In this document: positions 1 through 64,000 of the stretch, one piece after another
Numbering within the stretch: position 1 is the stretch's first letter
Layout of the letters: every line of letters starts with the position of its first letter
NCBI RefSeq assembly: GCF_016065055.1
Contig: NZ_CP065856.1
Span: 2,169,836-2,233,835 of the forward strand
From: Halosimplex litoreum
Lineage (GTDB): Archaea; Halobacteriota; Halobacteria; Halobacteriales; Haloarculaceae
Direction of reading: 5' to 3'
DNA length: 64,000 nucleotides
Position numbers and translations under genes: made by a program
Notes under the pieces: generated by a model
Databases searched by the model: none
What the model saw: the letters and a program-made list of their open reading frames with translations, nothing else
What the model was told of the DNA's origin: nothing

Positions 1-274
1 GGCCGATCTCGTGGGTTATCTTGACGTACGGTCGGTGGTCGGTGTTGTCCTGGCCGGTTGCCACGTACTCGCGGTCGAAGGCGCCGGCCGGTGCCGGCTC
101 GTCTAGCTCGCCCTCGAAACCGATCGCCATCGTCGCGACGACGCCGGCCAACACGACCGCGATCGCGACCAGCAGGACGGTCCCCACCACCGACGAGACG
201 CCGCGGTCGTCCGCGAGACGCCCTGCTGGCCCGCCAGTGCCCCCCTCACGGCCCGTTCGCACGGTCGGATCCAT
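1..274 (-). CDS. Type IV pilin-like protein (3' truncated by window edge)
   Basis: The first 91 residues of a secreted pilin-like protein are visible; the C-terminus lies outside the window. A short charged leader ends in ADDRG at residues 21-25, followed by VSSVVGTVLLVAIAVVLAGV, the hydrophobic helix of haloarchaeal type IV pilins (DUF1628 type). By family knowledge the prepilin peptidase PibD cuts between G25 and V26, and the helix anchors or assembles the subunit. The part after the helix (GFEGELDEPAPAGAFD onward) looks like the start of a beta-rich extracellular domain. ATG at 274 is the natural start because it gives a leader of normal length. Whether it is a pilus subunit or only a pilin-like surface protein cannot be told from this fragment. 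Confidence 0.85.
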   Translation of the reverse strand, partial: MDPTVRTGREGGTGGPAGRLADDRGVSSVVGTVLLVAIAVVLAGVVATMAIGFEGELDEPAPAGAFDREYVATGQDNTDHRPYVKITHEIG

Positions 275-356
275 CGGTTTCCGGTTAGTACGTCGCCACC
301 GAGCATAACTCCCGGTCAGCGATTTCAGACTGTGATAGCGCCGGCGAGTCGCACGG

Positions 357-842
357 TCACAGGTTCTTGAGCGAGAACCACCCGCCGCCCAGGACGAAGA
401 GGACCCCGAAGGCGGCGGCGAACAGGGGCGTGTTCGTCGTCCTGTTCTTCAGGAACGCGTCGCCCGGCTGGTCGGGCGCGACGTACGCGGTGGTCGTCGC
501 ACCCTCCTCGTACTCGGCGACGACCTCGCGGGCCGCCGACTCCGTGTCGTAGGTCGGTGATATCGACGCGGGGAAGACGCTCGTGCTCTCGTAGGTCGTC
601 CCCTCGTACTCGTAGGTAAAGCGGACCGTCGGCTCGTGGTCGACGCCGCGCCTGGCCGAGACTGTCTCGACCCCGACCGCCTCGACCGTCGCCGTCACCT
701 CGACCGAGTCTCGCACCGCCTCGGACTGCTGGACGTAGTCGTAGCCGCCGTAGCCAGTGACCGCGAGCCCCAGCAGGAGCATCAACAGCGCCCCGCGCAG
801 CGACTCCGGGCCGTCGATCGACAGGCCCGAACCGTCGCTCAC
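357..842 (-). CDS. DUF3592-type membrane protein
   Basis: The product has 161 residues with a membrane segment near each end (about 15-35 and 138-155). Between them lies an exposed domain with VRFTYEYEGTTYES and ATTTAYVAPDQPGDAFL, the pattern of DUF3592 proteins. Function of the family is unknown. The start is GTG at 842 (VSDGSGLS); the frame stays open far upstream, but that stretch is Arg-rich and not haloarchaeal in composition, so I rejected it. A TATA-like ACTTTTACC (minus strand, about 937-946) would give a leader of roughly 70 bases. The gene is divergent from ilvE. Confidence 0.75.
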   Translation of the reverse strand: MSDGSGLSIDGPESLRGALLMLLLGLAVTGYGGYDYVQQSEAVRDSVEVTATVEAVGVETVSARRGVDHEPTVRFTYEYEGTTYESTSVFPASISPTYDTESAAREVVAEYEEGATTTAYVAPDQPGDAFLKNRTTNTPLFAAAFGVLFVLGGGWFSLKNL

Positions 843-1032
843 GCCGGGCACCTCCCGATCCCAGTCGGCGAGTACGTCCCGTTCGTGACGTCTCGGTCGC
901 GTTCGACAGTCATCGTCTGGAGGGATCCCGACGCTTTCGGTAAAAGTCCTCGCGTGACGCCAGCGTCTGTTTGTGTTATTAGTCCGCACGCGACCGTCAA
1001 CACTCTTTACAGCGCGCTCGGAACCGTTGTTC

Positions 1033-1125
1033 ATGGACGCATCAGGCGAGGCGGGCGACGACACCGACGGTGGACCGACAACGTATAAATCGGCGGGGCC
1101 CCTCACCGGGAGGTACGACCAATGA
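1033..1125 (+). other. Possible leader ORF upstream of ilvE (30 codons)
   Basis: ATG at 1033 opens a 30-codon frame that begins MDASGEAGDDTDGG and ends at TGA 1123-1125, which overlaps the ilvE ATG (ATGA). A TATA-like CTCTTTAC lies at 1003-1010, about 28 bases before this ATG, the right distance for a leaderless transcript. The acidic composition fits a haloarchaeal peptide. An ATG followed by A always creates a TGA in the +2 frame, so the overlap alone is weak evidence. Confidence 0.3.
1084..1090 (+). promoter_or_regulatory. TATA box for ilvE
   Basis: TATAAAT sits 32-38 bases before the ilvE start, so transcription would begin a few bases before the ATG. A Shine-Dalgarno-like GGGAGGT at 1108-1114 lies just upstream of the start codon, so a transcript from the earlier CTCTTTAC box could also be translated. 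Confidence 0.7.
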
Positions 1126-2060
1126 GCGAGCGCCCCGAGATGTTCCAGGGCGTCGACGAACTCTGGATGGACGGCGAGTTCGTCGACTTCGACGACGCAC
1201 AGATCCACGTCCTCACCCACGGCCTCCACTACGGCTCCGGGGTCTTCGAGGGCGTCCGCTGCTACGACACCGCCGACGGCCCCGCGATCTTCCGCTGGGA
1301 AGAGCATCTGGAGCGGTTCTACCAGTCCGGCAAGCCCTACGATCTCGACATCCCCTTCGACCGCGAGGAACTCACCGAGGCGACGGTCGAACTCCTCCGC
1401 CGCGAGGAGCTGAACTCCTGTTACATCCGGCCGATCGCCTTCTACGGCTACGACTCGCTGGGCGTGAGCCCGGGCGACTGCCCGACGACGGTCGCCATCG
1501 GCGCCTGGCCGTGGGGCGCCTACCTCGGCGAGGACGCCCTGGAGAACGGCGTCGACGTGATGGTTTCCTCGTGGCGCAAGCACGCCTCCAGCCAGATCCC
1601 CACGAACATGAAGACCACCGGTCTCTACGTCAACTCCATGCTCGCCACCGAGGAGGCCAAGGGCAACGGCTACACCGAGGCGATCGTCCTCAACAAGGAG
1701 GGCAACGTCGCCGAAGGCCCCGGCGAGAACCTCTTCCTGGTGCGCGACGGCGAACTCTACACGCCCGGCCTCGCCGAGTCAATCCTCGACGGCATCACCC
1801 GCCGCACCGCCATCGAACTCGCCCGCGACCTTGGTTACACCGTCCACGACCAGGCCACCATCTCCCGCGGCGAGCTGTACACCGCCGACGAACTCTTCTT
1901 CACCGGCACCGCCGCGGAGGTCACCCCCATCCGCAGCGTCGACGACAACGTCATCGGCGAGGGCACGAAGGGTCCGGTCACCGACGAGATCCAGACGCAG
2001 TTCTTCGATCTGGTCGAGGGGCGACTCGACGGCTACGACGACTGGTTCACGTTCGTCTGA
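1122..2060 (+). CDS. ilvE: Branched-chain amino acid aminotransferase
   Basis: A fold-type IV PLP aminotransferase of 312 residues, the usual length for IlvE. It moves the amino group between glutamate and the 2-keto acids of leucine, isoleucine and valine in the cytosol. Visible marks are THGLHYGSGVFEGVRCY (32-48), the PLP-binding lysine K164 in NMKTTGLYVNSML, the EGPGENLFLV motif (199-208), and FFTGTAAEVTPI near the C-terminus, which contacts the cofactor phosphate. The ATG follows a good SD and TATA box. It stands alone between a divergent DUF3592 gene and a zinc-ribbon gene. A D-amino acid transaminase has the same fold, but the motifs fit IlvE better. Confidence 0.95.
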   Translation: MSERPEMFQGVDELWMDGEFVDFDDAQIHVLTHGLHYGSGVFEGVRCYDTADGPAIFRWEEHLERFYQSGKPYDLDIPFDREELTEATVELLRREELNSCYIRPIAFYGYDSLGVSPGDCPTTVAIGAWPWGAYLGEDALENGVDVMVSSWRKHASSQIPTNMKTTGLYVNSMLATEEAKGNGYTEAIVLNKEGNVAEGPGENLFLVRDGELYTPGLAESILDGITRRTAIELARDLGYTVHDQATISRGELYTADELFFTGTAAEVTPIRSVDDNVIGEGTKGPVTDEIQTQFFDLVEGRLDGYDDWFTFV

Positions 2061-2261
2061 GTCGCGACGCAGATACACCCATTTCGGCGTCGAGAGCGGT
2101 TTTCGAACCCGATCCGGCGAACTGTGACTAAACAATTAGGGGTAACGGTCACGGGCGTTTGCCCCCGATATCGGGTAGATGCACCAGACGAGTACGACCG
2201 ATAGTCACGGCTGGCGCGTACGGGAGTCCGAAGACGGGACACGGGGTCGGGTGGTCGGCGA

Positions 2262-2510
2262 ATGGCACTGACCGCGCGTCTCCGGTCCGTGCTGAGCGAC
2301 GCCCGCGAGCGGGCCGGCCGCGAGGATACCGGTGACGCCGACGCGCCGGCGGGCGACCCCGGAGCGAGCAACGACTCGCCCGTGGAACCGAGTGCGGGCC
2401 TGTTCGAGTGCCCCGCTTGCGGGACTGTCTACGTCGCAGAGGAGAAGTCGACCTGTTCGTCCTGCGACGAGTCCGTCGAGGAAGTCTCGGCGACGCTCTC
2501 GCGGGAGTAG
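2262..2510 (+). CDS. Small zinc-ribbon protein
   Basis: An 82-residue acidic protein with one C-terminal zinc ribbon: CPAC (50-53) and CSSC about 15 residues later. The N-terminal half (residues 1-45) is rich in D, G, A and S and probably disordered. Such one-finger proteins are common in haloarchaea, mostly uncharacterised; they may bind nucleic acid or a protein partner. It converges on the PH-domain gene pair, with 19 bases between the two stop codons. No specific function can be assigned. Confidence 0.75.
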   Translation: MALTARLRSVLSDARERAGREDTGDADAPAGDPGASNDSPVEPSAGLFECPACGTVYVAEEKSTCSSCDESVEEVSATLSRE

Positions 2511-2529
2511 CGCGACCGGCCGCGGCCGG

Positions 2530-3288
2530 TCAGCGGTCGTCCGGATCCGAGGCGAGCGAGTCGGGTACCCCGTCCGAGTCGGCGTCACTCGACGGGTCGC
2601 CGTCGGCCCGGGCGTCCATCCGCGCTTCGACGCGTTCGAGCGCCTCCCGGGTCGCGCGCAGTTCGGCGACGAGTTCCTCGAGCTGGTCGGCGCTCGCGGC
2701 CCGCCGGTCGGACGCGCGGTCGTCGCTTCCCCCACCGGTGCCGTCGCGCCCGCCGCCGCCGGCCGCCCGCTGGACGCGGGATATCTCCTCACGCACGTCG
2801 CGAGCGTCCTCGACGTCGTCGAATGAGATGTCGGCGCCGGAACTCCCGGCGGTGCTGATCTCGATGGTACCGAAGCCCAGCTGCGTGCCCCAGAACGACT
2901 GGGTGAACTCCGTGTTCTGGATGCGGTCGAGGTCGACGCTCTCGATGTTCGTCGAGAGGATCCCCTGTTTGACGTACAGCGAGCGGTTGGTCACCACGTA
3001 GTCGGTGTGTTTGATCCCCAAGTACGACAGCGGCGAAAAGAGGAGGATCAGGATGCCGATCAGGAAGGGGATCAGGACCACGCCCGTCACGAGCGTGCCG
3101 ACCATCCGCAGCTTGGTCGGCTCGCCGACCCAGACGACCTCCTCGCCGGGCTCCAGGGAGAGCCACTCCGAGACGTCCGAGTCGGCCGCCGCCGCGGCGC
3201 GGTCGGTCAGCGAGCCGCCGCCGGCGTCGCCGCTCGCCCCGTCCGTCGGCCCGTCGCTCCCGCCGTCCGCGGAGCCGTCGCCGCTCAT
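2530..3288 (-). CDS. PH domain-containing membrane protein (bPH2/DUF304), second of a pair
   Basis: 252 residues. A disordered Gly/Asp/Ser-rich N-terminus (1-38) precedes EWLSLEPGEEVVWVGEPTKL, two close membrane segments (about 63-85), then the bacterial PH fold with HTDYVVTNRSLYVKQGIL and the tell-tale DLDRIQNTEF plus GFGTIEISTAGSSG. The tail (about 200-252) is a charged helix that could form a coiled coil. The start ATG overlaps the stop of the upstream PH gene by four bases (ATGA), so the two are translated together. The family (YdbS/YdbT-like) is membrane-bound, role unclear. Its partner has the same order of parts, so the pair likely arose by duplication and may form a heteromer. Confidence 0.85.
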   Translation of the reverse strand: MSGDGSADGGSDGPTDGASGDAGGGSLTDRAAAAADSDVSEWLSLEPGEEVVWVGEPTKLRMVGTLVTGVVLIPFLIGILILLFSPLSYLGIKHTDYVVTNRSLYVKQGILSTNIESVDLDRIQNTEFTQSFWGTQLGFGTIEISTAGSSGADISFDDVEDARDVREEISRVQRAAGGGGRDGTGGGSDDRASDRRAASADQLEELVAELRATREALERVEARMDARADGDPSSDADSDGVPDSLASDPDDR

Positions 3289-3932
3289 GCGCGCTCCTCC
3301 ATGCGTTCGGCGACGGCGCGGAGCTGGCGGGCCTCGTCCAGCAGCGCCTCGACGGTCCCCTCGTCGAGCGCGGCGGCGGGCGCCGGCTCGTCGTCACCCT
3401 CGTCGCGCTCGTCGGCGGCGCGGATCTGCTTCTGGAGCGCGTCGCGGAACGCCTCGGGGTCGTCCAGATCCGAGACCGCCAGGTCCGCCCCGCCGCTCCC
3501 GGCGGTCGAGACGGCGACGGTCCCGTAGTCGAAGAGGTTCCCCGTCACGTCCTTGCGCAGCGTCGTGTTCTGGACGCGGTCGACGCCGACGCTCGTGACC
3601 GTCTCCGAGAGCACCCCCGTCTTCAGGTAGATCCGCCGGTCGGTCAGCACGTAGTCGGTGTGCTCGACGTTCAGATACGCCCAGGCGACGGCGAGAACCT
3701 GCGAGCCGACGATCAGCGCCGCGATCGCCCAGACGACGAGGCCGGGAGCTACCGGGAACTCGGCGGGGTCGAGCGTCACCTGCGTCGTGACGAAGACGGC
3801 GCCCGTGAGGGCCAGCAGCGACAGGACCGCCGCCCCCGCGGCCGTACCGACGATGCGCCAGACGCGTGGTTTCCCCGTCCAGACGACCGACTCGTCCGGG
3901 TCGAGCGAGAGCCACTCGTGTGCTTCGTTCAT
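3285..3932 (-). CDS. PH domain-containing membrane protein (bPH2/DUF304), first of a pair
   Basis: 215 residues. The N-terminal EWLSLDPDESVVWTGKP motif is followed by two membrane segments (about 27-50 and 65-88), then HTDYVLTDRRIYLKTGVLSE, VDRVQNTTLRKDV and YGTVAVSTAGSGG, which mark the bacterial PH fold. The C-terminal 45 residues are charged and helical. It is first in a two-gene unit and overlaps the next gene by four bases. A TATA-like TTTTATC lies about 30 bases upstream of the ATG. The function of this family in archaea is not known; membrane or envelope homeostasis is only a guess. Confidence 0.85.
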   Translation of the reverse strand: MNEAHEWLSLDPDESVVWTGKPRVWRIVGTAAGAAVLSLLALTGAVFVTTQVTLDPAEFPVAPGLVVWAIAALIVGSQVLAVAWAYLNVEHTDYVLTDRRIYLKTGVLSETVTSVGVDRVQNTTLRKDVTGNLFDYGTVAVSTAGSGGADLAVSDLDDPEAFRDALQKQIRAADERDEGDDEPAPAAALDEGTVEALLDEARQLRAVAERMEERA

Positions 3933-3958
3933 ATCGCGTGAGTGGCACGCTCCCGGAG

Positions 3959-3966
3959 ATAAAACT
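3959..3966 (-). promoter_or_regulatory. TATA box for the PH-domain gene pair
   Basis: On the minus strand GTTTTATC lies about 27-34 bases before the ATG at 3932, the spacing of a leaderless haloarchaeal transcript. Confidence 0.55.
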
Positions 3967-4007
3967 ACGGGACCGTCCGCCTCGGTGGGCCCTCGCGGCG
4001 AGCGGCA

Positions 4008-4328
4008 TCACGCACCTGCGACCTGCGCGGACAGTCGCAGTCGGTCGCCCTCCGATATCGAGACAGCCAGATAGTCCTCGCCCCGTTCCTCGAGCGGCGT
4101 CGCCGCCGGCGTCTGAATCTCGGGCCCCTGGTGAGTTGCATCGTCGTCGTCGCTCGTTTTCTGGACGGTGATCTCGACCGTGTGTGGCTCCGAGTCCGTG
4201 TTCCGGATCAGCAGGTCCCCCGCGGTCGGACCCTCGTCGCCGCCCGTCACACAGCCCCCGACCAGCCCGCCGCCACACGCGACACCGGCCGTCCGGAGTA
4301 CCTGTCGCCTGCTCGATCCGTTAATCAC
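4008..4328 (-). CDS. Tat-exported lipoprotein, unknown function
   Basis: 106 residues. The N-terminus carries a twin-arginine signal (SSRRQVLR, residues 5-12), a short hydrophobic stretch and a lipobox ending in GGC, with C26 as the lipid anchor; this is how haloarchaea export folded lipoproteins. The mature part is small and beta-rich (DLLIRNTDSEPHTVEITVQK), like a single immunoglobulin-type fold. GTG at 4328 is the only start that keeps the complete signal. The repeat element of copy A lies in its upstream region. No family was recognised beyond the export signal. Confidence 0.75.
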   Translation of the reverse strand: MINGSSRRQVLRTAGVACGGGLVGGCVTGGDEGPTAGDLLIRNTDSEPHTVEITVQKTSDDDDATHQGPEIQTPAATPLEERGEDYLAVSISEGDRLRLSAQVAGA

Positions 4329-4504
4329 ACACGGTGTCGGTCGCTCCGTGGTAAGTGCTTTTCCCAGACAGTTCGACGTCGGTCAGTTCCGTGCGAGTCG
4401 AACGGGTGTCTCCGTAAGCTATCTCGTGAAATGAAGCCGAGTGGGCGTGGCCGCAGCCGACAGCAGGCGACGAAAACCCTCGCCGCGTTCGATCGCAACT
4501 GCTT

Positions 4505-4950
4505 CAACCGCAGGAGACAGCGAGCGCTGAAAGCCCTCGACCCGCTCGCTACGAGTTGGAACGACCGCACTCGACGGAGACAGCGAGCGCTGAAAGCCCT
4601 CGACCCGCTCGCTACGAGTTGGAACGACCGCACTCGACGGCGACAGCGAGCGCTGAAAGCCCTCGACCCGCTCGCGGTCGCTGAGCGACATATCCTCGCG
4701 GCCGGAGGCCGCTTCGGATAGGGGTCGCTCAGGCGACTAAACTGGACGCGAGCGCGTCTCGCCCGTTCAGTCCACCAGGACAGCACGGCACCGTGACCAC
4801 ACCGTCCCGCACAGCACCGCAGACGGCCTCGAACCTCCCCAGCCTCTTGCGATGCTCGCAAGCTGCGCTTCTCATCCCTCGCACGGTATTGGTCGCGCGC
4901 ACGAGAGCGCGCGACAGCGCGCGCCACCGCACCGCAACCGCCTACTCGCT
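4505..4950 (+). repeat. Dispersed modular repeat element, copy A
   Basis: Parts in order: a 63-bp tandem block; a hairpin in which CTGAGCGAC (4681-4689) pairs with GTCGCTCAG (4724-4732) and TATCC (4691-4695) with GGATA (4716-4720); the block TTCAGTCCACCA (4766-4777); a small TTGCGA/TCGCAA hairpin; the block CTCATCCCTCGC; and a 9-bp stem GTCGCGCGC/GCGCGCGAC (4892-4900 with 4907-4915) closing the loop ACGAGA. The same parts in the same order and orientation occur near 12.5 and 50.5 kb. No protein is encoded. It could be a structured RNA, a non-autonomous mobile element or a bound DNA site. Confidence 0.8.
4513..4677 (+). repeat. 63-bp tandem repeats (copy A), about 2.6 units
   Basis: Units start at 4513, 4576 and 4639, exactly 63 bases apart. 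Each contains GCTGAAAGCCCTCGACCCGC and GACCGCACTCGACGG around a 12-base centre (ACGAGTTGGAAC). The last unit runs into the hairpin part of the element. The two complete units are almost identical, so the duplication is recent or kept uniform. Confidence 0.9.
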
Positions 4951-5053
4951 CAGCCGCGTCGAACGCGACCGAGCCCGGCACTCGTCCGCCGAGGAACCGG
5001 GCGACCCGTTCCGCCACCCGCAGCTTTTTGCGAGTGCCGGTACCCCAACGCAC

Positions 5054-6811
5054 ATGCGACTCACCGGCCCCGCCGACGCGAACGCCGCCGTCTTCGACCC
5101 GGAGACCGCCGAACTCGCCGTCGAGCGCGACGGCACGACGCTCGTGACGCCCTCCGAACTCCCCGTCGGAAAACTCGCCCGGCAACTGCACGGCGTCGAC
5201 TGGACCGCGGCCGAGATCTCGGTCGGCGACGCCACCGAGGTCGCCGAGAGCTACGAACTCCCGAAGGGGAAAGCCCGCGAGCGGAGCCATCGAGCGGTCG
5301 AGCGCACGGTCACCTACGATCACCCCGACGCCGACGGCGTCGTCGAGGTCGACCTGCGCGCCGCCGCCGAGGGCGTCGCCGTCCGCTACCGCGTCACCGG
5401 GACGGCGGTGGAGATCTACACCGGCGACGAGACGACGCTGTCGCTCCCCCACGACACCGTCTCGTGGCTGATCCCCTTCGACGCCGCCCACGAGGCCAGC
5501 GCCCGCCAGCAGCCCATCCGCGAGACCGACGGGGAGTACTGCACGCCCGGCCTGTTCCGGATCGACGACGAGTGGCTGCTGCTGGCCGAAGCGGGTGTCG
5601 ACGGCGATTACGCCGCTGCCCGTCTCCGCGCCGAGGAATCGGGGATGACCTACGCCCTCCCAGTGACCCACATGAACGCTCACTTCCCGCTGGAGACGCC
5701 CTGGCGCGTCGCGATGACGGGGAGCCTGGCCGACATCGTCGAGTCGACGCTAGTGACCGACCTCGTCGACGAGGCCGGCACGGACGACGCCGTCGAGGTC
5801 GGCGACGAGTGGGTCGAGCCCGGCCGCGTCGCGTGGTCGTGGTGGTCCGAATCCGACAGCCCCGACGACTTCGACCGCCAGCGCGAGTATATCGACTACG
5901 CCGCCGCCCGCGACTGGGAGTACGTCCTCGTCGACGCCGGGTGGCCCCGCCGCCGCGAGGAGATGCCGGACCTCATCGACTACGCCGACGAGCGGGGCGT
6001 CGACGTGCTGCTTTGGACTCACTGGACGGACGTCAACACCGAGACCAAACGCGCCGAACGGCTGCCCACCTGGGCCGACTGGGGCGCCGCGGGAATCAAG
6101 GTCGACTTCATGGACGCCGACGACCAGGGGCGGATGCAGTTCTACGACGACCTCGCGGAGGACGCCGCCGAGCACGAACTCCTCGTCAACTTCCACGGTT
6201 CCGTGGTGCCGACGGGCCTCCAGCGCCGGTACCCCCACGTGATGACCTACGAGGGGGTCATGGGCGCCGAGTACTACAAGTGGTCCACCGCCACGCCCGA
6301 GCACAACTGCACCCTGCCCTTTACCCGCAACGTCGTCGGCCCGATGGACTACACGCCCGTCACGTTCTCCGCCGACGCCGCAGGGACCACGCCCGGACAC
6401 GAACTCGCTCTCTCCGTGGTCTTCGAGTCGCCGCTCCAGCACTTCGCCGACTCGATCGACGAGTACGCCGCTCGACCCGAAGCGGAGGGGTTTCTGGAGC
6501 GGGTGCCCGCGGCGTGGGACGAGACGCGCCTCGTCGGTGGGTATCCCGGCGTCGAGGCGACCGTGGCGCGCAGGGACGGCGACGAGTGGTTCCTCGGGTC
6601 GATTACGGCGGGACCGCAGCGCATCGTCACCGTCGACTGCTCGTTCCTGACGAGCGGCGACGCCGACCCCGGCAAGGAGTGGACGGCTCACGTCGTTCGA
6701 GACGAAGCCGACGGGACGCTCGAATCCGAGGCGTGGACGGTCACCGGCGAGGAGGCTCTGGACGTGGTCGTGCCGGAGAACGGCGGGTTCGCGGCGCGAT
6801 TCGGGCGGTAG
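5054..6811 (+). CDS. Glycoside hydrolase family 97 (alpha-glucosidase/alpha-galactosidase type)
   Basis: 585 residues with the GH97 layout: an N-terminal beta-sandwich (about 1-250), a (beta/alpha)8 barrel (about 255-500, with WSWWSESDSP and YVLVDAGWP) and a C-terminal beta domain. GIKVDFMDADDQ places D351 where retaining members of the family carry the nucleophile, so a retaining alpha-galactosidase-like enzyme is more likely than an inverting SusB-type glucosidase; this is inference. NFHGSVVPTGLQRRYPHVMTYEG is another barrel motif. There is no signal peptide, so it would act in the cytosol. The ATG at 5054 is about 27 bases after a T-rich box. No sugar transporter lies nearby. Confidence 0.85.
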   Translation: MRLTGPADANAAVFDPETAELAVERDGTTLVTPSELPVGKLARQLHGVDWTAAEISVGDATEVAESYELPKGKARERSHRAVERTVTYDHPDADGVVEVDLRAAAEGVAVRYRVTGTAVEIYTGDETTLSLPHDTVSWLIPFDAAHEASARQQPIRETDGEYCTPGLFRIDDEWLLLAEAGVDGDYAAARLRAEESGMTYALPVTHMNAHFPLETPWRVAMTGSLADIVESTLVTDLVDEAGTDDAVEVGDEWVEPGRVAWSWWSESDSPDDFDRQREYIDYAAARDWEYVLVDAGWPRRREEMPDLIDYADERGVDVLLWTHWTDVNTETKRAERLPTWADWGAAGIKVDFMDADDQGRMQFYDDLAEDAAEHELLVNFHGSVVPTGLQRRYPHVMTYEGVMGAEYYKWSTATPEHNCTLPFTRNVVGPMDYTPVTFSADAAGTTPGHELALSVVFESPLQHFADSIDEYAARPEAEGFLERVPAAWDETRLVGGYPGVEATVARRDGDEWFLGSITAGPQRIVTVDCSFLTSGDADPGKEWTAHVVRDEADGTLESEAWTVTGEEALDVVVPENGGFAARFGR

Positions 6812-6821
6812 CGTTCGTCGT

Positions 6822-7166
6822 TCACAGCCACTCGCGGCCGGTCTTCTGTATCCCCTTGACCTCCTCGTGGGGATAGACCTCGGCCATCGCGTCGACGATC
6901 GCGACCAGTTCGGTGACAGAGATGGATTCGTCCTCGAAGAACAGCACGGCGCGGTACTCATCCGGCGAGAACCGAGCGACGAAATCGTCGTCGTACGTGA
7001 CGATCGTTCGGTCGGTCTCGGCGGAGTAGCGGGCGAGGTCTGCGTCCGACGTTCCCTTACCCAATCCCGAAACTCGGTCGACGTGCTCCACGTCGTGTCC
7101 TGCCGCGGTGAGGCGGTCGGTCGCCTCGTTCTCGACGTTCTCGTCGAGCAGTAGTCGATACCCCAC
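6822..7166 (-). CDS. DUF5615 PIN-like protein (putative toxin)
   Basis: 114 residues. It opens with YRLLLDENVENEATDRL and has SDADLARYSAETDRTIVTYD followed by DDF, the acidic arrangement of the DUF5615 PIN-like fold, a predicted nuclease family. It starts with GTG at 7166, two bases after the stop of the DUF433 gene, so the pair is surely co-transcribed. DUF433-DUF5615 pairs are widely regarded as toxin-antitoxin-like modules, the PIN-like protein being the likely toxin. Activity has not been shown for most members. Confidence 0.85.
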   Translation of the reverse strand: MGYRLLLDENVENEATDRLTAAGHDVEHVDRVSGLGKGTSDADLARYSAETDRTIVTYDDDFVARFSPDEYRAVLFFEDESISVTELVAIVDAMAEVYPHEEVKGIQKTGREWL

Positions 7167-7168
7167 GG

Positions 7169-7462
7169 CTACTCGTCGGGTGGCCTGAGTGTCGTCCGGT
7201 CCTCGGCCTCGGCGATCCGCTTCTCTCGTCGGTCCTCGACGCGCTTCATTTCGTCGGGGTTGCGGTGGTAGTAGGTGAGCGCCGCGTACACGTCCGCGAG
7301 CGAGAGGCCGTATCGGTCCGCGACCGACGCTGGAGAGCGACCGCGAGTCTCGACCTGTTCGCGGAGGAAACGGACGGTCAGCCGCGACCCCTCGACGTGG
7401 GGCTCGTCGTGGATATCGGAGTCCGCGCCCGGAACGATCCCGCTCACCTGTTCGGTCGCCAT
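7169..7462 (-). CDS. DUF433 protein (putative antitoxin)
   Basis: 97 residues. The core VEGSRLTVRFLREQVETRGR, then SPASVADRYGLSLADVYAALTYYH, is the DUF433 pattern, a winged or helix-turn-helix-like domain in which SLADVYAALTYY forms the recognition region. The family partners DUF5615 proteins, as here with a 2-base gap. A clear TATA box (GTTTAAATCC) precedes it. It may bind its own promoter, as antitoxins of this type are thought to do. Confidence 0.85.
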   Translation of the reverse strand: MATEQVSGIVPGADSDIHDEPHVEGSRLTVRFLREQVETRGRSPASVADRYGLSLADVYAALTYYHRNPDEMKRVEDRREKRIAEAEDRTTLRPPDE

Positions 7463-7483
7463 CTACGCGACGGTTGTGCAGTT

Positions 7484-7493
7484 TCGGATTTAA
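7484..7493 (-). promoter_or_regulatory. TATA box for the DUF433/DUF5615 pair
   Basis: GTTTAAATCC on the minus strand sits about 22-31 bases upstream of the ATG at 7462. It is AT-rich against a very GC-rich background and drives a two-gene unit. Confidence 0.65.
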
Positions 7494-7590
7494 ACCTTCG
7501 TTGGCAGCGAATGGTACCCTTCTGCACGAGACTCTCCTGTTCGGGTGCTGGTCGGCGGTCGGATCGGCTGTTCCGGTCCAGCTGGGTCCG

Positions 7591-7980
7591 TTACGTCCGG
7601 AGATTCGTCACCTGCATCGCGTCTTCGAGCGCTTCCGTCTCGAAGTCGCCGTCCGCGACGACGAGTTCGTCGCCGGTCGATCGGGCGGTCGCAGCGATGA
7701 GCAAGTCCGCAGTCGCGAGTCGCTCCCCGTCGTCGATCAGTTCGTCTTGCAGTCGAGCCGCCTCGATGGCGACCGATTCGTTCAGATCGAGCGCTTGCAC
7801 GCCGGCGAAATCCTGGCGGACCGCCACGATATCCGTCTCTCCGCTCCCGAGACGACCGTTGATCACCTCGAAGACACAGATCGTCGACGTGAGCCACGGT
7901 TCACGGCCCTCGATGTGCGCGCGAACGCGCTCGTCGCCGCTGAGGTACTGGATGATGGTGGACGTGTCGAGAAACGTCAT
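7591..7980 (-). CDS. vapC: VapC-type PIN-domain toxin
   Basis: 129 residues, the normal size of VapC ribonucleases. Acidic metal-binding positions are visible: D5 in FLDTSTIIQYL, E in CVFEVINGRL, D in ATADLLIAATAR and the C-terminal ELVVADGDFE. It would cut RNA when freed from its antitoxin. The ATG at 7980 overlaps the vapB stop (ATGA), so the two are translated as a pair; the frame is open further upstream, but that part is the vapB shadow. The RNA target cannot be predicted. Confidence 0.9.
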   Translation of the reverse strand: MTFLDTSTIIQYLSGDERVRAHIEGREPWLTSTICVFEVINGRLGSGETDIVAVRQDFAGVQALDLNESVAIEAARLQDELIDDGERLATADLLIAATARSTGDELVVADGDFETEALEDAMQVTNLRT

Positions 7981-8177
7981 CGCTCGGGGCGCTCGCGTCC
8001 GTCGCGGAGGTGTTTCATCGCCTCGTCTGCCTCGTCGTCGTCCCAGGCGCCGAAGGTCATCGGTTCGCGGTCGCTCGTGATCCGCTGGAGAAACTCGTCC
8101 CACGTCTCGTCGTCCCGCTTCAGGTCGTCCAGCCGCTCTTTGGTCTCCTCGTCGACCGGTATCGATGTCCGGCTCAC
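7977..8177 (-). CDS. vapB: VapB-type antitoxin
   Basis: 66 residues with an N-terminal MSRTSIPVDEETKERLDDLK, the strand and first helix of a ribbon-helix-helix DNA-binding domain, and an acidic C-terminal half that would wrap the toxin. It starts at GTG 8177 and overlaps vapC by four bases. A pair of GAATTC sites lies directly upstream, between a T-rich box and the start codon, a good place for autoregulation by the VapBC complex. Confidence 0.85.
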   Translation of the reverse strand: MSRTSIPVDEETKERLDDLKRDDETWDEFLQRITSDREPMTFGAWDDDEADEAMKHLRDGRERPER

Positions 8178-8179
8178 GT

Positions 8180-8196
8180 GAATTCATTGGGAATTC
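8180..8196. promoter_or_regulatory. Candidate VapB operator (paired GAATTC)
   Basis: GAATTC occurs at 8180-8185 and again at 8191-8196 with five bases between, so the site reads as both a direct and an inverted repeat. It ends three bases before the vapB start. The T-rich box (GGTTTTTGACC on the minus strand, about 8200-8210) is at leaderless distance, so the repeat covers the transcription start. Confidence 0.5.
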
Positions 8197-8302
8197 TTCG
8201 GTCAAAAACCTTCGCTGCCGTGAGGTGGCCGAGCCGATCGACAGTCGCCTGCGATTCCCGCGACCCCGACACTCATACCCCACCCGCTCTCACCCACAGC
8301 CG

Positions 8303-8926
8303 ATGACGGGCACGTTCGTCGTGCTGGAGGGGACTGCGGGAACGGGCAAGTCCACGCGACTGGACGCACTCGCCGCCGAGTTGCGCGACCGCGGCGAGTC
8401 GGTCACGGTCGTCCCGGAGTTCGCCGACGGGTCGGTCGGCGATTTCGTCGTCGACGAGATCGTCAGCGGCGACGCCGATCAGTTCCGCGAGCGCGCGCTC
8501 TCGCTGACCGCCGGGGCGCTCGCGAGCGCCAGCTACCAGGCCGAGACCGTGATCCGGCCGGCGCTCGACGCCGGCGACGTCGTCCTCACCGAGCGATTCC
8601 TCGACAGCGTCGCCGTCTACAACACGCCGACCGTCGAAGCGCGCGAGGGGGTGTCGATGGACGCGACGCTCGCGGAGTTCCGGGCGGCGATGCCCGTGGA
8701 ACCGGACCTGACCGTCCTGCTGACGCTGGACGACGAGACGCGCCGGGAGCGACTCGCGACCCACCGGCCGAACCTGCTCGACGACGGGGCAGTCCCCGAC
8801 CGTCGCGGCGAGCGCGAACGGCGCTACCGCGACCTGCTGGCCGACCGCGAGGACGCCGTCGTCTACGAGAATTCCGGCGACGTGTCCACCGCCGTCGCAG
8901 AAATTGCCGCGGAAATCGAACGATAG
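8303..8926 (+). CDS. tmk: Thymidylate kinase-like P-loop kinase
   Basis: 207 residues, the size of dTMP kinases. The P-loop is EGTAGTGKST (9-18), VVLTERFLDSVAVYN fits the DRY-type substrate region, and DETRRERLATHRP resembles the lid. It probably makes dTDP from dTMP with ATP in the cytosol. The ATG at 8303 begins directly before the beta strand that leads to the P-loop; the longer frame reads into the vapB promoter. ERF in place of the usual DRY is a mild variation, so a related nucleoside or nucleotide kinase cannot be excluded. Confidence 0.8.
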   Translation: MTGTFVVLEGTAGTGKSTRLDALAAELRDRGESVTVVPEFADGSVGDFVVDEIVSGDADQFRERALSLTAGALASASYQAETVIRPALDAGDVVLTERFLDSVAVYNTPTVEAREGVSMDATLAEFRAAMPVEPDLTVLLTLDDETRRERLATHRPNLLDDGAVPDRRGERERRYRDLLADREDAVVYENSGDVSTAVAEIAAEIER

Positions 8927-8992
8927 TGGACGCCGACCGCCGCGCAATGGACACAGTTATTCGGGGAGAGAGATAACACCGCTCCACCAGCT

Positions 8993-9037
8993 ATGCGCCA
9001 CGCACACACGAAGCGGGTGATCCGATGCGAGTCGTAG
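8993..9037 (+). other. Possible leader peptide upstream of aspartate kinase (14 codons)
   Basis: ATG at 8993 encodes MRHAHTKRVIRCES and stops at 9035-9037, inside the aspartate kinase gene, overlapping its start by 13 bases in another frame. An AT-containing AGATAACACC lies about 13-22 bases upstream. The peptide contains Thr and Lys, end products of the aspartate pathway, but a regulatory role is speculation. Confidence 0.3.
9014..9023 (+). promoter_or_regulatory. Strong ribosome binding site for aspartate kinase
   Basis: CGGGTGATCC directly before the ATG matches most of the complement of the 16S 3' end (consensus GGAGGTGATCC). Such long matches are rare in haloarchaea, where most starts are leaderless, and it fixes the start at 9025. 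Confidence 0.65.
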
Positions 9038-10203
9038 TGAAGTTCGGGGGAACGAGCCTGGGCAACGGGGCGCGCGTCACGCGCGCGGCCGATTCGATCG
9101 CCCAGGCGATCGAGAACGGCCACGAGGTGGCGGTCGTCGCCAGCGCGATGGGGTCGACGACCGACGACCTGCTCGACGACATCAACTACGAGGCCGAGGA
9201 CGCCGACCGCGCCGAGATCGTCTCGATGGGCGAGCGGACTTCCGTCCGGATGCTCAAGGGGGCGCTGGCCGCTCGCGGCATCGAGGCGGACTTCTTCGAG
9301 CCCGGCAGCGAGGGGTGGCCGATCATCACCGACGAGTACGGCGAGGTCGACGTCGACGAGACGAAAAAGCGCGCCGGCGCGCTCGGCGGCCAGCTCGGCG
9401 ACGTCGTCCCCGTCATCACCGGCTTTCTCGCCCAGGACCACCAGGGCAACGTCACGACGCTCGGTCGGGGCGGGTCGGACACCTCCGCGGTCATGCTCGG
9501 CAAGTACATGGACGCCGACGAGGTCGTCATCGTCACCGACGTGGAAGGCGTCATGACCGGCGACCCCCGCGTCGTCGAGGGCGCGCGTAACGTCGGCGAG
9601 ATCACCGTCGACGAACTGCGCTCGCTGTCGTTCCGTGGCGCCGAGGTCGTCGCCCCCTCCGCGCTGTCGTACAAGGGCGCCGACCTCGGCGTCCGGGTCG
9701 TCCACTACCAGCACGACGATCTGCTGACCGGCGGCACGTCGATCGAGGGGGAGTTCCAGAACCTCATCGACCTCCAGGAAGAACGCTTGGCCTGCGTCAC
9801 CGTCGCCGGTCGCGCGATCCGCAACAGTCCGGGTATCCTCGCCGACCTGGCCGCCGCCCTGGGCGACGAGGGGATCAACATCGACGCCAACTCCTCGGGG
9901 ATGGACTCGATCACCTTCTACGTCGACGCCGAGGACGCCGAGGACGCCGAGGCGCTGCTGCACGACGAGGTCGTCGACGGCGAGGCCCTCTCCAGCGTCA
10001 CCGTCGAGGACGACATCGCCGTCGTCCGCGTCACCGGCAGCGACCTGCCCAACCAGCCCGGCATCGTCAAACGCGCCATCGACCCCGTCTCGGAGGCCCA
10101 TATCCACCTCTACGACGTGATCACCTCCGCCACCTCCGTCTCGGTGTTCGTCCCCTGGGAGGACCGCGAGCAGACGCTCAGGCTCGTCCAGAACGAGTTT
10201 TAA
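9025..10203 (+). CDS. lysC: Aspartate kinase
   Basis: 392 residues. It phosphorylates aspartate, the first step toward threonine, methionine and (where made) lysine. The N-terminal kinase shows VKFGGTSLGNG (5-15), a GRGGSDTSAVMLG segment (about 149-161) and VVIVTDVEGVMTGDPR. Two ACT domains follow: one around CVTVAGRAIRNSPGILADL (about 259) and one around IAVVRVTGSDLPNQPGIVKR (about 332), the usual sites of feedback control by threonine or lysine. The start is supported by a strong SD. It stands alone; the symbol is given by family, not by proof of which end product controls it. Confidence 0.95.
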   Translation: MRVVVKFGGTSLGNGARVTRAADSIAQAIENGHEVAVVASAMGSTTDDLLDDINYEAEDADRAEIVSMGERTSVRMLKGALAARGIEADFFEPGSEGWPIITDEYGEVDVDETKKRAGALGGQLGDVVPVITGFLAQDHQGNVTTLGRGGSDTSAVMLGKYMDADEVVIVTDVEGVMTGDPRVVEGARNVGEITVDELRSLSFRGAEVVAPSALSYKGADLGVRVVHYQHDDLLTGGTSIEGEFQNLIDLQEERLACVTVAGRAIRNSPGILADLAAALGDEGINIDANSSGMDSITFYVDAEDAEDAEALLHDEVVDGEALSSVTVEDDIAVVRVTGSDLPNQPGIVKRAIDPVSEAHIHLYDVITSATSVSVFVPWEDREQTLRLVQNEF

Positions 10204-10239
10204 CCCACGCGACGGACAGGTCTCCGCCTTCCGGTCGTT

Positions 10240-10947
10240 CTACTGCCCCGAGCGCAGCCGCGTCCCGATCCGCAGAGGCAGATCGGCCTCCCGGACGGCG
10301 TCGACCACCCGGTCCACGTCGTACTCGACGCGACGGGCCTCGATCTCCTTGCTGTCGAAGTCGACCAGCGAGTACGCCGCCCGGGGGTCGCCGTCGCGGG
10401 GCTGACCGACCGCACCGGGGTTGAGGATCAGCCCCTCGTCGAAGAACTCGTGGCCCTGGACGTGGGTGTGGCCGGTCACGAGCACGTCCTCGTCGCCGAG
10501 CATGTCCGGGTCGTACTCCTCGGGGTAGGTGTACCGGTCGGGGTCGTGGGGGTGGCCGTGGACGATGCGCAGCCGGCGGTCACAGACCACCCGCTGCTCG
10601 GGAAGCTCGCCCAGCCACGCCAGTTGCTCGTCGCTGCAAGTCTCGCGGGCGTGGTCGACCGCGGCTGCGGCCATGTCGTTGAACCCGTAGGCCTGGTCGA
10701 ACGCCACCGCCCGGTCGTGGTTGCCCATCACCGTCGGCACCTGCCCGTCGGGGAGCATCGCGGCCGCCTCGTCGCTCAGCCCGTGGTCGCCCTCGCCTCG
10801 GATCGCCGCCGCGCACTCGCTGTGCCAGGGGTTGTACCCGACCACGTCGCCCGCACAGACCAGCAGGTCGACGTCCGGCATGTCTTCCAGGACCGTCTCC
10901 AGCGCCACGAGATTCCCGTGGATGTCCGAGATCACGCCCACCTTCAT
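10240..10947 (-). CDS. YfcE/MJ0936-type metallophosphoesterase
   Basis: 235 residues with the complete metal-binding set of calcineurin-like phosphoesterases: SDIHGN (7-12), CAGDVVGYNP, MGNHDRAV, IVHGHPHDP and VTGHTHVQG. It would hydrolyse a phosphodiester or phosphomonoester with two metal ions in the cytosol; the natural substrate is not known for this branch. GLILNPGAVGQPRDGDPRA is typical of the group. The ATG at 10947 begins MKVGVISDIHG, the normal N-terminus; upstream in-frame sequence is spurious. Confidence 0.9.
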   Translation of the reverse strand: MKVGVISDIHGNLVALETVLEDMPDVDLLVCAGDVVGYNPWHSECAAAIRGEGDHGLSDEAAAMLPDGQVPTVMGNHDRAVAFDQAYGFNDMAAAAVDHARETCSDEQLAWLGELPEQRVVCDRRLRIVHGHPHDPDRYTYPEEYDPDMLGDEDVLVTGHTHVQGHEFFDEGLILNPGAVGQPRDGDPRAAYSLVDFDSKEIEARRVEYDVDRVVDAVREADLPLRIGTRLRSGQ

Positions 10948-11026
10948 GGCCTGGCTTGGGCGGCCCTCGCTCTTAGTAGTATGGCAGGGTCCGGTCAGAA
11001 ATCGGTCTTTTCCGCGGCGACCGCAA

Positions 11027-11644
11027 CTACTCGTCGCCGTTGTAGATGGCCGTCTCGAACCCGTCGTCGCTGGACCCGGAGACGCCGACCGCACAGACTT
11101 CGTGTTCGAGATCCATCCTGTAGGCCTCGCTGGCGGCCGCGGCGGCGCCCGTCGCGTCGAACTCGACCGGTTCGGGGCTGTCGCGCTCGTAGGTCGCGAC
11201 CAGCGTCGGCTCGGTGGCCTCCTCGACCAGCAGCGCGTCGCGGCGGACGGTCCCGATGACGGCGCCAGGACCGTCGGCGTTCGTGCTCGGGTCCGCGGCG
11301 TCGACGCCCACGATCCCCGCGACGCGCGGGGTGTCGTAGTCGTCCTTCTCGAAGTCCAGCGCGAGCAACGGCTCGGCCAGCGCGTCCCGGGCGGGGTAGC
11401 CCAGTTCGAGCTTCTCGGCGATGGGGTCGACGTGCGAGCCGTTGCCGATCACGGTGCCGTTGTCCGTGAGGCGCAGACAGTTGTACTCGACGTAGGGATT
11501 GTCCGTCTCGGGGGCGTCGGGCGTGGGACCGACGGTGACGGTACCCGGCTCGCGGCCGGTCGCTTTCCGGTTCGGGAACGAGCGGGAGGAGACGCGGTAG
11601 GCGCCCACCTCCGGCGCGACGACGACGAAACGTCCGACGTACAT
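11027..11644 (-). CDS. purO: IMP cyclohydrolase, archaeal PurO type
   Basis: 205 residues, the length of archaeal PurO, which closes FAICAR to IMP in the last step of purine synthesis. The sequence starts [20 protein letters not shown] and contains [27 protein letters not shown] and AVGVSGSS, all in keeping with the PurO Ntn-hydrolase-like fold. The frame is open far upstream through the copy B repeat, but ATG at 11644 gives the family N-terminus. A CTACTTTCGC box lies about 25 bases upstream. It is not in a purine gene cluster. Confidence 0.92.
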
Positions 11645-11746
11645 GTCCGTGTCTGTGCCCCTCCCGCGAAAGTAGGTGTCGGTTCGCACCGCGCCGGTCG
11701 ACGCTGAAACGCGGGGGTTATGCCCCTCGCCCGCGTGGATCCGCCG

Positions 11747-12466
11747 ATGACAGCAGGGCTCGACGCGGACGTGGTCGGCGCCGACGCGGCCGCCGACCGC
11801 CGGGACGAACTTGTCGCCGAAGTCACCGACCACGCCGGCCGGATCGCGCGCGAACTCGCCCGACTCCAGGGCGGCGACTACGGCAGCCGCGAGTTCGACA
11901 CCGACCGCGCCACCTGGACGCTCAAGTACGAGGGCGGCGACGTCGACTACCTCCGCTTCGACGGCCGCGGCGACGACGTCTACGTCGTCTCCACCAAGCA
12001 ACCCCCCGACCCCGAAGACCTCGCGCGAGCGATGGCCGACTACGACGCCTTCGTCGACGCCTTCAACGACTACGTCCGCTCGCTCGACGGCGTCCTCGAC
12101 GACACCGCCACGGAGTTGCCCGCAATCGAGTCCGTCGACTCCGTGGTGGAAGCGCGCGAGCGCATCCTCTCGCGGATGCGCGAGACCTGCGACCTGATGG
12201 CCGAGCAGCTCGACCGCGTCGAGGGCAACGACTACGGGACGTTCGCCGCCCGTGTCGGGAGTTCCCGCTGGGAACTCAAGTGGGAGGAAAATCGTGCCAG
12301 CTACCTCCGCGTCGGCGGCGAAGGCGGCGTGTATCTCCTCTCGCAGTACCAGCCGCCCGCCCCGAAGGACCTGCGCGCCCACGCCGACGACTTTCCGGGG
12401 TTCGTCGACGCCTTCAACGAGCACGTCTCCGAGATCTCCGAGAGTCTGGACACCGTCGAGTTGTAG
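11747..12466 (+). CDS. Conserved haloarchaeal protein with an internal duplication
   Basis: 239 acidic residues made of two copies of one domain, about 45-125 and 155-238. Paired motifs: GGDYGSREF and [19 protein letters not shown] and [18 protein letters not shown] and [23 protein letters not shown] and [28 protein letters not shown] and [13 protein letters not shown]. Each copy looks like a small beta sheet followed by helices. No signal peptide or membrane segment is present. ATG at 11747 is preferred because GGGGTTATGCCCC lies at leaderless distance; an earlier in-frame ATG at 11720 would put that box inside the gene. I do not recognise a named family. Confidence 0.75.
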
Positions 12467-12528
12467 TTCGAGGTGTCTGTTTTGTCTCGTTTTCCGCCCG
12501 CTCGTTCTGAGTAACCACGACCACAGCA

Positions 12529-12750
12529 GACAGCACGCGTTGAACGCCCTCGACCCGCTCGCTAGCAGTCGACTCGACCGCACTCGATGGAGACCGCACG
12601 CGTTGAAAGCCCTCGGCCCGCTCGCTAGCAGTCGACTCGACCGCACTCGACGGCGACAGCACGCGATGAAAGCCCTCGACCCGCTCGCTAGCAGTCGACT
12701 CGACCGCACTCGATGGAGACCGCACGCGTTGAAAGCCCTCGGCCCGCTCG
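12529..12750 (+). repeat. 63-bp tandem repeats (copy B), about 3.5 units
   Basis: Units start at 12529, 12592, 12655 and 12718, exactly 63 bases apart. Units 1 and 3 resemble each other (GACAGCACGCG) and so do units 2 and 4 (GACCGCACGCG), so a two-unit block of 126 bases was duplicated. The 12-base centre differs from copy A (AGCAGTCGACTC here). Confidence 0.9.
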
Positions 12751-13090
12751 CGGTCGCTGAGCGGGATATCCGCGCTCTCCGCACCGCCCGCGCGGATAGT
12801 GCCCGCTCAACCGACCACGCAAGCGCGAGCGGGCGGTCGGCTCCGCCGACCGCCACAGTCCGTGGCGGCTACGCCGCCACGCGCGCCTCGCCCTTTCAGT
12901 CCACCAGGACAGCACCGCGACTGCCCCGCACAGCACCGCAAACGGCCACATACCTCCCCAGCCGATTGCGCTTCTCGCAAGCTGCGATGCTCATCCCTCG
13001 CGCGATTTCGTCGCGCGCACGAGAGCGCGCCAGCGTCAGAGCAATCTCTGACGGCCCATCGGAATCGCTTGCGATTCCGAGACGACAGCA
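12529..13090 (+). repeat. Dispersed modular repeat element, copy B
   Basis: It has the same order of parts as copy A. The first hairpin pairs TGAGCGGG (12758-12765) with CCCGCTCA (12802-12809) and TATCCGCG (12767-12774) with CGCGGATA (12791-12798). TTCAGTCCACCA is at 12895-12906. The third hairpin is GCGCGC-ACGAGA-GCGCGC (13013-13030). Copy B also carries extra perfect hairpins absent from the others: GTGGCGGC/GCCGCCAC near 12873, GTCAGAG/CTCTGAC (13035-13052) and GGAATCGC/GCGATTCC (13061-13078). Confidence 0.8.
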
Positions 13091-13115
13091 CGCGCCAGTA
13101 CGGAAAATCAGCCAG

Positions 13116-14261
13116 CTACAGTTCCACGGCGGTCGATTCCGACCGTTCGGCGATCTCCTCGGCGGTGAGCTCGCGACCGGCCTCCTGCGAGAGGTAGATC
13201 CCCTCCATGATCCGCATGGAGTTGAGCGCGAGGTCGCCGGTGGGGATGGGCTCGCCGTCCACGTCGCCCTCGATGGTATCGATCCAGTGGGCGAACTGGT
13301 CGCCGGTGTCTTCGGTCTCGTAGCCGTCGCCGGCGATGAGGCCCTGGCGGCGCTCGTACTCGTCGAGATCGAGCGAGACGGTGGCCTCGTAGTCGCCGGT
13401 CGTGGTGTAGAACTCGAAGGGGTCCAGCTGCAGGCCTCCCTGGGAGCCGGCGACGACGCTGGGGCGGTCGGGGAGGTACATGTGCCAGGCCGCCCGGAGT
13501 TCGAGGACGGAGCCGTCGGCGAGGTGTGCCATCCCGACGCCGGAATCTTCCACGTCGTAGCCCGACTCGTCGAGGCGGCCGGTGTAGGTGTCGCGGTTCT
13601 CCCCCACCTGCTCCGCCGCGTAGGCGTCCTCTGTCTTCTCGAAGGTCGCGCCGCCCACCCGCTCCACGTCGGCGTTGCCGAGCAGGTACAGCAGTTGCCC
13701 GAGGACGTAGGTACCGATGTCGATGACCGGGCCGCCGCCGGCCGAGTCCTTCGAGACGAAGCCGGGGGTGCCGTAGCCGTCGATGTACGGACGGCCGCGC
13801 CGCCGGGAGAAGACGCCGCGGGCGTAGTAGGGCTCGCCGAGTTCGCCCCCGTCGACGAGGCGGCTGGCCGCGCGCGTCTCGTCGTCGAACAGGTCGTAGT
13901 TCTGGACGCCGATGTGGACGCCAGCGGCGTCGGCGGCCTCGGCCATGGCCTTCGCGTCGGTGTAGGTGGCGGCCATGGGCTTCTCGGTGAAGATATGCGC
14001 CCCCGCGTCGGCGGCGGCCTCGGCGACGGGGCGGTGGAGGTTGTTGTGGACGCAGACGCTCACGGCGTCGACGCCCGCGTCGTCGAGCATGTCCCGAAAG
14101 TCGCCGTAGACGGCGGCTCCGTGGTCGGCGGCCAGTTCGGCCGCCGCCTCCTCGTCGATGTCCGCGACGGCGACCACGTTCGCGCCGTCGACCTCGCCGT
14201 AGGAGTCGGCGTGGGCCACTCCACGGTTGCCCGCGCCGACGATACCGATATCGACTGTCAT
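13116..14261 (-). CDS. Gfo/Idh/MocA family oxidoreductase
   Basis: 381 residues. The N-terminal Rossmann fold has IGIVGAGNRGVAHADS (the GxGxxG nucleotide site, 6-13) and VVAVADIDEEAAAEL; the family's catalytic Lys region is FTEKPMAATYTDA (about 95-107). The C-terminal domain is the alpha/beta substrate-binding part (YIDGYGTPGFVSKDSAGGGP, VIDIGTYVLGQLL). It would oxidise or reduce a sugar or cyclitol with NAD(P)H in the cytosol; the substrate is not predictable. The ATG at 14261 opens the Rossmann strand. A second member of the family lies one gene further along. Confidence 0.9.
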   Translation of the reverse strand: MTVDIGIVGAGNRGVAHADSYGEVDGANVVAVADIDEEAAAELAADHGAAVYGDFRDMLDDAGVDAVSVCVHNNLHRPVAEAAADAGAHIFTEKPMAATYTDAKAMAEAADAAGVHIGVQNYDLFDDETRAASRLVDGGELGEPYYARGVFSRRRGRPYIDGYGTPGFVSKDSAGGGPVIDIGTYVLGQLLYLLGNADVERVGGATFEKTEDAYAAEQVGENRDTYTGRLDESGYDVEDSGVGMAHLADGSVLELRAAWHMYLPDRPSVVAGSQGGLQLDPFEFYTTTGDYEATVSLDLDEYERRQGLIAGDGYETEDTGDQFAHWIDTIEGDVDGEPIPTGDLALNSMRIMEGIYLSQEAGRELTAEEIAERSESTAVEL

Positions 14262-14341
14262 AGGTGTCGATCGGAGCCGACGGAAAAGAACGCGTGCTTC
14301 CCGGAGAGGGTCGCCCCGACTCTCCAGCCGTCGCGGTCCGG

Positions 14342-15142
14342 CTACTCCGCGACGACGACCACGATCCGCTCGCGCTCGCTCTCTGCGGGACAGTCGTCGG
14401 CGCGCTCGACGGGGACCGGCGCGCTCAGCGACTCGACGACCGCCTGTGGCGCCAGGATCGTCACGTTGGCTCGCAGCCGGCCGTTCCCGCCGACGCTCGA
14501 CGGGAAGTACGACCCGTCGGTCCCGTAGAGGACCGGCGTGTCCGTCCGGTTCGTCCCGTCGAAGACGCAGGCTCGCGCGGGCGGGAACGAGATCTGCTCC
14601 CGGTAGCGGAAGTCGTTGTCGACCGTCGCCGAGCCGACGACGACCGGCGTCGGTCCGTCGCCCTCGGTGGTTTCGGGCAGCTCCGCCGAGGCGTGGACTG
14701 TCGTCTCGTAGGACAGCGGGCTCGTCCCGAGGTCGGCGGCGACGAGCGCCCCGCCCGCCACGGCGACCACGACGACGACGGCGACGGCCTCGCCGCGACG
14801 GAGCCCGTAACGGCGTTCTTCGACGACGTAGACCGCGCCGAGCAGCGCGACCAGCGCGAGCACGACGAACGCGAACGTCCCCGCACCCCCGAAACTGTGC
14901 GTCGACGCCGCGTAACCGGTGGCCCCGGCGACCAGCGCGGCGTACAGGAAGATCAACCCCTGTCGGAAACGCGTCGTCGCCGCGCCGACCAGCGCGAGCG
15001 CCGCCGCCAGCGCGAACAGCGCCGACTGGACGGTCACCGACAGGTCCGGCCCGACTCGCCGCGCGAACACCGCCACCGCGGCTGCAGCGGCCAGCGCGGC
15101 GACCAGCTCCCCGACCCGCCGGCCGAGCGTCCGGTCGCTCAT
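14342..15142 (-). CDS. Membrane protein with C-terminal exported domain, unknown
   Basis: 266 residues. About five hydrophobic segments fill residues 10-145 (for example VGELVAALAAAAAVAVFARR and GEAVAVVVVVAVAGGALVAA), followed by a soluble C-terminal domain of about 120 residues with Cys in FPPARACVFDG and ADDCPAES that could pair outside the cell. It lies between two Gfo/Idh/MocA genes on the same strand, with 80 bases to the next gene downstream and 122 from the one upstream. No known family was recognised. Confidence 0.65.
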   Translation of the reverse strand: MSDRTLGRRVGELVAALAAAAAVAVFARRVGPDLSVTVQSALFALAAALALVGAATTRFRQGLIFLYAALVAGATGYAASTHSFGGAGTFAFVVLALVALLGAVYVVEERRYGLRRGEAVAVVVVVAVAGGALVAADLGTSPLSYETTVHASAELPETTEGDGPTPVVVGSATVDNDFRYREQISFPPARACVFDGTNRTDTPVLYGTDGSYFPSSVGGNGRLRANVTILAPQAVVESLSAPVPVERADDCPAESERERIVVVVAE

Positions 15143-15264
15143 CGACGCGCCCCCCTGCCCGGACCACGAGACACTGCAGGCACACTCCCGAGTTTATATC
15201 AGTACTACAAAGTACCTGCGACAGCCGCCGGGGCGGGCGATCCTCGGTGGCGTCGCTGCGGCGG

Positions 15265-16293
15265 TCACTCGACGAGCGCGAGCGACTCGCCGGCGTCGGC
15301 GCTCCGGCGTGCCGTCTCGACGATCCGATGGGCCTCGCGACAGAAGGCGGGGTCGCTCGGTCCCTCGGGGTCGGCGTCGGTCTCCAGACAGTGGACCAGA
15401 TACGAGACCAGGTCGCCGTCCCGCTCGGGGAGTTCGTCCGGTTCGACCGCGTACCCGTCGGGCCGCTCTGTGGTCGTCACCCGGATCGGCGTCCCGCGCT
15501 CACGGGTGCTGATCGCCCCCTCGGTCCCGACGACTTCGTACCCCGTCGGCGGCTGGGGTTCGGTCTCCCAGGGATGACTGAGCAGTCGCCAGTTCGTCCC
15601 CAGCGTCGAGAGTCCGTCGTCGTATCGGCAGACCGTCGAACTCTGCACGTCGACCGACAGGTCCTCGGGGACGAACCGCTCGGCGGTCACCCGAGCGGGC
15701 AACTCGCCCCCGCGTAACCACGTCGAGAACGTCGCACCGTAGCCCAGGTAGTCGAGCATCGATCCGCCCTCGTCGGCGTCGTAGAACCACGAACCCTCGG
15801 GCGGTGCGCCGGCGTTGCCGCCGTAGTACTGCACCTCCCGCACCTCGCCGACGGTCCCCTCGTCGACGAGGCGCTTGACCGTGTGTTTCACCGGGTCCCA
15901 CGTCGACGGCCAGTTGATCACGAACAGTTCGTCCTCGACCGCGTCGAGCATCCGGTCGCAGTCGGCGAGCGTGTGGGCCATCGGCTTCTCGACCGCGAGC
16001 GCGTCGATACCGTGCTCGACGACCCGCTCGACGAACCTCGCGTGCTCCGCATTGCGCGGGCAGCCCAGCACTACGTCGGGGTCGGTCGCTGCGAGACAGT
16101 CGTCGAGACCGGAGAAGACCGCCTCGTCCGGAATCTCCAGTTCCTCGACGGCCCGCTCGATCGACCCCGTGGAGGTCCGGGGGCGCTCGTCGCAGACGCC
16201 GACGAGTTCGGCGTCGGGGTGGTCGCGCACCCACTCGAGGTTGCGGTTCTGGTGCATCTGGTCGAAGTTCGCACCGACGAATCGCCAGGCCAT
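15265..16293 (-). CDS. Gfo/Idh/MocA family oxidoreductase, divergent cofactor loop
   Basis: 342 residues. AELVGVCDERP, VVLGCPRNAEHARFVERVV and ALAVEKPMAHTLADCDRML (the EKPMA motif) mark the family, and YYGGNAGAPPEGSWFYDADE with GGSMLDYLGYGATFS marks the substrate domain. Unlike its neighbour it starts MAWRFVGANFDQMHQNRNLE, so the usual GxGxxG is replaced by VGANFDQMH; the cofactor may be bound differently or lost. The start ATG at 16293 is the first in the conserved region. The substrate is unknown. Confidence 0.85.
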   Translation of the reverse strand: MAWRFVGANFDQMHQNRNLEWVRDHPDAELVGVCDERPRTSTGSIERAVEELEIPDEAVFSGLDDCLAATDPDVVLGCPRNAEHARFVERVVEHGIDALAVEKPMAHTLADCDRMLDAVEDELFVINWPSTWDPVKHTVKRLVDEGTVGEVREVQYYGGNAGAPPEGSWFYDADEGGSMLDYLGYGATFSTWLRGGELPARVTAERFVPEDLSVDVQSSTVCRYDDGLSTLGTNWRLLSHPWETEPQPPTGYEVVGTEGAISTRERGTPIRVTTTERPDGYAVEPDELPERDGDLVSYLVHCLETDADPEGPSDPAFCREAHRIVETARRSADAGESLALVE

Positions 16294-16337
16294 GCCCGGG
16301 GTGGGGCCGCCACCGACGTAGGCGCTCGGGTCCCGGA

Positions 16338-16760
16338 TCAGGCCGCCCCTGCTCGCTTCTCACGGGCGACCGTGTAGCCGACCACGACGACGATCCAGAC
16401 GCCGATTCCGAGCATGAACAGCCCGAACGGGACGGTGTGGCCGAGGTTCTCGGCGAAGATGTACCCCTGAACCGCCGCCAGCAGCGCCATCGTCGCGACG
16501 GTGACGAACCCGAGCACCGACGGGTCTTCGGGCGGGTCGACGCGGCCCGCTCCCTCGACGAACAGCAGCGTCGCGGCCATCAGCGCCGGCAGCGAGACGA
16601 CCGCCACCGGCTTCGACGCGAAGCCGTCCGGCTCGCCCGACGCCGAGAAGTGGATCGCCAGTTCCGCCGGGAGCCGATCCCACAGTGCCAGCCCCGCAAG
16701 CAGCGTCCCCGCGATCAGCGAAAGCGACAGCCAGTCGGAGCGGTCGAGTCGGAGGGTCAT
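16338..16760 (-). CDS. DUF1648 (SdpI-like) membrane protein
   Basis: 140 residues with four membrane segments. The loop LPAELAIHFSASGEPDGFASKP after the first segment is the DUF1648 signature (HFxxxGxPDG). Relatives include SdpI immunity proteins and proteins of unknown role; in archaea no function is established. The next gene on the same strand follows after 44 bases, so a shared transcript with the downstream oxidoreductase is possible. Confidence 0.85.
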   Translation of the reverse strand: MTLRLDRSDWLSLSLIAGTLLAGLALWDRLPAELAIHFSASGEPDGFASKPVAVVSLPALMAATLLFVEGAGRVDPPEDPSVLGFVTVATMALLAAVQGYIFAENLGHTVPFGLFMLGIGVWIVVVVGYTVAREKRAGAA

Positions 16761-16835
16761 ACCGGCCGTTCTCGCTCGCGCATCAAGAATATATTTGGCT
16801 CGCTGCGGGAAATCGGCGCCGAGGGCGCCGGACGC

Positions 16836-17870
16836 TCAATCGCCCGCCGCCGACTGCCCGCCGCCACCGTTCCCGCCCGACAGCGGCGTCCGCTCCACGA
16901 CCGTTCCGTCGTAGGTCGGGTACTGCTCGACGATCTCGCCGCTCTCGACGTCGCCGTCCTCGACCATCTCTTCGAGCAGCCACCACGCGACCTCGACGTG
17001 TTCGGACTTGACCGTGTAGTACTCCTCGGGGACGCCAAGCGCGTCCATGCGCTCGGCGTCGGCCCACGTCTTCCCGTACACGAGGGTGCCGTCGTCGGTG
17101 ATCTCGTCGAACGGCCGCCGGAGCGTCCGGGCCATCCGCTTGAGCCGGCGGCGGTGCTGGGCGGCGTCCTTGAAGACGCTCGTGCAGAAGTACACCCGCT
17201 CGTGGTCGCCCATCTGGTCTAAGATCTCCTCGCGCGGGCTGTCGACGGCGCTCATGTGCTCGTCGCGCAACTCGAAGCCTTCCTCCTGCATCCGGCGGTA
17301 GTTGCCGTCGGACATCTCGAACTCGTTGATATTGCAGAAGTCGGCGGCGCCTTCGTCGAGGAAGTCGATGAACTCCTGTTCCGGGCGGATGCCCGGGATC
17401 TCGAAGGCGGGGGTCAATCCTTCCTCGCGGGCGACGTAGAGGATCTCCTCCCACTCGGTGCCGTGGAGGTCGCCCCACTGCTCGTACGGCGGGTGGAAGC
17501 GGATCTCGTCCAGACCCGCCTCGGAGAGCCGGCGCATGTTCTCGCGGCCGCCGGTGATGCCGGTGTAGAGGTGCGTGTGGAAGTCCTCGCCGTACTCGTC
17601 TTTCAGCAGGGAGAGATAGCGTGTCGTGCGGCCCATCGCCTCCTGGGGTTCGCCGCCGGTGATCGAGGCGCCCAGCGCGTCCATGCGCTCGGCCTCCTCC
17701 AGTACGTCCTGGTCGGACTCGACGGGCCGTTCGTTGGCGTAGACCTGATTCACGTTCTTGCGGTTCTCGCCGAGGGGGCAGTAGAAACAGTCGCGCTGGT
17801 CGCAGTAGCCGTAGACGAACAGAACCATCTTCCCGCCTTTGGCGCACTGTTCGCAGCCCTCGGATATCAT
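16836..17870 (-). CDS. Radical SAM protein, COG2108 group
   Basis: 344 residues. The cluster motif is YCDQRDCFYCPLG, so the spacing is Cx4Cx2C instead of the classic Cx3Cx2C; the extra residue fits the archaeal COG2108 group related to pyruvate formate-lyase activases. A further pair CEQCAKGG (6-13) precedes it and may bind metal. ASITGGEPQ is the SAM-binding GGEP motif, and LDEIRFHPPYEQW and LTPAFEIPGIRP are barrel strands. The tail ends in a Gly-rich stretch. It is a cytosolic iron-sulfur enzyme of unknown substrate. Confidence 0.85.
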   Translation of the reverse strand: MISEGCEQCAKGGKMVLFVYGYCDQRDCFYCPLGENRKNVNQVYANERPVESDQDVLEEAERMDALGASITGGEPQEAMGRTTRYLSLLKDEYGEDFHTHLYTGITGGRENMRRLSEAGLDEIRFHPPYEQWGDLHGTEWEEILYVAREEGLTPAFEIPGIRPEQEFIDFLDEGAADFCNINEFEMSDGNYRRMQEEGFELRDEHMSAVDSPREEILDQMGDHERVYFCTSVFKDAAQHRRRLKRMARTLRRPFDEITDDGTLVYGKTWADAERMDALGVPEEYYTVKSEHVEVAWWLLEEMVEDGDVESGEIVEQYPTYDGTVVERTPLSGGNGGGGQSAAGD

Positions 17871-18036
17871 TGCCCCTACCTATCCCGTCGAGCGGGAAAA
17901 GTCGTGCGTTCCTGGCCGCGGGGTGGCAAGCGATGGCGTCCAGAGGTGGCGACGTGGTCCCGCTCGCGGCTGCGCGAACCGGAAGCACCGGCCGCGAGCG
18001 CGAGTCTATTAGGGACGCGCCCGCTGGACACTGGCA

Positions 18037-18102
18037 GTGAACCGGACCGGGTCGCACGACGAAGACGAGCGGTCGACCGCGACGGGACCTCGACGTGGCT
18101 GA
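18037..18102 (+). other. Possible leader ORF upstream of the MFS gene (21 codons)
   Basis: GTG at 18037 opens VNRTGSHDEDERSTATGPRR and stops at 18100-18102, overlapping the MFS start by eight bases. A TATA-like GTCTATTAGG at about 18004-18013 is at the correct distance for a leaderless start here. The acidic peptide would also make a sensible N-terminus for the MFS protein if one indel joined the frames. Confidence 0.3.
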
Positions 18103-19276
18103 CTCGCCCGACCGCCGCGAGCGCCTGCTGTGGACGGTCGCGATCTTCGCCTTCGTCACGACCGACGCCGTCGGCTTCCAGCTCAGAGGCGCCCTGCTGC
18201 CCAGCATCGAGGACAGCTTCGAGGTCTCCCAGGCGCTGCTCGGGCTCGTCGCCACCGCGGGTACGCTGGGTTTCGTCGCCTCGGTGCTGGTCGTCGGACT
18301 GGTCGCCGGCCGCATCGACATCTATCGCGCCCTGCTCGGCAGCGCCGCCGTCGTCGCCGTCGGCGCCGTTCTGACGGGGATCGCGCCGGTCTTCCTCGTT
18401 TTCCTCGCGGCGCTCTTCCTCCGCGGAGTCGCCACGGGACCGTTCCGCGCGCTCGACCGCGCAGTGTTGGGCCACCTCTACCCCGACGGCCGCGCCCGCA
18501 TTTTCAACCGCTACGCGCTCGTCTGGGCGGCCGGCGCCGCCGCGGGGCCGCTTGTCGTCACCGCGGCGCTGGCGGCCGGGAACTGGCGGTTCGCCTACGG
18601 CGTCGTCGCCGTCGGCTTCGCCCTTTCGGTGGTGTTGCTCGCCCGGCTGGACCTGCCCGAGTCCGTCGCGGCCGAGCGCGAACTCACTCTCGACGACCTC
18701 CGGGAAGTCCTCCGCAAGCCCGCCGTCGCCGGAACGGTCGGCGTGCTCGTGTTCAACGGCGGCATCGAGGGGACCCTGTTCACCTGGCTCCCCTACTTCG
18801 CCGGCCGGCAACTGCCCGCCGCGGAGGCCAACCTCGTCCTCTCGGTCTTCCTCGCGGCGTACGTCCCCGGCCGGCTGGCCTACAGCTACCTCGCCGACCG
18901 CACCGGCCGCACGCTCGATATCGTGCTCGTGACGCTGACGCTCACGATGCCCGCCCTGCTGGCGACGATTTACCTCGCCAGCGGGCGCTGGCTGTTCGTC
19001 GCCGTCTTCGCGCTCGGGCTGGTGATCTCGGCGACGTTCCCGACGCTGTCGGCGTTCGGCATGAACGCCGCTCCGGAGTACAGCGGACCGGTCAACGCAC
19101 TCACCACGAGCGCGGGGTACGTCGGCATCGCGCTCGTGCCGCCGCTGGTCGGACTGCTGGCCGAGCAGGTCGGCCTGCGGACGGCGCTCGGAATATTGCC
19201 CGTCCTGCTGGCGGCGATGCTCGTCGTGGCCGGGGTGACGCGCGTGTACCAGGCTCGGCGCGGCGCGCCGACGTGA
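18095..19276 (+). CDS. Major facilitator superfamily transporter
   Basis: 393 residues with about 12 membrane helices and a cytosolic loop near residue 190 (PESVAAERELTLDDLREVLR), the usual split into two six-helix halves. SYLADRTGRTLD is the motif-A-like loop of the second half. It starts at GTG 18095 (VADSPDRRERLL). The substrate cannot be predicted; drug or metabolite export is common among such carriers. The leader frame just upstream may affect translation. Confidence 0.85.
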   Translation: MADSPDRRERLLWTVAIFAFVTTDAVGFQLRGALLPSIEDSFEVSQALLGLVATAGTLGFVASVLVVGLVAGRIDIYRALLGSAAVVAVGAVLTGIAPVFLVFLAALFLRGVATGPFRALDRAVLGHLYPDGRARIFNRYALVWAAGAAAGPLVVTAALAAGNWRFAYGVVAVGFALSVVLLARLDLPESVAAERELTLDDLREVLRKPAVAGTVGVLVFNGGIEGTLFTWLPYFAGRQLPAAEANLVLSVFLAAYVPGRLAYSYLADRTGRTLDIVLVTLTLTMPALLATIYLASGRWLFVAVFALGLVISATFPTLSAFGMNAAPEYSGPVNALTTSAGYVGIALVPPLVGLLAEQVGLRTALGILPVLLAAMLVVAGVTRVYQARRGAPT

Positions 19277-19359
19277 GCGGACCGTCCGGTGGGACACCCC
19301 AGACGACCCCGCGATAGAGCCCCGAAGACTGATACAGGCCCGTTGCATACGCCCGATCG

Positions 19360-20445
19360 ATGCTGCTGGTCCTGTGCGTGGACCTCGACGACGACCTCGG
19401 TCGCAAGACGGGCGTCGAGACGCCGGTGGTCGGCCGCGACGCCGTCGAGGCCGCGGCCGTCGAGCTGGCGACCGCCGACCCCGAGGACAGCGACGTGAAC
19501 GTCCTCTTCGAGGGGCTGCACGTCGCCGACCGGATCACCGACGAGTCCGTCGAAGTCGCGGCGGTCACGGGCGTCGACGGCAGCGACGTGGCCGCCAACC
19601 GCGTCGTCGGCGAGGAACTCGACGAGGTGCTCGCCGGCCTCGTCACCGGCGAGGACGTGCGCGCGGTGGTCGTCACCGACGGCGCCCAGGACGAGTCGGT
19701 GCTGCCGGTCATCCGCTCGCGGGTGCCCATCGACGGCGTCCAGCGGGTCGTCGTCCGCCAGGCCCAGGATCTGGAGTCGATGTACTACACGATCAAGCAG
19801 GTGCTCGACGACCCCGAGACCCGCGGGACGATCCTCATCCCCATGGGCATCCTGTTGCTCATCTACCCGCTGTCGCTGTTGGCCGAGCGTCTGGACATGC
19901 CCGGTGCCGTCTTCGGCGTCACGTCGGCGCTGATCGGTTTCTACCTGCTGTCGCGAGGGCTGGCACTGGGCGAGCGGCTGGACTCGTTCGTCGACCGGAT
20001 CCGCGAGGGGCTGTACGCCGGCCGCGTCTCGCTGGTGACGTACTTCGTCGCCGGGCTGCTGTTGATGATCGGCGGGTTCACCGGCGTCCAGACGGTCCAG
20101 AACCTCCAGGCGGGAGCGGCCGACGCGCTGACGGTCATCGACGTGATCGCGGCGATGGTGTACGGGTCGCTGCGCTGGTTCGCCGCCGCCGGGGTGACCA
20201 GCAGCTTCGGCCGCGTCGTCGACGGCTACATCGACGGCGAGTTCGAGTGGCGCCACCTCAACGCGCCCGTCTACGTCCTCGCCATCGCCTTCATCCTCCA
20301 CGGCGTCACCAGCTTCGTCCTCGCCTACGGCGACCTGTCGTACCTCGCGTTCACCCTCACCGGCGCGACGCTGCTCGGCCTGGCCAGCACCTTCGCGTTC
20401 GCGCTCGCGGAGTCGCGGTTCGGCGGCCGCGCCAGGCCGACCTAG
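19360..20445 (+). CDS. DUF373 family membrane protein
   Basis: 361 residues. The soluble N-terminal half (1-155) starts MLLVLCVDLDDDLGRKTGVE and contains VVVTDGAQDESVLPVIRSR and VVVRQAQDLESMYYTIKQ, the DUF373 hallmark; the C-terminal half has about six membrane helices. The N-terminal part looks like a Rossmann-type fold with acidic residues that could bind a metal or nucleotide. Function is unknown, though the family is widespread in archaea. A second member ends the window (62906-64000). It converges with the next gene, overlapping by four bases. Confidence 0.88.
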   Translation: MLLVLCVDLDDDLGRKTGVETPVVGRDAVEAAAVELATADPEDSDVNVLFEGLHVADRITDESVEVAAVTGVDGSDVAANRVVGEELDEVLAGLVTGEDVRAVVVTDGAQDESVLPVIRSRVPIDGVQRVVVRQAQDLESMYYTIKQVLDDPETRGTILIPMGILLLIYPLSLLAERLDMPGAVFGVTSALIGFYLLSRGLALGERLDSFVDRIREGLYAGRVSLVTYFVAGLLLMIGGFTGVQTVQNLQAGAADALTVIDVIAAMVYGSLRWFAAAGVTSSFGRVVDGYIDGEFEWRHLNAPVYVLAIAFILHGVTSFVLAYGDLSYLAFTLTGATLLGLASTFAFALAESRFGGRARPT

Positions 20446-20798
20446 GACCGCTCTCGGGACTGACTTACCAGAAAGCCACAGCCGGCGATCAGGACGACGA
20501 CGCCGCCGAGCAGAAGGGTCCCGCTTCCGACCGCCGTCCCGACGACGATCCCCGTCCAGGCGAACCCGAAGACGCCGTGGGCCAGCGCGAACAGTCGCCG
20601 ACCCCGCCGGTAGAAGACGACCGCACCGAGCAACAGCGCGCCCGCGAGGACGACCGCCGACAGCGCGACCGGCCGCACGCGCAGGCCACCGACCGGGACG
20701 GGCCCGACCAGCGGTTCGAGCAGAAAGGTCAGCCCCGCGAGGCCGACGAGCGTCCCGATGGCGGCCGGTCCGAGTTCGATGTCGAGCGTGTCGGTCAC
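20442..20798 (-). CDS. Small four-helix membrane protein, unknown
   Basis: 118 residues with four hydrophobic segments (about 13-33, 45-62, 70-88, 92-110) and short loops; the C-terminus ends SQSRERS. Codon use is normal for the region. Its stop overlaps the DUF373 stop in a tail-to-tail arrangement. No family was recognised. Confidence 0.65.
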   Translation of the reverse strand: MTDTLDIELGPAAIGTLVGLAGLTFLLEPLVGPVPVGGLRVRPVALSAVVLAGALLLGAVVFYRRGRRLFALAHGVFGFAWTGIVVGTAVGSGTLLLGGVVVLIAGCGFLVSQSRERS

Positions 20799-20898
20799 GA
20801 CCCACCGTTGGGACCGGACCGGAGTGAACGTTCCGACCGGTCCCGGACACGACGGACCGCGACCGCCGTCTGCGACGGTCTCGACTCCGGCGACGGTA

Positions 20899-20907
20899 CT
20901 TTTATCG
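20899..20907 (+). promoter_or_regulatory. TATA box upstream of the large sensor kinase
   Basis: CTTTTATCG lies about 28 bases before a GTG at 20931 and about 120 bases before the preferred kinase ATG at 21023. It implies either a leaderless leader ORF or a leadered kinase transcript. Confidence 0.5.
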
Positions 20908-20930
20908 CGCCTGCCCCGCTACCCGAAGTC

Positions 20931-21026
20931 GTGTCAACGATCGGACTATGGGGTGGTCGGAGGGCCCGTGGTGGGCTGCGACGGTGGCCCCCGCCGGTCG
21001 CTCGAGGGGCTGGAAACCGACGATGA
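20931..21026 (+). other. Possible leader ORF upstream of the large kinase (31 codons)
   Basis: GTG at 20931 opens a frame that begins VSTIGLWGGRRARGG, contains about ten arginines and ends at TGA 21024-21026, overlapping the kinase ATG (ATGA). The position at leaderless distance from CTTTTATCG supports translation; the basic composition argues against a normal haloarchaeal protein. Confidence 0.3.
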
Positions 21027-24000
21027 CGGGCGGGGAGTCGGGGCCAGCCGACGGCGGAGCGGGGGGTGAGGCCGCCGTCGACGCGGTCGTGGCGCGTCGG
21101 TGTGTCGCCGTGGCGCTCGCGGACGGCCGCGTCGCCGACGCGACGGGCCCGCTCGACGACGTTCTGGGGGTCGACCCGGCGGTCGCGGTCGGTGAGGCGG
21201 ACTTCTACGACGGGCTCGCGGCCGCGTCGACCGACGGCGGGCCGGTCGAGCGGATCGCGGCGGCGGCCGCCGAGGGCACGACAACCGACGGGACCGTCGT
21301 GGCGGTCGAGACCGATGCGGGCCGACGCGTGTATCGCCACGTCGGTCTGGCGTGTCCCGCCGACTCGGTCGCCGACCGCGCAGAGGTGTTCGAGGACGTG
21401 ACGCGGCTCCGCGAGGCGGCCGACCGGCTCGACCTGTTCGAGACGCTCGCCGAGCGCGCACGGGACGGCCTGTTCGCGACCGACGGCACGGGCAGGGTCG
21501 TCCACTGTGCCGAGTCGTTCGCCTCCTGGCTCGGCGCCGAGCCGGCGACGCTGGTCGGCCGACGAGTCGAGCGGTTCGTCGCCGAGCGCGAACGCCCCGC
21601 GTGGGCGACCGCGGTCGCCGACCTCGACCCCGAGACCGAGCTGACTCGCGAGTTCGAGTTCAGGTGGCGGGGCTCGCGGGTCGGACTCTCGGTCGCGCTG
21701 ACCGGACGGCCGGGCGGGGGCGTCCTCGGCGCGGTCCGCCGTCCCGGACGGGAGGCCGAGCGGGCCGACCGCGCCGAACAGTACCGGACGCTCGTCGAGA
21801 ACGCCGCCGACCCGATGTGGGTCGTCGACGCCGACGACCGGATCGCCCTCGCCAACGCGGCGATGGGCGAGTTCCTCGGCCGCGACCCCGCGGACCTGGC
21901 GGGGCTGGCGGTGAGCGACCCGGTCCCGTCCGAAGCGGCCGACCGGATCGCCGCCGCCCTGGAGACCGTTCGCGCGGGCGACCGGCGCCGGTGGCACGAC
22001 ACCGACCTGCGACTCCCGGACGCGGACGGGCGAGACCGCCGGTTCGAGGCCACGTTCGGGCCGGTGCGGGCCGACGGGGCGGTCGTCGGAACGGTCGGCA
22101 CGTTCCGAGACGTGACCGAGCGCGAGCGCCGCCGGACGGAGCTCGAACGGCTCCGTCGGTTACTCGCCGGCGTCGTCCGCACGGACATCGCCGACGGTGT
22201 CCGCGAGATCGGCGAGCTGGCCGACCGCCTGATCGAGGCCGTCGACGGCGAGCCCGCGGCGCTGGCGGGGTCGATCCGCGACCGCGCCGAGGCGATGGCG
22301 GCGCTTGTCACCAAGACCGCGGCGGTCGACCGCATCGTCGACACCGACCCCGAACCGACGACCGTCGCCCTCGAGACGGCCGTCGATCGGGCGGTCACGT
22401 CGGTCGACGACGGTTCGGCGGCGACCGTCGACGTGGACGTGCCGTCGGTCGACGTCCGGGCCGTCCCGGTCGTCGATCTGGCGGTGCGCAACCTCCTCGA
22501 GAACGCCGTCGAGCACAGCTCGACGAGCGATCGGCCGGGTGCCGATGACGCCGTCGAGCACGGCTCGACGAGCCCTGCTTCGCAGACTCGACAGGACGCG
22601 CTCGCTCACTCCGGCGAGGAGCCGACCGTCTCGGTGACGGCGACGGTCGCCGAGCGGTCGGTGACCCTCTCGGTCGTCGACGACGGCCCGGGGATCCCCG
22701 ACGCGGAGCTGGCCGCGCTCGAACGCGGCGCGGAGACGCCGCTGGAACACGGCAGCGGCGTCGGCCTCTGGCTCGTCGAGTGGGTCGTCACGAAGTCCGG
22801 CGGCGACCTGTCGTTCGAGACCGACGACGGCACGCGCGCGGCGATCCGGTTCGACCGCGCCGACGCCGCGACCGGTCCGCCGAACGGCTCCGACGGCCAG
22901 GGGGCGACCGTGGGGGGGCCAGACGACGCCGACGTCCACGCCTGTCACCTCGACCCCGATCGCTCGGCGACGGCGCGGATCCGCGATGCCGCCGCCGCCG
23001 TCAGGCCGACCGTCACGGTCGAGCGCGCCGAGGGCGTCGACGGCGCCGTCGACGCGCTCGCGACCGGCCGCGTCGACTGCCTGGTCACCGACCGCCTCGA
23101 CGACCCCGGCTGGGACCGGCTCGCCGACGCGGCCGCGGCGGCCGACGCCCCGATCGTCTGCTACGCCGGCGCCGCCCACACGGCCGACGAGGCGCGTCTC
23201 ACCGCCGTCGACAGCCTCGTCGAGAAGGGCACTGGGACCGCCCCGGCCGCCTTCCTGGTCGAGAAGCTCCTCGCGCTCGTCGGCGTCGACGCGCCCCGAG
23301 AGCGGGACGCCAAAGCGGGGGCGACCGGAAGCGACACCGACACCGGGGCCCCGGAGCCGTCCGCTGGCGACCCCGCTCGGCGGTCCGCCGGTGCGGCCCT
23401 CCAGGTCGCGACCGACCCGGCGACCGTGACTCGCGTGCCGGACGACCACCCCGGATTCGCCGACGCCGTCGACCCGCCGGCCGGCGGCGAGGGCGCGGCG
23501 CTCGTGCCTGCGACGGCCGGGGCGAGTCGACGCCGTGTCGGCGAGTGGAACCTATCGCTGTCCGTCGACGACGAGGACCTCCAGGTGCGCTACGCCCGGG
23601 ACCTGACGCCGGCGGTCGCGCGCGAGCGGCGGTGTGCGCTGCTGTCGGCGCTGGTCGACCACGCCCGCGACCGCATCTCGGTCGTCGACGCCAACGGCGA
23701 GGTGGTGTACCACAACGAGGCGTTCGCCGACGCGCTGGGCCACGAGGACATGGTCGGGGTCCACTCGGCGGAGTTCATGGCGCCGGGCGAGCTGGAGAAA
23801 GGGCAACTGGCCGTCCAGCGACTGCTCGCGACGCCGGAGCTGGACAGCGAGGCCCTCGACGTGGCCTTCGAGACGGCCGACGGCGAGCGGGTCACGCTGG
23901 CGGTCCACTTCGCGGTCCGACGCGAGGCCGGCGAGTACGCCGGGGTCGTCAACGTCGCTCGCGACGTGACCGGCGCCGCCGGAGATCCGCGACTCGAACG

Positions 24001-25108
24001 CGCCCGGACGCTCGTCGAGAGCGCCGGCGACCCGATGTTCGTCGTCGACGCCGACGGCCGGCTGGCGCTGGTCAACGAGGCGCTCGAACGCCTGCTCGGT
24101 CGCCCACGGTCGTCGCTGCGGGGCACCCGCGTCGAGGCGGTCTTCTCGGCGGTCACCGCCGACGACGGCCGAACCGGCGACGGCGACCGGAACCCGGACG
24201 GCGGCACCGACGAGTGGTGGCGACCCGCCGGCCCAGACCGGACCTTCTGTGCCCGCGTCCGCGGCGCCGACGGCGACCGCCACCGCTACGAGCTGACCGT
24301 CGCCGACCCCGACGCCTTCGACGGGGCCGTCTGCACCTGTCGGGAAGTCACCGCCCGCGAGCGCCGCGCCGCGGAACTCGCCCGGCTCAAACGGGTGCTC
24401 GGTCGGGTCCTCCGACACAATCTCCGCAACGAACTCACGCTCGTGACCGGCCACGCCCAGCTCGTCGCTCGCACACTCGCCGACGGTGACGACACCGCGG
24501 CCACCGGTATCGACGGTGCCGACGACACCGCGGACGCGACCGACCCGATCGCGCTGGCGCGGTCGATCCAGCGCGCGGGCGCCGACCTCGCGGCGACCGC
24601 TACGACGGCCCGCGCGGCCGAGCGGGCGCTCGAACCCCACGACACCCAGCGCGTCCAGTCGCTCTCGACGGTCGTCGACGCGGCCGCCGAAGCAGCCGTC
24701 GAGCACCGCCGACCCGTGGCCATCTCCGCGTCCCTCCCGGACGCGTGTTCGGTCGTCGTCCCGCCGTCGCTCGTGACGGCGTTCGAGGCGCTGTTGGGTG
24801 CGCTCGCCCGAGCGAGCGAGGCCGACGCTCCGGTCGTCCGGATCCGAGCGAGCGAGAGCGACGGGTGGGTCGAGATCCGCGTCTCGGTCCCGGACTCGCG
24901 GGTCGACCGCGAGACCGTCGCCCCGTTCGTCGCGCCGCCCGAGGCGGCCCTCGACCACCATCGTGACGCCGGCGCCTGGCTGTTCGCCTGGGTCCTCGAC
25001 CGCGCTGACGGGCGCGCTCACCTCGACGAATCGTCCGAGTCGCCCGCCGTCGCCCTCTCGCTGCCCGCCGCCGACGACGCGACGGCGGGCGAATCCACGA
25101 CGGAGTGA
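21023..25108 (+). CDS. Giant multi-PAS tandem histidine kinase-like protein
   Basis: 1361 residues, no membrane segment. Order of parts: PAS-like (about 20-120); PAS (136-245); PAS (254-370); a dimerisation helix pair with T387 where the phospho-His should be (VVRTDIADGV); an intact ATPase domain (488-613, with NLLENAVEHS, DDGPGIP, GSGVGLWL); a receiver-like domain without the usual aspartate set (637-756); two more PAS domains (872-985, 995-1110); a second dimerisation helix with H1132 (RVLRHNLRNELTL); and a C-terminal ATPase-like region lacking the N-box Asn and the DxGxG loop. So one half keeps the ATP site and the other the His. ATG 21023 is preferred over 20948, whose extra 25 residues are Trp-rich. 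Confidence 0.85.
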   Translation: MTGGESGPADGGAGGEAAVDAVVARRCVAVALADGRVADATGPLDDVLGVDPAVAVGEADFYDGLAAASTDGGPVERIAAAAAEGTTTDGTVVAVETDAGRRVYRHVGLACPADSVADRAEVFEDVTRLREAADRLDLFETLAERARDGLFATDGTGRVVHCAESFASWLGAEPATLVGRRVERFVAERERPAWATAVADLDPETELTREFEFRWRGSRVGLSVALTGRPGGGVLGAVRRPGREAERADRAEQYRTLVENAADPMWVVDADDRIALANAAMGEFLGRDPADLAGLAVSDPVPSEAADRIAAALETVRAGDRRRWHDTDLRLPDADGRDRRFEATFGPVRADGAVVGTVGTFRDVTERERRRTELERLRRLLAGVVRTDIADGVREIGELADRLIEAVDGEPAALAGSIRDRAEAMAALVTKTAAVDRIVDTDPEPTTVALETAVDRAVTSVDDGSAATVDVDVPSVDVRAVPVVDLAVRNLLENAVEHSSTSDRPGADDAVEHGSTSPASQTRQDALAHSGEEPTVSVTATVAERSVTLSVVDDGPGIPDAELAALERGAETPLEHGSGVGLWLVEWVVTKSGGDLSFETDDGTRAAIRFDRADAATGPPNGSDGQGATVGGPDDADVHACHLDPDRSATARIRDAAAAVRPTVTVERAEGVDGAVDALATGRVDCLVTDRLDDPGWDRLADAAAAADAPIVCYAGAAHTADEARLTAVDSLVEKGTGTAPAAFLVEKLLALVGVDAPRERDAKAGATGSDTDTGAPEPSAGDPARRSAGAALQVATDPATVTRVPDDHPGFADAVDPPAGGEGAALVPATAGASRRRVGEWNLSLSVDDEDLQVRYARDLTPAVARERRCALLSALVDHARDRISVVDANGEVVYHNEAFADALGHEDMVGVHSAEFMAPGELEKGQLAVQRLLATPELDSEALDVAFETADGERVTLAVHFAVRREAGEYAGVVNVARDVTGAAGDPRLERARTLVESAGDPMFVVDADGRLALVNEALERLLGRPRSSLRGTRVEAVFSAVTADDGRTGDGDRNPDGGTDEWWRPAGPDRTFCARVRGADGDRHRYELTVADPDAFDGAVCTCREVTARERRAAELARLKRVLGRVLRHNLRNELTLVTGHAQLVARTLADGDDTAATGIDGADDTADATDPIALARSIQRAGADLAATATTARAAERALEPHDTQRVQSLSTVVDAAAEAAVEHRRPVAISASLPDACSVVVPPSLVTAFEALLGALARASEADAPVVRIRASESDGWVEIRVSVPDSRVDRETVAPFVAPPEAALDHHRDAGAWLFAWVLDRADGRAHLDESSESPAVALSLPAADDATAGESTTE
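22505..22573 (+). repeat. 24-bp direct repeat inside the kinase ATPase domain
   Basis: The segment 22505-22528 recurs at 22550-22573 with one mismatch, a 45-base (15-codon) period. It encodes AVEHSSTS and AVEHGSTS, followed by a Ser/Gln/Arg/Asp-rich linker. The insertion lies between the N-box and the DxGxG loop, where ATPase domains tolerate loops. Confidence 0.8.
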
Positions 25109-25195
25109 CGCGCGGTCCAGCGACACGCGTTCGCCCCCGGCGGGCGCCGCCCGGGCGATAGCAACGACCATGAACGTGGCAACTGATCGATCTGT

Positions 25196-27490
25196 ATGGT
25201 CGGATTCGACTTCCGTGGTTGTTACGGGTCGGGGGCGACGGACGGAGCGAGGGCGACGGCCCACGCACGACCGGGTTCCGACGCGGCCAGCGGCGGCGGG
25301 CGTGCGACCGACGAGGCGTCGTCGGTACCGGCGTCGCTCGGTGCCCTCGGCCCACGACTGGCGTCGCCGGTCGGAACCGCCCAGGACGGCGAGAACAACG
25401 TCTGGATCGCCGACTCGGGGCACAACCGGCTACTCGTCGTCGACGACGAACTGGAGCGACTGCTCGCCACCGTCGGCGGGGTCGGGACTGCGCCGGGTCG
25501 GTTCGACCTCCCGATGCGGCTCGCACACCACCCGACCGACCGGGCGATGTACGTCGCCGACACCGGCAACGGCCGGCTCCAGCGGCTCGAATACGAGTAC
25601 GACGGAGCGACGCCTCGTGTGACCGCCGCCGAGGCGTTCGCGGCGGACGGTGGGTTCCACCCGAACGGCGTCGTCGCCCACGAGTACTGGGACGGTGTCC
25701 GGGTGATCGCGGCCGACGAGTTCTATCGGGAGGGCGGCGACCTCCGGAGTCGGCTGGTGGTCTTCGACGAGTCGGGCGAACAGATCCGGTCGATCCGCAC
25801 GGTCGGCGACGACAACCCGACGCCGCTGTACTGGCCCCAGGGGCTCGACACCGACGACGAGGGCCGGATCTACGTGGCGAACACGGGCTACGGGGTGCTC
25901 GCGGACGGTCCCACCGGGCCGCCGAAGCTCGCGACGGTCGTCCGCTGCGACCGGACCGGCGCCGCGGCGCCCTTCGAGGGACTCGCCGACGAGACCCTCG
26001 CGGAGCTGCCGATGCCCCGCGACGTGGCCGTCGTCGGTGCAGGCGCCGACGCGCAGATTTTCGTTCCCGACGCGGCGACCGGACGGATCCACGCCTACAC
26101 GAGCGTCGGCGTCCCCGACGGCGCCGTCCCCGAAGACGGCGAGGACATCCGCGCCAACGCCGCCCTTGAAGACGGGATCGGGATCCCACGCGACGGCGCT
26201 CGGCGAGGTGACGAGTCCGTCCCGACGGACGCCGGCGGCCAGGACCGATTCCGCGGTCCGGTCGGCATCGCCGGCTTCGAAGGGGTGTCGGTGCCCGATT
26301 CCGACGCCGACGACCCGACGCTCGCGGTCCTGACGAGCGAGGCGCTCGCGGGGCGGGTCGGCGCCTACGCCGTCGACGTACACACCGAGTCCGCCCGGCG
26401 CCTCGGGGCCGTCGGCGCCCCGCGCGACCGGACGGGGCAGTTCTCGGTCCCCACCGGGTCGGTCGTCGTCGCCGACCCCGAGTCGCCGCTCGGTCGCTGC
26501 GCGCTCGTCGGCGACGGCGCGAACGGGCGCCTCCAGCGGATCGCGTTCGACGGTGCTGCCGACGAGAGCGACCCCGCCGCCGCAACCGACGGCGGTCGCG
26601 TCGCCAGCGGCGGCGACCGCGGCGGCGCTCGCGCGGGCGGCCGCGTCGACCCGGTAGCGCTGCCCGCGACGCGGTTCCCGTTCGGGTTGGCCTACTGGCC
26701 CGCCGGCACCGGTGGCGGGGGGCGGCTATTCGTCACCGACTACACCGCCCACTATCGGAACAGCGACCGGTCGGGGCAGATCCACGTCTACGCCGTCGAC
26801 GAGGCGCCCGCCGGCGGGGGCGGTGAGGGCACCGACGACGGGGCGGGCACGGGCGTCTCGCTCACCCTCGTCGACTCCTTCGGCGCCTGGGGGATGGGCG
26901 ACGGCGAGGTGAAGCTCCCCCGGGGGATCGCGATCGACCCGCAGGGCGAGGGGGTGGCCCGGGTCTGGGTCGCCGACTCGGCGAACGGCCGGGTCGGCGT
27001 GTGGGACTACGATCGGGTCCTCGACGGGGCCGATCCGCTGGGCGACCGCGGCGGGTTCGGCCACTACGACGGCGGCTTCTGGAACCCCTCTGACGTGGCC
27101 GTCGGCGAGCGCGGCGTCTACGTCGCCGACGAGAACAACAACCGCCTCCAGCGGTTCGACGGCGACGAGTGGCACCCCGTCGGGACGCCGGGCTACGACG
27201 GCGGCCACGAGTTCCTGCTTCCCATCTCCGTCGCCGCCCGCGACGGCCATCTCTTCGTCCTCGACCTGGTGAGTCGCTCGATACGGGTGTTCGCCGAGGA
27301 CGGGAACGCCGAGGGCGGCCTGCGTCCGGTCGACGAACACCGGGCGTTCGGCGGCGACGCCGCCGCCGGGGAGCTGTGGCTGCCCTACCTGCTGTCGGTC
27401 GGCGACGCCTCGGACGCGCCGGGCGTCGACGTCGTGGTGCCGGACTCGACGCTGCACGTCGCACAGCACTACACGTGGGGCGGGGCGTAG
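25196..27490 (+). CDS. NHL-repeat beta-propeller protein
   Basis: 764 residues with at least six NHL-type blades: NNVWIADSGHNRLLVVD, RAMYVADTGNGRLQRLE, GRIYVANTGYGVL, QIFVPDAATGRIHAY, RVWVADSANGRVGVWD and GVYVADENNNRLQRFDG. Loops rich in Gly and Asp (about 470-490 and 545-560) separate them, suggesting two propellers. There is no signal peptide, so it is cytosolic and probably a protein-interaction scaffold or a lactonase-like enzyme. It follows the giant kinase on the same strand after 87 bases, so a signalling link is possible but unproven. Confidence 0.85.
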   Translation: MVGFDFRGCYGSGATDGARATAHARPGSDAASGGGRATDEASSVPASLGALGPRLASPVGTAQDGENNVWIADSGHNRLLVVDDELERLLATVGGVGTAPGRFDLPMRLAHHPTDRAMYVADTGNGRLQRLEYEYDGATPRVTAAEAFAADGGFHPNGVVAHEYWDGVRVIAADEFYREGGDLRSRLVVFDESGEQIRSIRTVGDDNPTPLYWPQGLDTDDEGRIYVANTGYGVLADGPTGPPKLATVVRCDRTGAAAPFEGLADETLAELPMPRDVAVVGAGADAQIFVPDAATGRIHAYTSVGVPDGAVPEDGEDIRANAALEDGIGIPRDGARRGDESVPTDAGGQDRFRGPVGIAGFEGVSVPDSDADDPTLAVLTSEALAGRVGAYAVDVHTESARRLGAVGAPRDRTGQFSVPTGSVVVADPESPLGRCALVGDGANGRLQRIAFDGAADESDPAAATDGGRVASGGDRGGARAGGRVDPVALPATRFPFGLAYWPAGTGGGGRLFVTDYTAHYRNSDRSGQIHVYAVDEAPAGGGGEGTDDGAGTGVSLTLVDSFGAWGMGDGEVKLPRGIAIDPQGEGVARVWVADSANGRVGVWDYDRVLDGADPLGDRGGFGHYDGGFWNPSDVAVGERGVYVADENNNRLQRFDGDEWHPVGTPGYDGGHEFLLPISVAARDGHLFVLDLVSRSIRVFAEDGNAEGGLRPVDEHRAFGGDAAAGELWLPYLLSVGDASDAPGVDVVVPDSTLHVAQHYTWGGA

Positions 27491-27571
27491 AGCGAGTGCC
27501 GCGACTGGTCGGAGCGAGCGCTGAGAGATGCGACGGCGGAAAACGCGTGTGTGAGTCCCGGACGATGCCGT

Positions 27572-28849
27572 CTAGGACAGCTTCTCGATGTTGTCGACGA
27601 TGGCCTCGGCGTACTCGTCGGTGCCGAGCTTCTCGGCGTCGTCGAGCTGGCGTTCGAGGTCGTAGGTGACCTTGCCGGAGGAGATAGTCTCCTCGACGGC
27701 GTCGCGGACGAGGTCGCCGGCGTCCTTCCAGCCCATGTAGTCGAACATGAGGCGCCCGGAGAGGGTCATCGCGGTCGGGTTGGCCTTGTTCTGGCCGGCG
27801 CGCTTGGGCGCGGAGCCGTGGACCGGCTCGGCGAGCACGCGGGCGTCACCGAAGTTGGCGCCCGGTGCGATGCCGAGGCCGCCGATCTGGGCGCCGGCGG
27901 CGTCGGAGAGGTAGTCGCCGTTGAGGTTCGGCATGGCGAGCACGGAGAACTCGTCGGTGCGCAGCTGCATCCACTGGAGCATCGCGTCGGCGAGTCGCGA
28001 CTCGACCATGACGGCTTCGTTCGGGATGTCGATCTCGTCTTGGGTCTCCCACAGGGAGTCGGGGGCGGCGAAGACTTCCTCGTCGGGGTACTCCTCCTCT
28101 GCGACCTCCATGCCCCACTCGGTGAACTGCCCCTCGGTGAACTTCATGATGTTCCCCTTGCCGACCAGGGTGACCTTGTCGCGGTCGTGCTCGAGGGCGT
28201 AGTCGATGGCCTTGCGGACCAGACGCTTGGAGCCGAACTCCGTGATCGGCTTGATGCCGATGCCGATCGGGCCGTCGTGCATGACGTCGTCGAAGCCCAT
28301 CTCGTCCTCGACGAACTCGCGGACCTGTTCGACTTCCTCGGTGCCCGCTTCCCACTCGATGCCGGCGTAGACGTCTTCCGTGTTCTCACGGAAGGTGACC
28401 ATGTCCATCTCCTCGGGGGCCTTCATCGGCGACGGGACGCCGTCGAGATAGTACGTGGGTCGAACGTTCGAGTAGAAGTCCAGCGTCTGTCGCAGGGCGA
28501 CGTTCAGCGAACGGAAACCGGCGCCCACGGGCGTCGTCAGCGGGCCCTTGATGGCGACGCGGTGCTCGTCGATGGCGTTGACGGTGTCGTCGGGGAGGTT
28601 CTCGTCGTACTTCTCCCGGCCGGACTCGCCGGCGTAGACCCGCATCCAGGAGATGTCCCGGCCTGTGGCGTTCGCGGCGGCCTCCAGCACCTTCTGCGCG
28701 GCCGGCCCCACGTCCTTCCCGATGCCGTCGCCGTGGATGATCGGGACGATCGGATTCTCCGGCACGTTCAGTTCGTCGGCGTCCTCGTCGACGACCTCGA
28801 TCGGCGTTCCGTCAGCCGGAACTTCAACCTTGTCGTACTCGTATTCCAT
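27572..28849 (-). CDS. icd: Isocitrate dehydrogenase (NADP-type)
   Basis: 425 residues, close to the known haloarchaeal enzyme length. It oxidises isocitrate to 2-oxoglutarate in the citric acid cycle. Motifs: PIIHGDGIGKDV (N-terminal), the substrate loop GAGFRSLNVALRQ with the Ser of RSLN, TFRENTEDVYAGIEW, ITEFGSKRLVRKAIDYA, and NLNGDYLSDAAGAQIGGLG with the metal-binding aspartates; AEPVHGSAPKRAGQNKANP binds the cofactor. ATG 28849 is chosen over an ATG five codons earlier because a TATA box (CCTTTAGG) lies at leaderless distance from it. Confidence 0.95.
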   Translation of the reverse strand: MEYEYDKVEVPADGTPIEVVDEDADELNVPENPIVPIIHGDGIGKDVGPAAQKVLEAAANATGRDISWMRVYAGESGREKYDENLPDDTVNAIDEHRVAIKGPLTTPVGAGFRSLNVALRQTLDFYSNVRPTYYLDGVPSPMKAPEEMDMVTFRENTEDVYAGIEWEAGTEEVEQVREFVEDEMGFDDVMHDGPIGIGIKPITEFGSKRLVRKAIDYALEHDRDKVTLVGKGNIMKFTEGQFTEWGMEVAEEEYPDEEVFAAPDSLWETQDEIDIPNEAVMVESRLADAMLQWMQLRTDEFSVLAMPNLNGDYLSDAAGAQIGGLGIAPGANFGDARVLAEPVHGSAPKRAGQNKANPTAMTLSGRLMFDYMGWKDAGDLVRDAVEETISSGKVTYDLERQLDDAEKLGTDEYAEAIVDNIEKLS

Positions 28850-28871
28850 ACGCCGCCATTCCACGTTCGGG

Positions 28872-28879
28872 CCTAAAGG
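28872..28879 (-). promoter_or_regulatory. TATA box for icd
   Basis: CCTTTAGG on the minus strand, about 23-30 bases before the ATG at 28849; it decides the choice of start. Confidence 0.6.
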
Positions 28880-29009
28880 ATTGCCGTTTTCCTTGAGGCG
28901 ATTTCGACGGAACGCGACCCCACGAAACTCGAGTTTGTTCGGGATCGTGGAACGATATTTCGACGATGCCCGAGGGGGGTGTCGACGATCCCCGCGCCCC
29001 GTGGGGAAG

Positions 29010-29053
29010 ATTTATCAACGAGACTGAGGAACGACCGCCTATCAGGGGGTGAT
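29010..29053 (+). promoter_or_regulatory. TATA box and SD for the second sensor kinase
   Basis: ATTTATC at 29010-29016 and an SD-like GGGGGTGAT at 29045-29053 just before GTG 29057. This gives a short leadered transcript and fixes the start. Confidence 0.6.
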
Positions 29054-29056
29054 GTG

Positions 29057-31123
29057 GTGAGCAAATACCTGCACGGACCGTCGACGGTCGTGATAGCCGC
29101 CGGCGAGGGCGCGGTAGACGAAACCGTCCTCGACGCGGTCGACCGGTGGTCGTTCCCGTCACCGGTGACGAGCGACGTCGTCCGCGCGGCGGCGGCGACC
29201 GACACCGATCCCGCGGTCGAGGCGGTCGCGGTCGCCGACCGCGCGAGCGCGCTGGATCGGCTCGCCGACGACGAGTCGGTCGGCTGTCTCGTCGTCGACG
29301 ACACCCTCGCCGACCCCGTGGACTGCGTCGCCGCCGCGACCGACCGGTACCCGGATCTACCGGTGGTCGTCTACGCCGCCGACGGCGACGAGTCGCTCGC
29401 CAGCGCGGCGACGCGGGCGGGGGCGTTCGCCTACCTCCCCCGGCCGGCCGACCCGGCGGTCTCGACCCACGAGACGCTGCTGGAGACCGTCGCCGAGGCG
29501 CTGGCCACCCACGACAGGCGCTACCGCGCGGCGACCGACAGCGACATGCTCGACGCCGTCCTCTCGGAGCTGGAACTGCCGCTGTACGTCAAGGACGAAC
29601 GGGCCCGCCACCTGAAGATAGCCGACGTACACGGCGCGCCCAGTCCCGCCGAGGCCATCGGCAAGACCGACTGGGAGCTGTACTCCTGGGACGAGGAAGC
29701 GAAAGTCGAGGCGCTGGGCGACGACCGGCTCGTCATCGACGAGGGCGAGGAGATTCGCGACCGCGAGGAGCGCCACGGACCGCCGGAGGCCGGCCGCTGG
29801 CTCCGCACGACCAAAGTACCCTGGCGCGACGGCGACCGAACCCGCGGCCTCGTCGGCGTCACGCTCGACGTGACCGACGAGAAGCGACAGATCCGCGACC
29901 TGCGGGCGCAGAACCGCCGGCTCGACGACTTCACGAGCTTCGTCGCCCACGACCTGCGCAACCCGCTCCACGTCGCGATGGCCTACCAGGAGTTCGTCCG
30001 CGAGGGCGACCCCGAGGCCGCCGAGCGGGTGAGCGACGCTCTCGACCGGATGGCGGAACTCGTCGAGGACGTGAGCGAACTCGCCGCCTCCAGCGGTACC
30101 GCGCCCGCCCCCGTCGGCGGTGTCGAGGTCGGATCCTTCCTCCAGGTCGTCTGGGACGAGGTCGCCACTGCCGCGGCGACGCTCGAGATCGACCTCCCGG
30201 CGGAGACGATCCTCTACACCAACCGCCTCCAGCTGAAGCCGCTGTTCGAGAACTGCTTCGAGCGCTGTCTCGAGCGCGCCGGTCCCGACGTGACCGTTCG
30301 CGTCGGGTCGACCGACGACGGCTTCTTCGTCGCCGACGACGGCCCGCCCGTCCCCGACGAGGAGCGCGAGGAACTGCTCGAAGCCGGCTACAGCACCGCC
30401 GCGACCGGGACCGACCTCGCCATCGTCTCGGAGGTCGCCGACACCCACGGCTGGGACCTCCGGATCGGCGAGAGTCGCACGGGCGGCGCTCGCTTCGAAT
30501 TCGGCAACGTCCTGCTGGTGACCGACCCCGACCCGCTCCCGGGGACCGGCCGGACGCGACCGCTGACGACCGGCCGGGACGTGGGACAGGTGCTCAACGC
30601 CGGGGAGTCCTCGCACGACGAGTCGGTCGACCGCTGGACGCTCCGCGCGGCCGGCGACAACCTCCTCGGACGGGTCAACGAGTGTCACTTCCGGTGGGCC
30701 TCGATCCGTGGCCCTTGCCGCGTCGAGGCGCGTCTCGACGAGTTCGACGCGCCCGCCGACCGGAGCAAAGCCGGCGTGATGCTGCGCGACGACGCCAGCG
30801 AACCGGCGACGTTCGGCTACATCGGTCGGACCGGCGACGGCCGCACGGAGGTCTGCTGGCGGACCGCCGACGGCGAGCCCACCCGCGCGCAACTGCTCGA
30901 GAGCGGCGAGCGCAACGTCGAGTGGTTCGCCATCGAGCGTACCGGCGACCGCGTCACCGTCTTCGTCTCCCCGAACCGCGAGGAGTGGCACGCCGTCGAC
31001 CAGCGCTCGGTCGCCCTCGACGACCCGATCTGCGGCGGCCTCACCGCCTGCTCGACCATGATCGGCGCCTACTGCGAGGCCACCTTCGACCACGTCTCCG
31101 CCGTCGAACTCGACGGGGAGTGA
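29057..31123 (+). CDS. Cytosolic histidine kinase with C-terminal DUF1349-like beta-sandwich
   Basis: 688 residues. An N-terminal receiver-like domain (about 5-155) without an obvious phospho-acceptor set is followed by a PAS domain (166-275), a HisKA helix with H298 in FVAHDLRNPLHVAM, and an ATPase domain (396-495, LFENCFERCLE, VADDGPPVP, TGTDLAIVSEVAD). The last 180 residues (509-688) form a separate beta-rich domain: WTLRAAGDNLLGRVNECHF, SKAGVMLRDDASEPATFGYI, NVEWFAIERTGDRVTVFVSP and MIGAYCEATFDHVSAVEL, the pattern of DUF1349 concanavalin-like domains. No membrane segment is present. Start GTG 29057 (or 29054) is set by a strong SD. Its partner regulator is not in the window. Confidence 0.85.
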   Translation: MSKYLHGPSTVVIAAGEGAVDETVLDAVDRWSFPSPVTSDVVRAAAATDTDPAVEAVAVADRASALDRLADDESVGCLVVDDTLADPVDCVAAATDRYPDLPVVVYAADGDESLASAATRAGAFAYLPRPADPAVSTHETLLETVAEALATHDRRYRAATDSDMLDAVLSELELPLYVKDERARHLKIADVHGAPSPAEAIGKTDWELYSWDEEAKVEALGDDRLVIDEGEEIRDREERHGPPEAGRWLRTTKVPWRDGDRTRGLVGVTLDVTDEKRQIRDLRAQNRRLDDFTSFVAHDLRNPLHVAMAYQEFVREGDPEAAERVSDALDRMAELVEDVSELAASSGTAPAPVGGVEVGSFLQVVWDEVATAAATLEIDLPAETILYTNRLQLKPLFENCFERCLERAGPDVTVRVGSTDDGFFVADDGPPVPDEEREELLEAGYSTAATGTDLAIVSEVADTHGWDLRIGESRTGGARFEFGNVLLVTDPDPLPGTGRTRPLTTGRDVGQVLNAGESSHDESVDRWTLRAAGDNLLGRVNECHFRWASIRGPCRVEARLDEFDAPADRSKAGVMLRDDASEPATFGYIGRTGDGRTEVCWRTADGEPTRAQLLESGERNVEWFAIERTGDRVTVFVSPNREEWHAVDQRSVALDDPICGGLTACSTMIGAYCEATFDHVSAVELDGE

Positions 31124-31510
31124 GGGGTGAAGACGAGGCTTCTATCAGCAGACATCGACTACAGCCACAGCGACCGCACGACAGCTATCACAGTGACAGC
31201 GACCGCAAACAGCGTGAAAGCCCCGACGCGTTCGGGAAGCCCGCCGCCGCAAGCACCACAGCGAGCGAAGCGAGCGAGGAGCGCAGCAAGGCGCGCGACC
31301 GAAGCAGGTCGGGGCTTTCACGCTGTCTCGCATTCCGATCGAGCCGTCGGTACTGTCGGCTGGCGCGGTAGCGCTCACTCCATTTGCGGTCGCGGTCTCA
31401 CGTTCGGGACTCGTCGCGTCACTCGCTCGACCGAGCGCATCGAGTGACGAAACGACCGCTCCTGATCGCGGGACACCGAACTTATGACGACGGGCGCGAC
31501 ACCACCAGAC
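31124..31510. other. Intergenic region with a large inverted repeat
   Basis: 387 bases between a kinase stop and a peptidase start. Besides the inverted repeat at 31209-31326 it contains AGCGAGCGAAGCGAGCGAGG runs and, near 31479, the TATA-like box of the next gene. No credible protein was found. Confidence 0.75.
31209..31326. repeat. 19-bp perfect inverted repeat sharing a motif with the modular element
   Basis: ACAGCGTGAAAGCCCCGAC (31209-31227) is perfectly complementary to the sequence at 31308-31326; 80 bases lie between. The arm contains GTGAAAGCCCC, close to the TGAAAGCCCTCG of the 63-bp tandem unit elsewhere in the window, and is preceded by the GACCGCA seen there too. It could be a terminator stem, a miniature mobile element or a relic of the same repeat family. 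Confidence 0.75.
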
Positions 31511-32422
31511 ATGCAACTACTCGCCCACGGCGGGGCGGGGTCGCCGCCCGACGAGCCCGCCGAGCGCCAGGCAGTGCTGGACGAGGCGGTCGCCCGCGGC
31601 GCCGAGGAATCGGACCCGGTCGACGCCGTCTGCGCCGCGGTGCGCGTCCTCGAAGTCGACCCGTCGTTCAACGCGGGCGTCGGCAGCGCCGTCCAGAGTG
31701 ACGGCATGATCCGAACGGACGCCGGAATCGCGACCGCCGACGGCGAGGCGGGTGCCGCGGGCGCGATGCCCGAGGTCTGCCACGCCGTCGAAGTCGCCCG
31801 GGCGGTGATGACCGAGACACCACACGTCATGCTCGCGGGGGAGCGAGCGGTCGCGTTCGCCCACGCCGTCGGCGTCGAAACCGGCCTGGACCTGTGGGCC
31901 GACCGCACCCGCGAGCGCTGGGGCGACACCGAACCGCCCACCGGCGACCCCGAGGCGCATCTCCGGTGGGTCCGCGAGCACTTCGCCAGCGACGAAGCCG
32001 TGGACGAATCCGCCGATCAGCGACCGTCGCGGCCCGACCCCCACGACCACGACACGGTCGGCGCGGTCGCCCGGTCGGGCGAACAGATCGCCGCCGCCAC
32101 TTCGACGGGCGGGCGCTGGTTCGCGCTGGCCGGCCGAGTCGGCGACGTGCCCCAGGTCGGCGCGGGCTTCTATGCTTCCGAGGCGGGCGCCGCGAGCGCG
32201 ACCGGCGCCGGCGAGGACATCGCCCGCGAGGGGCTGGCCCGCCGGGCGGTCGACCTGCTGGAGCGGGGCGCCGACGCCGAGGCGGCCGCGCGGCTAGCGA
32301 TCGGGGAATTCGACGACGCCGCCGAGGGCGACGCGGGGATCGTCGTGGTGGACGCCGACGGCGGAATGGGGGAGGCGTACAACAGCCCGGCGATGCAGAC
32401 GGCGCGGACGGACGAGACGTAG
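31511..32422 (+). CDS. Isoaspartyl peptidase/L-asparaginase (Ntn hydrolase)
   Basis: 303 residues. The start MQLLAHGGAGSPP and the catalytic Thr T182 in DHDTVGAVARSGEQIAAATS, with GGRWFALAGRVGDVPQVGAG after it, define the plant-type asparaginase/isoaspartyl peptidase family. The precursor cleaves itself before T182 to form an alpha/beta enzyme that removes isoaspartyl residues or splits asparagine. VLEVDPSFNAGVGSAVQSDG is the other family motif. ATG 31511 is preferred over 31484 because ACTTATGAC lies at leaderless distance. It is cytosolic. Confidence 0.9.
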   Translation: MQLLAHGGAGSPPDEPAERQAVLDEAVARGAEESDPVDAVCAAVRVLEVDPSFNAGVGSAVQSDGMIRTDAGIATADGEAGAAGAMPEVCHAVEVARAVMTETPHVMLAGERAVAFAHAVGVETGLDLWADRTRERWGDTEPPTGDPEAHLRWVREHFASDEAVDESADQRPSRPDPHDHDTVGAVARSGEQIAAATSTGGRWFALAGRVGDVPQVGAGFYASEAGAASATGAGEDIAREGLARRAVDLLERGADAEAAARLAIGEFDDAAEGDAGIVVVDADGGMGEAYNSPAMQTARTDET

Positions 32423-32449
32423 GATCCGGTTCGCTACGCCGCGGCCGCG

Positions 32450-32593
32450 TTACGTTTCGACGCCGAGCCGTCCCAGACGTTCTTCCGCCTCGTCCGTCCC
32501 CTCGCGCTCGGATTCGGCGAGGAGTTCCCTGTGCCGGTCGGGATCGAGTGGTGGTTCGGCCGCCGCGAAATCGAGTAGTGTCCACTCACTCAT
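32450..32593 (-). CDS. Short acidic protein, unknown
   Basis: 47 residues starting MSEWTLLDFAAAEPPLDPDR and ending EERLGRLGVET. The acidic, helical composition and GC-rich third positions look coding. It lies between the asparaginase gene (27 bases away) and the divergent methionine aminopeptidase gene. A longer version from a TTG start at 32632 is less likely. No family was recognised. Confidence 0.5.
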   Translation of the reverse strand: MSEWTLLDFAAAEPPLDPDRHRELLAESEREGTDEAEERLGRLGVET

Positions 32594-32689
32594 CGCTCGG
32601 TCAGTGGGCGACGGTTCGTCGGCGACCGGCAAAAACGTTGGCCGATAGCGTGTCGGCTCGGCTCTTCAGGTCGACCCCGCCCGACACAG

Positions 32690-32699
32690 AAACCCTTTG
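32690..32699 (+). promoter_or_regulatory. TATA box for map
   Basis: AACCCTTTGA about 25-34 bases before the ATG at 32724 shows a leaderless transcript and argues against the earlier in-frame ATG at 32697. Confidence 0.6.
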
Positions 32700-32723
32700 A
32701 CTGCAGGGCGCAAACCGCGAGCC

Positions 32724-33617
32724 ATGAGCGTCGATCTGGATGCCGAGCAGTACGAAAAGTGCCGAGAGGCCGGCGAGATCCTCGCGCAGGTGCGCGACGA
32801 GGCCGCCGAGCGCTGCGAGGTCGGGACGGGCTACCTGGAGATCAGCGAGTGGGCCGAAGACCGCATCCGCGAACTCGGCGGCGAGCCGGCGTTCCCGGTC
32901 AACGTCAGCGTCGACGAGGAGGCCGCCCACGGTGCCGCCGGGCCCGACGACGACCGGGTGATCGGCGAGAACCTGGTCAAACTCGACATCGGCGTCCACA
33001 TCGACGGCTGGCTCGCCGACACGGCCGTCACCGTCGATCTGGCTGGCGAGTCCGAGCTCACCGAGGCTTCGGCCGAGGCGCTCGACGCCGCGCTGGACGT
33101 TGTCGAACCGGGCGTCGAGACCGGCGAGATCGGCGCCGTCATCGAGGAGACCATCGAGGGCTACGGCTACAACCCCGTCGTGAACCTCACCGGCCACGGC
33201 CTGGGCCACTGGGAGCAACACACGACGCCGAACATCCCCAACCGGGCCGTCGAGCAGAGCGTCGAACTGGAGGTCGGCGACGTGGTCGCGGTCGAGCCGT
33301 TCGCCACCGACGGCGGCGGCAAGGTCCAGGAGGGCAGCCAGGAGGAGATCTTCGCGCTCGAACGGGAGGGCTCCGTGCGGGACCGCACCGCCCGGAAGGC
33401 CCTCGAACAGATCACCGAGGAGTTCCGGACGCTGCCGTTCGCCGCCCGCTGGCTCGACGTGCGCCGCCCGAAGATGGCCCTGCGCCGACTTCAGCGCCAG
33501 GACATCGTCCACGGCTACCCCGTGCTCAAGGAGGACGAGGGCCGGATGGTCAGCCAGAAGGAACACACGATCATCGTGACCGACGAGGGCTGCGAAGTGA
33601 CGACGCGGAGCCGGTAG
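32724..33617 (+). CDS. map: Methionine aminopeptidase, type II (archaeal)
   Basis: 297 residues, the archaeal length. It removes the first methionine from new proteins using two metal ions. Metal-binding positions are visible in LVKLDIGVHIDGWLADTAVT (two Asp), NLTGHGLGHWEQH (His), AVEPFATDG (Glu) and the C-terminal VSQKEHTIIVTD (Glu). The insertion between about 190 and 260 (FRTLPFAARWLD) is the type II helical subdomain. It is a single transcription unit with a clear promoter. Confidence 0.95.
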   Translation: MSVDLDAEQYEKCREAGEILAQVRDEAAERCEVGTGYLEISEWAEDRIRELGGEPAFPVNVSVDEEAAHGAAGPDDDRVIGENLVKLDIGVHIDGWLADTAVTVDLAGESELTEASAEALDAALDVVEPGVETGEIGAVIEETIEGYGYNPVVNLTGHGLGHWEQHTTPNIPNRAVEQSVELEVGDVVAVEPFATDGGGKVQEGSQEEIFALEREGSVRDRTARKALEQITEEFRTLPFAARWLDVRRPKMALRRLQRQDIVHGYPVLKEDEGRMVSQKEHTIIVTDEGCEVTTRSR

Positions 33618-33696
33618 GCCGGTCGTCAGGTCGCGTCTCTCGGTCGGCACGAACGAGCCGTGAGCGGGCCGCAGGCCTCGACCGGCCGACGGGCGG

Positions 33697-34380
33697 TCAC
33701 TCGTCTTTCCACTCGCCGTGTTTGTCGCGGTCGTAGAGTTCGCCCATCGCCTTCCGTTCGCGCGGCCAGAACGCGACGGCGCCGGCGACGAGGTGGGCGA
33801 GCGCGACGACGGCGATGACGACCGACCCCGGGACGGCGACGATGGCGGCCGCCGCGACGGGGTTCGACCCGGGCGCGAACACGGTGATCCGGGCGATCCA
33901 CGCGGCGAGCAACACGACCGCGAGCGGGAGGTATATCCGGCGGAGGCGCCGCGAATAGGCCTCGGTGAACGGCGTCTTGACCGCGGGGCGTCGGAGGTCG
34001 TCGCCGAGTTCGTGTTGCCACGGTTCGTACTCGACGGTCCCCTCGGGGTCGACGGCGGTGGCGAAGAGGTTCTCCTCCAGCAGTCGCACCCGGGACCGCC
34101 AGACGTCGTAGGTCCGGTAGCGCCGCGTCTCGACCAGGTGAAACAGGGCGACGGTCAGCATGCCGATGAGCAGCAGATAGTGGGGGTTGTCGGGGGCGGA
34201 GAAGACGAACGTCAGGACCGCCGCCATGATCGTCACCGCCCAGTTGGTCGTGCGGTCGAGGCGGTCGCGCCAGGCGACCGCCCGGCTCATCTCGCCACGG
34301 TAGAGGTGACCGAGCAGCGTCGGGAGGTCCTCGTGGCTCGTGAGTCCGTCTGTCTCGGCGTCGTCGTTCGAGTCGGGCAT
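33697..34380 (-). CDS. DUF2270 family membrane protein
   Basis: 227 residues. A charged N-terminus leads to LLGHLYRGEMSRAVAWRDRLDRTTNWA, then two membrane segments, the conserved loop VETRRYRTYDVWRSRVRLLEENLF, a cytosolic part, and two more segments near the C-terminus. This matches DUF2270, a family found in archaea and bacteria with no known function. It lies downstream of map, tail to tail. Confidence 0.88.
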   Translation of the reverse strand: MPDSNDDAETDGLTSHEDLPTLLGHLYRGEMSRAVAWRDRLDRTTNWAVTIMAAVLTFVFSAPDNPHYLLLIGMLTVALFHLVETRRYRTYDVWRSRVRLLEENLFATAVDPEGTVEYEPWQHELGDDLRRPAVKTPFTEAYSRRLRRIYLPLAVVLLAAWIARITVFAPGSNPVAAAAIVAVPGSVVIAVVALAHLVAGAVAFWPRERKAMGELYDRDKHGEWKDE

Positions 34381-34492
34381 GTCGATCGCTACCGGTGTCG
34401 GACGGGAGTCCTTTCTCCGAATGTACCTGCGGGATACGTCCGTCGCGCGACCTCGCGGTGTCGCTCGCCCGCGTTCGATCCGCTTTCTCCGG

Positions 34493-34500
34493 GTTTATGC
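34493..34500 (+). promoter_or_regulatory. TATA box deciding the SDR start
   Basis: GTTTATGC is centred about 28 bases before GTG 34524. The box overlaps an in-frame ATG at 34497, so that ATG is inside the promoter and not the start. Confidence 0.6.
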
Positions 34501-34523
34501 CGGGCGAGACCGTCGGATCGGAC

Positions 34524-35393
34524 GTGTCACGAGTACTCGTCACCGGCGGCCTCGGTGGCTCCGGCCGCTGGATCGTCGACAGACTCGCAGAGGAGGGCCA
34601 CGAGGTCATGTGCGTCGACCAGCGCTTCGCCGAGAGCGAGCGCCCGAACGTCGACGTGCGCGTCGCCGAGCTGACCGACCGCGGCGACGTGTTCGACCTC
34701 GTGGGGGAGTTCGACCCGGACGCGGTCGTCCACTGGGCGGCCATCCCGGATCCGCTGAACGACCCCGGCGGCGAGGTCTTCGAGAACAACATCGTCTCGA
34801 CGTACAACGTCCTCGAAGCCGCGGGGCGGGCCGACGCCCGCGTCGTCTGGGCGTCCTCCGAGAGCGCGCTCGGGTTCCCCTTCGCCGCCGAGACGCCCGC
34901 GCCGGACTACCTGCCGGTCGACGAGGAACACCCGCTCCGCCCGGAGGACCCCTACGGCGTCTCGAAGGAGGCCGGCGAGGCGCTCGCCCGCCAGACCGTC
35001 CGCCGCCACGACGTGCCGGTCGTCTCCATCCGCCCCTCGTGGATCCAGTACCCCGGCGAGTACGTCTGCCTCGGCAACGACGTGCCCGAAGAAGGCGTCG
35101 GCAACTTCTGGAGCTACGTCGACGTGCGCGACATCGCCTCGATCGTCGCAGCGGCGCTGGACGCCGATATCGACGGTCACGAGGCCGTCTTCGCCGTCGC
35201 CGACGAGAACTACGGCGACAGCGAGACCACCGCGTTGTTCGAGGAGTTCTTCGGGCAGATTCCCGAGCCGTGCGACCTGTCGGGCGACGACGCTTCGATC
35301 TCCAACGCGAAGGCCGCGGACCTGCTGGACTGGGAGCCAGCCCACTCCTGGCGCGACGCTGCCGACGAGGACGTCGAGGGACCGACCGTCTGA
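34524..35393 (+). CDS. NAD-dependent epimerase/dehydratase (extended SDR)
   Basis: 289 residues. VSRVLVTGGLGGSGRWIVDRL holds the NAD-binding glycines, and the catalytic pair is in YGVSKEAGEAL (YxxxK) with the upstream Ser in VWASSESALGFPF. VVHWAAIPDPLNDPG and VVSIRPSWIQYPGEYV are further SDR signatures. It probably changes a nucleotide-sugar or a similar alcohol; the substrate is not clear. The GTG start is supported by the TATA box position. Confidence 0.85.
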   Translation: MSRVLVTGGLGGSGRWIVDRLAEEGHEVMCVDQRFAESERPNVDVRVAELTDRGDVFDLVGEFDPDAVVHWAAIPDPLNDPGGEVFENNIVSTYNVLEAAGRADARVVWASSESALGFPFAAETPAPDYLPVDEEHPLRPEDPYGVSKEAGEALARQTVRRHDVPVVSIRPSWIQYPGEYVCLGNDVPEEGVGNFWSYVDVRDIASIVAAALDADIDGHEAVFAVADENYGDSETTALFEEFFGQIPEPCDLSGDDASISNAKAADLLDWEPAHSWRDAADEDVEGPTV

Positions 35394-35429
35394 GCGACGC
35401 GTGGCCATCGCTGGCGACGTGGACGCGAC

Positions 35430-35672
35430 TCAGTCCTCCTCGCCCGCGGGATTGTGCGCGATGGCGAACAGGAATCCCGAGAGAAAGAGCAGTTCGTTGC
35501 CGAGGTACACCGCCAGGATCGGGTCGACGATCGCGACGATCGAGGGCGGGAGCGCGACCCCGAGAATCACCAGTATCAGCGCCAGTATCGCCGCGATCCC
35601 CGCGAATATCCGGGTGACGGCTCCGCAGACGTACCCCACCACGAACACCAGGATCGCTTCCAGCAGTCCCAT
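35430..35672 (-). CDS. Small membrane protein, unknown
   Basis: 80 residues, almost completely hydrophobic: LLEAILVFVVGYVCGAVTRI, AGIAAILALILVILGVALPP and VYLGNELLFLSGFLFAIAHN, ending in PAGEED. Three membrane passes are likely. The frame continues upstream, but those residues belong to shadows of the GNAT and later genes. No family was recognised. Confidence 0.65.
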   Translation of the reverse strand: MGLLEAILVFVVGYVCGAVTRIFAGIAAILALILVILGVALPPSIVAIVDPILAVYLGNELLFLSGFLFAIAHNPAGEED

Positions 35673-35779
35673 GATTGACAGGACGGTTCGGGCGGCAATA
35701 GCCCTTCCGCCGGCGAAACCGTGTGCCGCAATAGCACGGCACGGAAACGGCTTTTCCGCCGCCCGGACACGGCCCGCTC

Positions 35780-36235
35780 GTGCCGACCGAGATCCGCGAG
35801 CTGACGACCGACGGGGAGTGGGACGTGGCGGTGCCGATACTCCGGCAACTGTGGAGCCACGTCGACGACGCCTTCGTCCGCGAGTGGCGCGAGGAGGACG
35901 ACTACCGACTGTTCGGGCTGTACGAGATCGACGAACCCGAGAGCGGGCACGTGGATTCGAAAGCGGCGGTGACGCTCGTCGCGGTGGCGGGCGTCTCGGT
36001 CCAGCGGGTGCTCCACCACGAGCGACACTGCTGGGTCCACGACTTCGTGGTCGACGAACCCCGGCGCGGCGAGGGACTCGGGAGCGAACTGCTCGACCGA
36101 GTCTCGGAGTGGGCGCGCGACCGCGACTGCGAGCACCTGTCGCTGGCGTGCCGGGCGGGCAACGACGAGGGGCGCGAGTTCTACGAGTCCGAGGGGCTAG
36201 ACGCGTGGGGTGCGGTGCTGGAGCGGGAGCTCTAA
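35780..36235 (+). CDS. GNAT family N-acetyltransferase
   Basis: 151 residues. VHDFVVDEPRRGEGLGSELL contains the acetyl-CoA-binding R/Q-x-x-G-x-G/A loop, and HLSLACRAGNDEGREFYESE is the typical C-terminal strand-helix with the Tyr. It would transfer an acetyl group to an amine on a small molecule or protein. GTG 35780 is preceded by GGCTTTTCC at leaderless distance. It converges on the next small gene, overlapping by four bases. Confidence 0.85.
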   Translation: MPTEIRELTTDGEWDVAVPILRQLWSHVDDAFVREWREEDDYRLFGLYEIDEPESGHVDSKAAVTLVAVAGVSVQRVLHHERHCWVHDFVVDEPRRGEGLGSELLDRVSEWARDRDCEHLSLACRAGNDEGREFYESEGLDAWGAVLEREL

Positions 36236-36432
36236 CCCAGGTCGGTGCCGACGCCGGCGTAAGCGATGTAGACGCCGATGGCGCTGCCGACGGCGTAGCC
36301 GAGGCTGCCGAGCGCCGCTCGTTCGAGGGGGTCGCCGGCGACGACGACGCCGAACAGCGTGACCGCGGCGGCACCGGCGACGAACGCCGCTGTGGCTGCC
36401 CGGAGGGGGCGCGTCTGGAGGGAGGGGGACAT
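36232..36432 (-). CDS. Small two-helix membrane protein, unknown
   Basis: 66 residues with two hydrophobic segments (AATAAFVAGAAAVTLFGVVV and LGSLGYAVGSAIGVYIAYAG). It starts at ATG 36432 and overlaps the GNAT stop. Such tiny membrane proteins are common in haloarchaea; nothing points to a function. Confidence 0.6.
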   Translation of the reverse strand: MSPSLQTRPLRAATAAFVAGAAAVTLFGVVVAGDPLERAALGSLGYAVGSAIGVYIAYAGVGTDLG

Positions 36433-36523
36433 ACGTCTCGCATGTCTCGTCCGTTCAAATACGTTTTTCGTCCCAGTTCGCCCGGCTCGCCACCCCGGTC
36501 GGTCGCCGTCGGCGTCGCCCGTC

Positions 36524-36532
36524 GGGGTTTAG
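36524..36532 (+). promoter_or_regulatory. TATA box for the HIT gene
   Basis: GGTTTAGTG lies about 24-32 bases before ATG 36556 (leaderless distance), confirming that ATG among a very long open frame. Confidence 0.6.
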
Positions 36533-36555
36533 TGCGTCGCCCCCGCAGGGCCGGC

Positions 36556-37113
36556 ATGGATCAGGTCTTCGCCCCGTGGCGCATCGACTGGGTCGAACGC
36601 GAGGGCGGCAACGACGATATCGACGGCTGCGTCTTCTGCGCGTTCGCCGACGGCGACCCCGACGGCGACCGCGACCGGCGAGTCGTCGCCCGCTCCGAGC
36701 GAGCGTTCGTCCTCCTGAACAACTACCCGTACAACCCTGGCCACGTCATGGTCATTCCCCACGCACACACCGGCGACTACCGCGAGTTGGACGACGAGAC
36801 CCTGCTCGACCACGCCCGGCTGAAACAGCGGACCTTCGACGCGCTGGACGACGGGCTCGGCCCCGACGCCTACAACGCGGGGCTCAACCTCGGCGGGGGC
36901 GCCGCCGGCGGCTCCATCGACGACCACCTCCACACCCACGTCGTCCCGCGCTGGGAGGGCGACACGAACTTCATGCCCGTCGTCTCGGACACGCAGGTCA
37001 TCGTCGAAGCCGTCGACGACTCCTACGGCCGCATCCGCGAGGCGTTCGCCGAACAGGACGGGGCTACGGTCGAGGGGGACGACCACGCCGTCCGGCTCGC
37101 CCTCGGCGAGTGA
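36556..37113 (+). CDS. HIT family hydrolase
   Basis: 185 residues. The family triad is in DDHLHTHVVPRWEGDTNF (HxHxH), and CVFCAF near residue 25 is a zinc-binding start seen in many archaeal HIT proteins. FVLLNNYPYNPGHVMVIPHA and AGLNLGGGAAGGSIDDH complete the nucleotide site. These enzymes hydrolyse or transfer AMP-type groups (for example Ap4A or adenylated substrates). It is cytosolic and a single gene with its own promoter. Confidence 0.92.
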   Translation: MDQVFAPWRIDWVEREGGNDDIDGCVFCAFADGDPDGDRDRRVVARSERAFVLLNNYPYNPGHVMVIPHAHTGDYRELDDETLLDHARLKQRTFDALDDGLGPDAYNAGLNLGGGAAGGSIDDHLHTHVVPRWEGDTNFMPVVSDTQVIVEAVDDSYGRIREAFAEQDGATVEGDDHAVRLALGE

Positions 37114-37230
37114 GCCGCCGGAACCTCTAACTGTCGACGGCCTGACTGGCGAGCATGGAGCTCCTCGGTCGCGCCTGACTCCGCTTCGCCCCGCCGCGTC
37201 TCGCTCGCCGACCACGCAGTGACGACTACC

Positions 37231-38568
37231 ATGACAGACGACACGACAGCCACCGAGGGATCGACCGACAGCGAATCGACACCCGACGACTGGCGGCCGG
37301 CGGACGCGAGCCACCCGCTCGCCGACCGCCTCGCCGCGCGGGCGGTCCCGATCGACACGACCGACCCCGCCGAGGACCTCGCGGACCTCGCGGCGCTGGC
37401 CGACCGGCTGCGCGGCGCGCGCGTCGTCGGTCTCGGGGAGGCGACACACGGAACCCGGGAGTTCTTCCGGCTGAAACACCGGATCGTCCGTCTGCTCGTC
37501 GAACGGCTGGACTACCGGCTGTTCGCGCTCGAAGCCAACTTCTCGGAGACGCTCGCCATCGACGAGTACGTCGTCTACGGCCGTGGAGACCCGAGAGATG
37601 CCCTCGAAGGCATCTACTTCTGGACGTGGGACACCGAGGAGGTGCTCGCGCTGATCGAGTCCCTCCGCGAGTTCAACGAGGGGCGGCCGGTCGACGACCG
37701 CGTCCGGTTCTACGGGGTCGACGCGCAGTTCACGGCCGGACCGGCCGAGGCGCTCATCGATTTCTTCGACGACCGGGACGCCGACTGGCCGGCCGAGCAC
37801 CGCGAGACGCTGGCGACGCTGGCGGACGATGGCCTGGAGGTCGACGAGGCGCCCGCCGACGTCGCGGCGTCGCGGCTCGCGGCCGCCGAGGACCTGATCG
37901 ACGCGCTCGACGCGTGGTTCGACGGCGAGACGACCGACGGGAGCGACGCCGGAGCGCTCGCGCTGCACCGCCGGCACCTCCGGACGCTCGAACAGACCGT
38001 CGAGAGCGCGCGAGCGGGCCGCGACGACGGGGTCCAGGCGAAGGCGCGCCGGCGCGACCGCGCGATGGCCGAGACCCTCGCGTGGGTCCTCGACCACGAG
38101 CCTCACGACCGGATCGCGCTCTGGGCCCACGACGCGCACGTCCAGCGCGACGGCCGCGAGGAACACTGGGGGACCGGAACGCCGATGGGCGCGCACCTCG
38201 CCGACCGCTACGGCGACGACTACTACGCGCTCGGGTTCGACTTTGCGGGCGGCGAGTTCCAGGCCCTCGACGTGACCGACGACCACGAGTTGCGGGCCTG
38301 CTCGCTCGGTCCGCCGCCTGAGGACGCGGCCACCCGGCTGTTCGCCGCGGTGGACGACCCCCCGTGGTGGGTCGACTTCGCCGACATCGACGACGAGGGA
38401 CTGGTGGAGTACTTCGACCGCGAGCGGCCGGTCCGGTCTGTCGGTGCCGTCTACGACCCCGACGACGAACGCGACCGACTGCACGACGAGTTCAGACTCC
38501 CGCTCGCGTTCGACGGTCTCGTCTTCGTCGCCGAGACGAGTCGCGCGCGCCCGCTCGAACGGGAGTGA
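37231..38568 (+). CDS. Erythromycin esterase-like protein
   Basis: 445 residues. VVGLGEATHGTREFF (66-80) carries the conserved Glu and His of the family (E70, H73); YRLFALEANFSETLAIDEYV and IALWAHDAHVQRD give the second His. The family includes macrolide esterases, but most chromosomal members act on unknown substrates, and a role in drug resistance should not be assumed. ATG 37231 is preferred; GTG 37219 is in frame just before. A 7-codon ATG frame (MELLGRA, 37155-37178) lies upstream next to a TATA-like CCTCTAAC. Confidence 0.85.
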   Translation: MTDDTTATEGSTDSESTPDDWRPADASHPLADRLAARAVPIDTTDPAEDLADLAALADRLRGARVVGLGEATHGTREFFRLKHRIVRLLVERLDYRLFALEANFSETLAIDEYVVYGRGDPRDALEGIYFWTWDTEEVLALIESLREFNEGRPVDDRVRFYGVDAQFTAGPAEALIDFFDDRDADWPAEHRETLATLADDGLEVDEAPADVAASRLAAAEDLIDALDAWFDGETTDGSDAGALALHRRHLRTLEQTVESARAGRDDGVQAKARRRDRAMAETLAWVLDHEPHDRIALWAHDAHVQRDGREEHWGTGTPMGAHLADRYGDDYYALGFDFAGGEFQALDVTDDHELRACSLGPPPEDAATRLFAAVDDPPWWVDFADIDDEGLVEYFDRERPVRSVGAVYDPDDERDRLHDEFRLPLAFDGLVFVAETSRARPLERE

Positions 38569-38630
38569 GCGGCCGGTCCGGATGACTGCGGGCCGACACC
38601 GCTTTCACCCGGCGTGGTCAACCACCGACG

Positions 38631-39560
38631 ATGACCGACGACAGGCCGCGAGTGCTCCGGCGGGTCGGTATCCTGCTACTCGTCGCCAACGTGGCGCTCG
38701 CCGCGCTGAAGGGCGGTGCGTGGGTCGCGACGGGGAGCCTCGCGGTCCAGTCCGAGGCAGTCAACAGCGCCTCGGACGCCGTCTACTCGCTGGTCACGGT
38801 GGCGGGCCTGTATCTCACGACCCGACCACCGGACTTCGAACACCCCCACGGCCACGAGCGCATCGAGCCGTTCGTCGGGCTGTTCGTCGCGCTCGGTATC
38901 TTCGTCGCGGGCGGCACGGTCCTCTATCAGTCCGCGACGGCGCTGCTGTCGGGCGACGTGACCGTCTCACGGGGGCCGACGGCGGTCGCCGTCCTCGCGA
39001 TCGCCGCCGTCGCGAAGTTCGCCCTCTACCGGTACGTGCTGGCGGCGGCGGACCGGCACAACTCGCCGGCGCTGACCGCCACCGCCGTCGACAACCGCAA
39101 CGACATCCTCACGGCGGGCGCCGCGATCGTCGGCGTCGTCGGCGCCGGCGCCGGCTACCCCGTCCTCGACCCGCTGGCCGCGATAGTCGTCGCCGTCGGG
39201 ATCGTCTACACCGGGATCGAGGTCGTCCGCGACAACCTCGGCTACCTCCTCGGCCGCGCGCCCCCGGAGGAGCTCCGCCGGGAGATCATCCGCCGTGCGC
39301 TCGAACATCCCGACGTAGAGGGTGCCCACGACGCCATCGCCCACTACGTCGGCCCGGAGATCGACGTGTCGCTGCACATCGAGGTCGAGGGCGAGCGGAC
39401 GCTGTTCGAGGCCCACGATATCGAATCGGCCGTGGTCGACTCCATCCGCGAGTTGCCGGAGGTCGACGACGTGTTCGTCCACGTCGATCCCCGGGAACTC
39501 GACGAGTGGAAGGCCGACGAGGAGGTCGACCAGCTAGCCGGCGACGAGTCCGCCCGGTAG
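38631..39560 (+). CDS. Cation diffusion facilitator with Mn/Fe-type metal site
   Basis: 309 residues, six membrane helices and a cytosolic C-terminal domain (about 205-309). The transport site has N45 and D49 (EAVNSASDA) in helix 2 and D154 and D158 (AVDNRNDIL) in helix 5, so NxxxD plus DxxxD in place of the HxxxD of zinc exporters. This pattern is known from manganese or iron exporters such as MntE. HPHGHERIEPF is the conserved loop. It would export a divalent metal in exchange for protons. A TTTCACC box lies at leaderless distance. Confidence 0.9.
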   Translation: MTDDRPRVLRRVGILLLVANVALAALKGGAWVATGSLAVQSEAVNSASDAVYSLVTVAGLYLTTRPPDFEHPHGHERIEPFVGLFVALGIFVAGGTVLYQSATALLSGDVTVSRGPTAVAVLAIAAVAKFALYRYVLAAADRHNSPALTATAVDNRNDILTAGAAIVGVVGAGAGYPVLDPLAAIVVAVGIVYTGIEVVRDNLGYLLGRAPPEELRREIIRRALEHPDVEGAHDAIAHYVGPEIDVSLHIEVEGERTLFEAHDIESAVVDSIRELPEVDDVFVHVDPRELDEWKADEEVDQLAGDESAR

Positions 39561-39637
39561 GGCCGCATCGACAGGCCACCCCACCGCGAGGCCGCGCCCA
39601 CCGGTAGCCACTACCTCCTGGCGCTCGAACTCCGGGT

Positions 39638-41077
39638 ATGTCGATGGAGGCCGGCTTCGAACTGGGGTTCTCGACGCTCGACGACGAGGTCACCGACCGC
39701 TCGCTCGCGGTCGAAGGGTCGCTACCCGACTGGCTCGGCGGGGCGCTGGTCCGCAACGGCCCCGCCGTCTTCGAGGTCGGCGGCGAGCGCGTCGCCCACT
39801 GGTTCGACGGTCTCGCGATGCTCAACCGGTTTTCCTTCGCGGGAACTGACGACGAGATTCGCTACACGAACCGCGCGCTTCGCTCTGAGACCTACCGTCG
39901 CGCGATGGAGGCCGGCGAGATATCCGGGCAGTTCGCCACCGGCGGCGGCTACCTCCAGCGGGTCCGGCAGTTGCTGTTCGACGACCCCACGGACAACTGC
40001 AACGTCCACGTCGCCCGCGTCGGCGACTCGCTGGTCGCGATGACGGAGGTCCCCCGCTTTTGCTCCGCCGATCCCGAGACGCTGGAGACGCTCGGCGAGT
40101 TCGCCTTCGCCGACGCGCTGACCGGCCACATCAACTGCGCACACGTCGTCCCCGACCCCCACCGCGGGGAGACGGTCGGTCTCCTGACCACGTTCGGCCG
40201 CCCCAGCGAGTACACGCTCTACCGGCTCCCCGACGGCTCGCGCTCGCGGGAGCGGATCGCGACGCTGCCGGCCAGGGATCCGGTCTACGTCCACAGCTTC
40301 GCGCTCACGGAGCAGTACGTCGTCCTCACGGAACACCCGTTCGTCACGAACCCCGCCTCGTTCCTGTTGCCCGGGAGCGAGAGCTTCGTCGACAACTACG
40401 ACTGGGAGCCCGAGCGGGGCACCCGGTTTCGCGTCGTCGACCGCGACAGCGGGGAAGTCGTCGCCACTCGCGTGGCCGACCCCTGGTTCGTCTTCCACCA
40501 CGTCAACGCCTTCGAGGCGGAATCGGGAGGGGACGAGGACGACGACGCCGGTGCCGACGAACTCGTCGTCGACCTGGTCGCGTACCCGGACGCAGACGTG
40601 GTCGACGGACTGTATCTCTCGGCCGCGGAGGACTGGTTCGAGAGCGGGCAGGACGGGCAGCTCCGGCGGTTCCGGATCCCGCTCGACGGCGGTCGAGTGA
40701 CGAGCGAGTCGCTGTACGAGGGACTGGAACTCCCGCGGGTCGCCCGCGGCGACCGGACGAAACCGTACCGCTACGCCTACGCCCAGGGCGCCGCCGAGCG
40801 CGACGGCAACCACGTCGCGAAGGTCGACGTGGAGACGGGCGACTCACGTCGCTGGGAGGAGTCGGGCCTGTTCGTCGAGGAACCGGTGTTCGTCCGCGCG
40901 CCCGACGTCGAACGGCCCAGCGACGAGGGCGTCGTCCTCGTTACGGCGCTGAACACGACCGAACGGCGGACCGATCTGCTCGTCCTCGACGGCGAGACGC
41001 TGGCCGAGCGGGCGCGAGCGCCGCTGCCCCACGCCGTCCCGTTCGGCTTCCACGGGCGGTACTTCCGGGAGTGGTGA
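39638..41077 (+). CDS. Carotenoid oxygenase (RPE65/CCD family)
   Basis: 479 residues. The four iron-binding histidines can be placed in LTGHINCAHVVPD (H169), PVYVHSFALTEQYVVL, WFVFHHVNAFE and PFGFHGRYF; ALVRNGPAVFEVGG is the N-terminal motif. The family splits carotenoids or apocarotenoids with O2 on a seven-bladed propeller. In haloarchaea retinal is usually made by Brp/Blh, so this enzyme may act on another carotenoid. No rhodopsin or carotenoid synthesis gene is in the window. The stretch ESGGDEDDDAGAD is an acidic loop. Confidence 0.88.
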   Translation: MSMEAGFELGFSTLDDEVTDRSLAVEGSLPDWLGGALVRNGPAVFEVGGERVAHWFDGLAMLNRFSFAGTDDEIRYTNRALRSETYRRAMEAGEISGQFATGGGYLQRVRQLLFDDPTDNCNVHVARVGDSLVAMTEVPRFCSADPETLETLGEFAFADALTGHINCAHVVPDPHRGETVGLLTTFGRPSEYTLYRLPDGSRSRERIATLPARDPVYVHSFALTEQYVVLTEHPFVTNPASFLLPGSESFVDNYDWEPERGTRFRVVDRDSGEVVATRVADPWFVFHHVNAFEAESGGDEDDDAGADELVVDLVAYPDADVVDGLYLSAAEDWFESGQDGQLRRFRIPLDGGRVTSESLYEGLELPRVARGDRTKPYRYAYAQGAAERDGNHVAKVDVETGDSRRWEESGLFVEEPVFVRAPDVERPSDEGVVLVTALNTTERRTDLLVLDGETLAERARAPLPHAVPFGFHGRYFREW

Positions 41078-41085
41078 CGCCGGCT

Positions 41086-41247
41086 TCAGTCCGTCTTCTC
41101 CGCCACGTTCGTCTTGAGGTACGCCAGAGCGAGTCCGACGAGTCCCCCGGCGACGAGTATCGTCCCGTCGTCGACCCGGTATCCCACGGCGATACCGAAG
41201 GCACCGCCGACGACCAGCGCGAGCGGTCCGTAGTATAGTCTGTTCAC
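41086..41247 (-). CDS. 53-residue two-helix membrane protein
   Basis: GTG at 41247 encodes VNRLYYGPLALVVGGAFGIA, a GYRVDDGT turn and a second hydrophobic segment LVAGGLVGLALAYLK, ending EKTD. A TATA box (TATTAATC) lies 24-31 bases upstream, so it is a leaderless gene. Its stop is nine bases from that of the carotenoid oxygenase. No function was recognised. Confidence 0.65.
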   Translation of the reverse strand: MNRLYYGPLALVVGGAFGIAVGYRVDDGTILVAGGLVGLALAYLKTNVAEKTD

Positions 41248-41270
41248 TTTCGATACGGTAACGTGTGTTT

Positions 41271-41278
41271 GATTAATA
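41271..41278 (-). promoter_or_regulatory. TATA box for the 53-residue membrane protein
   Basis: TATTAATC on the minus strand, 24-31 bases before GTG 41247, in one of the few AT-rich spots of the window. Confidence 0.6.
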
Positions 41279-41309
41279 CTGTTTCGAATATGTGTTCTAC
41301 TAGTTGTGA

Positions 41310-41723
41310 CTACAGTACGCCGTTGAATATGTTACCGATACCATCGATCAGGTCCGAAGCGACATCCTGTGCATCGTCCCACGCATCGCCCAGTTCAGAC
41401 TGGATGTCACTGGCTATGGCGCCGGGATCGATGTCACCGGTACATCGGACGACAGCCAGTGCCGCCGGTGGCTCTCGGTAGGTGTTCTCCACGTTTTCCA
41501 CGGTCGGGACGAACACGTCCACGTACTGCGCGCCACAGGGCGTGTTCTCGCGGATTACGTCGCTGATCGAACAGCCGACGTACGCACTCGCACAGGCGAC
41601 CCCGACGGCCGTCCCGATCGTTCCGGCAGCGGCTACGAACTCGGCGGGCGGCTCCGGCTGGACGTCTCGGCGCTCGACGGTCGGTGACGGGCCAGCAGTC
41701 GGGGACGCGCGGGCGGTCGGCAC
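41310..41723 (-). CDS. Hypothetical protein with lower GC
   Basis: 137 residues. A polar, Pro-rich start is followed by a hydrophobic segment (about 28-50, FVAAAGTIGTAVGVACASAY) and a C-terminal region with four Cys in total and an amphipathic end (DLIDGIGNIFNGVL). Third positions are visibly less GC-rich than in neighbours, pointing to recent acquisition or weak constraint. It starts at GTG 41723, 12 bases after the USP stop, so it may be co-transcribed with the permease and USP genes. No family was recognised; the start is uncertain. Confidence 0.55.
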   Translation of the reverse strand: MPTARASPTAGPSPTVERRDVQPEPPAEFVAAAGTIGTAVGVACASAYVGCSISDVIRENTPCGAQYVDVFVPTVENVENTYREPPAALAVVRCTGDIDPGAIASDIQSELGDAWDDAQDVASDLIDGIGNIFNGVL

Positions 41724-41735
41724 CCGTTCGCTCGG

Positions 41736-42602
41736 CTACGCTCTCGGTCTCGGCCGCACCGTCAGCACCGGCCGGTCGGCCTCGCGGAGGACGCTCGCCG
41801 CGACGCTCCCCATCACGAGCCGGTCGATCCCCATCCGGCCGTGGGTCCCGAGGACGACCAGGTCGACGCCCCGCTGGGCGGCGAACGCGCGGATCTCCTG
41901 GGCCGGGTCGCCCGCGCGGATCGCCGTCTCGACCGGGACGCCGGTGCGGGCGCCGTGGACGCGGATCTCGCGGGCGACCGCCTCGCCACGCTCTTCCAGG
42001 AGTCTTCGGAGGACGCCCGAACTCCCGAGACGCGTCTCGACGACGTACAGCGCCGACACCGTCGACCCGAACGCCCCGGCGAGTTCGAACGCCCACGTAC
42101 GGGCGACCCGGGCGCTCTCGCTCCCGTCGGTCGCGAGCAGGACGCGCCCGAGCGTCGGCGGGTCGTCGGTCGCCGGGCCCGCGACGGTGAGAACCGGGAC
42201 CGGCGCGTGTCGCGCGACCCCTTCGGCGACCGAGCGCCGCAGGAACCGAGCGAGCCGCCCGCGCCGATGCGCTCCGAGGACGACGAGATCGACGGCGCGG
42301 GTGTCGACGGCGTCGAGGATCGCCTCGGTCGGGTGGCCGACGACGACGGATTCGGTCGCGTGGACGCCTGCGGCGGCGGCGCGTTCGCCGACCGCGTCGA
42401 GGGCCGTCCGGGCGGCCACTCGGGCCGCCGACGCGACCGGTTCGCCGGTCGGTCCCTCGTCGAACACGCCGGGGACCTCGCTGTCGAGGACGGCCAGCGC
42501 GTCGACGGTGGCGTCGAAGGCGTCGGCGAGCGCGAGCGCGTATCCAACGGCCTGTCGGCTCTCCGGGCTGTCGTCGACGGGGAGCAGGATTCGGTCGATC
42601 AC
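41736..42602 (-). CDS. Tandem universal stress protein
   Basis: 288 residues made of two USP domains. Domain 1 starts VIDRILLPVDDSPESRQAVG and ends VDLVVLGAHRRGRLARFLRR plus SVAEGVARHAPVPVLTV; domain 2 starts GRVLLATDGSESARVARTWA and ends VVLGTHGRMGIDRLVMGSVA. The G-x2-G-x9-G-[S/T] ATP-binding motif is recognisable in both. It starts at GTG 42602, overlapping the stop of the upstream permease by four bases, so the two are translated together. It probably regulates that permease or senses its substrate or energy state. Confidence 0.9.
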   Translation of the reverse strand: MIDRILLPVDDSPESRQAVGYALALADAFDATVDALAVLDSEVPGVFDEGPTGEPVASAARVAARTALDAVGERAAAAGVHATESVVVGHPTEAILDAVDTRAVDLVVLGAHRRGRLARFLRRSVAEGVARHAPVPVLTVAGPATDDPPTLGRVLLATDGSESARVARTWAFELAGAFGSTVSALYVVETRLGSSGVLRRLLEERGEAVAREIRVHGARTGVPVETAIRAGDPAQEIRAFAAQRGVDLVVLGTHGRMGIDRLVMGSVAASVLREADRPVLTVRPRPRA

Positions 42603-44470
42603 GCGATCCCCCTGAACGCCGCGATCCCGAGGACGGTCACCGTCGACAGCAGTAACTGCAGCGGCGCGCCGACCCGGAGGTAGTCGACGAACCTGTAGCC
42701 GCCGGGGCCGTACACGAAGAGGTTTGTCTGGTAGCCCACGGGGCCGAGAAACGACGTCGAGGCGGCGAATGTCACCGCCAGGACGAACGAGAAGGAGTCG
42801 GCGCCGATCGCCGTCGCCGCGGCCGCCGCGACCGGGATCATGAGGACGACGCTGGCGTTGTTGCTGATCACCTCCGTGAGCAGGCCGGTGACGAGGTAGA
42901 ACAGCCACAGGACGACCACGACCGGGAGGTGAACCGCCGCGGCGGCCACGGCGGCCCCGAGCAGCGCCGCCGCGCCGGTCCCTTCGAGCGCGATCCCCAG
43001 CGGGATGACTCCCGCCAGGAGGAAGATCACGTCCCAGTCGACCGAGTCGTACAGTTCGTTGGCGTCTAAGACACCGGTGAGGACCATCGCCACGACGCCG
43101 GCCAGCGCCGTGACGAGGATGTCCTGCTGGAGGCCGGCCAGCAGCGCGAAGGCACCGACCCCGGTGAGCGCGACTAGCCACTCTCCGAGCCCCGCCCACG
43201 GGAGAGCGACGAACCCGACGACGCCGGCCATGATGGCGACGGCGTGGGGGATCTTGTCGGTCCGGTAGTCGGGCTCGGCGGTCTCGCGGACGGGGACGAA
43301 CTCCCGGGATCGCCTCAGCCGGTCGAGCGTTCGCGGCGGGGCCTGGACGAGCAGCGTGTCCCCGGCCTGGACTCTCAGGTCTCCCAACGGCTCGCTGACG
43401 GTGTCGCCCCGACTGCGCAGCGCGAGGACGGTCGCGTCGTAGCGCCGCGCGAACGACGCACTCCGGAGGGTCTCGCCGACGAGAAACGAGGTCGCCGGGA
43501 CGACCACCTCGACGACCGGGCGGTCGCCCGACCCGGCCGCTTCGAACGCCTCGTCGGCGTCCTTCGGTCGTTCTACGGCGAGTTCGTCCGCAGCCGCGAG
43601 CGACGCGAGGGCGTCGTCGCCGGCTCGGACCAACAGCGTGTCGCCCGCCGCGAGCCGTTCGTCGACCGGGGAATCCGTCGGCCTGTCGCCCTCGCGAAGC
43701 AGACGGACGACCTCCACGGGGTTGCCCGCTCGCTCGGCCACCGCCGAGGGTCGCCGTCCGACGAGGTCCGACCCCTCTTTCACGTCGACCTCGGCGAGGT
43801 AATCGGCCACCCCGTAGGTATCGACGCGAGTCTCGGCGGGCGGCACCCGCTCGGGGAGCAGCCGGTGGCCCACCGTCAGGAGATAGGCCGACCCCGCGAG
43901 GAAGACGACGACGCCCAGCGCCGTGAACTCGAAGAACTCGAACGCGCGGAGTCCCGGGTACTCTCCCGCCAGGCTCGCGGCGGTGTCGCTCGCGAGGATG
44001 TTCGTCGAGGTGCCGACCAGCGTGAGCATCCCGCCGAACTGCGAGGCGTACGACAGCGGGATCAGCAGCTTCGACGGCGAGGTACCGCCCTCGTTCGCGA
44101 CCTCGGTCACGACCGGGATCAACACCGCCACGACGGGCGTGTTGTTGACGAACCCCGACGACGGCCCGGCCACACCGATCGTCGCGAGCAACTGCTTGTC
44201 CAGCCGGTCGCCCGCGAAGGCCGCGATCCGCCGCCCGACGATCTGGACCAGCCCCGTCCGACTGATCCCCGCACTCAGGATGAGCATCGCGAGGACGGTG
44301 ATCGTCGCCGGGCTGGAGAACCCCGAGATCCCCTCGCTCGGTGAGATCCCCGTCCACGGTTCGAGCAGGATCAGCGTAACCATCACGGCGATGGCCGTCA
44401 CGTCGACGGGCACGCGTTCGGTCACGAACAGCACGACCGCGCCGACGACGACCAGCCCCACCACGACCAT
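42599..44470 (-). CDS. SLC13/DASS-type permease with two RCK_C (TrkA-C) domains
   Basis: 623 residues. About five membrane helices (1-195), then two cytosolic RCK_C domains (about 205-290 and 300-385; RLAAGDTLLVRAGDDALASL and LRVQAGDTLLVQAPPRTLDR), then further helices (400-623). SGFVNNTPVVAVLIPVV and EVISNNASVVLMIP are the paired substrate/Na+ motifs of the family. The transported anion (dicarboxylate, sulfate or another) is not predictable; RCK_C insertions are typical of the sulfate-permease-like SAC1/YfbS group. ATG 44470 is the start. The USP gene is coupled downstream. Confidence 0.9.
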   Translation of the reverse strand: MVVVGLVVVGAVVLFVTERVPVDVTAIAVMVTLILLEPWTGISPSEGISGFSSPATITVLAMLILSAGISRTGLVQIVGRRIAAFAGDRLDKQLLATIGVAGPSSGFVNNTPVVAVLIPVVTEVANEGGTSPSKLLIPLSYASQFGGMLTLVGTSTNILASDTAASLAGEYPGLRAFEFFEFTALGVVVFLAGSAYLLTVGHRLLPERVPPAETRVDTYGVADYLAEVDVKEGSDLVGRRPSAVAERAGNPVEVVRLLREGDRPTDSPVDERLAAGDTLLVRAGDDALASLAAADELAVERPKDADEAFEAAGSGDRPVVEVVVPATSFLVGETLRSASFARRYDATVLALRSRGDTVSEPLGDLRVQAGDTLLVQAPPRTLDRLRRSREFVPVRETAEPDYRTDKIPHAVAIMAGVVGFVALPWAGLGEWLVALTGVGAFALLAGLQQDILVTALAGVVAMVLTGVLDANELYDSVDWDVIFLLAGVIPLGIALEGTGAAALLGAAVAAAAVHLPVVVVLWLFYLVTGLLTEVISNNASVVLMIPVAAAAATAIGADSFSFVLAVTFAASTSFLGPVGYQTNLFVYGPGGYRFVDYLRVGAPLQLLLSTVTVLGIAAFRGIA

Positions 44471-44633
44471 GTCGACCGTGACACCGGCCGGTGCCGACGG
44501 CTGCAAGGGTGTCAGCGAGACTGGACGTACCACGTGGGGCAGTTGGGCCGACCGGTCCAAAAGCGTAGTCCGCAGGTACGTGTGCTCTCCCTGCGGGATG
44601 GCGTCGTTCTCTCCGTCTCGTGCTCGCCGGCCG

Positions 44634-45890
44634 CTACGCCAGTTCGCCCAGCGCGTAGACGGTGTTGTGGCCGGTGACCTCGACGTCGACGGTGTCGCCC
44701 AGTTCGACGCCCTGGGTCTGGGCACCCGGAACGGCCACCTGGCGATAGGCCCGGTCGTAGCCCACCAGCGAGTCGTCGGTGCCGTCTTCGGTCAGCAACA
44801 CCGACCGGACCTCGCCGACCATCGACTCGTACACCTCATCCATGACGTCCATCTTCAGCTCCGACATCGCCTTCGACCGTTCCTTCTTGACGGTCCCGCC
44901 CAGCCCCTTCATGTCGGCGGCGTCGGTGCCCGGTCGCTTGGAGAAGCGCGTCACGTTGATCTTCTCCGGGCGGGTCTCCCGAAGGAGGGCCATCGACTGC
45001 TCGAAGTCCCGGTCGGTCTCGGTCGGGAAACCGACGATGAAGTCCGTCGAGAGGGTCCACTCCTCCAGGTGCTCGTCGAAGGTCTCGACGACCTCGACGT
45101 ACTCCGACACCTGGTGCTGGCGGCGCATATCCCCGAGTACGTCGTCGCTGCCCGACTGGACGGGCGCGTGCAGGAAGTTGTAGAGTTCGTCGTGTTCGGC
45201 GAACACCTCGGCGAGTTCCTCGCGGATGCCGTGGACGCCCTTGGGGTTGGCCATGCCTACCCGGACCCGAAAGTCGCCGTCGATCTCCGAGCAGATCCGG
45301 TCGAGCAGGACGTGCAGCTTTCGTTCGCCCTCGTCCCAGCCGTAGACGCCGGTGTCCTGACCGGTGATGCGGATCTCCTTGGCGCCCGCGTGAACGAGCG
45401 CGCGGGCCTTCTCCAGGTTCTCCTCGACCGACGGGGAGTCGATCTTCCCGGTGGCGTGCTTGGTGATGCAGTACGAGCAGTCGCTCATGCAGCCCCGCGC
45501 GATGGGGAGGATCCCCACCACGCCGTCGAGGACGGGGTCGGTGTCGGGCGTCGGCGTCGGACACTCGCCGTTGCGGACGTACTCCGGCACCTCGTCCCAG
45601 TGGAGCACCTCCGCGTCCAGATCTGCGGCCTCGAACTCCTCGCCCTGGGCCAGTGCCATACAGCCCGTCACCACGAGGTCGGCGGGCGTCTCGGCGTCGA
45701 GTTCCTCGGCCCGGCGGAGCATGTTGCGCTCCGTCTTCTCGACCACGGTGCAGGTGTTGAGGATCGCCACGTCGGCCTCTTCGGGGCCGTCGGCGGGGTG
45801 GTGGCCGCCGTCGCGCAGCGACCGTTCGATCTGGCGGCTCTCACCCCGGTTGGCCGTGCAACCGTAGGTCTCGATGTGATAGCGGGCCAT
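44634..45890 (-). CDS. tRNA t6A37 methylthiotransferase (MtaB-type)
   Basis: 418 residues with the three MiaB-family domains: an N-terminal UPF0004 domain (YGCTANRGESRQ, LNTCTVVEKTE, VTGCMA, three Cys for the second cluster), a radical SAM core with GCMSDCSYCITKHATGKI, and a C-terminal TRAM domain (about 355-418). It adds a methylthio group to t6A at position 37 of tRNAs reading ANN codons; archaeal members belong to the MtaB/CDKAL1 branch. A GCTTTTGGCC box lies 30-40 bases before the ATG. It acts alone in the cytosol. Confidence 0.93.
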   Translation of the reverse strand: MARYHIETYGCTANRGESRQIERSLRDGGHHPADGPEEADVAILNTCTVVEKTERNMLRRAEELDAETPADLVVTGCMALAQGEEFEAADLDAEVLHWDEVPEYVRNGECPTPTPDTDPVLDGVVGILPIARGCMSDCSYCITKHATGKIDSPSVEENLEKARALVHAGAKEIRITGQDTGVYGWDEGERKLHVLLDRICSEIDGDFRVRVGMANPKGVHGIREELAEVFAEHDELYNFLHAPVQSGSDDVLGDMRRQHQVSEYVEVVETFDEHLEEWTLSTDFIVGFPTETDRDFEQSMALLRETRPEKINVTRFSKRPGTDAADMKGLGGTVKKERSKAMSELKMDVMDEVYESMVGEVRSVLLTEDGTDDSLVGYDRAYRQVAVPGAQTQGVELGDTVDVEVTGHNTVYALGELA

Positions 45891-45983
45891 CGGTTCGTTG
45901 TTGTCTACTTGCTCCTCGCGGCCAAAAGCGCGACGGATCGGGGCGGCTCGGCGCGGTCGTCGCGTCCGCCCACCGAGCGGGCG

Positions 45984-46670
45984 CTAGTCGTCCCAGCCGC
46001 TCACGTCGCTTCGCTCGGCGGTCTCGTGCTGGTCGAGGAACTCCCGGGCGATCACGTCACCGCTGGAAGCACCGATACGCTCCGCGCCGGTGTCCAGCAT
46101 CGCTTCCGTCTCGGCCCACGAGCCGATCCCGCCCGAGGCCTTGACCGGCAGGTACTCCGCGAGCAGTTCCACGTCCGACACCGTCGCACCCCCGTCGGAG
46201 AAGCCGGTCGCGGTCTTGAGATAGTCGGCGTCGGCCTCGGCGGCGCAGGCCGCGGCCCGCCGTTTCTCCGCGTCGGCCAGCAGCGGCGTCTCGACGATCA
46301 CCTTCACCGGGACCGGGACGGCGGCGACGACCTCTTCGATCTCGTTCGTCACGGCGCCGTCCTCGTCGGCCCGCAGGCGCCCGACGTTGATCACCATATC
46401 GAGCTCGTCGGCACCGGCCTCCCAGGCGTCCTCCGCTTCCGCGACCTTCGTCGCAGTGGCGTGCTGGCCGTGGGGGAAGCCGACGACGGTCGACAGCGGG
46501 ACCGTCGGGGCGTAGCCGTCGGCGAGTTCGAGGTAACACGGTGGGATGCAGGCGCGCAGGCCGTACTCGATGGCGGCGTCGAGCACGGCGATCACGTCGT
46601 CCGGCGTCGTCTCCGGTCCGAGGACCGTGTGCTCGATACGGCCCGTCAGATCCGCCGCGTCCGTGTTCAT
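45984..46670 (-). CDS. deoC: Deoxyribose-phosphate aldolase
   Basis: 228 residues. DeoC cleaves 2-deoxyribose 5-phosphate to glyceraldehyde 3-phosphate and acetaldehyde. The Schiff-base lysine is in [15 protein letters not shown] and the second lysine in [23 protein letters not shown] and [13 protein letters not shown] are further motifs. The start ATG 46670 is preceded by CCTTTAGTGG at leaderless distance. A nucleoside phosphorylase gene lies 1.3 kb away, so both may serve nucleoside breakdown, though they are not in one operon. Confidence 0.95.
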
Positions 46671-46819
46671 AGCTCACTGCTCGCACTCCCACCACTAAAG
46701 GACGACCGGATCGGCCGCGTCGGCGGGCGTGTCCCCGTCGAGTCGTCGGTCCGTCCGCATCACCCGAGCAGACCCCGCGGACCGCAACCCTTTCGTCCGT
46801 CGCCGCCGCCCCAGCGGGT

Positions 46820-47662
46820 ATGCAGATCCTCCCGAGCGGGTTGGTGGTCCCGCCGCTGCCGTACGTGATCACGCTGGTCGTGCTGACGGCGGCGTCGGTC
46901 GCCGGCCTCTACCTGCTGGACCCGCCGGTCACGTCCCGGCAGGTGCTCGCGCTCGCGCCGTGGATGATCGCCGGCGGGGCGTTCCACGCGTTCGAGCAGG
47001 CCGGGCTCTTCCCCACGGTACTCGAGCCCTTCTTCGCCGCCCCGGCTGTGTACGTGACGACGTTCCTCCTCGCCGCCGCCGTCTGGCTCCCCTCGGTCAT
47101 CCGCGCGCAGATGCTCGACGACGTGGGACGGATCGCCCGCAACCTCGGGGTCTTCGGAACGGCGCTCGTGCTCGCGCTGACCGGCGTCGCCTACGCGTTC
47201 GCTATCGGGCGCGTGGACTCGACGACGGCGCTGGTCTGGCTCCCCATCGGGTTCCTGGGCGCCGGCGTCCTCACCGCGCCGGTGTACTACCTGCTCGCGC
47301 TCAAGTGGACCGGCGCGGTCGACCGGGCGGGCGTCGCCGGCCCGCTGGTCGTCTACGCCCACGCGCTCGACGGCTTCTCGACCGCCGTCGGTGTCGACGT
47401 GATCGGCACCGGCGAGCGCACGCCCATCCCCCGCCGGATCATGGACTTCGCCGAGACGCTCCCCACCTACCCCTACATCGGCAAAGGCTGGCTGTTCGCC
47501 GTGGTCAAGCTCGTCGTCGCAGCCGGCATCGTGGTCCTCCTCGCCGACCTCGTCGAGGACGACCCCACGCAGGGGAACCTCCTGTTCGCCTTCGTCGCCG
47601 CCGTCGGCATGGGCCCCGCCGGCAACAACCTCTTCCTGTTCCTGATCGGCCCCGCGCTCTGA
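46820..47662 (+). CDS. DUF63 family membrane protein
   Basis: 280 residues with about seven membrane helices. WMIAGGAFHAFEQAGLFP, VVYAHALDGFSTAVGVDVIG and YIGKGWLFAVVKL with GMGPAGNNLFLFLIGP at the end are the family signature. DUF63 is an archaeal membrane family of unknown function; conserved His and Asp residues in the helices might bind a metal. ATG 46820 is preceded by AACCCTTTCG at leaderless distance. Confidence 0.9.
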   Translation: MQILPSGLVVPPLPYVITLVVLTAASVAGLYLLDPPVTSRQVLALAPWMIAGGAFHAFEQAGLFPTVLEPFFAAPAVYVTTFLLAAAVWLPSVIRAQMLDDVGRIARNLGVFGTALVLALTGVAYAFAIGRVDSTTALVWLPIGFLGAGVLTAPVYYLLALKWTGAVDRAGVAGPLVVYAHALDGFSTAVGVDVIGTGERTPIPRRIMDFAETLPTYPYIGKGWLFAVVKLVVAAGIVVLLADLVEDDPTQGNLLFAFVAAVGMGPAGNNLFLFLIGPAL

Positions 47663-48013
47663 CCGACTACACGGTTCGCCCGCACTCGATCACCCCGCCG
47701 TTCGGTCCCCGCCGTTCGGTCCCCGCCGTCGGTCGTTTCGCCCTCGCTCCGTGCCGCTACCACCTCCGTTTCGTGTCGAACCACGATCCCACGGAGAACC
47801 CCCTCGTTTCGGGTCGAACCAGACCGGTGTCGTGCGGTTTTCCGGGTTCGAATCGCTACCGAAACGCTCCCCCGTGTGGCTCCGGAGCGTTCCCCATCGG
47901 ACTGTAGCGCTCCGGAGTCGGGCGGTGCCGTCGCGCTCGGGTGTCGGCCGGGGCGGTGCGAGCCGGCCGCCGGAACGGGTACCGTTTTGCCGCCCCCGGA
48001 CCCACGATCGGCC
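47663..48013. other. Structured intergenic region
   Basis: 351 bases without a credible gene. It contains a 14-bp tandem duplication (GCCGTTCGGTCCCC at 47697 and 47711), a 17-bp direct repeat (47767-47783 and 47805-47821, one mismatch), and several hairpins: CGTTTCGG/CCGAAACG (47805, 47859) outside TCGAACC/GGTTCGA (47814, 47845); AACGCTCC/GGAGCGTT (47863, 47884); GGCCGG/CCGGCC (47946, 47963). The last 30 bases hold the promoter of the next gene. Confidence 0.7.
47984..47991 (+). promoter_or_regulatory. TATA box for the nucleoside phosphorylase
   Basis: GTTTTGCC about 23-30 bases before ATG 48014, giving a leaderless transcript and fixing the start in a longer open frame. Confidence 0.55.
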
Positions 48014-48739
48014 ATGGCGAAACAGCCGCATCTGCTGGTCGAAGCAGGCGACGTACACGACCTCGCGCTGATCCCCGGTGACCCCGGCCGCGTCGAGCGC
48101 ATCGCCGGCCACTGCGAGAACGTCGAGCACGTGGCCGAGAACCGCGAGTACACCCTCGTCAACGCCACCTACGAGGGGCGGGAGCTGACGATCTGCTCGA
48201 CGGGTATCGGCTGTCCGTCCGCGACGATCGCCGTCGAGGAACTCGCGGCGGTCGGCGTGGAGACGTTCGTCCGCGTCGGGACGACCGGGGCGCTCCAGTC
48301 GGACATCGAGATCGGCGACATGGTCGTCGCGACGGGCGCGGCCAAGGACGAGGGCACCACGAAGCGCTACGAGAACGTCGAGTACCCCGCGGTCGCCGAC
48401 TACGAGACGCTCTCGGCGCTGGTCGACGGTGCGGAGGACAACGACGAGGACGTCCACGTCGGCGCGATCGCGACCGACGACGCCTTCTACGCCGAGACCG
48501 ACGAGTACGTCGAAGACTGGGAGGCCGCGGGCCTGCTGGCCGTCGAGATGGAGGCCGCCGCCGTCTTCACGCTCGCCCGGCGGAAGGGCCTGCGCGCCGG
48601 CGCCATCTGCACCGTCGACGGCAACCTCGTCGAGGGCACCCAGAAGGGCGAGACCGACGACGAGGAGCTCCCCGAGAAGGCGAGCAACAACGTCGAACGG
48701 GCCATCGGCATCGCGCTCGACGCAGCGACCGAACTCTGA
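48014..48739 (+). CDS. Nucleoside phosphorylase (uridine phosphorylase-like)
   Basis: 241 residues. LIPGDPGRVERIAGHCENVE, the phosphate loop RVGTTGALQSDIEIGDMVVA and VEMEAAAVFTLARRKGL with GAICTVDGNL place it in the NP-I family, near uridine phosphorylases. It would split a nucleoside with phosphate into base and ribose 1-phosphate. Whether it prefers uridine or a purine cannot be read with certainty. An acidic stretch (EDNDEDVH) is a haloarchaeal adaptation. Confidence 0.88.
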   Translation: MAKQPHLLVEAGDVHDLALIPGDPGRVERIAGHCENVEHVAENREYTLVNATYEGRELTICSTGIGCPSATIAVEELAAVGVETFVRVGTTGALQSDIEIGDMVVATGAAKDEGTTKRYENVEYPAVADYETLSALVDGAEDNDEDVHVGAIATDDAFYAETDEYVEDWEAAGLLAVEMEAAAVFTLARRKGLRAGAICTVDGNLVEGTQKGETDDEELPEKASNNVERAIGIALDAATEL

Positions 48740-48848
48740 GCGGGCCGGCGGCTCCGCGGCCGACGGGCACCGGACGACCGGTCGGCCGTCAGACGATCGG
48801 ACGGCCGTCGGACCACCACTTTTGTAGCACGGCGAGGTAGTGCCGTCC

Positions 48849-50369
48849 ATGCGAGGCCCGCTCGGCGACCGGATCTACGCGGCGGCCGCGAGGCTCCGGC
48901 GACTCGAACGCCGGGAGGCGCGGGCCTTCCGACGCTGGGTCGAGCGGACGAGCAACCTCGTCCACCTGTCGATCCTCGCGCTCGTCCCGCTGTTGATCGC
49001 CGTGGTGACGCTTCTGTTCAACAGCATCGACCAGCTCTCCTTTCTGCTCTTCCCGCCGCTGGCCTCGGGCACCTACACGCTGTTCGCGAACCCGGAGGGG
49101 AAGTACGCCTCTCCGACGCGGTTCGTCGCGGGGCTCACGGTCGGATCGCTGTGTGGCTGGGCTGCGCTCGTGCTGTCGTCTGCACTCGGTGTGGGTGGGA
49201 CCGCCGCGGGTGCGGCGGGCGGACAGCTGACCGTCGGCGCCTTCGCGGCCGCGGTCGCCGTCTTCCTCGCCGGGGCGAGCACGTGGGCGCTCGATATCGA
49301 GGCCCCGTCGGCCTACTCGACGGCGCTGCTGGGCCTGCTCGTTCGGCCCGGCCACGAGCTGGTGTTCACCCTGTCGGTTCTGGTGGCGAGTAGCGTCGTC
49401 GCGTCGGTGTTCGTCGTCTGGCGCGAACAGTTCTACGACCGGCGCGCGCAGTTCCTCTACGAGTCGACCGGCAGCGACGACCACGTCCTCGTCCCGATGC
49501 GCGGGGACGACCCCGACGCCACGGCGATGTTCGGCGCTCGGCTGGCCGCCGCCCACGACGCCGGGAAGGTCGTCCTGCTAGACGTCGTCGACGACGAGGC
49601 CGCCGCCAGCGCCGAGCGGGACCTGCTCGACGACCGGCGGCGGGCCGACCGTTCGCACTCCGGCGGAGACGGCGGGGACGACCGCTTCGAGTCGTCCGAC
49701 GACCGGGACGAGACCCCGCCCGCGGACCGCGCCGAGGAGCGGGCGGTCGCCGAAGCGGCGACGCATCTCGAAGACCGGGCGAGCGAGATCGAGACGCGGG
49801 TCGGGGTGCCCTGCGAGGTGGTCGTCGCCGTCGGCGGTCGCTCGCCGGCGGCCACCGTCCTGAAGACGGCCCACGAGACCAACTGCGACCTGGTCGCCGC
49901 GGCCTACGAACAGCGCCACGGCGCGCTCACCCCCTACCTCTACGACCTCTTCCGCGGGGACACCGACGTGGTCGTCCACCGCTCGGCGGCCGGTCGCACC
50001 CGCTGGAAGCGCGTACTGGTGCCGGTCCGCCGGGCCAGCGACGTGGCCCACAGCATGCTCGACTTCGCGCGCCGACTCGCCGGCCGATCCGGCCGGATCA
50101 GCGTCTGTTCCTGCGTCTCGAACGAACACGAGCGCCGACGCGCCGAGGGGATGCTCGCCGACCTGGTCGAGCCCTTCGAGGGCGGCTTCGAGACCCGCGT
50201 CGCCGTCGAGACCATCGAGCGCTACCTCGCCGACAACGCCGACGACTTCGACCTCCTCTTTATGGGCGCCAGCACCGACCGCTCGGCCGCCTCGCGACTG
50301 ATCTCGCCGCCGACGTTCGAACGCATCCAGGATCTGGACGCCGACGTGGTCATCGTCGACCGGTCGTAA
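48849..50369 (+). CDS. HPP membrane domain fused to universal stress protein domains
   Basis: 506 residues. The N-terminal half (about 40-195) has five membrane helices of the HPP type (SFLLFPPLASGTYTLFANPE and SPTRFVAGLTVGSLCGW). The C-terminal half has two USP-like domains (about 210-365 and 375-506: DHVLVPMRGDDPDATAMFGA, KRVLVPVRRASDVAHSMLDF, LLFMGASTDRSAASRLISPP) with an acidic insertion (DRRRADRSHSGGDGGDDRFE). ATG 48849 follows CACTTTTGTA at leaderless distance. The HPP domain has been linked to nitrite transport in plants; the role here is unknown. Confidence 0.85.
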   Translation: MRGPLGDRIYAAAARLRRLERREARAFRRWVERTSNLVHLSILALVPLLIAVVTLLFNSIDQLSFLLFPPLASGTYTLFANPEGKYASPTRFVAGLTVGSLCGWAALVLSSALGVGGTAAGAAGGQLTVGAFAAAVAVFLAGASTWALDIEAPSAYSTALLGLLVRPGHELVFTLSVLVASSVVASVFVVWREQFYDRRAQFLYESTGSDDHVLVPMRGDDPDATAMFGARLAAAHDAGKVVLLDVVDDEAAASAERDLLDDRRRADRSHSGGDGGDDRFESSDDRDETPPADRAEERAVAEAATHLEDRASEIETRVGVPCEVVVAVGGRSPAATVLKTAHETNCDLVAAAYEQRHGALTPYLYDLFRGDTDVVVHRSAAGRTRWKRVLVPVRRASDVAHSMLDFARRLAGRSGRISVCSCVSNEHERRRAEGMLADLVEPFEGGFETRVAVETIERYLADNADDFDLLFMGASTDRSAASRLISPPTFERIQDLDADVVIVDRS

Positions 50370-50853
50370 GAGATCGAGCGTGTTCGGTTCGTGTTGTGAG
50401 TTGAGTGAGAGTTGCAACAGATTATATCGTGAAATAAATGCAAAGGATCGCGACCGCAGGAGACAGTTCATCACCCGCTGTCTCCTCAGATGATGAAAGC
50501 CCTCGGCGCGCTCGCGGTCGCTGAGCGACATATCCTCGCTCGCTGTGCTCGCTCGGATAGGGGTCGCTCAGACGACTAGATGAACGCGAGCGCGTCTCGC
50601 CCGTTCAGTCCACCATGGCCGCACGGCACCGCAGACAGCCACGACCCTCCCCAACCGATTCGCTCGCTTCGCTCGCTCATCCCTCGCACGCTCTGTCGCG
50701 AGACGAGACTCGCGACAGCGCGCGCCGACCGCACTGTAATCGCTCACTCCATCACCTGTACTGACCGTTCCATCGAGCGAAGCGGACGAGTCCCGATGGG
50801 GGTCCGGATCGACGATGCCCCCGGTTTCCACTCGTGGGGTCGTCCGACCCGGC
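50370..50853. other. Intergenic region holding repeat element copy C
   Basis: 484 bases between two converging genes. Left of the repeat is an AT-rich stretch (ATTATATCGTGAAATAAATG near 50421), promoter-like in a GC-rich genome; a similar TCGTGAAAT precedes copy A. Confidence 0.75.
50451..50750 (+). repeat. Dispersed modular repeat element, copy C
   Basis: The shortest copy, without the 63-bp tandem block. It starts with GACCGCAGGAGACAG, where AGGAGACAG (50458-50466) pairs with CTGTCTCCT (50478-50486). Then come TGAAAGCCCTCG, the first hairpin (CTGAGCGAC 50521-50529 with GTCGCTCAG 50563-50571; TATCC with GGATA), TTCAGTCCACCA (50604-50615), CTCATCCCTCGC, and the third hairpin CTGTCGCGAG-ACGAGA-CTCGCGACAG (50693-50718). 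Confidence 0.8.
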
Positions 50854-52053
50854 TCAGTCGCTGGTCACGTCGTCCTCGTCCTCGGCGTCGAGCAGTCGGT
50901 CGGCCAGTCCCTCCATGTCGCCGCTGCCCAGCGCGGACTCGACGAGGAGGTGGCCGCCGATGACGGCGGGGCTGATGACGGCGTCGGCGCCGGCGCGGCG
51001 GAGCTTCTCGACGTTCTCGCGGTCGGTCGCGGCGGCGACGACGCGGGCGTCGGGGTGGAACTGGCGGGCGGTGAGGATCGCCAGCGCGTCCTGGGCGTCG
51101 TCGTTGGTGGCGGCGATGACGGCGCGGGCGTGTTCGATCCCGGCCTGTTTCTGGGGCTCCTCGTCGCTGGGGTCGCCGACGACGACGTGGAGGTCGCGGG
51201 CCCGTAGCGTGGCCGCCAGGTCCGGGTCGGGGGTTATCACGACGAAGTCGGCGGCGGTCGAGAGCTCTTCGAGCAGCGGTTCGGTCAGGTCGCCGTAGCC
51301 CAGGACGACGACGTGGTCGTCCAGGAGTTCCAGGTCGGAGTCGTTCATGGTACCGAGTGCTTGTGAGAGTCGCGCCTCGATGGCGGGGCCGAGCAGCGAC
51401 CCCAGCGCGACGGTGAAGCTGGCGACACCGAGCACGAGCACGCTCGTCCCGAACAGCTTGGCCTGCTGGCTCGCGGGTGTCACGTCGCCGTAGCCGACGG
51501 TGCTGGCGGTGACGATGGTGTAGTAGAAGGCGTCGGTCAGCGTGTCGAGGTTGTTGAACTCCTCGCGGAGCTGGTAGGCGCCGACGGTGCCGTAGACGAG
51601 CGTTCCCGACAGCGCCGCGGCCGCGGCGAGCTGGGTCGTCGAGAGGTCGGCCTGTCGGTCGAACCGTCGGTAGTTCACCAGCACCGTCGGCAGCGACAGC
51701 AGCGACAGGGCGACCATCGGCAGCGAGTACTGGCTCGACTGTGCCAGCCCCTGGACGGCCGTCACCGGCAGGAGCACGACCGTCGAGAACCACGCCGCGC
51801 GCAGCCGCCGTCGCATCCCCCAGGCGCTCAACAGCATCAGAAAGCCCGTCAGCGCGCCGGTAAAGCCCGCCGCCCGCTGTATCTCGGGGGGGATGTCGAC
51901 GTAGGTGAGCAGGATCCCGCCCACCTGCATGTCGCTGATGTTCGCGACCCCGGTGGCAAAGGAGAGGATGGCGACGACGGTCGGCAGCCAGATGGCTGCT
52001 CGCGTCCCGACGAACACCGTCCGCGGATGCTGTAACACCCGCTTCGCGTCCAT
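50854..52053 (-). CDS. Potassium channel with RCK (TrkA-N) domain
   Basis: 399 residues. Four N-terminal membrane segments (about 18-130) precede the pore module (about 140-225), whose selectivity filter is TASTVGYGDVTPAS. The cytosolic RCK domain starts DDHVVVLGYGDLTEPLLEEL (about 245), with VVGDPSDEEPQKQAGIEHAR and AVIAATNDDAQDALAILTAR as nucleotide-fold motifs. GYGDLTEP replaces the usual GxGxxG, so ligand binding may be changed. It would let K+ pass the cell membrane, important for an organism that accumulates K+. The two RCK_C membrane proteins are transcribed away from it. Confidence 0.92.
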   Translation of the reverse strand: MDAKRVLQHPRTVFVGTRAAIWLPTVVAILSFATGVANISDMQVGGILLTYVDIPPEIQRAAGFTGALTGFLMLLSAWGMRRRLRAAWFSTVVLLPVTAVQGLAQSSQYSLPMVALSLLSLPTVLVNYRRFDRQADLSTTQLAAAAALSGTLVYGTVGAYQLREEFNNLDTLTDAFYYTIVTASTVGYGDVTPASQQAKLFGTSVLVLGVASFTVALGSLLGPAIEARLSQALGTMNDSDLELLDDHVVVLGYGDLTEPLLEELSTAADFVVITPDPDLAATLRARDLHVVVGDPSDEEPQKQAGIEHARAVIAATNDDAQDALAILTARQFHPDARVVAAATDRENVEKLRRAGADAVISPAVIGGHLLVESALGSGDMEGLADRLLDAEDEDDVTSD

Positions 52054-52156
52054 ACCCGCTCCGAGGTTATCGAGCGGCTAAAATCCCACCGACCCGAGAC
52101 GAGTCGTGTCACCGCGAGGGGGAGTCCGGGCGACCGGTCGGGCAACCGCCGATACA

Positions 52157-52164
52157 CGTTTAGG
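52157..52164 (+). promoter_or_regulatory. TATA box for the RCK_C membrane protein pair
   Basis: CGTTTAGG lies about 23-30 bases before ATG 52187; it selects this ATG over earlier in-frame starts. Confidence 0.6.
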
Positions 52165-52186
52165 AGTGGATTCCGTCACACCCCCC

Positions 52187-53434
52187 ATGGCTTCGTTTCC
52201 GGTCGAGCTGCTCTTCGGCATCTATCTCGGTATCCTGACGGGTATCATCCCGGGACTGGTCGCGTGGTCGCTGGGGTTCGTCTTCAAGTACTTCACCGGC
52301 GTCACCATCCCCGGGTTCGGTGTGGTCGTCCTCTCGGTCGCGCTCGCGGGGGTCAACGGGGGACTGCTCGCGCTGGCCGACCCGACGATCACCCAGTCGG
52401 CCAACGCCGTCACGATCACCACCGCTATCCTCGTCGTCCTGATGATCTCGCTGTACGCCCACAGCCGCGGCGACCAGATGGGCGCGACCTTTCCCAAACG
52501 GCTGTCGCTGAAGCAACTGCGCGAGCGGACGCTCGCGGCGGACGTGCGCGGCGCGCTGGCCGGGCGCGACGAAGCACGGGTCCGCGTCGTCGGCGAAGTC
52601 GCCGACATGGAGGGGTACCCGCCGCTATCCGACGAGTTGCGCGCCGAGATCGGGGCGAGCGAGTGGACGTTCCCCGCGGATCTGCGCATCTCGGAACTCG
52701 AATCGCGGCTGGCCGAGCGCCTGAAGACCGAGTACGACCTGGGCGACGCCGCCGTGACCGTCGACGAGCGCGGCCGCGCTTCCGTCGTCGCCGCGCCGCC
52801 CTTTTCGGGACTCTCCAAGCGCGTCCCCGACGGCAAGCGGGCGGTCTCGGTGAACGCCCTGGTCCCGACGGGCGTCGCCCGCAGCGACGAGGTGACGCTC
52901 ATCACCCCCGACGCGCAGGTTCGGGGCACCGTCGTCAGCGCGAAGACTCAGAGGGCGGCCACCGGCGCCGGACCCGACCCCGAGGCGACGGAGAGTGTAG
53001 ACGGAGCGGACGACGACGCCGACGACGACGAGCGTGCCCCACAGCCGGTCCGGGCGCCGACGACGACCGGCGGTGAGGGGCGGATCACGGTCGCCGTAAC
53101 GCGGACCGACGCCGACCCGCTGTTGAAGGCCGACCGCGCCCGCGTGGTCGTCGAATCACGGGGCGTCCGTCGGGAGTACGAACTCCTCTCGCTGTTGCGT
53201 CGGGCGGGCCGGCGCTTCGGTCGGGTGACCGTCGGTGCCGGCGGACCGCTCGACGGAGCCTCCGTCGGCGAGGCGAACGTCCGGGGCGCGTACGGCGTCG
53301 CCGTGATGGCAGTGCGGGGCGCGAGCGGCTGGGTCGTCGCACCGAAGGGGTCGACGACGCTCTCCGCGGGCGACGAGGTCTTCGCCGTCGGGACGCGCGG
53401 GGAACTCGACGCGTTCCGGGAGGCGGTGGCGTGA
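52187..53434 (+). CDS. Membrane protein with RCK_C (TrkA-C) domains, first of a pair
   Basis: 415 residues. Three membrane helices (LLFGIYLGILTGIIPGLVAW, IPGFGVVVLSVALAGVNGGL, TITTAILVVLMISLYAHSRG) are followed by a cytosolic region with a TrkA-C-like fold at the C-terminus (GRVTVGAGGPLDGASVGEAN; GSTTLSAGDEVFAVGTRGEL). An acidic linker (DGADDDADDDERAP, about 265-280) separates two similar parts. GTGA at its end starts the second gene. It may bind a nucleotide and regulate the neighbouring K+ channel; this is inference from the domain and the position. Confidence 0.8.
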   Translation: MASFPVELLFGIYLGILTGIIPGLVAWSLGFVFKYFTGVTIPGFGVVVLSVALAGVNGGLLALADPTITQSANAVTITTAILVVLMISLYAHSRGDQMGATFPKRLSLKQLRERTLAADVRGALAGRDEARVRVVGEVADMEGYPPLSDELRAEIGASEWTFPADLRISELESRLAERLKTEYDLGDAAVTVDERGRASVVAAPPFSGLSKRVPDGKRAVSVNALVPTGVARSDEVTLITPDAQVRGTVVSAKTQRAATGAGPDPEATESVDGADDDADDDERAPQPVRAPTTTGGEGRITVAVTRTDADPLLKADRARVVVESRGVRREYELLSLLRRAGRRFGRVTVGAGGPLDGASVGEANVRGAYGVAVMAVRGASGWVVAPKGSTTLSAGDEVFAVGTRGELDAFREAVA

Positions 53435-55263
53435 GCGCCCTCGCGGCGAGCGCCGGTGTCGTGCCAGTGACCAGTGGCGCCGACGCCGCGCTCGCGAGCA
53501 GCCTCGTCGCCCAGAGCGGCTCGCTCACCGAGCGAGGGTTCCTCGGCGCGGCGCGCGTGCTCGGCGTCTCGGTGGTCGCCGCGGGCGTCGCCGCGGCGGT
53601 CGCGCTCGTCTACCGGTGGTACGTCCGCGAGCGGGTTCCGGGCAGCCTGCCCGCGCTGTTCGGGCTCAGTGCCATCGTCCCGCTGCTCGGCGCCAACCAG
53701 CTGCTCCGGGAGGTGATGGACCCAACCGCCGGCCCGGCGCCCCTCGACGAGCTGGCGGCGCTGTCGAACATCGCCGTGTTCCTCGTCGCGCTGGCCGCCA
53801 CCCGCCTCGGCACCGACGTCGGTGACCGCCTCGGGAGCGACGTGGCCGTCGCCACCGGCGAGCGGGCCGTCGAGACGGAAGTCAGCCGCGTCGTCCAGGC
53901 CGTCGGCCGCGTCATCACCGTCGAACTCCCCGAGGAGGTCGAGGATATCGTCGGCTACGACCCTGTCCCCGCCGAGACCAAAGAGAAACTCGCCGACAAG
54001 ACGTTCGTCTTCCCCCGGCGACTCACCGTCGAGGAGCTGCGCGACCGCCTCGTGACCCGGCTGAAAGCCGACTACGGCGTCGGCCACGTCGACCTCGAAC
54101 TGGACGACGACGGCAGCGTCGAGTACCTCGCCGTCGGCTCGCGCGCGGCGGGCATCGGTCCGACCCTGCCCCCCGAGACGTCGGCGGTCGCCGTGCGGGC
54201 CGACCCCGCCTTCGCCGCCAGCGCCGGCGATCTCGTTCAGGTGTGGCGAACCGACCCCTTCGAGCGCGTGGTCACCGCGGAGCTGCGGGGGGTCGTCGAC
54301 GACGTGGCGACGCTGGCCATCGACGCCGCCGACACGCGGAAACTCGACACCGAAGGGGAGTACAAACTGGTGACGCTGCCCGTCGAGACGCGCCCGGACC
54401 GGGAGTTCGCGTCCGTCCTCCGGGCGGCCGAGGAGACGATGGCCGCCGTCACCGTCGGCGCCGGGAGCGACCTCGCCGGCCAGCCCGTCGGCGCCCTCGA
54501 CGTGACCGTGGTCGCCGTCCGTCCCGCGTCCGGCCCGGTCGAACCGCTCCCGGACCGCGACCGCGCCCTCGCGCCCCGCGACGCCGTCTACGTCGTCGCT
54601 GCCCCCGAGGCCATCCGCAAGGTCGAAGCGGCCGCGACGCCCCGTGACGGCGCCGATCCGGAGGACGCGGACGCCACCGGCGCGGCGCTCACCCCCGACG
54701 AGCAGATCGAGCCCGGTCGATCGGTCGGCGAGGAGTCCGCCGGGGCGGACACGGCGACGGACACGCCCGGCCAGGAGGCGAACGGGCAGACGCCGCCGGA
54801 GTCGGCGGCCGACCCCCTCGCCGACGCCGACGCCCCCGGTATCGAGGCGCTCGAACCCGACGAGCCCGACGTGTCGGGGAACGGCGAGTCGGACGAGGCC
54901 GACGCCCCGACCCCCTCCGAACCGGACGAGCGGGAGGCCGCGGACACCGACGGTCCCCTCGCCGATCCGTCAGCAGAGCCATCGCGCGAGGAGCTGGCCG
55001 ACCTCCCCGGGACCGACGTGGACGACCTGCCCGGCGCCGACGCGGGGGGGACCGACGACCAGACGCCCGTCGGCGACGACTGGGAGCCCATCGCCGAACC
55101 CGGCGCTTCCGGCGCGTCGAACGAGGAGACGAGCGAACCCGAAGCGTCCGACGAGGACGAAACCGACGGGGGCGACACGAGTGACGAGGACGACGCGACC
55201 GACGAGTCGGGCGGGAGCGACTGGACGGTGGCGGTCGACCAGCGTCGCGAAGACGACGAGTAG
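53431..55263 (+). CDS. Membrane protein with RCK_C (TrkA-C) domains and a long acidic tail
   Basis: 610 residues, translated from GTG 53431, which overlaps the previous stop. Membrane segments lie at about 37-60, 73-90 and 108-125; the cytosolic part matches its partner (PRRLTVEELRDRLVTRLKAD; ITVELPEEVEDIVGYDPVPA) and contains a TrkA-C-like domain near 325-400 (AAVTVGAGSDLAGQPVGALD). The final 200 residues are a disordered chain of D, E, P, S, T and G (for example SDEDETDGGDTSDEDDATDE) ending SDWTVAVDQRREDDE. The pair likely forms one membrane complex. Its job is unknown. Confidence 0.8.
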   Translation: MSALAASAGVVPVTSGADAALASSLVAQSGSLTERGFLGAARVLGVSVVAAGVAAAVALVYRWYVRERVPGSLPALFGLSAIVPLLGANQLLREVMDPTAGPAPLDELAALSNIAVFLVALAATRLGTDVGDRLGSDVAVATGERAVETEVSRVVQAVGRVITVELPEEVEDIVGYDPVPAETKEKLADKTFVFPRRLTVEELRDRLVTRLKADYGVGHVDLELDDDGSVEYLAVGSRAAGIGPTLPPETSAVAVRADPAFAASAGDLVQVWRTDPFERVVTAELRGVVDDVATLAIDAADTRKLDTEGEYKLVTLPVETRPDREFASVLRAAEETMAAVTVGAGSDLAGQPVGALDVTVVAVRPASGPVEPLPDRDRALAPRDAVYVVAAPEAIRKVEAAATPRDGADPEDADATGAALTPDEQIEPGRSVGEESAGADTATDTPGQEANGQTPPESAADPLADADAPGIEALEPDEPDVSGNGESDEADAPTPSEPDEREAADTDGPLADPSAEPSREELADLPGTDVDDLPGADAGGTDDQTPVGDDWEPIAEPGASGASNEETSEPEASDEDETDGGDTSDEDDATDESGGSDWTVAVDQRREDDE

Positions 55264-55332
55264 CGGACCCGTTCGGTCCCGTCGCCGTTCGAGTGCGGAA
55301 CGCTCTTTGGGTATCGGTGCCCTCCCTCGTGT

Positions 55333-55608
55333 ATGTACTGGCGACTGTTCGCCACGCTGGCCGAGACGGCCGGCGACACCGAGATCGAGGTCGACTCGGG
55401 CGCCGAGACCGTCGGCGACGCCTTCGACGCGCTGCTGGACTCGTACCCGACCCTCGAACCCGAAGTGCTGGACGACGACGGCGAACTGTACGGCCACGTC
55501 CGCCTGCTCCACGAGGGCCGCGATCCGTTCGCCGAGGCCGACGGCTTCGAGACGGCGGTCGACGACGGGGACGAACTCGCGCTCTTCCCGCCGGTCAGCG
55601 GCGGATAG
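55333..55608 (+). CDS. samp1: Ubiquitin-like small archaeal modifier protein SAMP1 (MoaD-like)
   Basis: 91 residues of the beta-grasp fold: MYWRLFATLAETAGDTEIEV, SGAETVGDAFDALLDSYPTL, and the end ELALFPPVSGG, the same C-terminus as Haloferax SAMP1. After adenylation by an E1-like enzyme the terminal Gly-Gly is joined to lysines of target proteins or carries sulfur for molybdopterin synthesis. The DDDGELYGHVRLLHEGRD loop also fits. A single gene with no E1 or MoaE nearby. Confidence 0.93.
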   Translation: MYWRLFATLAETAGDTEIEVDSGAETVGDAFDALLDSYPTLEPEVLDDDGELYGHVRLLHEGRDPFAEADGFETAVDDGDELALFPPVSGG

Positions 55609-55639
55609 CACCCACTTCGTTTCCGTCCGCAGAGACCGA

Positions 55640-55894
55640 TCAGTCGGTCGAATCGCTCTCCTGCCGGAGGTGGAGGAGCGCGAAGCCGACGAGTAGGGAC
55701 GCGAGCCCGGCCTGAAATCCCCAGTTCGCGACGAGTTCGAGAACCGGTGTTATCGCCCACACTCCGGTCAGTCGTCCGACGGCGTCGGGACCGCCGAGCA
55801 AGACGAGGAGCAACCACCCGGCGAACGACACCTGCGCCAGATCCCACCAGCGTCGCCAGTGTAGCACGCGCCCGAAGCGTCGCGCTGCCCTCAC
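55640..55894 (-). CDS. Small membrane protein, unknown
   Basis: 84 residues with an Arg/Trp-rich start (MRAARRFGRVLHWRRWWDLA) and two membrane segments (VSFAGWLLLVLLGG and FQAGLASLLVGFALLHL). It lies between SAMP1 and alaS. Composition supports coding but no family was recognised. Confidence 0.6.
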   Translation of the reverse strand: MRAARRFGRVLHWRRWWDLAQVSFAGWLLLVLLGGPDAVGRLTGVWAITPVLELVANWGFQAGLASLLVGFALLHLRQESDSTD

Positions 55895-55955
55895 GGTGAC
55901 CCCTTCGGGAAGAGATCGTTTCAGCCTATCGAACGGAACCGCACCCGTCTCGTCC

Positions 55956-58730
55956 TCACGCGTTCGCGACCTGCTGCAGCACGTCCGGTGCCTCGTCGAG
56001 CGCGTCGTCGAGGCTTTCGGCGTCGGGGCCGCCGCCCTGGGCGAAGTCGGGCGGGCCGCCGCCGCCGCCGCCGACTTTGCTCGCGAGTTGGCTCACGACC
56101 TCGCCGGCGTTCACACTGGATCCGTCGGGGACGGCGACGACGAAGGTCGCGCCGTCGCGGCCCGACCCGAGGACGGCGATCGTCCCCTCCTCGACGAGGG
56201 CGTTGGCAGTCGCGCGCAGTTCGTCCATGTCGGCGTCGAGGCGCTGGACGACCGCGGTCTCCTCGCCCACCTCGACCTCTTCGCCGTCGCCCGAGCCCGC
56301 GGCGCGGACCTCGGCGAGTTCCTCTTTCAGTTCCTCGATGGTCTTGCCGCGCTCCTTCCACTCGGTGAAGAAGCGCTCGGCGGTCTCGGGCACCTCCTCG
56401 GGGGCTACGTCGAGGGTGTCGGCCGCTTCGTAGAGGGCGTCCTCGGTGTCCTGGGTGGCCTGGACGGCGGCGTCACCGGCCGCAAACTCGATGCGGATGA
56501 CGCCGTCCTGGACGCGCTCGGTGCCCAGGATCTTGATCGTCCCGATGTCGCCGGTGCGGGCGACGTGGGTGCCGCCGCAGGCCTGGACGTCCTCGGCGAC
56601 GTGGACGAGCCGGATGTTCTCGCCGGCGGGGATACCCCCCTGATAGAGGTCGAAGCCGTGTTCGTCCTCGGCCTCGTGGCGGTCGGGCCACTCCTGGGTG
56701 ACCGGGCCGTTCGACCGGACGATGTCGTTGGCGCGGTGTTCGATCTCTTCGACCTGCTCGCGGGAGACCGACTCGTAGTGGGAGACGTCGATGCGTGAGG
56801 AGTCGACCCCCTTCTGGGCACCGGCCTGGCGGACGTGCTCGCCCAGCACCTGCCGGGCGGCGTGGACGACGATGTGGGTCGCGGTGTGGTGGGCCATCAG
56901 CCGACGGCGGCGTGTGGCGTCGATCTGGCCGCGGACGAACTCGCCTTTGCCGGGGTCCTCGTCGGCGGTGTGGAGGATGACGCCGTCGACGATCTGCACG
57001 TCCGAGACCTCCACGGTCACGTCGTCGGTCGACAGCGTCCCGTGGTCCGGCGGCTGGCCACCGCCCTCCGGATAGAACATCGTCTGGTCGAGCACCACGT
57101 CGAACGTCTCGTCGTCGCGCTCGAACACCTCCAAGACGACGGCTTCGAACTCCGTGCGCTGCTGGTCCTCGTAGTAGAGGCGGTCGGTGTCGGGCAGCTC
57201 CTCGAGCCGGTCGGCGTAGGGCCGCTCGTTCTCGTCCTCGAAGGCCTGGCCGCCGCCGTGGCGCTCGGCCACGAGCGCGTAGAAGTCGTCTGGCGTCTCG
57301 ACGGCGACGCCTTTCTCTGCGGCGATCTCTTCGACCATGTCCGGCTGGATGCCGTGGGAGTCGTACAGCTCGATGAGCTCGCCGACCGGGATCGGCTCGC
57401 CCTCGCTGGCGTAGTCGTCGGCGATCTGGCGGACGCGCCGTCCGCCGCGGTCCAGCGTCTCGCGGTACTTCTCGACCTCGGTGCGGACGATGTCCCGTAT
57501 CGTGTCGCGGTTCTCGTAACCCAGGCGCTCGGCCTGCATGTCGACGAGTTCGTCCAGCGGGGCGTCGACGCCGACGTTGTCGACCAGCCGCTTGGTCCGA
57601 CGGAGGACCATCCGTGCGAGATAGCCCGTCCCGACGTTCGAGGGGACGATGTTGTCGCCGAGCATGTACGCGAGCGTCCGGCAGTGGTCGGCGACGGCGT
57701 AGATGTCCTCCAGCGGTTCCAGTAGGTCGGTGAGTTCGCCCGTGCTCACGTCGAGCTGGTCGGCGATGTTGTCCCGGGCCGACTCCATGTCCTCGGCCTC
57801 GTCGATGTCCATGTGGCCTGCGAGCTTGGCGGCGCGGTGAACGAGTTCCGCCTCCCGGTCGGAGTGGTCGAGGCCGGCGTTGTCCTTCAGAAAGTCGATG
57901 GTCTCGGGGTAGACCGCCTCGTAGACGGTGGGGGTGCCCTGGGACATCCACGTCCAGCGCTCGATGCCGTAACCGGTGTCGATGACCCGGCGGTCCATCT
58001 GACTGTACGTGTTGCCGTCTTTCATCTCGACGTCGCCGTCGGGGTCCTGCTCGAACTGCATGAACACGAGCGTCGCGAGTTCGAGCCCGCGGTAGATGAC
58101 CTCGAAGGCGGGGCCGGCGTTGCCGCCGCCGACCCACGGGTCCTCGATGAGGGTCAGGTCCTCGATATCGGCGCCCACGTCGTCGAGCAGGTCGACGCAG
58201 TGCTCGACGCACTGGTCTTTCCAGTAGACCTCGCCCTCGTAGGCGTAGTCGGTCCCCTCGTCGGCGTTGAAGGCGTGGTGACCGCCCATCTCGAAGGCCA
58301 TCGTGTGGCGGCCGGTCTTGCCGACGTTGTCGATGTCCTGCATGCGGATACACGGCTGGGAGACGACGAGCGGGTTCGCGGGCGGTGGGGACTCGCCGCT
58401 GGTGACGTGCGGCTGGAAGTCGTAGATAGAAGCCTGCGTGAGCAGCACGTCGTCGCGCCAGCGGTTGGCCGCGACCGGGTAGGGGTCGATGCGCTCGTGG
58501 CCTCGCTCTTCGAAGAAAGAGAGGAACGCCTCGCGGGTCTCTTCGAGCGACAGCTGTTCGCCGAAGCCGGGGTCGTCGATGAAGCCGTACTCTTCGCATG
58601 GCGGCTCGCCGCAGGTCGCCCGGTCCTCGTCGAGCGTCCAGAAGTGGGCCCCACACTCGGAACACTGCTCTCGGTGGAAGCCGTGCTCCTCGAAGTAGTC
58701 GAGTCGATACTCCTGTTCGAGGTCGCTCAT
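55956..58730 (-). CDS. alaS: Alanyl-tRNA synthetase (archaeal)
   Basis: 924 residues. The archaeal N-terminal Cys cluster ([20 protein letters not shown], then PPCEEYGF) comes first, followed by the class II catalytic core ([51 protein letters not shown]), the tRNA-recognition domain, the editing domain with [20 protein letters not shown] and [15 protein letters not shown] (zinc ligands), and a C-terminal oligomerisation domain with a coiled coil and a [13 protein letters not shown] loop. It charges tRNA-Ala and clears Ser-tRNA-Ala. A TGTTTTAGGC box lies about 30 bases upstream of the ATG. Confidence 0.97.
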
Positions 58731-58917
58731 TCGTTGCTAGGTCTTGGCCCAGCGGCGCCTAAAACAGTTCCGAAGGCACGGGACACCGTCAGATCGCCGG
58801 TCAGCCACTCCCACGAGCGCGAGCTGCCGTCGTCGACCAGGGCGACGGCCCCTCCGATACCTGTCGAACCGAAAATTCGATTTCCATCTGATCACTTCGT
58901 CGCCCGTAGCCACTCGA

Positions 58918-59133
58918 GTGAGTTCGACGACCGGATACGTCCTCGGAGTCGGGCAGGTCGTCCAGATACTCGCCCTGTCCGTGTTGCTCCTCGGGCAGTT
59001 CCCGTTGCAGACCGACGACACCGCGCTGGTGGTCGCGGCCGCCGCGTTCGTGGTGAGCTTCGGTACCTTCGTCGTCCTGTACCAGCTGCAGAACGCGTTG
59101 TTCGAGGACGGAACGGCGGAGTGGCGAAACTGA
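58918..59133 (+). CDS. Small two-helix membrane protein, unknown
   Basis: 71 residues: VSSTTGYVLGVGQVVQILAL (first membrane segment), a short polar turn QTDDTA, a second segment LVVAAAAFVVSFGTFVVLYQ and the tail NALFEDGTAEWRN. GTG 58918 is chosen because residues encoded upstream in the frame are Arg-rich and belong to no family. It is divergent from alaS. Confidence 0.6.
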   Translation: MSSTTGYVLGVGQVVQILALSVLLLGQFPLQTDDTALVVAAAAFVVSFGTFVVLYQLQNALFEDGTAEWRN

Positions 59134-59224
59134 GTCCAGTGACCGCGCGAGCGGTCCCACGTCGTCGCACCGTCCCGACGACCCTGGTGACAAGACACAT
59201 ATCGGGTCCGGGCCACCTGCGAAC

Positions 59225-59746
59225 GTGCGCCGATTCGCCATCGCCGGGGTCGTGCTCCTGTTCGCTATCGTCGGCGGCGCCGCTGCCGGCCTCTCCGCGC
59301 TCACGACCGAGGACCGCCCCGCCAACGCCACCGTCTCGACGTTCGAGCCGCAGGTAGCGGTCGGCAACCAATCCGAAGACCCCTACCCCGACTCCGACGG
59401 GGTCGTCACCTGCAACGACCGGGGGCCGATGCCGGGCAACGCCGGACTGAGCGGGTCGCTCGTCGTCGAACGCCCCATCGGCGACGACGGGCCGTCCGAA
59501 CCGTCCTTCGGTGTGACCGTGTCCGTCGACGACGGGGCGCTCGTCGAGACTCACACCGTCGCGCTCCCGACCGGTGGCTCCGAGCGGCTGGTCCTGTTCC
59601 GCACTGCCGACCGTCCGCCGTCACTGGACGGCGGCGACACCGTCCCCGTCCGTGCGAGCGTCACGACGGAGAACACCACCGTCGCCACGGCCTCGCGATC
59701 GGTCCAAGTCGCCGAACGCGACCGCCCGTGCGCGGACCAGAACTGA
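59225..59746 (+). CDS. Membrane-anchored or secreted protein, unknown
   Basis: 173 residues. An N-terminal hydrophobic helix (FAIAGVVLLFAIVGGAAAGL, residues 4-23) is a signal or anchor; the rest is a beta-rich extracellular domain with a possible disulfide (C63 and C169) and several Asn-x-Thr sites (for example ENTTV) that could be glycosylated. The GTG start at 59225 gives a normal signal. The stop codon lies inside the first unit of a 13-bp tandem repeat. Confidence 0.65.
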   Translation: MRRFAIAGVVLLFAIVGGAAAGLSALTTEDRPANATVSTFEPQVAVGNQSEDPYPDSDGVVTCNDRGPMPGNAGLSGSLVVERPIGDDGPSEPSFGVTVSVDDGALVETHTVALPTGGSERLVLFRTADRPPSLDGGDTVPVRASVTTENTTVATASRSVQVAERDRPCADQN

Positions 59747-59804
59747 CCGCGGAAACTGACCGCGGAAACTGACCGCGAGAACTGACCGCGAGAACTGACC
59801 GCAG
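59741..59804 (+). repeat. 13-bp tandem repeat, about five units
   Basis: Units AACTGACCGCGGA, AACTGACCGCGGA, AACTGACCGCGAG, AACTGACCGCGAG and AACTGACCGCAG follow each other from 59741 to 59804. The first unit contains the stop codon of the upstream gene (AAC TGA). It is a simple array that can change length by slippage without altering the protein. Confidence 0.95.
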
Positions 59805-59830
59805 TCGGCGTTCCCTCGCTTCTCGCGGCG

Positions 59831-60967
59831 TCAGTCGTCCCGACCGTTCTCGGCGGCCTGTCCGGGTCCGCCGTCCCCGGATTCGTCATCGTCGTCGCCC
59901 GTTCCGAATTCGAACTCCAGTTCGGCTTCGGCGTCGCCGTCCTCGACTTCCACTTCGAGTTCCTCGGCGTCGCTCGGGACCGCGACGACGAGTTCGCCGT
60001 CGCCGTCGGTCGTCCCGACGGGCTCGCCGTCGACTTCGACCGTCGCGTTCGCGACCGCCGAGCCGTTCTCGGTGACGGCTAGCGTCGCGTTCTCGCCGGC
60101 GCTGACGTTGCCGGCGAACGACGCGTCGAGCGAGCGGTCGCCTTCGCCGTCCTCGTCGTCGTCGACCCGTTCGATGGGCACCTCGGTGCCGGACTCGCTC
60201 ACGACCGGTTTGAGGATGTACTTCCCGCTGTTGCCCGCCTTGTGGACGGACACGTCGTAGACGAAGTCGACTTCCGAGCCGTTTTCGACCGTGAACTCGC
60301 TGTTCAACTGGAGCTTGCCGCTCGGGAGCTTGACCCGCTGGTCGTCGCCGTCGGTCAGCGTCCCCTCGACGTCGCTGACCTCCATGTGAACCGTGTCGTA
60401 CTCGCCCGCGGGCAGGTCGAACTGTTCGAGCAGCGTCGCGTTCGCACCGCGCAGCTGCGAGAGGTCGACAGACGTGGCGTTCACCTCGCGAGTGACCCAG
60501 CGACCGTCCTCGCTCGCTTCGTCTTCGCTCGCTTCGTCCATCTCCTCGTCTTCGCGCTCCGCTTCGTCCCGGTCACCGGCCTCGGTCTCGGTGGTGTCCG
60601 CGGTATCGGTGCCGTTCGCGGGCGCGGCCGTCGCCGTCGCGGTCGGTGTCGTCGTCGCGTTGGTCGCCGTCGTGATCGACGCGTTTCCGGCCGCATCGGT
60701 CGAGCCGTTCGCGGCGTCGACGAGACGGAATCTGACCGTCGTGATCGTGACGTTCAGGTGTGCGAAGTCGTCCATGTCGTTGGGCTGGTCGCTCACGTAG
60801 AAGTTGACCGTCCCGGCGTCGGCAGTGCTCGCGTCCTCACCACCGCCCGCAGCGCCGCCGTCGCCCGCTCCACCGTCGGCTCCGGGCGACGCCGTGCCGG
60901 CCATTCCGGCACAGCCGGCGGTTACGACCAGCAGCGCCGTCGCGACCGCGAGGACGGCGCGCTTCAT
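59831..60967 (-). CDS. DUF4382 lipoprotein
   Basis: 378 residues. A Sec signal with lipobox (VATALLVVTAGC, Cys at about 19) anchors the mature protein outside the cell. GTVNFYVSDQPNDMDDFAHL and VDLSQLRGANATLLEQFDLP with AGEYDTVHMEVSDVEGTL are the DUF4382 pattern. A low-complexity acidic insertion (about 115-155, EREDEEMDEASEDEASEDG) interrupts the domain, and the C-terminal part (about 280-350) resembles a carboxypeptidase-like beta-sandwich (NATVEVDGEPVGTTDGDGEL). Function is unknown; the family is common in halophile envelopes. Confidence 0.85.
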   Translation of the reverse strand: MKRAVLAVATALLVVTAGCAGMAGTASPGADGGAGDGGAAGGGEDASTADAGTVNFYVSDQPNDMDDFAHLNVTITTVRFRLVDAANGSTDAAGNASITTATNATTTPTATATAAPANGTDTADTTETEAGDRDEAEREDEEMDEASEDEASEDGRWVTREVNATSVDLSQLRGANATLLEQFDLPAGEYDTVHMEVSDVEGTLTDGDDQRVKLPSGKLQLNSEFTVENGSEVDFVYDVSVHKAGNSGKYILKPVVSESGTEVPIERVDDDEDGEGDRSLDASFAGNVSAGENATLAVTENGSAVANATVEVDGEPVGTTDGDGELVVAVPSDAEELEVEVEDGDAEAELEFEFGTGDDDDESGDGGPGQAAENGRDD

Positions 60968-61267
60968 CTCGACCCCTCCACTTGGTGGCTCTCGTCCGCT
61001 CGTCGCTCCGTCTCGGGTCGGCCGTCGCTTCGTGACATCGTATCCCCGACTACCACCGCCGCACCCGTATAAATACTAGACGACGACGCCGGATTTCGAC
61101 GGATCAATCCGATTTGAAACGGGGTTACAGTCCGTTTATCCTCGCATCTCTTCCCGACTGTATAAACTAGCGATAGATATAAATACAAGTTCCGGGTGGT
61201 CGCCGACCCCAACGAACGTCGGTGGGACTCCTATGTGTGTGGGACACACAGATCGAGACGACCCGCG
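60968..61267. promoter_or_regulatory. Divergent promoter region of DUF4382 and PsiE genes
   Basis: 300 bases. GTATAAATAC (61067-61076) is nearly palindromic and can serve the minus-strand lipoprotein with a leader of about 75 bases. TATAAACT (61161-61168) and ATATAAATA (61178-61186) precede the PsiE gene. A perfect palindrome TGTGTGT-GGG-ACACACA (61234-61250) lies between them and the PsiE ATG. A 12-codon frame (MCVGHTDRDDPR) starts at 61233 and ends in TGA overlapping that ATG. Confidence 0.6.
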
Positions 61268-61777
61268 ATGAGTTCGGACCAGGACGACGCAGAGGACGAC
61301 GGGGGGATCGAACCGCCGACCGCCGAGGTGGCGTTCGCCGAGCGGTACGCGGCGCTGACGGGGCGGTTCGTCCACGCGGTCGAGCTGGCTGCGGCGTCGC
61401 TGTTCGCACTCCTGTTCGCCGTGGGGGTCGTCGACCTGGCCGTCCAGGTCGTCGGAGCGGTCCGCTCGGGGGCGATCGTCGACCCGCTGGTGGTGATCGG
61501 GTTCATCGACACGGGGTTGCTCCTGCTCATCATCGTCGAGGTGTACCAGACCGTCATCGCGTACACGCGCGAAGAAGACACGAGGAAGATCGTTCGACTG
61601 GTCATCTACACGGGGGTCATCGCGATGGTCCGCAAGGTGATCATCTTCCGGACGAGCGAGTACGCGACGACGACGGACGCGCTGGTGGCCGCGGTCGCCT
61701 ACACCGTCATCGTCGTCGGACTCGTCGCGCTGCTGTTCGTCGAGCGGAGCGCGGACGGGGTGCTCGGACGCGAGTGA
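61268..61777 (+). CDS. PsiE family membrane protein
   Basis: 169 residues. An acidic N-terminus (SSDQDDAEDDGG) leads to four membrane segments. VVIGFIDTGLLLLIIVEVYQ followed by TVIAYTREEDTRKIVRLVIY and VRKVIIFRTSEYATTTDAL is the PsiE signature (phosphate-starvation-inducible in bacteria). Whether phosphate controls it here is unknown. The start ATG 61268 follows a palindrome and a short leader frame. Confidence 0.85.
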   Translation: MSSDQDDAEDDGGIEPPTAEVAFAERYAALTGRFVHAVELAAASLFALLFAVGVVDLAVQVVGAVRSGAIVDPLVVIGFIDTGLLLLIIVEVYQTVIAYTREEDTRKIVRLVIYTGVIAMVRKVIIFRTSEYATTTDALVAAVAYTVIVVGLVALLFVERSADGVLGRE

Positions 61778-61832
61778 CGCCTCGCGACCGCGATTCGACA
61801 CGCGTTTACCGGGCGCCCGCCGAGGGCCGGAC

Positions 61833-62777
61833 ATGCGCGTGACGTTTCTCGGCACGAGCGGCGCGGTCCCGACCACCCGGCGTAACACGAGCGCACTGGT
61901 GGTAAACCGCGACGGCGACCGCCTGCTGTTCGACTGCGGCGAGGGTACCCAGCGCCAGATGATGCGCTTCTCCACCGGCTTCGCCGTCGACCACCTCTTC
62001 GTCACGCACTGCCACGGCGACCACGTCCTCGGTATCCCCGGCCTCGTCCAGACCTTCGACTTCAACGACCGCGAACGACCGCTCGCCATCCACGCCCCCC
62101 ACGGTACTCGCGGCCAGGTCGAAGACCTGGTCCACGCCGCCGGCAACGACCCCTCGTTCCCCGTCCGGATCAACCAGGTCGGCCCCGACGAGGTCGTCCT
62201 CGACCGCTCGGAGTACGAGGTGCGAGCGGTTCGCACCGACCATCGCACCAACGCCGTCGGCTACGCGATCGTCGAGGACGACCGCAAGGGCCGCTTCGAC
62301 CGCGAGAAAGCCGAGGAGGAACTGGGACTGCCGCCCGGGCCGGAGTACTCGAAACTCCACCGCGGCGAGCCCGTCGAGCATCAGGGCCGGACCATCGAAC
62401 CCGAGGAGGTCGTCGGCCCGCCGCGACCCGGCCGACGCTTCGTCTACACGGGCGACACCCGCCCCACCGACGCCGTCGCCGCCGCCGCCGAGGACGCCGA
62501 TCTGCTCGTCCACGACGCCACCTTCGCGAGCGACTGGGCCGACCGCGCGAAGGAGACCGCCCACTCCACGGCGCGGGAGGCCGCCGCTATCGCCGACCGC
62601 GCCGGCGCCAAGCGGCTCGCGCTCACCCACATCTCCACGCGCTACGCCGGCGACTCCTCCCCTATCGAACGCGAGGCTCGCGAGCACTTCGACGGCGACG
62701 CCTGGATCCCCGACGACGGCGAACGGTTCGACGTCCCGTTCCCCGACGGCGGGTCCGAGGGCGATTCCGACGAGTGA
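61833..62777 (+). CDS. rnz: Ribonuclease Z (tRNase Z)
   Basis: 314 residues. It cuts the 3' trailer from tRNA precursors. MRVTFLGTSGAVPTTRRNTS, the zinc motif FVTHCHGDHVLGIPG (HxHxDH), YTGDTRPTDA, LVHDATFASDWADRAKETAH and LTHISTRYAG carry the full set of metal ligands of the beta-lactamase fold. The C-terminal 25 residues are acidic. ATG 61833 follows CGTTTACCGG at leaderless distance. It is cytosolic. Confidence 0.95.
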   Translation: MRVTFLGTSGAVPTTRRNTSALVVNRDGDRLLFDCGEGTQRQMMRFSTGFAVDHLFVTHCHGDHVLGIPGLVQTFDFNDRERPLAIHAPHGTRGQVEDLVHAAGNDPSFPVRINQVGPDEVVLDRSEYEVRAVRTDHRTNAVGYAIVEDDRKGRFDREKAEEELGLPPGPEYSKLHRGEPVEHQGRTIEPEEVVGPPRPGRRFVYTGDTRPTDAVAAAAEDADLLVHDATFASDWADRAKETAHSTAREAAAIADRAGAKRLALTHISTRYAGDSSPIEREAREHFDGDAWIPDDGERFDVPFPDGGSEGDSDE

Positions 62778-62905
62778 CGCGCCGAGCCGACGCCGCGGAT
62801 TGACGCACCGAGGCGCGCTCGCGGTCGAGGGCGTTCATCGCTCACCGTCGAGTGTGGTCGCTGTCTCGTCACTTCCGTTCGAGCAAATCCGGTCAGAAAC
62901 CGCTC

Positions 62906-64000
62906 CTAGTCGCCGCCTTCGCGGCCGTGGGCGAACTCCTGTTCGACGGTCGCCCCGCTGAAGTAGGCGGCGAAGCGGACGCCGGCGAGGCTCACGAGGA
63001 CGCCGGCGAGGATGAACAGTGCGAGGCGAGTGCCGGGCGGTTCGAGGGTGGCTCCTTCGAAAGCGATGGGGCCGGCGTCGATGGGTCGGATCCGGTAGGG
63101 TCTGAACACGTCGGCGAGTTCGAGGAAGTACGCGGAGAACCCGCGGACCACGAGGCCGACGGCGACGGCGCCGAACGGGAGGTTGAGGTAGGCGCTGCGG
63201 ACGCCCTCGTGGCGGATGAGTTCGTCGAGCAAGCGACCGGTGCTCGCGGCCAGCGCGGCGCCGGTGAGCCAGGGGATGGCGTCGAAGGCGAAGCGGCTGG
63301 CGAGGATGAGCGGGCCCTCCGAGCCGAGTTCGGAGACGCCGATGGCGCCGGCGAAGACGCCGACGAGCGACAGGCCGGCGGCCACGACGTAGGTGACCAG
63401 CGCGACCTGGCCCGAGTAGAGGGCCTGTTGGACCTGGCCGGGGAGGGAAGCGAGGTAGGCGTCGACGCCGAGGCCCTTGTAGAGGAAAAAGAGCCCGACG
63501 ACGGCGACGATGGCGCCGGTCGCGACGCCGGGGCCGGCGAGCCACCAGAGGACGGGGTAGGCGATCAGCGCGACGCCGATGGGGACGAGGACGGTCTTGC
63601 GCAGTTCCTCGTCGGCGAGGAACTGCTTGAGCAGGTAGTAGGTCGACTCGATGTCGCGGGCCTGACGGACGACGACGCGGTCGACGGCGTCGACGGTGAG
63701 TCGCGACTCGACGATGGGGACGAGGCGCTCGTCCTCGGCGCTGTCGACGACGACCACGGCCGAGTCGGGGTCGTGGTCGTCGATGAGTCCCTCGACCTGG
63801 CGGGCGATGGCGCGGTCGGCGCTGATGGTGTCGTCGGTCCCCGCGAGGACGGCGACGACGGTCTCGTCACCGCCCTCGGCGAGATCCCGCGAGACGCGGA
63901 GGGCTTCGAGCAGACAGTTGACCTGGCTGTCCTCCGGGTCCTCGACGCCGACGTCGACGACGAGCGACTCGACGGCCTCCCGTCCCACGACCGGCGGGTC
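62906..64000 (-). CDS. DUF373 family membrane protein (5' truncated by window edge)
   Basis: About 364 residues are visible; the N-terminus lies beyond the window (the first visible residues, DPPVVGREAVESL, match TPVVGRDAVEAA of the paralogue at 19360-20445). VVVVDSAEDERLVPIVESRL and VVVRQARDIESTYYLLKQ are the family motifs, followed by membrane helices and a charged end (EQEFAHGREGGD). An ATG at 63988 is internal, not the start. Differences in the loop between helices 4 and 5 suggest the two copies have separate roles. Confidence 0.88.
   Translation of the reverse strand, partial: DPPVVGREAVESLVVDVGVEDPEDSQVNCLLEALRVSRDLAEGGDETVVAVLAGTDDTISADRAIARQVEGLIDDHDPDSAVVVVDSAEDERLVPIVESRLTVDAVDRVVVRQARDIESTYYLLKQFLADEELRKTVLVPIGVALIAYPVLWWLAGPGVATGAIVAVVGLFFLYKGLGVDAYLASLPGQVQQALYSGQVALVTYVVAAGLSLVGVFAGAIGVSELGSEGPLILASRFAFDAIPWLTGAALAASTGRLLDELIRHEGVRSAYLNLPFGAVAVGLVVRGFSAYFLELADVFRPYRIRPIDAGPIAFEGATLEPPGTRLALFILAGVLVSLAGVRFAAYFSGATVEQEFAHGREGGD

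Follow-up and report, generated by a model that had tools for sequence, protein, structure and literature searches.

The 64-kb window, that is, the whole stretch of Halosimplex litoreum DNA analysed here, carries three minus-strand copies (A, B and C) and one plus-strand copy (D) of a modular intergenic element. Copies A, B and C had been described in the original prediction as a succession of parts in fixed order; all of these parts are found, in the order given, and repeat and tandem-repeat searches recover the same three copies. A covariance model (R2), whose training set did not contain copy B, assigns 119.5, 77.8 and 136.6 bits to copies A, B and C, and at most 21.6 bits to the remainder of the 64 kb. 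The strand originally chosen for the fold is the wrong one, as all three copies fold on the minus strand of the window (on the plus strand copy C reaches 21.6 bits). The three were rightly said to share an orientation; this does not extend to the window at large, where the plus-strand copy D had been overlooked. Copy C, first placed at 50451–50750, is longer than that and occupies 50381–50771. The elements, about 200 to 600 bp in length, contain no plausible reading frame, in agreement with the initial view that no protein is encoded. Frames spanning the repeats are mechanical and differ from copy to copy, on which ground a reading as host coding sequence or truncated genes was rejected. The features are as follows.

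4420–4950, minus strand: copy A, long form with type B core (R2, 119.5 bits); ends approximate, right end degraded
4513–4675, minus strand: tandem 63-bp units of copy A (period 63, 2.6 copies, 99% match) that repeat the 3' strand of helix P1, TCGAGGGCTTTCA on the minus strand
4655–4777, minus strand: core of copy A, with TGGTGGACTGAACGGGCGAG, P1, P2 with an inner CCTATCC/GGATATG stem, and CGAGGGCTTTC (R2 and alignment)
4841–4882, minus strand: hairpin P3 of copy A, flanked by GCGAGGGATGAG and GGCTGGGGAGG; the hairpin is kept and its sequence differs among copies
4891–4925, minus strand: hairpin P4 of copy A, the ACGAGA-loop hairpin of the original prediction
11720–12466, plus strand: gene flanking copy B, converging with the next gene
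12528–13085, minus strand: copy B, long form with type B core; one additional palindrome pair within the core and one next to P4
12528–12751, minus strand: tandem 63-bp units of copy B, 3.6 copies (tandem-repeat search)
12731–12906, minus strand: core of copy B with the twin-hairpin insert GGCGGTCGGC..GCCGACCGCC plus GTGGCGGC..GCCGCCAC (77.8 bits over 12731–12855)
13116, minus strand: gene flanking copy B
31207–31321, plus strand: copy D, with a type A core framed by GTGAAAGCCCCGAC..GTCGGGGCTTTCAC (69.6 bits over 31207–31319, E = 1.3e-13)
48840–50369, plus strand: gene flanking copy C, converging with the gene at 50854
50373–50380: left 8-bp target-site duplication of copy C, ATCGAGCG, perfect
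50381–50771, minus strand: copy C, full length, between the target duplications
50495–50615, minus strand: core of copy C, type B (136.6 bits, E = 7.7e-28)
50772–50779: right 8-bp target-site duplication of copy C, ATCGAGCG, perfect
50854–52053, minus strand: gene flanking copy C

The placement between converging genes noted earlier is correct for copies B and C, but a general tie is not supported, orientation appearing random over 41 copies. None of the 41 lies inside a called gene, and their neighbours are convergent in 11 cases, divergent in 10 and tandem in 20 (ten per orientation), with single assignments approximate, as the gene caller is crude, an earlier and cruder one gave 12, 9 and 20, and both miscall the gene to the left of copy B. 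Nothing in these figures points to a regulatory or terminator function linked to the adjoining gene, and the random orientation of neighbours led to the rejection of a terminator or 3'-UTR element.

Architecture of the element

Written on the folded strand, the long form of about 400 nt consists of P4, GCGAGGGAYGAG, P3, GGCTGGGGAGG, a G-rich spacer, CC-TGGYGGACTGAAMGGGCGAG, P1, the inner domain and CGAGGGCKTTC. Its core, about 115 nt in length, is formed by the outer helix P1 enclosing one of two alternative hairpin domains: in type A cores, GACGCAAGCAC, a hairpin and GGAGCGCAGCGAG; in type B cores, the helix P2, GGGCNCTATCC ... GGATATCCC. P1 includes a symmetric stretch of G.G, C-G and G.A/A.G pairs (GGGCGAG against CGAGGGC). 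Depending on the locus, one to about seven units of the P1 3' strand follow one another, spaced 57 or 63 bp apart, and units of 63 bp stand at the start of copies A and B. These tandem units are near-identical throughout and lack distinct spacers, which excludes a CRISPR array. Units of a similar kind, about 60 nt long, are seen by eye in Halorubrum-like copies, which come from another family and have another frame, GGGACTCAAAGGGGC ... GGGGCTTTGG. The 5' domain, GCGAGGGAYG-hairpin-GGCTGGGGAGG followed by the core, is common to Halosimplex and Halorubrum-like genomes. In the terminal hairpins, brief stretches of Watson-Crick pairing take turns with tandem G.A pairs, and C-GNA-G loops close them; the unpaired parts of the core are the same in all genera.

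Type A cores are frequently paired. Ten head-to-head pairs make up 20 of the 31 type A copies in the genome of the window; all diverge, with a gap of 27–30 bp (for example 1017399/1017540, 1041594/1041731, 2437662/2437806 and 1939843/1939987). Such twins are also present at loci L313 and L316–L320, and gaps of 23–30 bp are seen in other genera. The twin-hairpin insert of copy B (GGCGGTCGGC..GCCGACCGCC beside GTGGCGGC..GCCGCCAC, at 12836–12886) recurs at L022, L040, L128, L141, L166 and L221. It occupies an identical position in helix P1 across several genera and resembles a very small mobile palindrome with hairpins as its targets.

Distribution and mobility

The genome of the window (Halosimplex, 4.16 Mb) contains about 93 copies detected by covariance search: 62 of type B, the kind first described, and 31 of type A. 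The motif GCCCKTTCAGTCCRCCA occurs 40 times in this genome (21 forward, 19 reverse), and each of the other genomes of the genus has 4 to 44 occurrences; at that stringency it is almost never encountered in the nearest other genera. A covariance model of type A, built from relatives and scoring at most about 15 copies per genome, gives matches at E ≤ 1e-5 in 203 of 242 haloarchaeal genomes, which represent 63 of 73 genera. Further copies in relatives are abundant, and the belief in the original prediction that such sequences are widespread in haloarchaea is borne out. Among the named relatives are Halorussus, Halonotius, Halovenus, Haloparvum, Natronomonas, Haladaptatus, Halomicrococcus, Halomarina, Halapricum and Halopiger. 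A phylum-wide draw produced 28 matches, all of them in haloarchaea (28 of 33), and none in 164 non-haloarchaeal genomes. The motif has no match among the viral contigs of IMG/VR, and a viral origin was discarded on that account.

In Halonotius, Halovenus and Halorussus the element takes a short form of about 200 bp, with GGNNSTGTTCAGATAAG as inverted repeats at its ends. Identical ends delimit a 687-bp IS that is multicopy in Halovenus and Halonotius genomes and has at least six full-length copies in the Halovenus salina genome with elements, where L216 and L224 share TGTTCAGATAAG ends with it. The IS encodes a 211-aa protein identified as an IS6 transposase (NF033587, E = 4.7e-57; Pfam PF13610 falls just below the cut-off). 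An IS in Halosimplex genome G006 carries GGTGTTCAGATAAG ends. In the genome of the window this IS6 subgroup is represented by two small remnants only; present-day mobility of the copies there is therefore doubtful, and they may no longer move.

Perfect 8-bp target duplications border 7 of 18 elements, against 0.22 expected from shuffled flanks, and two further ones, at L286 and L289, were recognised by eye. Inverted repeats are weak in Halosimplex, where 2 of 16 copies, L017 and copy C of the window, have a perfect duplication at the expected place, the only place at which duplications were counted, as a search of the genus free of position limits came near chance (4 perfect against 1.23). Near-identical pairs with sharp ends stand at unrelated sites (L011/L042, 96.8%; L015/L034, 92.7%; L017/L046, 92.5%). 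As judged from individually compared loci, some orthologous sites are occupied in both Halosimplex species (L037/L158, L027/L077, L018/L156) and others in one only: L036 is absent in H. carlsbadense, L021 is absent in genome G007, and a copy of H. pelagicum is absent here. In Halosimplex, sites that lack the element are not empty to the exact base. Where orthologous sites are occupied, whole hairpins have been swapped with the fold kept. At L018/L156, one locus in two Halosimplex species, about seven tandem units are found against one, and the P2 stem differs and still pairs, a case of fast replacement with the fold retained.

Both target-site duplications and sites empty in relatives, the two signs of transposition that the original prediction had suggested looking for, are thus present. 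Together with the IS6-type inverted repeats and the dispersed near-identical copies, they identify the family as a non-autonomous transposable element, one of the two possibilities initially raised. In many copies of other genera recognisable inverted repeats have been lost and the core is intact; retention of the core under such loss is something a pure transposon does not account for.

A second repeat family, with about 44 copies genome-wide (for example L175–L204, L168 and L171), is composed of a hairpin, CGCGGTTCACCG, a hairpin, TTTTTCACCCATGTTTTT, a long hairpin and AAAAAGATGG, and resembles a compound terminator. It adjoins the main element at L015, L020, L023, L025, L034 and L041. More than half of the second-family copies read abut the CACCTGTACTGAGC end of the main element, of which sometimes only that end remains.

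Structural selection on one strand

Cores from several genera were aligned, 29 of type A and 30 of type B. The resulting consensus folds display compensatory change, with both sides altered and pairing kept, in 24 of 35 and 21 of 33 pairs, respectively. Watson-Crick pairs in P1 greatly exceed the shuffled expectation (for example at pair 3, 127 against 62 of 153, and at pair 10, 124 against 60), and the GAAMG/CKTTC segment covaries from A/C to T/G, with 151 A-T, 19 C-G and 20 mismatched combinations. Changes in P2 are compensatory among copies within one genome, the stem appearing as GGG/CCC, GAC/GTC, CGG/CCG, CTGT/ACAG or ACGC/GCGT. This massive compensatory variation establishes the structured nature that the original prediction had offered as an alternative to mobility; structured and mobile are both true of one object.

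Departures from Watson-Crick pairing are strand-specific. In correctly registered copies the residual non-Watson-Crick cells of P2 are mostly A.C on the pyrimidine-rich strand originally read, which corresponds to G.U on the opposite strand. On that opposite strand, P1 of other genera has 49 G.T against 11 A.C (p = 8e-7). Among 190 distinct cores, tandem GA/GA occurs 133 times and TC/TC not once, and GNA triloops outnumber TNC triloops by 108 to 12. The wobbles, the tandem G.A pairs and the loop type together place the folded strand of copies A, B and C on the minus strand of the window. Folding energies confirm that the region folds well; they are only moderately better than those of shuffled sequences (z about −2 to −4) and discriminate between strands weakly, in some cases unclearly; the core of copy A scores −4.05 on the minus strand against −2.79 on the plus. 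The core is under structural selection, with the fold kept by compensatory changes and always on one strand.

Other palindromes in the genome of the window also favour GNA/TNC triloops (about 101 of 186) and tandem G.A interruptions, a general hairpin grammar of the organism noted in the window and at L011–L046.

The folded molecule and known systems

Probably the copies are members of a haloarchaea-wide non-autonomous transposable family, MITE-like and with BOX-like modularity, which is moved by IS6 and whose core folds as a single strand. An IS6-family transposase acting in trans would copy the element to new sites, and one strand would fold while single-stranded, the fold being needed for keeping or spreading the element. 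Against this explanation stand the abundance of GNA loops and tandem G.A pairs in other palindromes of the genome, the mere remnants of the IS6 subgroup in the genome of the window, the weak inverted repeats, few target duplications and inexact empty sites of Halosimplex, the loss of inverted repeats around intact cores in other genera, and the moderate, weakly strand-specific folding energies. It is also conceivable, although we would hold it only tentatively, that the core is a haloarchaea-wide and hitherto undescribed structured nucleic acid that has its own function, be it as RNA or as folded single-stranded DNA, and that spreads by means of borrowed IS6 ends.

Transient single-stranded DNA appears a somewhat better candidate for the folding molecule than a transcript. 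GNA triloops closed by G-C pairs are extraordinarily stable as DNA mini-hairpins (PMC4686876), and the C-GNA-G loops of the element are of this exceptionally stable kind, within a hairpin grammar that includes tandem G.A pairs. The main rival, a serious one, holds that the folded strand is transcribed into a non-coding RNA acting in trans or binding a protein, with the IS6-type ends as its spreading vehicle; we regard it as possible, short of probable. Tandem G.A and G.U pairs suit RNA as well, and the long form resembles a large structured RNA in that its multi-domain architecture is common to Halosimplex and Halorubrum-like genomes. The strand-specific G.U wobble, the strong compensatory change, the presence of the family in 63 of 73 genera and the better preservation of the core than of the inverted repeats also speak for this reading. 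However, inspection by eye showed no common or conserved TATA-type promoter, either ahead of the 5' end or within it, orientation relative to adjoining genes is random, and the twins leave 27–30 bp between two 5' ends, too little for two promoters. GNA triloops, moreover, are a speciality of DNA and not of RNA, and no Rfam family corresponds to the element (Rfam 15 has no match above the gathering score across the window, and none to a clean element at E up to 1).

Compensatory change and strand asymmetry also bear on two readings in which the fold has no role, both of which we consider unlikely. The element could serve as a chromosome-architecture or DNA-binding site, recognised as a duplex by, for example, a nucleoid or SMC-type protein, with its structure incidental; its intergenic, orientation-free occurrence in about 93 copies per genome, the conserved 57- or 63-bp period of the tandem units and the fixed spacing of the twins would fit. 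Recognition of a duplex would conserve sequence, yet the helices change their sequence completely with pairing kept, and wobble and G.A pairs are tolerated on one strand only. Alternatively, the family could be a neutral MITE in which template switching during replication makes palindromes and keeps them perfect, with no selection on the fold. Palindromes with the same loops are common elsewhere in the genome, and hairpins are replaced wholesale between orthologous copies, as this would entail; template switching, however, yields perfect palindromes and is indifferent to strand, whereas tandem G.A pairs are distributed 133 to 0 and the unpaired core does not vary from genus to genus. An IS605-derived element of the PATE type, which a Y1 transposase would move in single-stranded form, is very improbable: haloarchaea do have many such palindromic, non-coding elements (PMC3119063), the folded-strand asymmetry would suit a single-stranded mechanism, and the genome of the window has ten TnpB-type genes, but PATEs lack the inverted repeats and target duplication that the present family has. 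An IS605/TnpB guide RNA was likewise rejected despite the ten TnpB genes, as ends and target duplications fit IS6.

Among the readings weighed, the IS6-moved element with a core folding as a single strand remains the preferred one, and the family itself is a real, class-wide, structured MITE family. MITEs are usually seen as passive passengers whose inner sequence is unimportant. In the present family, which has tens of dispersed copies per genome in most genera of an archaeal class, one definite fold is retained on one definite strand, and an intricate fold kept on one particular DNA strand is unexpected of ordinary mobile debris. The claim that follows can be tested: a short non-autonomous element would rely on a folded single strand, or supply one. 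The combination of tandem G.A pairs and GNA loops constitutes a strand test applicable to other palindromic repeats, and the covariance model could annotate hitherto unannotated intergenic sequence in hundreds of haloarchaeal genomes. No published description of the family was found in the open-access papers searched, and individual copies may have been named as MITEs already.

Integron attC sites, like other recombination substrates that fold as single strands, have one specific strand that folds and a structure conserved more than its sequence. The likeness to attC is one of principle only: the family has no integrase and no cassette arrays, and no common motif was found. With IS6 MITEs the family shares IS6-identical ends, an 8-bp duplication, lack of a transposase, a length of hundreds of bp and intergenic dispersal. 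The papers considered on haloarchaeal MITEs (PMC3119063, PMC10264941) do not ascribe a conserved internal fold to them, whereas the present core is conserved in most genera with compensatory changes. For Haloquadratum, MITEs, PATEs and SMRs have been described (PMC3119063); like PATEs and SMRs, the present elements are non-coding, palindromic and abundant, and their palindromes are targeted by smaller palindromic inserts. PATEs differ in being IS605-derived and free of inverted repeats and target duplications, neither of which applies here.

The closest analogues are pneumococcal BOX and other MITEs. BOX elements have the organisation boxA, n × boxB, boxC (PMC3049150), and the present family likewise has fixed outer modules and a side unit in variable number (57 or 63 bp, 1 to about 7 units). 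The two resemble each other in modular order, a variable-number tandem unit, IS-like ends, a predicted stable fold, intergenic location and dormant copies, a likeness judged on organisation only. They differ in that here the tandem unit repeats one strand of the outer helix. The present family, furthermore, is class-wide, whereas BOX belongs to one genus, and its folded strand is identifiable from non-Watson-Crick pairs.

Follow-up and report, generated by a model that had tools for sequence, protein, structure and literature searches.

Among bacteria, small repeats with many intergenic copies and conserved hairpins are familiar as the ERIC, BOX and REP/REPIN families, which have other hosts and other ends than the haloarchaeal element described here. 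Closer to it are members of the IS6 family, which produces target duplications of 8 bp and for which two MITEs (227 and 336 bp) are listed (PMC7986276), and in which the place of the archaeal members is disputed (PMC6807381). These two MITEs (MITEHarch3 and MITEBth2 in ISfinder; PMC7986276, PMC6807381) resemble our element in having IS6-type ends and no transposase, and resemble its copies in other genera in their length of 200-350 bp, MITEHarch3 being haloarchaeal by name; their descriptions mention neither a covarying core nor a class-wide spread. MITEHarch3, known here by its description only, may itself belong to the family described here; the copy of the element on a DL31 plasmid is degraded. 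Archaeal IS6 insertion sequences of the Halobacteria clades share with the element the terminal repeat GTGTTCAGATAAG and duplications of ~8 bp, but encode a transposase of 212-221 aa and have an interior unrelated to that of the element. The MITEs, PATEs and SMRs of Haloquadratum (PMC3119063) are likewise short non-coding mobile repeats, some with hairpins, in up to tens of copies; the SMRs are set apart by their description, which gives them no duplications and ends unrelated to transposons, whereas the repeats of our element match IS6 and duplications are present.

In the literature on haloarchaeal repeats, cassettes and structured RNAs we found no description of a covarying core with swappable modules. 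IS6-type MITEs are a known kind; the class-wide covarying core with swappable modules appears to be new, though the element itself may be listed already. Transposase-less elements usually keep their ends alone; here the interior is the best-conserved part and covaries across an archaeal class, and the element lends itself to testing whether a fold within a MITE is under selection.

Architecture of the element

The hairpin P2 lies at 4677-4737 of the window (the whole stretch of 64,000 nucleotides from Halosimplex litoreum that was analysed), has one bulge of a single A and another of GGG or GTG, and forms in all three window copies (A, B and C). Its 61-nt stretch folds with -36.4 kcal/mol (z = -5.0 against dinucleotide shuffles), and no shuffle was equally stable. 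Two further pairings had gone unnoticed in the preliminary description of this DNA: GTCG (4677-4680) pairs with CGAC (4734-4737) and extends P2, and a long stem, P1 (4654-4676 with 4747-4769), closes the whole P2 hairpin, its strands TGAAAG...GACCCGCTCGCG and CGCGAGCGCGTC...TTCA being interrupted by an internal loop, CCCTC/TCGCC. The hairpin is real; it does not stand alone as an element but belongs to a larger fold within a mobile element. The features are listed below; the strand of the element is the one weakly favoured by the strand test described later, and the core motif of the preliminary description lies on the plus strand.

4382..4953, minus strand: copy A, element with approximate ends (comparison with other copies; covariance-model match on the minus strand, 131 bits)
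4472..4665, plus strand: four tandem left arms GAAAxCCCTCG at 4472, 4529, 4592 and 4655 (direct repeats)
4654..4676, plus strand: left strand of P1, with TGAAAG, internal loop CCCTC and GACCCGCTCGCG (pairs with 4747-4769; covariation)
4677..4689, plus strand: left strand of P2, GTCG and CTGAGCGAC (the latter at 4681-4689; folding and covariation)
4690..4690, plus strand: single bulged A (two alignments)
4691..4720, plus strand: P2 inner stem TATCC/GGATA (4691-4695 and 4716-4720) with a variable apical hairpin (folding; pairing in 74 cores)
4721..4723, plus strand: 3-base bulge GGG, GTG in copy B (sequence, alignment)
4724..4737, plus strand: right strand of P2, GTCGCTCAG (4724-4732) and CGAC (covariation)
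4747..4779, plus strand: right strand of P1, CGCGAGCGCGTC, loop TCGCC, (G)TTCA and the conserved tail GTCCACCAGG (class-wide motif)
4893..4914, plus strand: terminal hairpin TCGCGCGC ACGAGA GCGCGCGA (sequence, pair counts)
12542..13096, minus strand: copy B (left arms 12542-12741, P2 12753-12815, right core end 12908)
50380..50768, minus strand: copy C (left end GTGTTCGGTTCG at 50380, right end CCTGTACTGACC at 50755-50766)

The left arms of copy A are duplicates of the 5' arm of P1, spaced 57 and 63 bp apart. One to seven such arms, 57 or 63 bp apart, stand in tandem to the left of the hairpin, 57 bp being the usual spacing within the genus (91 of 112); to its right follow, in order, the tail GTCCRCCAGG, a conserved linker and the terminal hairpin. 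Four left arms and extra inserted hairpins are present in copy B, the left terminus of which was not found, and several copies carry additional hairpins inserted into hairpin loops. Where both ends could be set, the element is 376-690 bp long in this genome, and complete copies in other genera measure about 203-384 bp; there, the P1 frame encloses either the P2 hairpin or a different inner module. No shared coding frame was identified in or across the core, and the flanking genes lie outside the element. The steps between tandem left arms (4472-4665 and 12542-12741 in the window, and other copies) are 57 and 63 bp, both multiples of 3, and rarer lengths that mostly are so too. One copy (L037:3142-3220, minus strand) is without the whole inner hairpin, P1 alone remaining.

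Compensatory changes in the paired core

Two pairs of the outer stem of P2 differ on both sides between copies A and C and copy B, as the preliminary description had stated (CTGAGCGAC/GTCGCTCAG against TGAGCGGG/CCCGCTCA, the strands of copy B lying at 12753-12765 and 12802-12815 with a GTG bulge); the pairs of copy C (50517-50529 and 50563-50576) are identical to those of copy A. Also borne out were the inner stem TATCC/GGATA, the bulged A and the G-rich bulge (GGG or GTG) as features common to all three window copies, and an alternative pairing, GTCGC/GCGAC with a TGA loop, which copies A and C can form and which is diminished in copy B.

Among 28 distinct copies from the same genome, 94.1% of cells were paired (29-43% with slid partners), 10 of 35 pairs were doubly changed (shuffled 4.6, sd 1.1, 0/500), and doubly changed cells numbered 36 against 10.3 in shuffled data. 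The 74 cores from Halosimplex and many other genera were 95.1% paired, with 21 of 31 pairs doubly changed (shuffled 10.8) and 165 doubly changed cells, compared with 41.2 when shuffled and 18-27 with slid partners; the position of the inner stem TATCC/GGATA was paired in 99%. Across 90 distinct class-wide P1 stems, 534 cells were Watson-Crick, against 197 with the arms shuffled. Compensatory change is therefore secure, since double changes lie well above the shuffled controls in both the own-genome copies and the 74 cores, and above the slid controls in the latter, and further copies did not show changes on one side only. Some differences look more like exchanges of complete hairpin modules than like stepwise substitution in pairs: one orthologous site carries, in three species, three different and equally good terminal hairpins.

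Unpaired positions are conserved besides the pairs. The single bulged A is kept in nearly all aligned copies, and CCTGGYGGACTGAAAGGGCGAG and CGAGGGCTTTC are nearly invariant class-wide. The recurrence of the same imperfections (A bulge, G-rich bulge, 5x5 loop) at the same places across genera argues that the fold, rather than simple identity of the arms, has been maintained. This bears on a reading in which the repeats are DNA-level palindromes, kept by gene conversion or hairpin-templated repair together with hairpin swaps, and in which no folded product is selected. Such processes could account for hairpins inserted into hairpin loops, for terminal hairpins wholly different yet perfect at one orthologous site, and for the copy L040 (3067-3193, minus strand), where an exact reverse complement of the right arm stands in place of the left P1 arm and the conserved internal loop is erased, which looks like arm-to-arm conversion. 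The terminal hairpin, with 227 Watson-Crick cells, one A.C and no G.T, has no wobble on either strand and fits DNA palindromes as well as RNA. However, arm-to-arm conversion would erase the P1 loop and the A and G-rich bulges that persist across genera, and A.C and G.T mismatches are unequal in frequency (see below); we regard palindromes maintained in this way as possible but doubtful.

Terminal repeats and IS6 partner elements

Among 116 loci in other genera, both GTGTTCAGATAAG-type ends were found in 9, the right end in 18 and the left end in 12, with none in the reversed control. There, ~33-37 nt separate GTGTTCAGATAAG from the left arm that follows it, and ~42-53 nt separate the core from CTTATCTGAACAC; an architecture of terminal repeat, 37 nt, left arm, core, 42 nt and terminal repeat recurs in new loci. 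When element-rich genomes were searched for these ends, elements of 689 bp that share them but lack the core also came up. Such 689/690-bp partner elements have 13-bp ends identical to GTGTTCAGATAAG/CTTATCTGAACAC and encode a DDE transposase of the IS6 family (NF033587 transpos_IS6, E 7.5e-56, score 189 with a cut-off of 125 bits; also PF13610); intact 690-bp IS6 relatives with the same 13-bp ends occur in one Halosimplex genome (G006) and related ones in another (G003). Direct repeats of at least 7 bp flank, in other genera, 8 of the 20 elements with a core (shuffled flanks 0.57) and 6 of 10 IS6 partner elements (shuffled flanks 0.62), and in core elements and insertion sequences alike these repeats (~8 bp) are placed ~4 nt outside the terminal repeats.

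The element thus combines a short length, no transposase gene and IS6-type ends with 8-bp duplications, the latter in other genera. Insertion sequences of the IS6 family, 690 bp long, have the same ends and ~8-bp duplications, and the best reading of the element is therefore an IS6-type MITE without a transposase; the hairpin is probably part of the conserved core, with a covarying fold, of this gene-less element. We infer that an IS6 transposase moves the element in trans. In the Halosimplex copies the ends have drifted to the GTGTTCRGTACRG type, which keeps ~8 of the 13 bases of the IS6 repeat; no clear target duplications were seen around these copies, and the genome under study (G000) yielded a 30%-identical fragment of the transposase but no intact IS6 gene of this kind. 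The window copies are for these reasons tied to IS6 through their homology with copies in other genera rather than directly, and the lack of an intact transposase suggests that the copies in this genome are probably fossils that were inherited. Many intergenic repeats of haloarchaea are in this way linked to one transposase family.

Hairpins in the class Halobacteria also recall the PATEs described in Haloquadratum (PMC3119063), and movement as single-stranded DNA by an IS200/IS605 TnpA would, through folding of that DNA, explain a strand asymmetry. PATEs are without terminal inverted repeats or target duplications (PMC3119063), whereas our element has both and its repeats match IS6; this reading is largely refuted by the ends and duplications, and we consider it extremely improbable.

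Distribution and mobility

The Halosimplex genome under study holds ~60 copies (63 places with the covariance model, ~42 in the first search), and copy number among related genomes ranges from 0 to ~60. The motif TCGCCCKTTCARTCCRCCAGG was found in 53 of 292 Halobacteria genomes (reversed control 0), so that at least 30 of the 76 genera sampled share the core, and in a scan of ~85,000 species all matches listed were haloarchaeal by name. Strict filters were applied in the class-wide covariance-model search, whose counts are therefore minimum values; with this model, annotation would reach up to tens of intergenic regions in a genome, in no fewer than 18 of the 46 genera sampled. The element lies between genes in all four arrangements of flanking genes and is not bound in cis to one gene type. 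It also occurs on plasmids of Halorussus, Halovenus and Haloarcula. A bias in gene orientation, strong in this genome with a right neighbour on the minus strand in 32 of 41 cases, was dropped (41 of 74 in other Halosimplex genomes, p 0.42), as was a phage origin (no match among 50,697 phage records).

Four orthologous sites were compared among Halosimplex species. The site of copy C is empty in five of six relatives (G002-G006), and site L031 in G004, G005 and G007. At L032 the element is present in G000, G006 and G007 but missing from G004 and G005; its presence in several species indicates that some insertions are old and inherited, and its terminal hairpins at this site, which differ entirely between species and are still hairpins, indicate the exchange of whole modules. 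In G007 the orthologue of the copy C site (L270) holds an additional ORF, membrane-protein-like, around which no ends of the element could be recognised. Paired elements in opposite orientation lie close together at L048, L055, L062 and L156, and in the first three of these the CCAGG tails point towards one another across a gap of tens of bases.

The orthologous sites of L017 and L031 in relatives (L247, L252, L253 and L248) have ends of one kind around differing content: G007 has a lipoprotein-like ORF, G006 a small membrane-protein ORF, G002 a second repeat described below and G003 an IS6 transposase gene. A connection with the deletion-coupled insertions known from Haloquadratum is possible, and other content between similar ends is what would be expected of an integron-like cassette or deletion-coupled-insertion slot with the core as its recombination site. 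The shared end is a transposon terminal repeat, and the core is internal rather than at the cassette borders; with the same kind of ends on IS6 elements, an integron-like origin of the ends was set aside, and a cassette or slot of this kind is very unlikely.

Strand and nature of the folded core

The preliminary description had assumed a transcript of the plus strand, and on this point the mismatches lean weakly the other way. Isolated mismatches on the plus strand numbered 72 A.C against 19 G.T in Halosimplex (shuffled 96 vs 61; Fisher p = 0.005) and 19 A.C against 5 G.T class-wide (shuffled 20 vs 15; p = 0.10), and the minus strand of the 74 cores showed 56 G.U against 18 A.C (shuffled 97 vs 62; p = 0.04); since the three sets overlap and copies within them are related, the asymmetry is a lean and not proof. 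Counted by columns, the preference was 11 vs 8. The G.U/A.C asymmetry would thus weakly favour the minus strand. The minus strand folds better, but this difference in folding energy was dropped as evidence, because it stems only from the G-richness of that strand, shuffles showing nearly the same difference (-6.1 vs -7.9). Read from the minus strand, the purine-rich internal loop GGCGA/GAGGG could form tandem G.A pairs. No Rfam family matched in the window, with a chance-level hit only in 4400-5000.

Tentatively, and with more doubt than confidence, we propose that the core is a structured RNA of Halobacteria, read from the minus strand, which has a function of its own and was spread as a MITE by an IS6 transposase. 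If so, it would be a previously unrecognised RNA, in which P1 and its conserved internal loop enclose inner hairpin modules that can replace one another, and might control IS6 transposition or stabilise or end neighbouring transcripts. Another reading holds that the copies are dispersed functional non-coding RNA genes (minus strand, ~130-400 nt) acting in trans, the IS6-type ends merely carrying them as cargo. The class-wide conservation of unpaired positions, with CCTGGYGGACTGAAAGGGCGAG and CGAGGGCTTTC nearly invariant, the compensation of 21 of 31 pairs, the excess of G.U on the minus strand and the purine-rich loop with its possible G.A pairs would all suit such genes. Set against them are the range of 0 to ~60 copies among related genomes with presence or absence at orthologous sites, a search by eye that recognised no promoter or terminator, and the Rfam result; we consider RNA genes acting in trans rather unlikely.

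Proposed mechanism

For the gene-less IS6-type MITE, our preferred reading, the following course may be envisaged. An IS6 transposase would recognise the terminal inverted repeats (GTGTTCAGATAAG, or the drifted GTGTTCRGTACRG in Halosimplex) and insert the element between genes, duplicating ~8 bp of target. Between the ends, P1 with its conserved 5x5 internal loop would close over an inner hairpin that can be exchanged, either P2 or another module, with pairing maintained by compensating changes and by swaps of whole hairpins between copies. The MITE label leaves the conserved core unexplained, as MITEs need no conserved interior. The core may have been selected because it folds in a single-stranded nucleic acid of the element's life cycle, most likely RNA transcribed from the minus strand, and the folded core might allow insertions beside genes to be tolerated or might modulate transposition; selection on the folded core, the minus-strand RNA and this role form the weakest part of the explanation.

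Neighbouring repeats

A second Halosimplex repeat, even more abundant than the element, has the form TCCGCGCG-hairpin-GGTTCACCG-hairpin-CTTTTTCACCCATGTTTTTGCC-hairpin-GGGAAAAAGATGG and occupies several hundred candidate places per genome. It often adjoins the element, for instance at the right flanks of L010, L013, L014, L025 and L033. The right-end motif CCTGTACTGAGC also occurs without the core at L260 and L262, beside genes for secreted or lipoprotein-like proteins and adjoining the second repeat.

Follow-up and report, generated by a model that had tools for sequence, protein, structure and literature searches.

Histidine kinases act as dimers, and whether the ATPase of one subunit has to serve the His of its partner is usually studied with engineered mutant pairs. 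A locus within a window of 64,000 nucleotides of Halosimplex litoreum, this window being the whole stretch of DNA that was analysed, raises the question of whether one natural polypeptide may hold such a pair. The initial annotation had proposed that its two kinase halves, each defective in a different site, work together within a single chain.

Domain arrangement and catalytic sites

The gene (Table 1) had been read as encoding one protein, and this holds, as the open frame on the forward strand translates into 1361 amino acids and is a single frame, devoid of inner stops, in all six orthologues. The same frame extends upstream, uninterrupted by a stop, to an ATG at position 20948; the start at 21023 was preferred because M1-T2 is identical in the six aligned orthologues. 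Pfam and AF2 together place an HK1-REC-PAS-HK2 order in one chain, with PAS families matching four stretches of the protein and neither DHp domain being recognized by Pfam as HisKA. The full-chain AF2 model had a pTM of 0.46, at which the placement between domains is not reliable.

In the first unit, PAS0 is homologous, by alignment, to a module of single-unit kinases. The annotated substitution of Thr387 for the phosphorylated His was confirmed. Indeed, position 387 is His in 13 of 13 single-unit relatives, and it is Thr in five of the six orthologues and His in that of H. salinum. A phmmer alignment places the Thr387 stretch on the H-box of ZraS, a match that is not significant for that piece alone. 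Besides the His, the first H-box lacks R(+3) and T/N(+4); that of H. salinum, in which the His is kept and R(+3) and T(+4) are already lost, apparently represents an intermediate state. The CA1 domain is the only HATPase_c match of Pfam in the whole protein, and its motif residues (N490/N494, D553-x-G555-x-G557 and G577-x-G579-x-G581) are kept in all six orthologues. The ATP-binding domain described as intact thus has its motifs, but the residues quoted for it, NLLENAVEHS, comprise the N-box plus the start of an insertion. This insertion, missing from three of the six orthologues, consists of two palindrome-bearing repeat units, one of 45 nt and one of 48 nt, whose pattern has two matches in the window versus 0.05 expected from shuffles.

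Between the units, the REC* domain displays in the AF2 model the complete alternation of five strands and five helices, and Pfam gives no receiver match for it. The earlier description of a receiver devoid of its aspartate set has to be corrected: D690 (D in five orthologues, E in H. salinum) and K735 (K in all six) occupy canonical places, and D644 follows strand 1, but P645 stands where the second acidic residue is expected and A715 where a Ser/Thr is expected, leaving the receiver residue set incomplete.

In the second unit, the phosphoacceptor recognized from the start in RVLRHNLRNEL, His1132, could be matched, albeit weakly, to the H-box of HK853 (E 0.097); the Asn at its +4 position is invariant in the six orthologues, and +1 is Asn too. 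Similarly, the reported absence of the N-box Asn and DxGxG from CA2 was borne out, N490 aligning to Ala, N494 to a gap and DxGxG being gone; furthermore, HxDxG occurs where GxGxG is expected. Taken alone, CA2 matched no Pfam family at E values up to 10. Foldseek matched the second half to ChpT (4fmt, E 4.7e-9) and DivL (4q20) among many kinases, and DivL was its top VIA-align match (Z 15.9, rmsd 4.3, 210 residues aligned). ChpT was not among the 50 VIA-align matches listed, which is uninformative either way.

Table 1. Features of the fused kinase gene, with window coordinates and basis of assignment.
Feature	Coordinates	Strand	Basis
Fused double histidine kinase, 1361 aa	21023..25108	+	ATG at 21023
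PAS0, N-terminal module of unit 1 (aa 29-121)	21107..21385	+	Alignment; boundaries author-set
PAS1 (aa 136-241)	21428..21745	+	Pfam PAS families
PAS2 (aa 252-370)	21776..22132	+	Pfam PAS/PAS_4
DHp1 (aa 374-441), hairpin kept, phosphoacceptor lost	22142..22345	+	AF2 helices; motif table
Thr387 replacing phosphoacceptor His	22181..22183	+	Orthologue and single-unit alignment
CA1 (aa 442-611), N, G1 and G2 boxes intact	22346..22855	+	HATPase_c E 2.2e-14; motif table
31-residue in-frame insertion (aa 495-525), directly after N-box	22505..22597	+	Orthologue alignment
REC*, degenerate receiver-like domain (aa 637-755)	22931..23287	+	AF2 fold; Pfam silent
D690, phosphoacceptor position, directly after strand 3	23090..23092	+	AF2; orthologue alignment
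K735, conserved Lys position, directly after strand 5	23225..23227	+	AF2; orthologue alignment
PAS0b (aa 804-862), start of unit 2 sensor part	23432..23608	+	Alignment; boundaries author-set
PAS3 (aa 870-982)	23630..23968	+	Pfam
PAS4 (aa 990-1112)	23990..24358	+	Pfam PAS_7 and other PAS families
DHp2 (aa 1116-1206), H-box intact	24368..24640	+	AF2 hairpin; weak HK853 alignment
His1132, retained phosphoacceptor	24416..24418	+	H in 6/6 orthologues
CA2 (aa 1207-1349), predicted ATPase fold, catalytic motifs lost	24641..25069	+	AF2, Foldseek, VIA-align, motif table

Orthologues, origin and substitution rates

Orthologues of the fused kinase were present in six of eight Halosimplex genomes. In Halosimplex (Haloarculaceae), the protein thus combines two PAS histidine kinases, paralogues of each other, fused into one chain. 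His1132 and the CA1 motifs are intact and the CA2 motifs lost in all six orthologues, and the first His is lost in five, in which the His and the ATPase sit in different units. A haphazard mixture of intact with broken sites, named beforehand as a sign of decay that would refute the initial proposal, did not occur among the six. The site losses look ordered, not random, since H. salinum retains its His within a broken first H-box. The 13 single-unit relatives, which amount to approximately 11 distinct sequences (L038/L130 and L040/L128 being identical or near-identical), kept the His and the ATPase motifs, apart from three in which Ala replaces the first glycine of the G2 box; the complementary loss therefore accompanies the fusion. 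By itself, the complementary pattern is weak, because two random losses among four sites are complementary in two of six ways; moreover, each site loss happened once on the tree, the six sequences representing one loss event per site.

The second unit is sister to the single-unit kinase of Halosimplex rather than to the first unit, with a support of 100 in the PAS tree and 99 in the PAS+HK tree; the HK-only tree was unresolved, its second-unit branches being long (L041, a near copy of L040, was excluded from the final tree). On the basis of the PAS and PAS+HK trees, an origin by internal tandem duplication was rejected in favour of fused paralogues, which could therefore be able to dimerize. 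A mobile-element, viral or plasmid origin was rejected, as no relative was found among viral contigs and none of the 87 matching plasmid records covers 80% of the query. A weak bacterial match occurred in Pontixanthobacter (L039, E 3e-7).

Substitution rates were compared among the five close orthologues, excluding the N-box insertion from CA1 and the Asp-rich stretch inside DHp2 from DHp2. The mean dN of 0.153 for CA2 versus 0.072 for CA1, reversed in none of 5000 bootstraps, firmly indicates faster evolution of CA2. For DHp1 (0.088) versus DHp2 (0.053), reversed in 7% of the bootstraps and in 1.3% when compared against H. salinum, a faster evolution of DHp1 is weakly indicated. The dN/dS ratio was 0.82 for DHp1, the highest of the four kinase domains, and 0.54 for CA2. 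The dN/dS contrasts with H. salinum, unlike those of dN, were not significant. Mean identity among the five species was 84% for DHp1 and 92.6% for PAS3. With 91.0% identity, DHp2 is under weaker constraint than its counterpart in the single-unit paralogue, for which identity is 99.2%.

Functional interpretation of the complementary losses

The favoured interpretation is that the fused protein constitutes a single-chain pseudo-dimer in which the first ATPase phosphorylates His1132, which has about an even chance of being correct; the initial proposal is thereby supported in part. The motif states of the orthologues, the direction of the rate contrasts and the precedent of EnvZ mutant pairs speak for it. 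Two paralogous kinases of one haloarchaeal family were joined head to tail, giving two copies of a parallel PAS0-PAS-PAS-DHp-CA layout. The second ATPase would have been lost before the divergence of the six species, and the first H-box would have degenerated, Thr taking the place of its His in the lineage from which five of these species descend. DHp1, whose helical hairpin is retained in the AF2 model, may pair with DHp2 within the chain, or two chains may dimerize. CA1 would bind ATP and phosphorylate His1132 in the other half, from which the phosphate may pass to a response regulator, CA2 and REC* being structural or regulatory; the kinase would then be obligately asymmetric. The further proposal of a natural single-chain heterodimer, one half of which only donates and the other only accepts phosphate, as an obligately one-directional AND-gate, is more tentative, with slightly less than an even chance. 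If true, the path from fusion over loss of one ATPase to loss of the other His would turn a symmetric dimer into an asymmetric machine stepwise, and the different PAS sensors of the halves would bring two sensory inputs into one polypeptide. Points against this asymmetric-kinase interpretation are the 31-residue insertion at the N-box of CA1, the weaker constraint on DHp2 than on its single-unit counterpart, the non-significant dN/dS contrasts with H. salinum and the mixed site losses of a neighbouring kinase described below. No description of this fused complementary-loss arrangement was found in the literature searched.

Secondly, the second half may be a histidine phosphotransferase or phosphatase of the ChpT/Spo0B/PhyT sort (degenerate kinases described in the available parts of PMC3433190 and PMC5898713), His1132 exchanging phosphate with receivers that obtain it from other kinases, while the first half would merely sense and bind ATP and leave His1132 unphosphorylated. 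A DHp domain with an intact His followed by a dead ATPase fold is the layout of ChpT, in line with the Foldseek matches, and the invariant Asn at +4 loosely fits the HE/DxxN/T phosphatase motif, as quoted in the consulted part of PMC3591291, the +1 residue being Asn. However, this explanation is rather unlikely, as it accounts neither for the CA1 motifs kept in every orthologue nor for the slower evolution of CA1 compared with CA2.

The gene neighbourhood bears on two further explanations. The neighbours comprise an NHL-repeat gene, a gene that is presumably isocitrate-dehydrogenase-like, another kinase gene and a DUF373 gene; no response regulator was found as a partner among the neighbour genes examined. 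The NHL-repeat gene was rejected as an obligate partner, since it also occurs in genome G001, which has no fused kinase. The other kinase gene (28979-31123), located about 4 kb downstream, kept its His and has broken ATPase motifs in four sequences of the five-species clade (the window, L035, L036 and L142), keeps both sites in H. salinum and in G001 instead lost its His. These mixed losses indicate that unordered decay of kinase sites occurs in this genus, and hence favour the idea that the kinase function of the fused protein is decaying too, leaving a sensor or scaffold made of PAS domains whose signalling does not involve phosphotransfer. Relaxed DHp1 and CA2 and the failure of Pfam to detect either HisKA domain agree with it, but CA1 and DHp2 are still constrained, with catalytic residues invariant in all six orthologues, making such decay unlikely. 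Alternatively, CA1 may act mainly in trans, on the single-unit paralogue or on the downstream kinase, for instance, whose state in the four clade sequences, compared with the two sites of H. salinum, would suit it. This is very improbable, as the two kinases differ in domain layout and H-box sequence and the His loss in G001 looks like independent drift. Lastly, phosphorylation of Thr387 itself by CA1 is scarcely credible: GHKL protein kinases such as SpoIIAB do phosphorylate Ser/Thr, and the Thr and its adjacent Asp are identical in all five sequences lacking the His, but DHp1 has the highest dN/dS and its overall identity makes a shared Thr unremarkable.

Comparison with known systems

Both halves are directly related to the single-unit kinase that occurs in Halosimplex and Salinibaculum (L031, L038 and L040; REC*-PAS0-PAS-PAS-HisKA-HATPase), which differs in having one unit with both catalytic sites intact. 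DivL of Caulobacter carries a Tyr in place of the phosphoacceptor His, resembling the first half of the fused kinase, but has no second kinase unit. According to the available parts of PMC4321377 and PMC4861429, TodS/TmoS of Pseudomonas are soluble and combine PAS-HK1-receiver-PAS-HK2 in one chain, the domain order also found here with more PAS domains, and His190, Asp500 and His760 of TodS are all required for a His-Asp-His relay. Such a relay is unlikely for the fused kinase and cannot begin in the same way, because Thr replaces the first His in five of six orthologues and the canonical receiver residues are incomplete. ChpT, Spo0B and PhyT, as far as the consulted accounts go, share with the second half a His-bearing DHp followed by an ATPase fold that has degenerated; however, they exist as proteins of their own, supplied by other receivers, whereas the present chain includes an intact ATPase.

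In CheA3/CheA4 of Rhodobacter sphaeroides, the catalytic part and the phosphoacceptor His likewise reside on different units, neither being sufficient alone, as stated in the available text of PMC3591291. These are, however, two proteins of CheA layout from which whole domains are absent, whereas the fused kinase is one chain of HisKA-type layout with domains kept and motifs broken. Similarly, EnvZ G2-box and H243A mutants, in the part of PMC4734776 consulted, complement each other as heterodimers, in which the ATPase comes from one partner and the His from the second, and phosphorylate together. The EnvZ pair consists of laboratory mutants on separate chains, whereas the Halosimplex arrangement is natural, fused and conserved; if the asymmetric-kinase interpretation is true, it would offer a natural, testable case of the ATPase/His asymmetry that is otherwise a classic laboratory complementation experiment.

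Architecture and catalytic sites of the fused kinase

The fused double histidine kinase comprises 1361 amino acids and is encoded in a host genome of 4.16 Mb (one contig). Because its first two residues (M1-T2, from ATG 21023) are invariant in all six orthologues, among them the named records Halosimplex carlsbadense, H. pelagicum and H. salinum, an alternative start at the upstream ATG 20948 was not supported. Alignment with relatives resolved two units of one kinase family, each ending in a helical hairpin (DHp) and an ATPase domain (CA); Pfam returned four PAS stretches and one HATPase_c domain, and detected neither HisKA domain in this protein. The opposite strand also has long open frames, which probably stem from high G+C codon usage and are unlikely to be genes.

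Features of the fused kinase gene and its surroundings
Feature	Position	Strand	Description
Fused kinase	21023-25108	+	Open frame
Unit 1	about aa 28-611		PAS0-PAS1-PAS2-DHp1-CA1 (alignment with relatives)
Unit 2	about aa 637-1361		REC*-PAS0b-PAS3-PAS4-DHp2-CA2 (alignment with relatives); REC*, degenerate receiver-like domain
CA1 insertion	22505-22597		Two repeat units
Repeat cores	22508-22528; 22553-22573		Hairpins
Open frames over kinase gene	20795-21997; 22160-23449; 23552-25423	-	Probably not genes
NHL-repeat protein gene	25196-27490	+	About 90 bases downstream of fused kinase
Neighbouring kinase	28979-31123		Receiver-PAS-kinase with C-terminal DUF1349-like part

The initial annotation had described the first half as an intact ATPase lacking its phosphoacceptor and the second half as the reverse, and both descriptions were confirmed. 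Thr387 replaces His in the first H-box, from which R(+3) and T/N(+4) are also gone, and CA1 retains N490, N494, D553, G555, G557, G577, G579 and G581. The second H-box carries H1132 with N(+1), R(+3) and N(+4), and the ATPase residues of CA2 are gone, save one G2-box glycine. On the suggested check of whether both losses are conserved together, the CA1 residues and H1132 are intact and CA2 is broken in all six orthologues; Thr at the first phosphoacceptor position (H1) is found in five. H. salinum has His there, followed by Gly in the +3 and Arg in the +4 position. The H. salinum state is an apparent intermediate in site loss. Each site loss occurred once, and by chance two losses among four sites would be complementary in two of six ways. 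Among the intact single-unit relatives, His, R(+3), both N-box Asn and DxGxG are kept in 13/13 rows, as are two of the G2-box glycines, the first glycine being Ala in 3/13.

In an AF2 model, the second half (aa 1112-1361; pLDDT 83, pTM 0.77) adopts a DHp hairpin and an ATPase-like fold, although the input alignment contained intact relatives and may bias the model towards a kinase fold. Foldseek matched it to many kinases, including HK853, DivL and ChpT, and its top VIA-align match was DivL (4q20; Z 15.9, rmsd 4.3, 210 residues). The receiver-like domain has all five strands and all five helices in alternating order (AF2, aa 370-1361; mean pLDDT 69, pTM 0.46). It had been described as lacking its aspartate set, which is only partly correct: an Asp (D690) follows strand 3 and a Lys (K735) follows strand 5, and P645 and A715 stand abnormally in place of the second acidic residue and of Ser/Thr, respectively. 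In H. salinum, the positions of Asp, Thr and Lys in this domain are occupied by E, T and K, respectively. This domain is likewise degenerate in the single-unit family, and its degeneration is therefore not special to the fusion. According to an archaeal two-component census, up to 40% of the receiver domains joined to kinases in receiver-kinase proteins may escape phosphorylation (PMC5847659).

A palindromic repeat in the N-box

CA1 is interrupted exactly after an N-box Asn by 31 residues encoded by two palindrome-bearing repeat units, over which AF2 confidence falls below 50 while the N-box helix is retained. The repeat (45/48 nt, in frame) codes for (A/S)VEHGSTS... and immediately follows the second N-box Asn in histidine kinases, including others of the same genome. 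That genome contains 19 matches (15 exact) to the 21-base pattern, against 0 for the reversed control, at ten loci: nine kinase N-boxes and one other gene (C1:1638141), presumably for a tRNA synthetase. Of 117 genomes sampled from the order, 55 contain the pattern. The cores (copies L074-L092) form a 7-bp hairpin (GTCGAGC-ACG-GCTCGAC, GTGGAAC-ACG-GTTCCAC or GTGGAGC-ACG-GCTCCAC), whose arms vary from copy to copy by compensated changes at synonymous third positions, with 7/7 pairing in 16 of the 19 own-genome copies. The repeat may be a palindromic element spreading through kinase genes and itself supplying the residues that it displaces.

Distribution, origin and gene neighbourhood

The fused gene is present in 6/8 Halosimplex genomes (E 1e-100); in the other two, G001 and G007 (71% completeness), the only long match at E 1e-15 is the single-unit kinase. 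A query with the middle part matched five of 57 family genomes, all Halosimplex; a query with unit 1 (E 1e-45) matched 13 of 116, namely eight Halosimplex and five from two other genera, the latter with frames of single-unit length (740-853 aa). In a sample of the order, 3/117 genomes matched at E 1e-60. The host genome itself encodes a single-unit paralogue (734 aa; REC*-PAS0-PAS-PAS-HisKA-HATPase), and such relatives also occur in Salinibaculum litoreum and further family genomes.

Unit 2 groups as the sister of the Halosimplex single-unit kinase, with support of 100 in the PAS tree and 99 in the PAS plus kinase tree, and unit 1 branches apart; another set of trees gave a similar picture, and the tree from the kinase region alone was unresolved. 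From this grouping, we read the protein as a putative fusion of two paralogues, whose duplication would predate the sampled Halosimplex single-unit kinases. The adjacent NHL-repeat gene is kept next to the fused kinase in all six loci, window included. G001 lacks the fused kinase but has its neighbours: the NHL and isocitrate-dehydrogenase-like genes and the next kinase. That neighbouring kinase was examined in the window and in L035, L036 and L142 (close orthologue loci), L037 and L141; a 7 kb stretch from G003 contained no match to it.

Constraint and proposed division of roles

Nei-Gojobori counts over ten pairs among five close orthologues gave dN/dS values of 0.35 for CA1, 0.54 for CA2, 0.82 for DHp1 and 0.30 for DHp2 (identities of 87.5, 75.0, 83.8 and 91.0%). 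dN was higher in CA2 than in CA1 in 5000/5000 codon bootstraps, and higher in DHp1 than in DHp2 in 93% of bootstraps of the close set and in 98.7% of those versus H. salinum; for dN/dS the order was reversed in 4.0% and 2.4% within the close set, but in 15% and 30% versus H. salinum. The DHp of the single-unit paralogue is far more tightly constrained (dN/dS 0.012, identity 99.2%). Therefore, the contrast between the two ATPases is firm, that between the two DHp domains is weak, and even the retained DHp2 is less tightly constrained than a normal DHp.

The best-supported reading is that CA1 would provide the ATPase and H1132 the acceptor, with transfer predicted either within a pseudo-dimer that both units form or from one chain to another; the site pattern, the apparent H. 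salinum intermediate and the rate contrasts all support this division. The neighbouring kinase warns that sites are also lost without complementary order: its His stands beside a broken ATPase in the window and in the three close orthologues that were read, H. salinum keeps both sites, and in G001 Arg replaces the His and most of the ATPase is intact.

Among known systems, TodS shares the domain order of the fused kinase but has three phosphorylatable residues, all of them needed. In CheA3/CheA4, the roles are split over two proteins, and the two classes of EnvZ mutant complement each other in heterodimers. ChpT and PhyT show that conversion of a kinase into a phosphotransferase is possible after ATPase loss.
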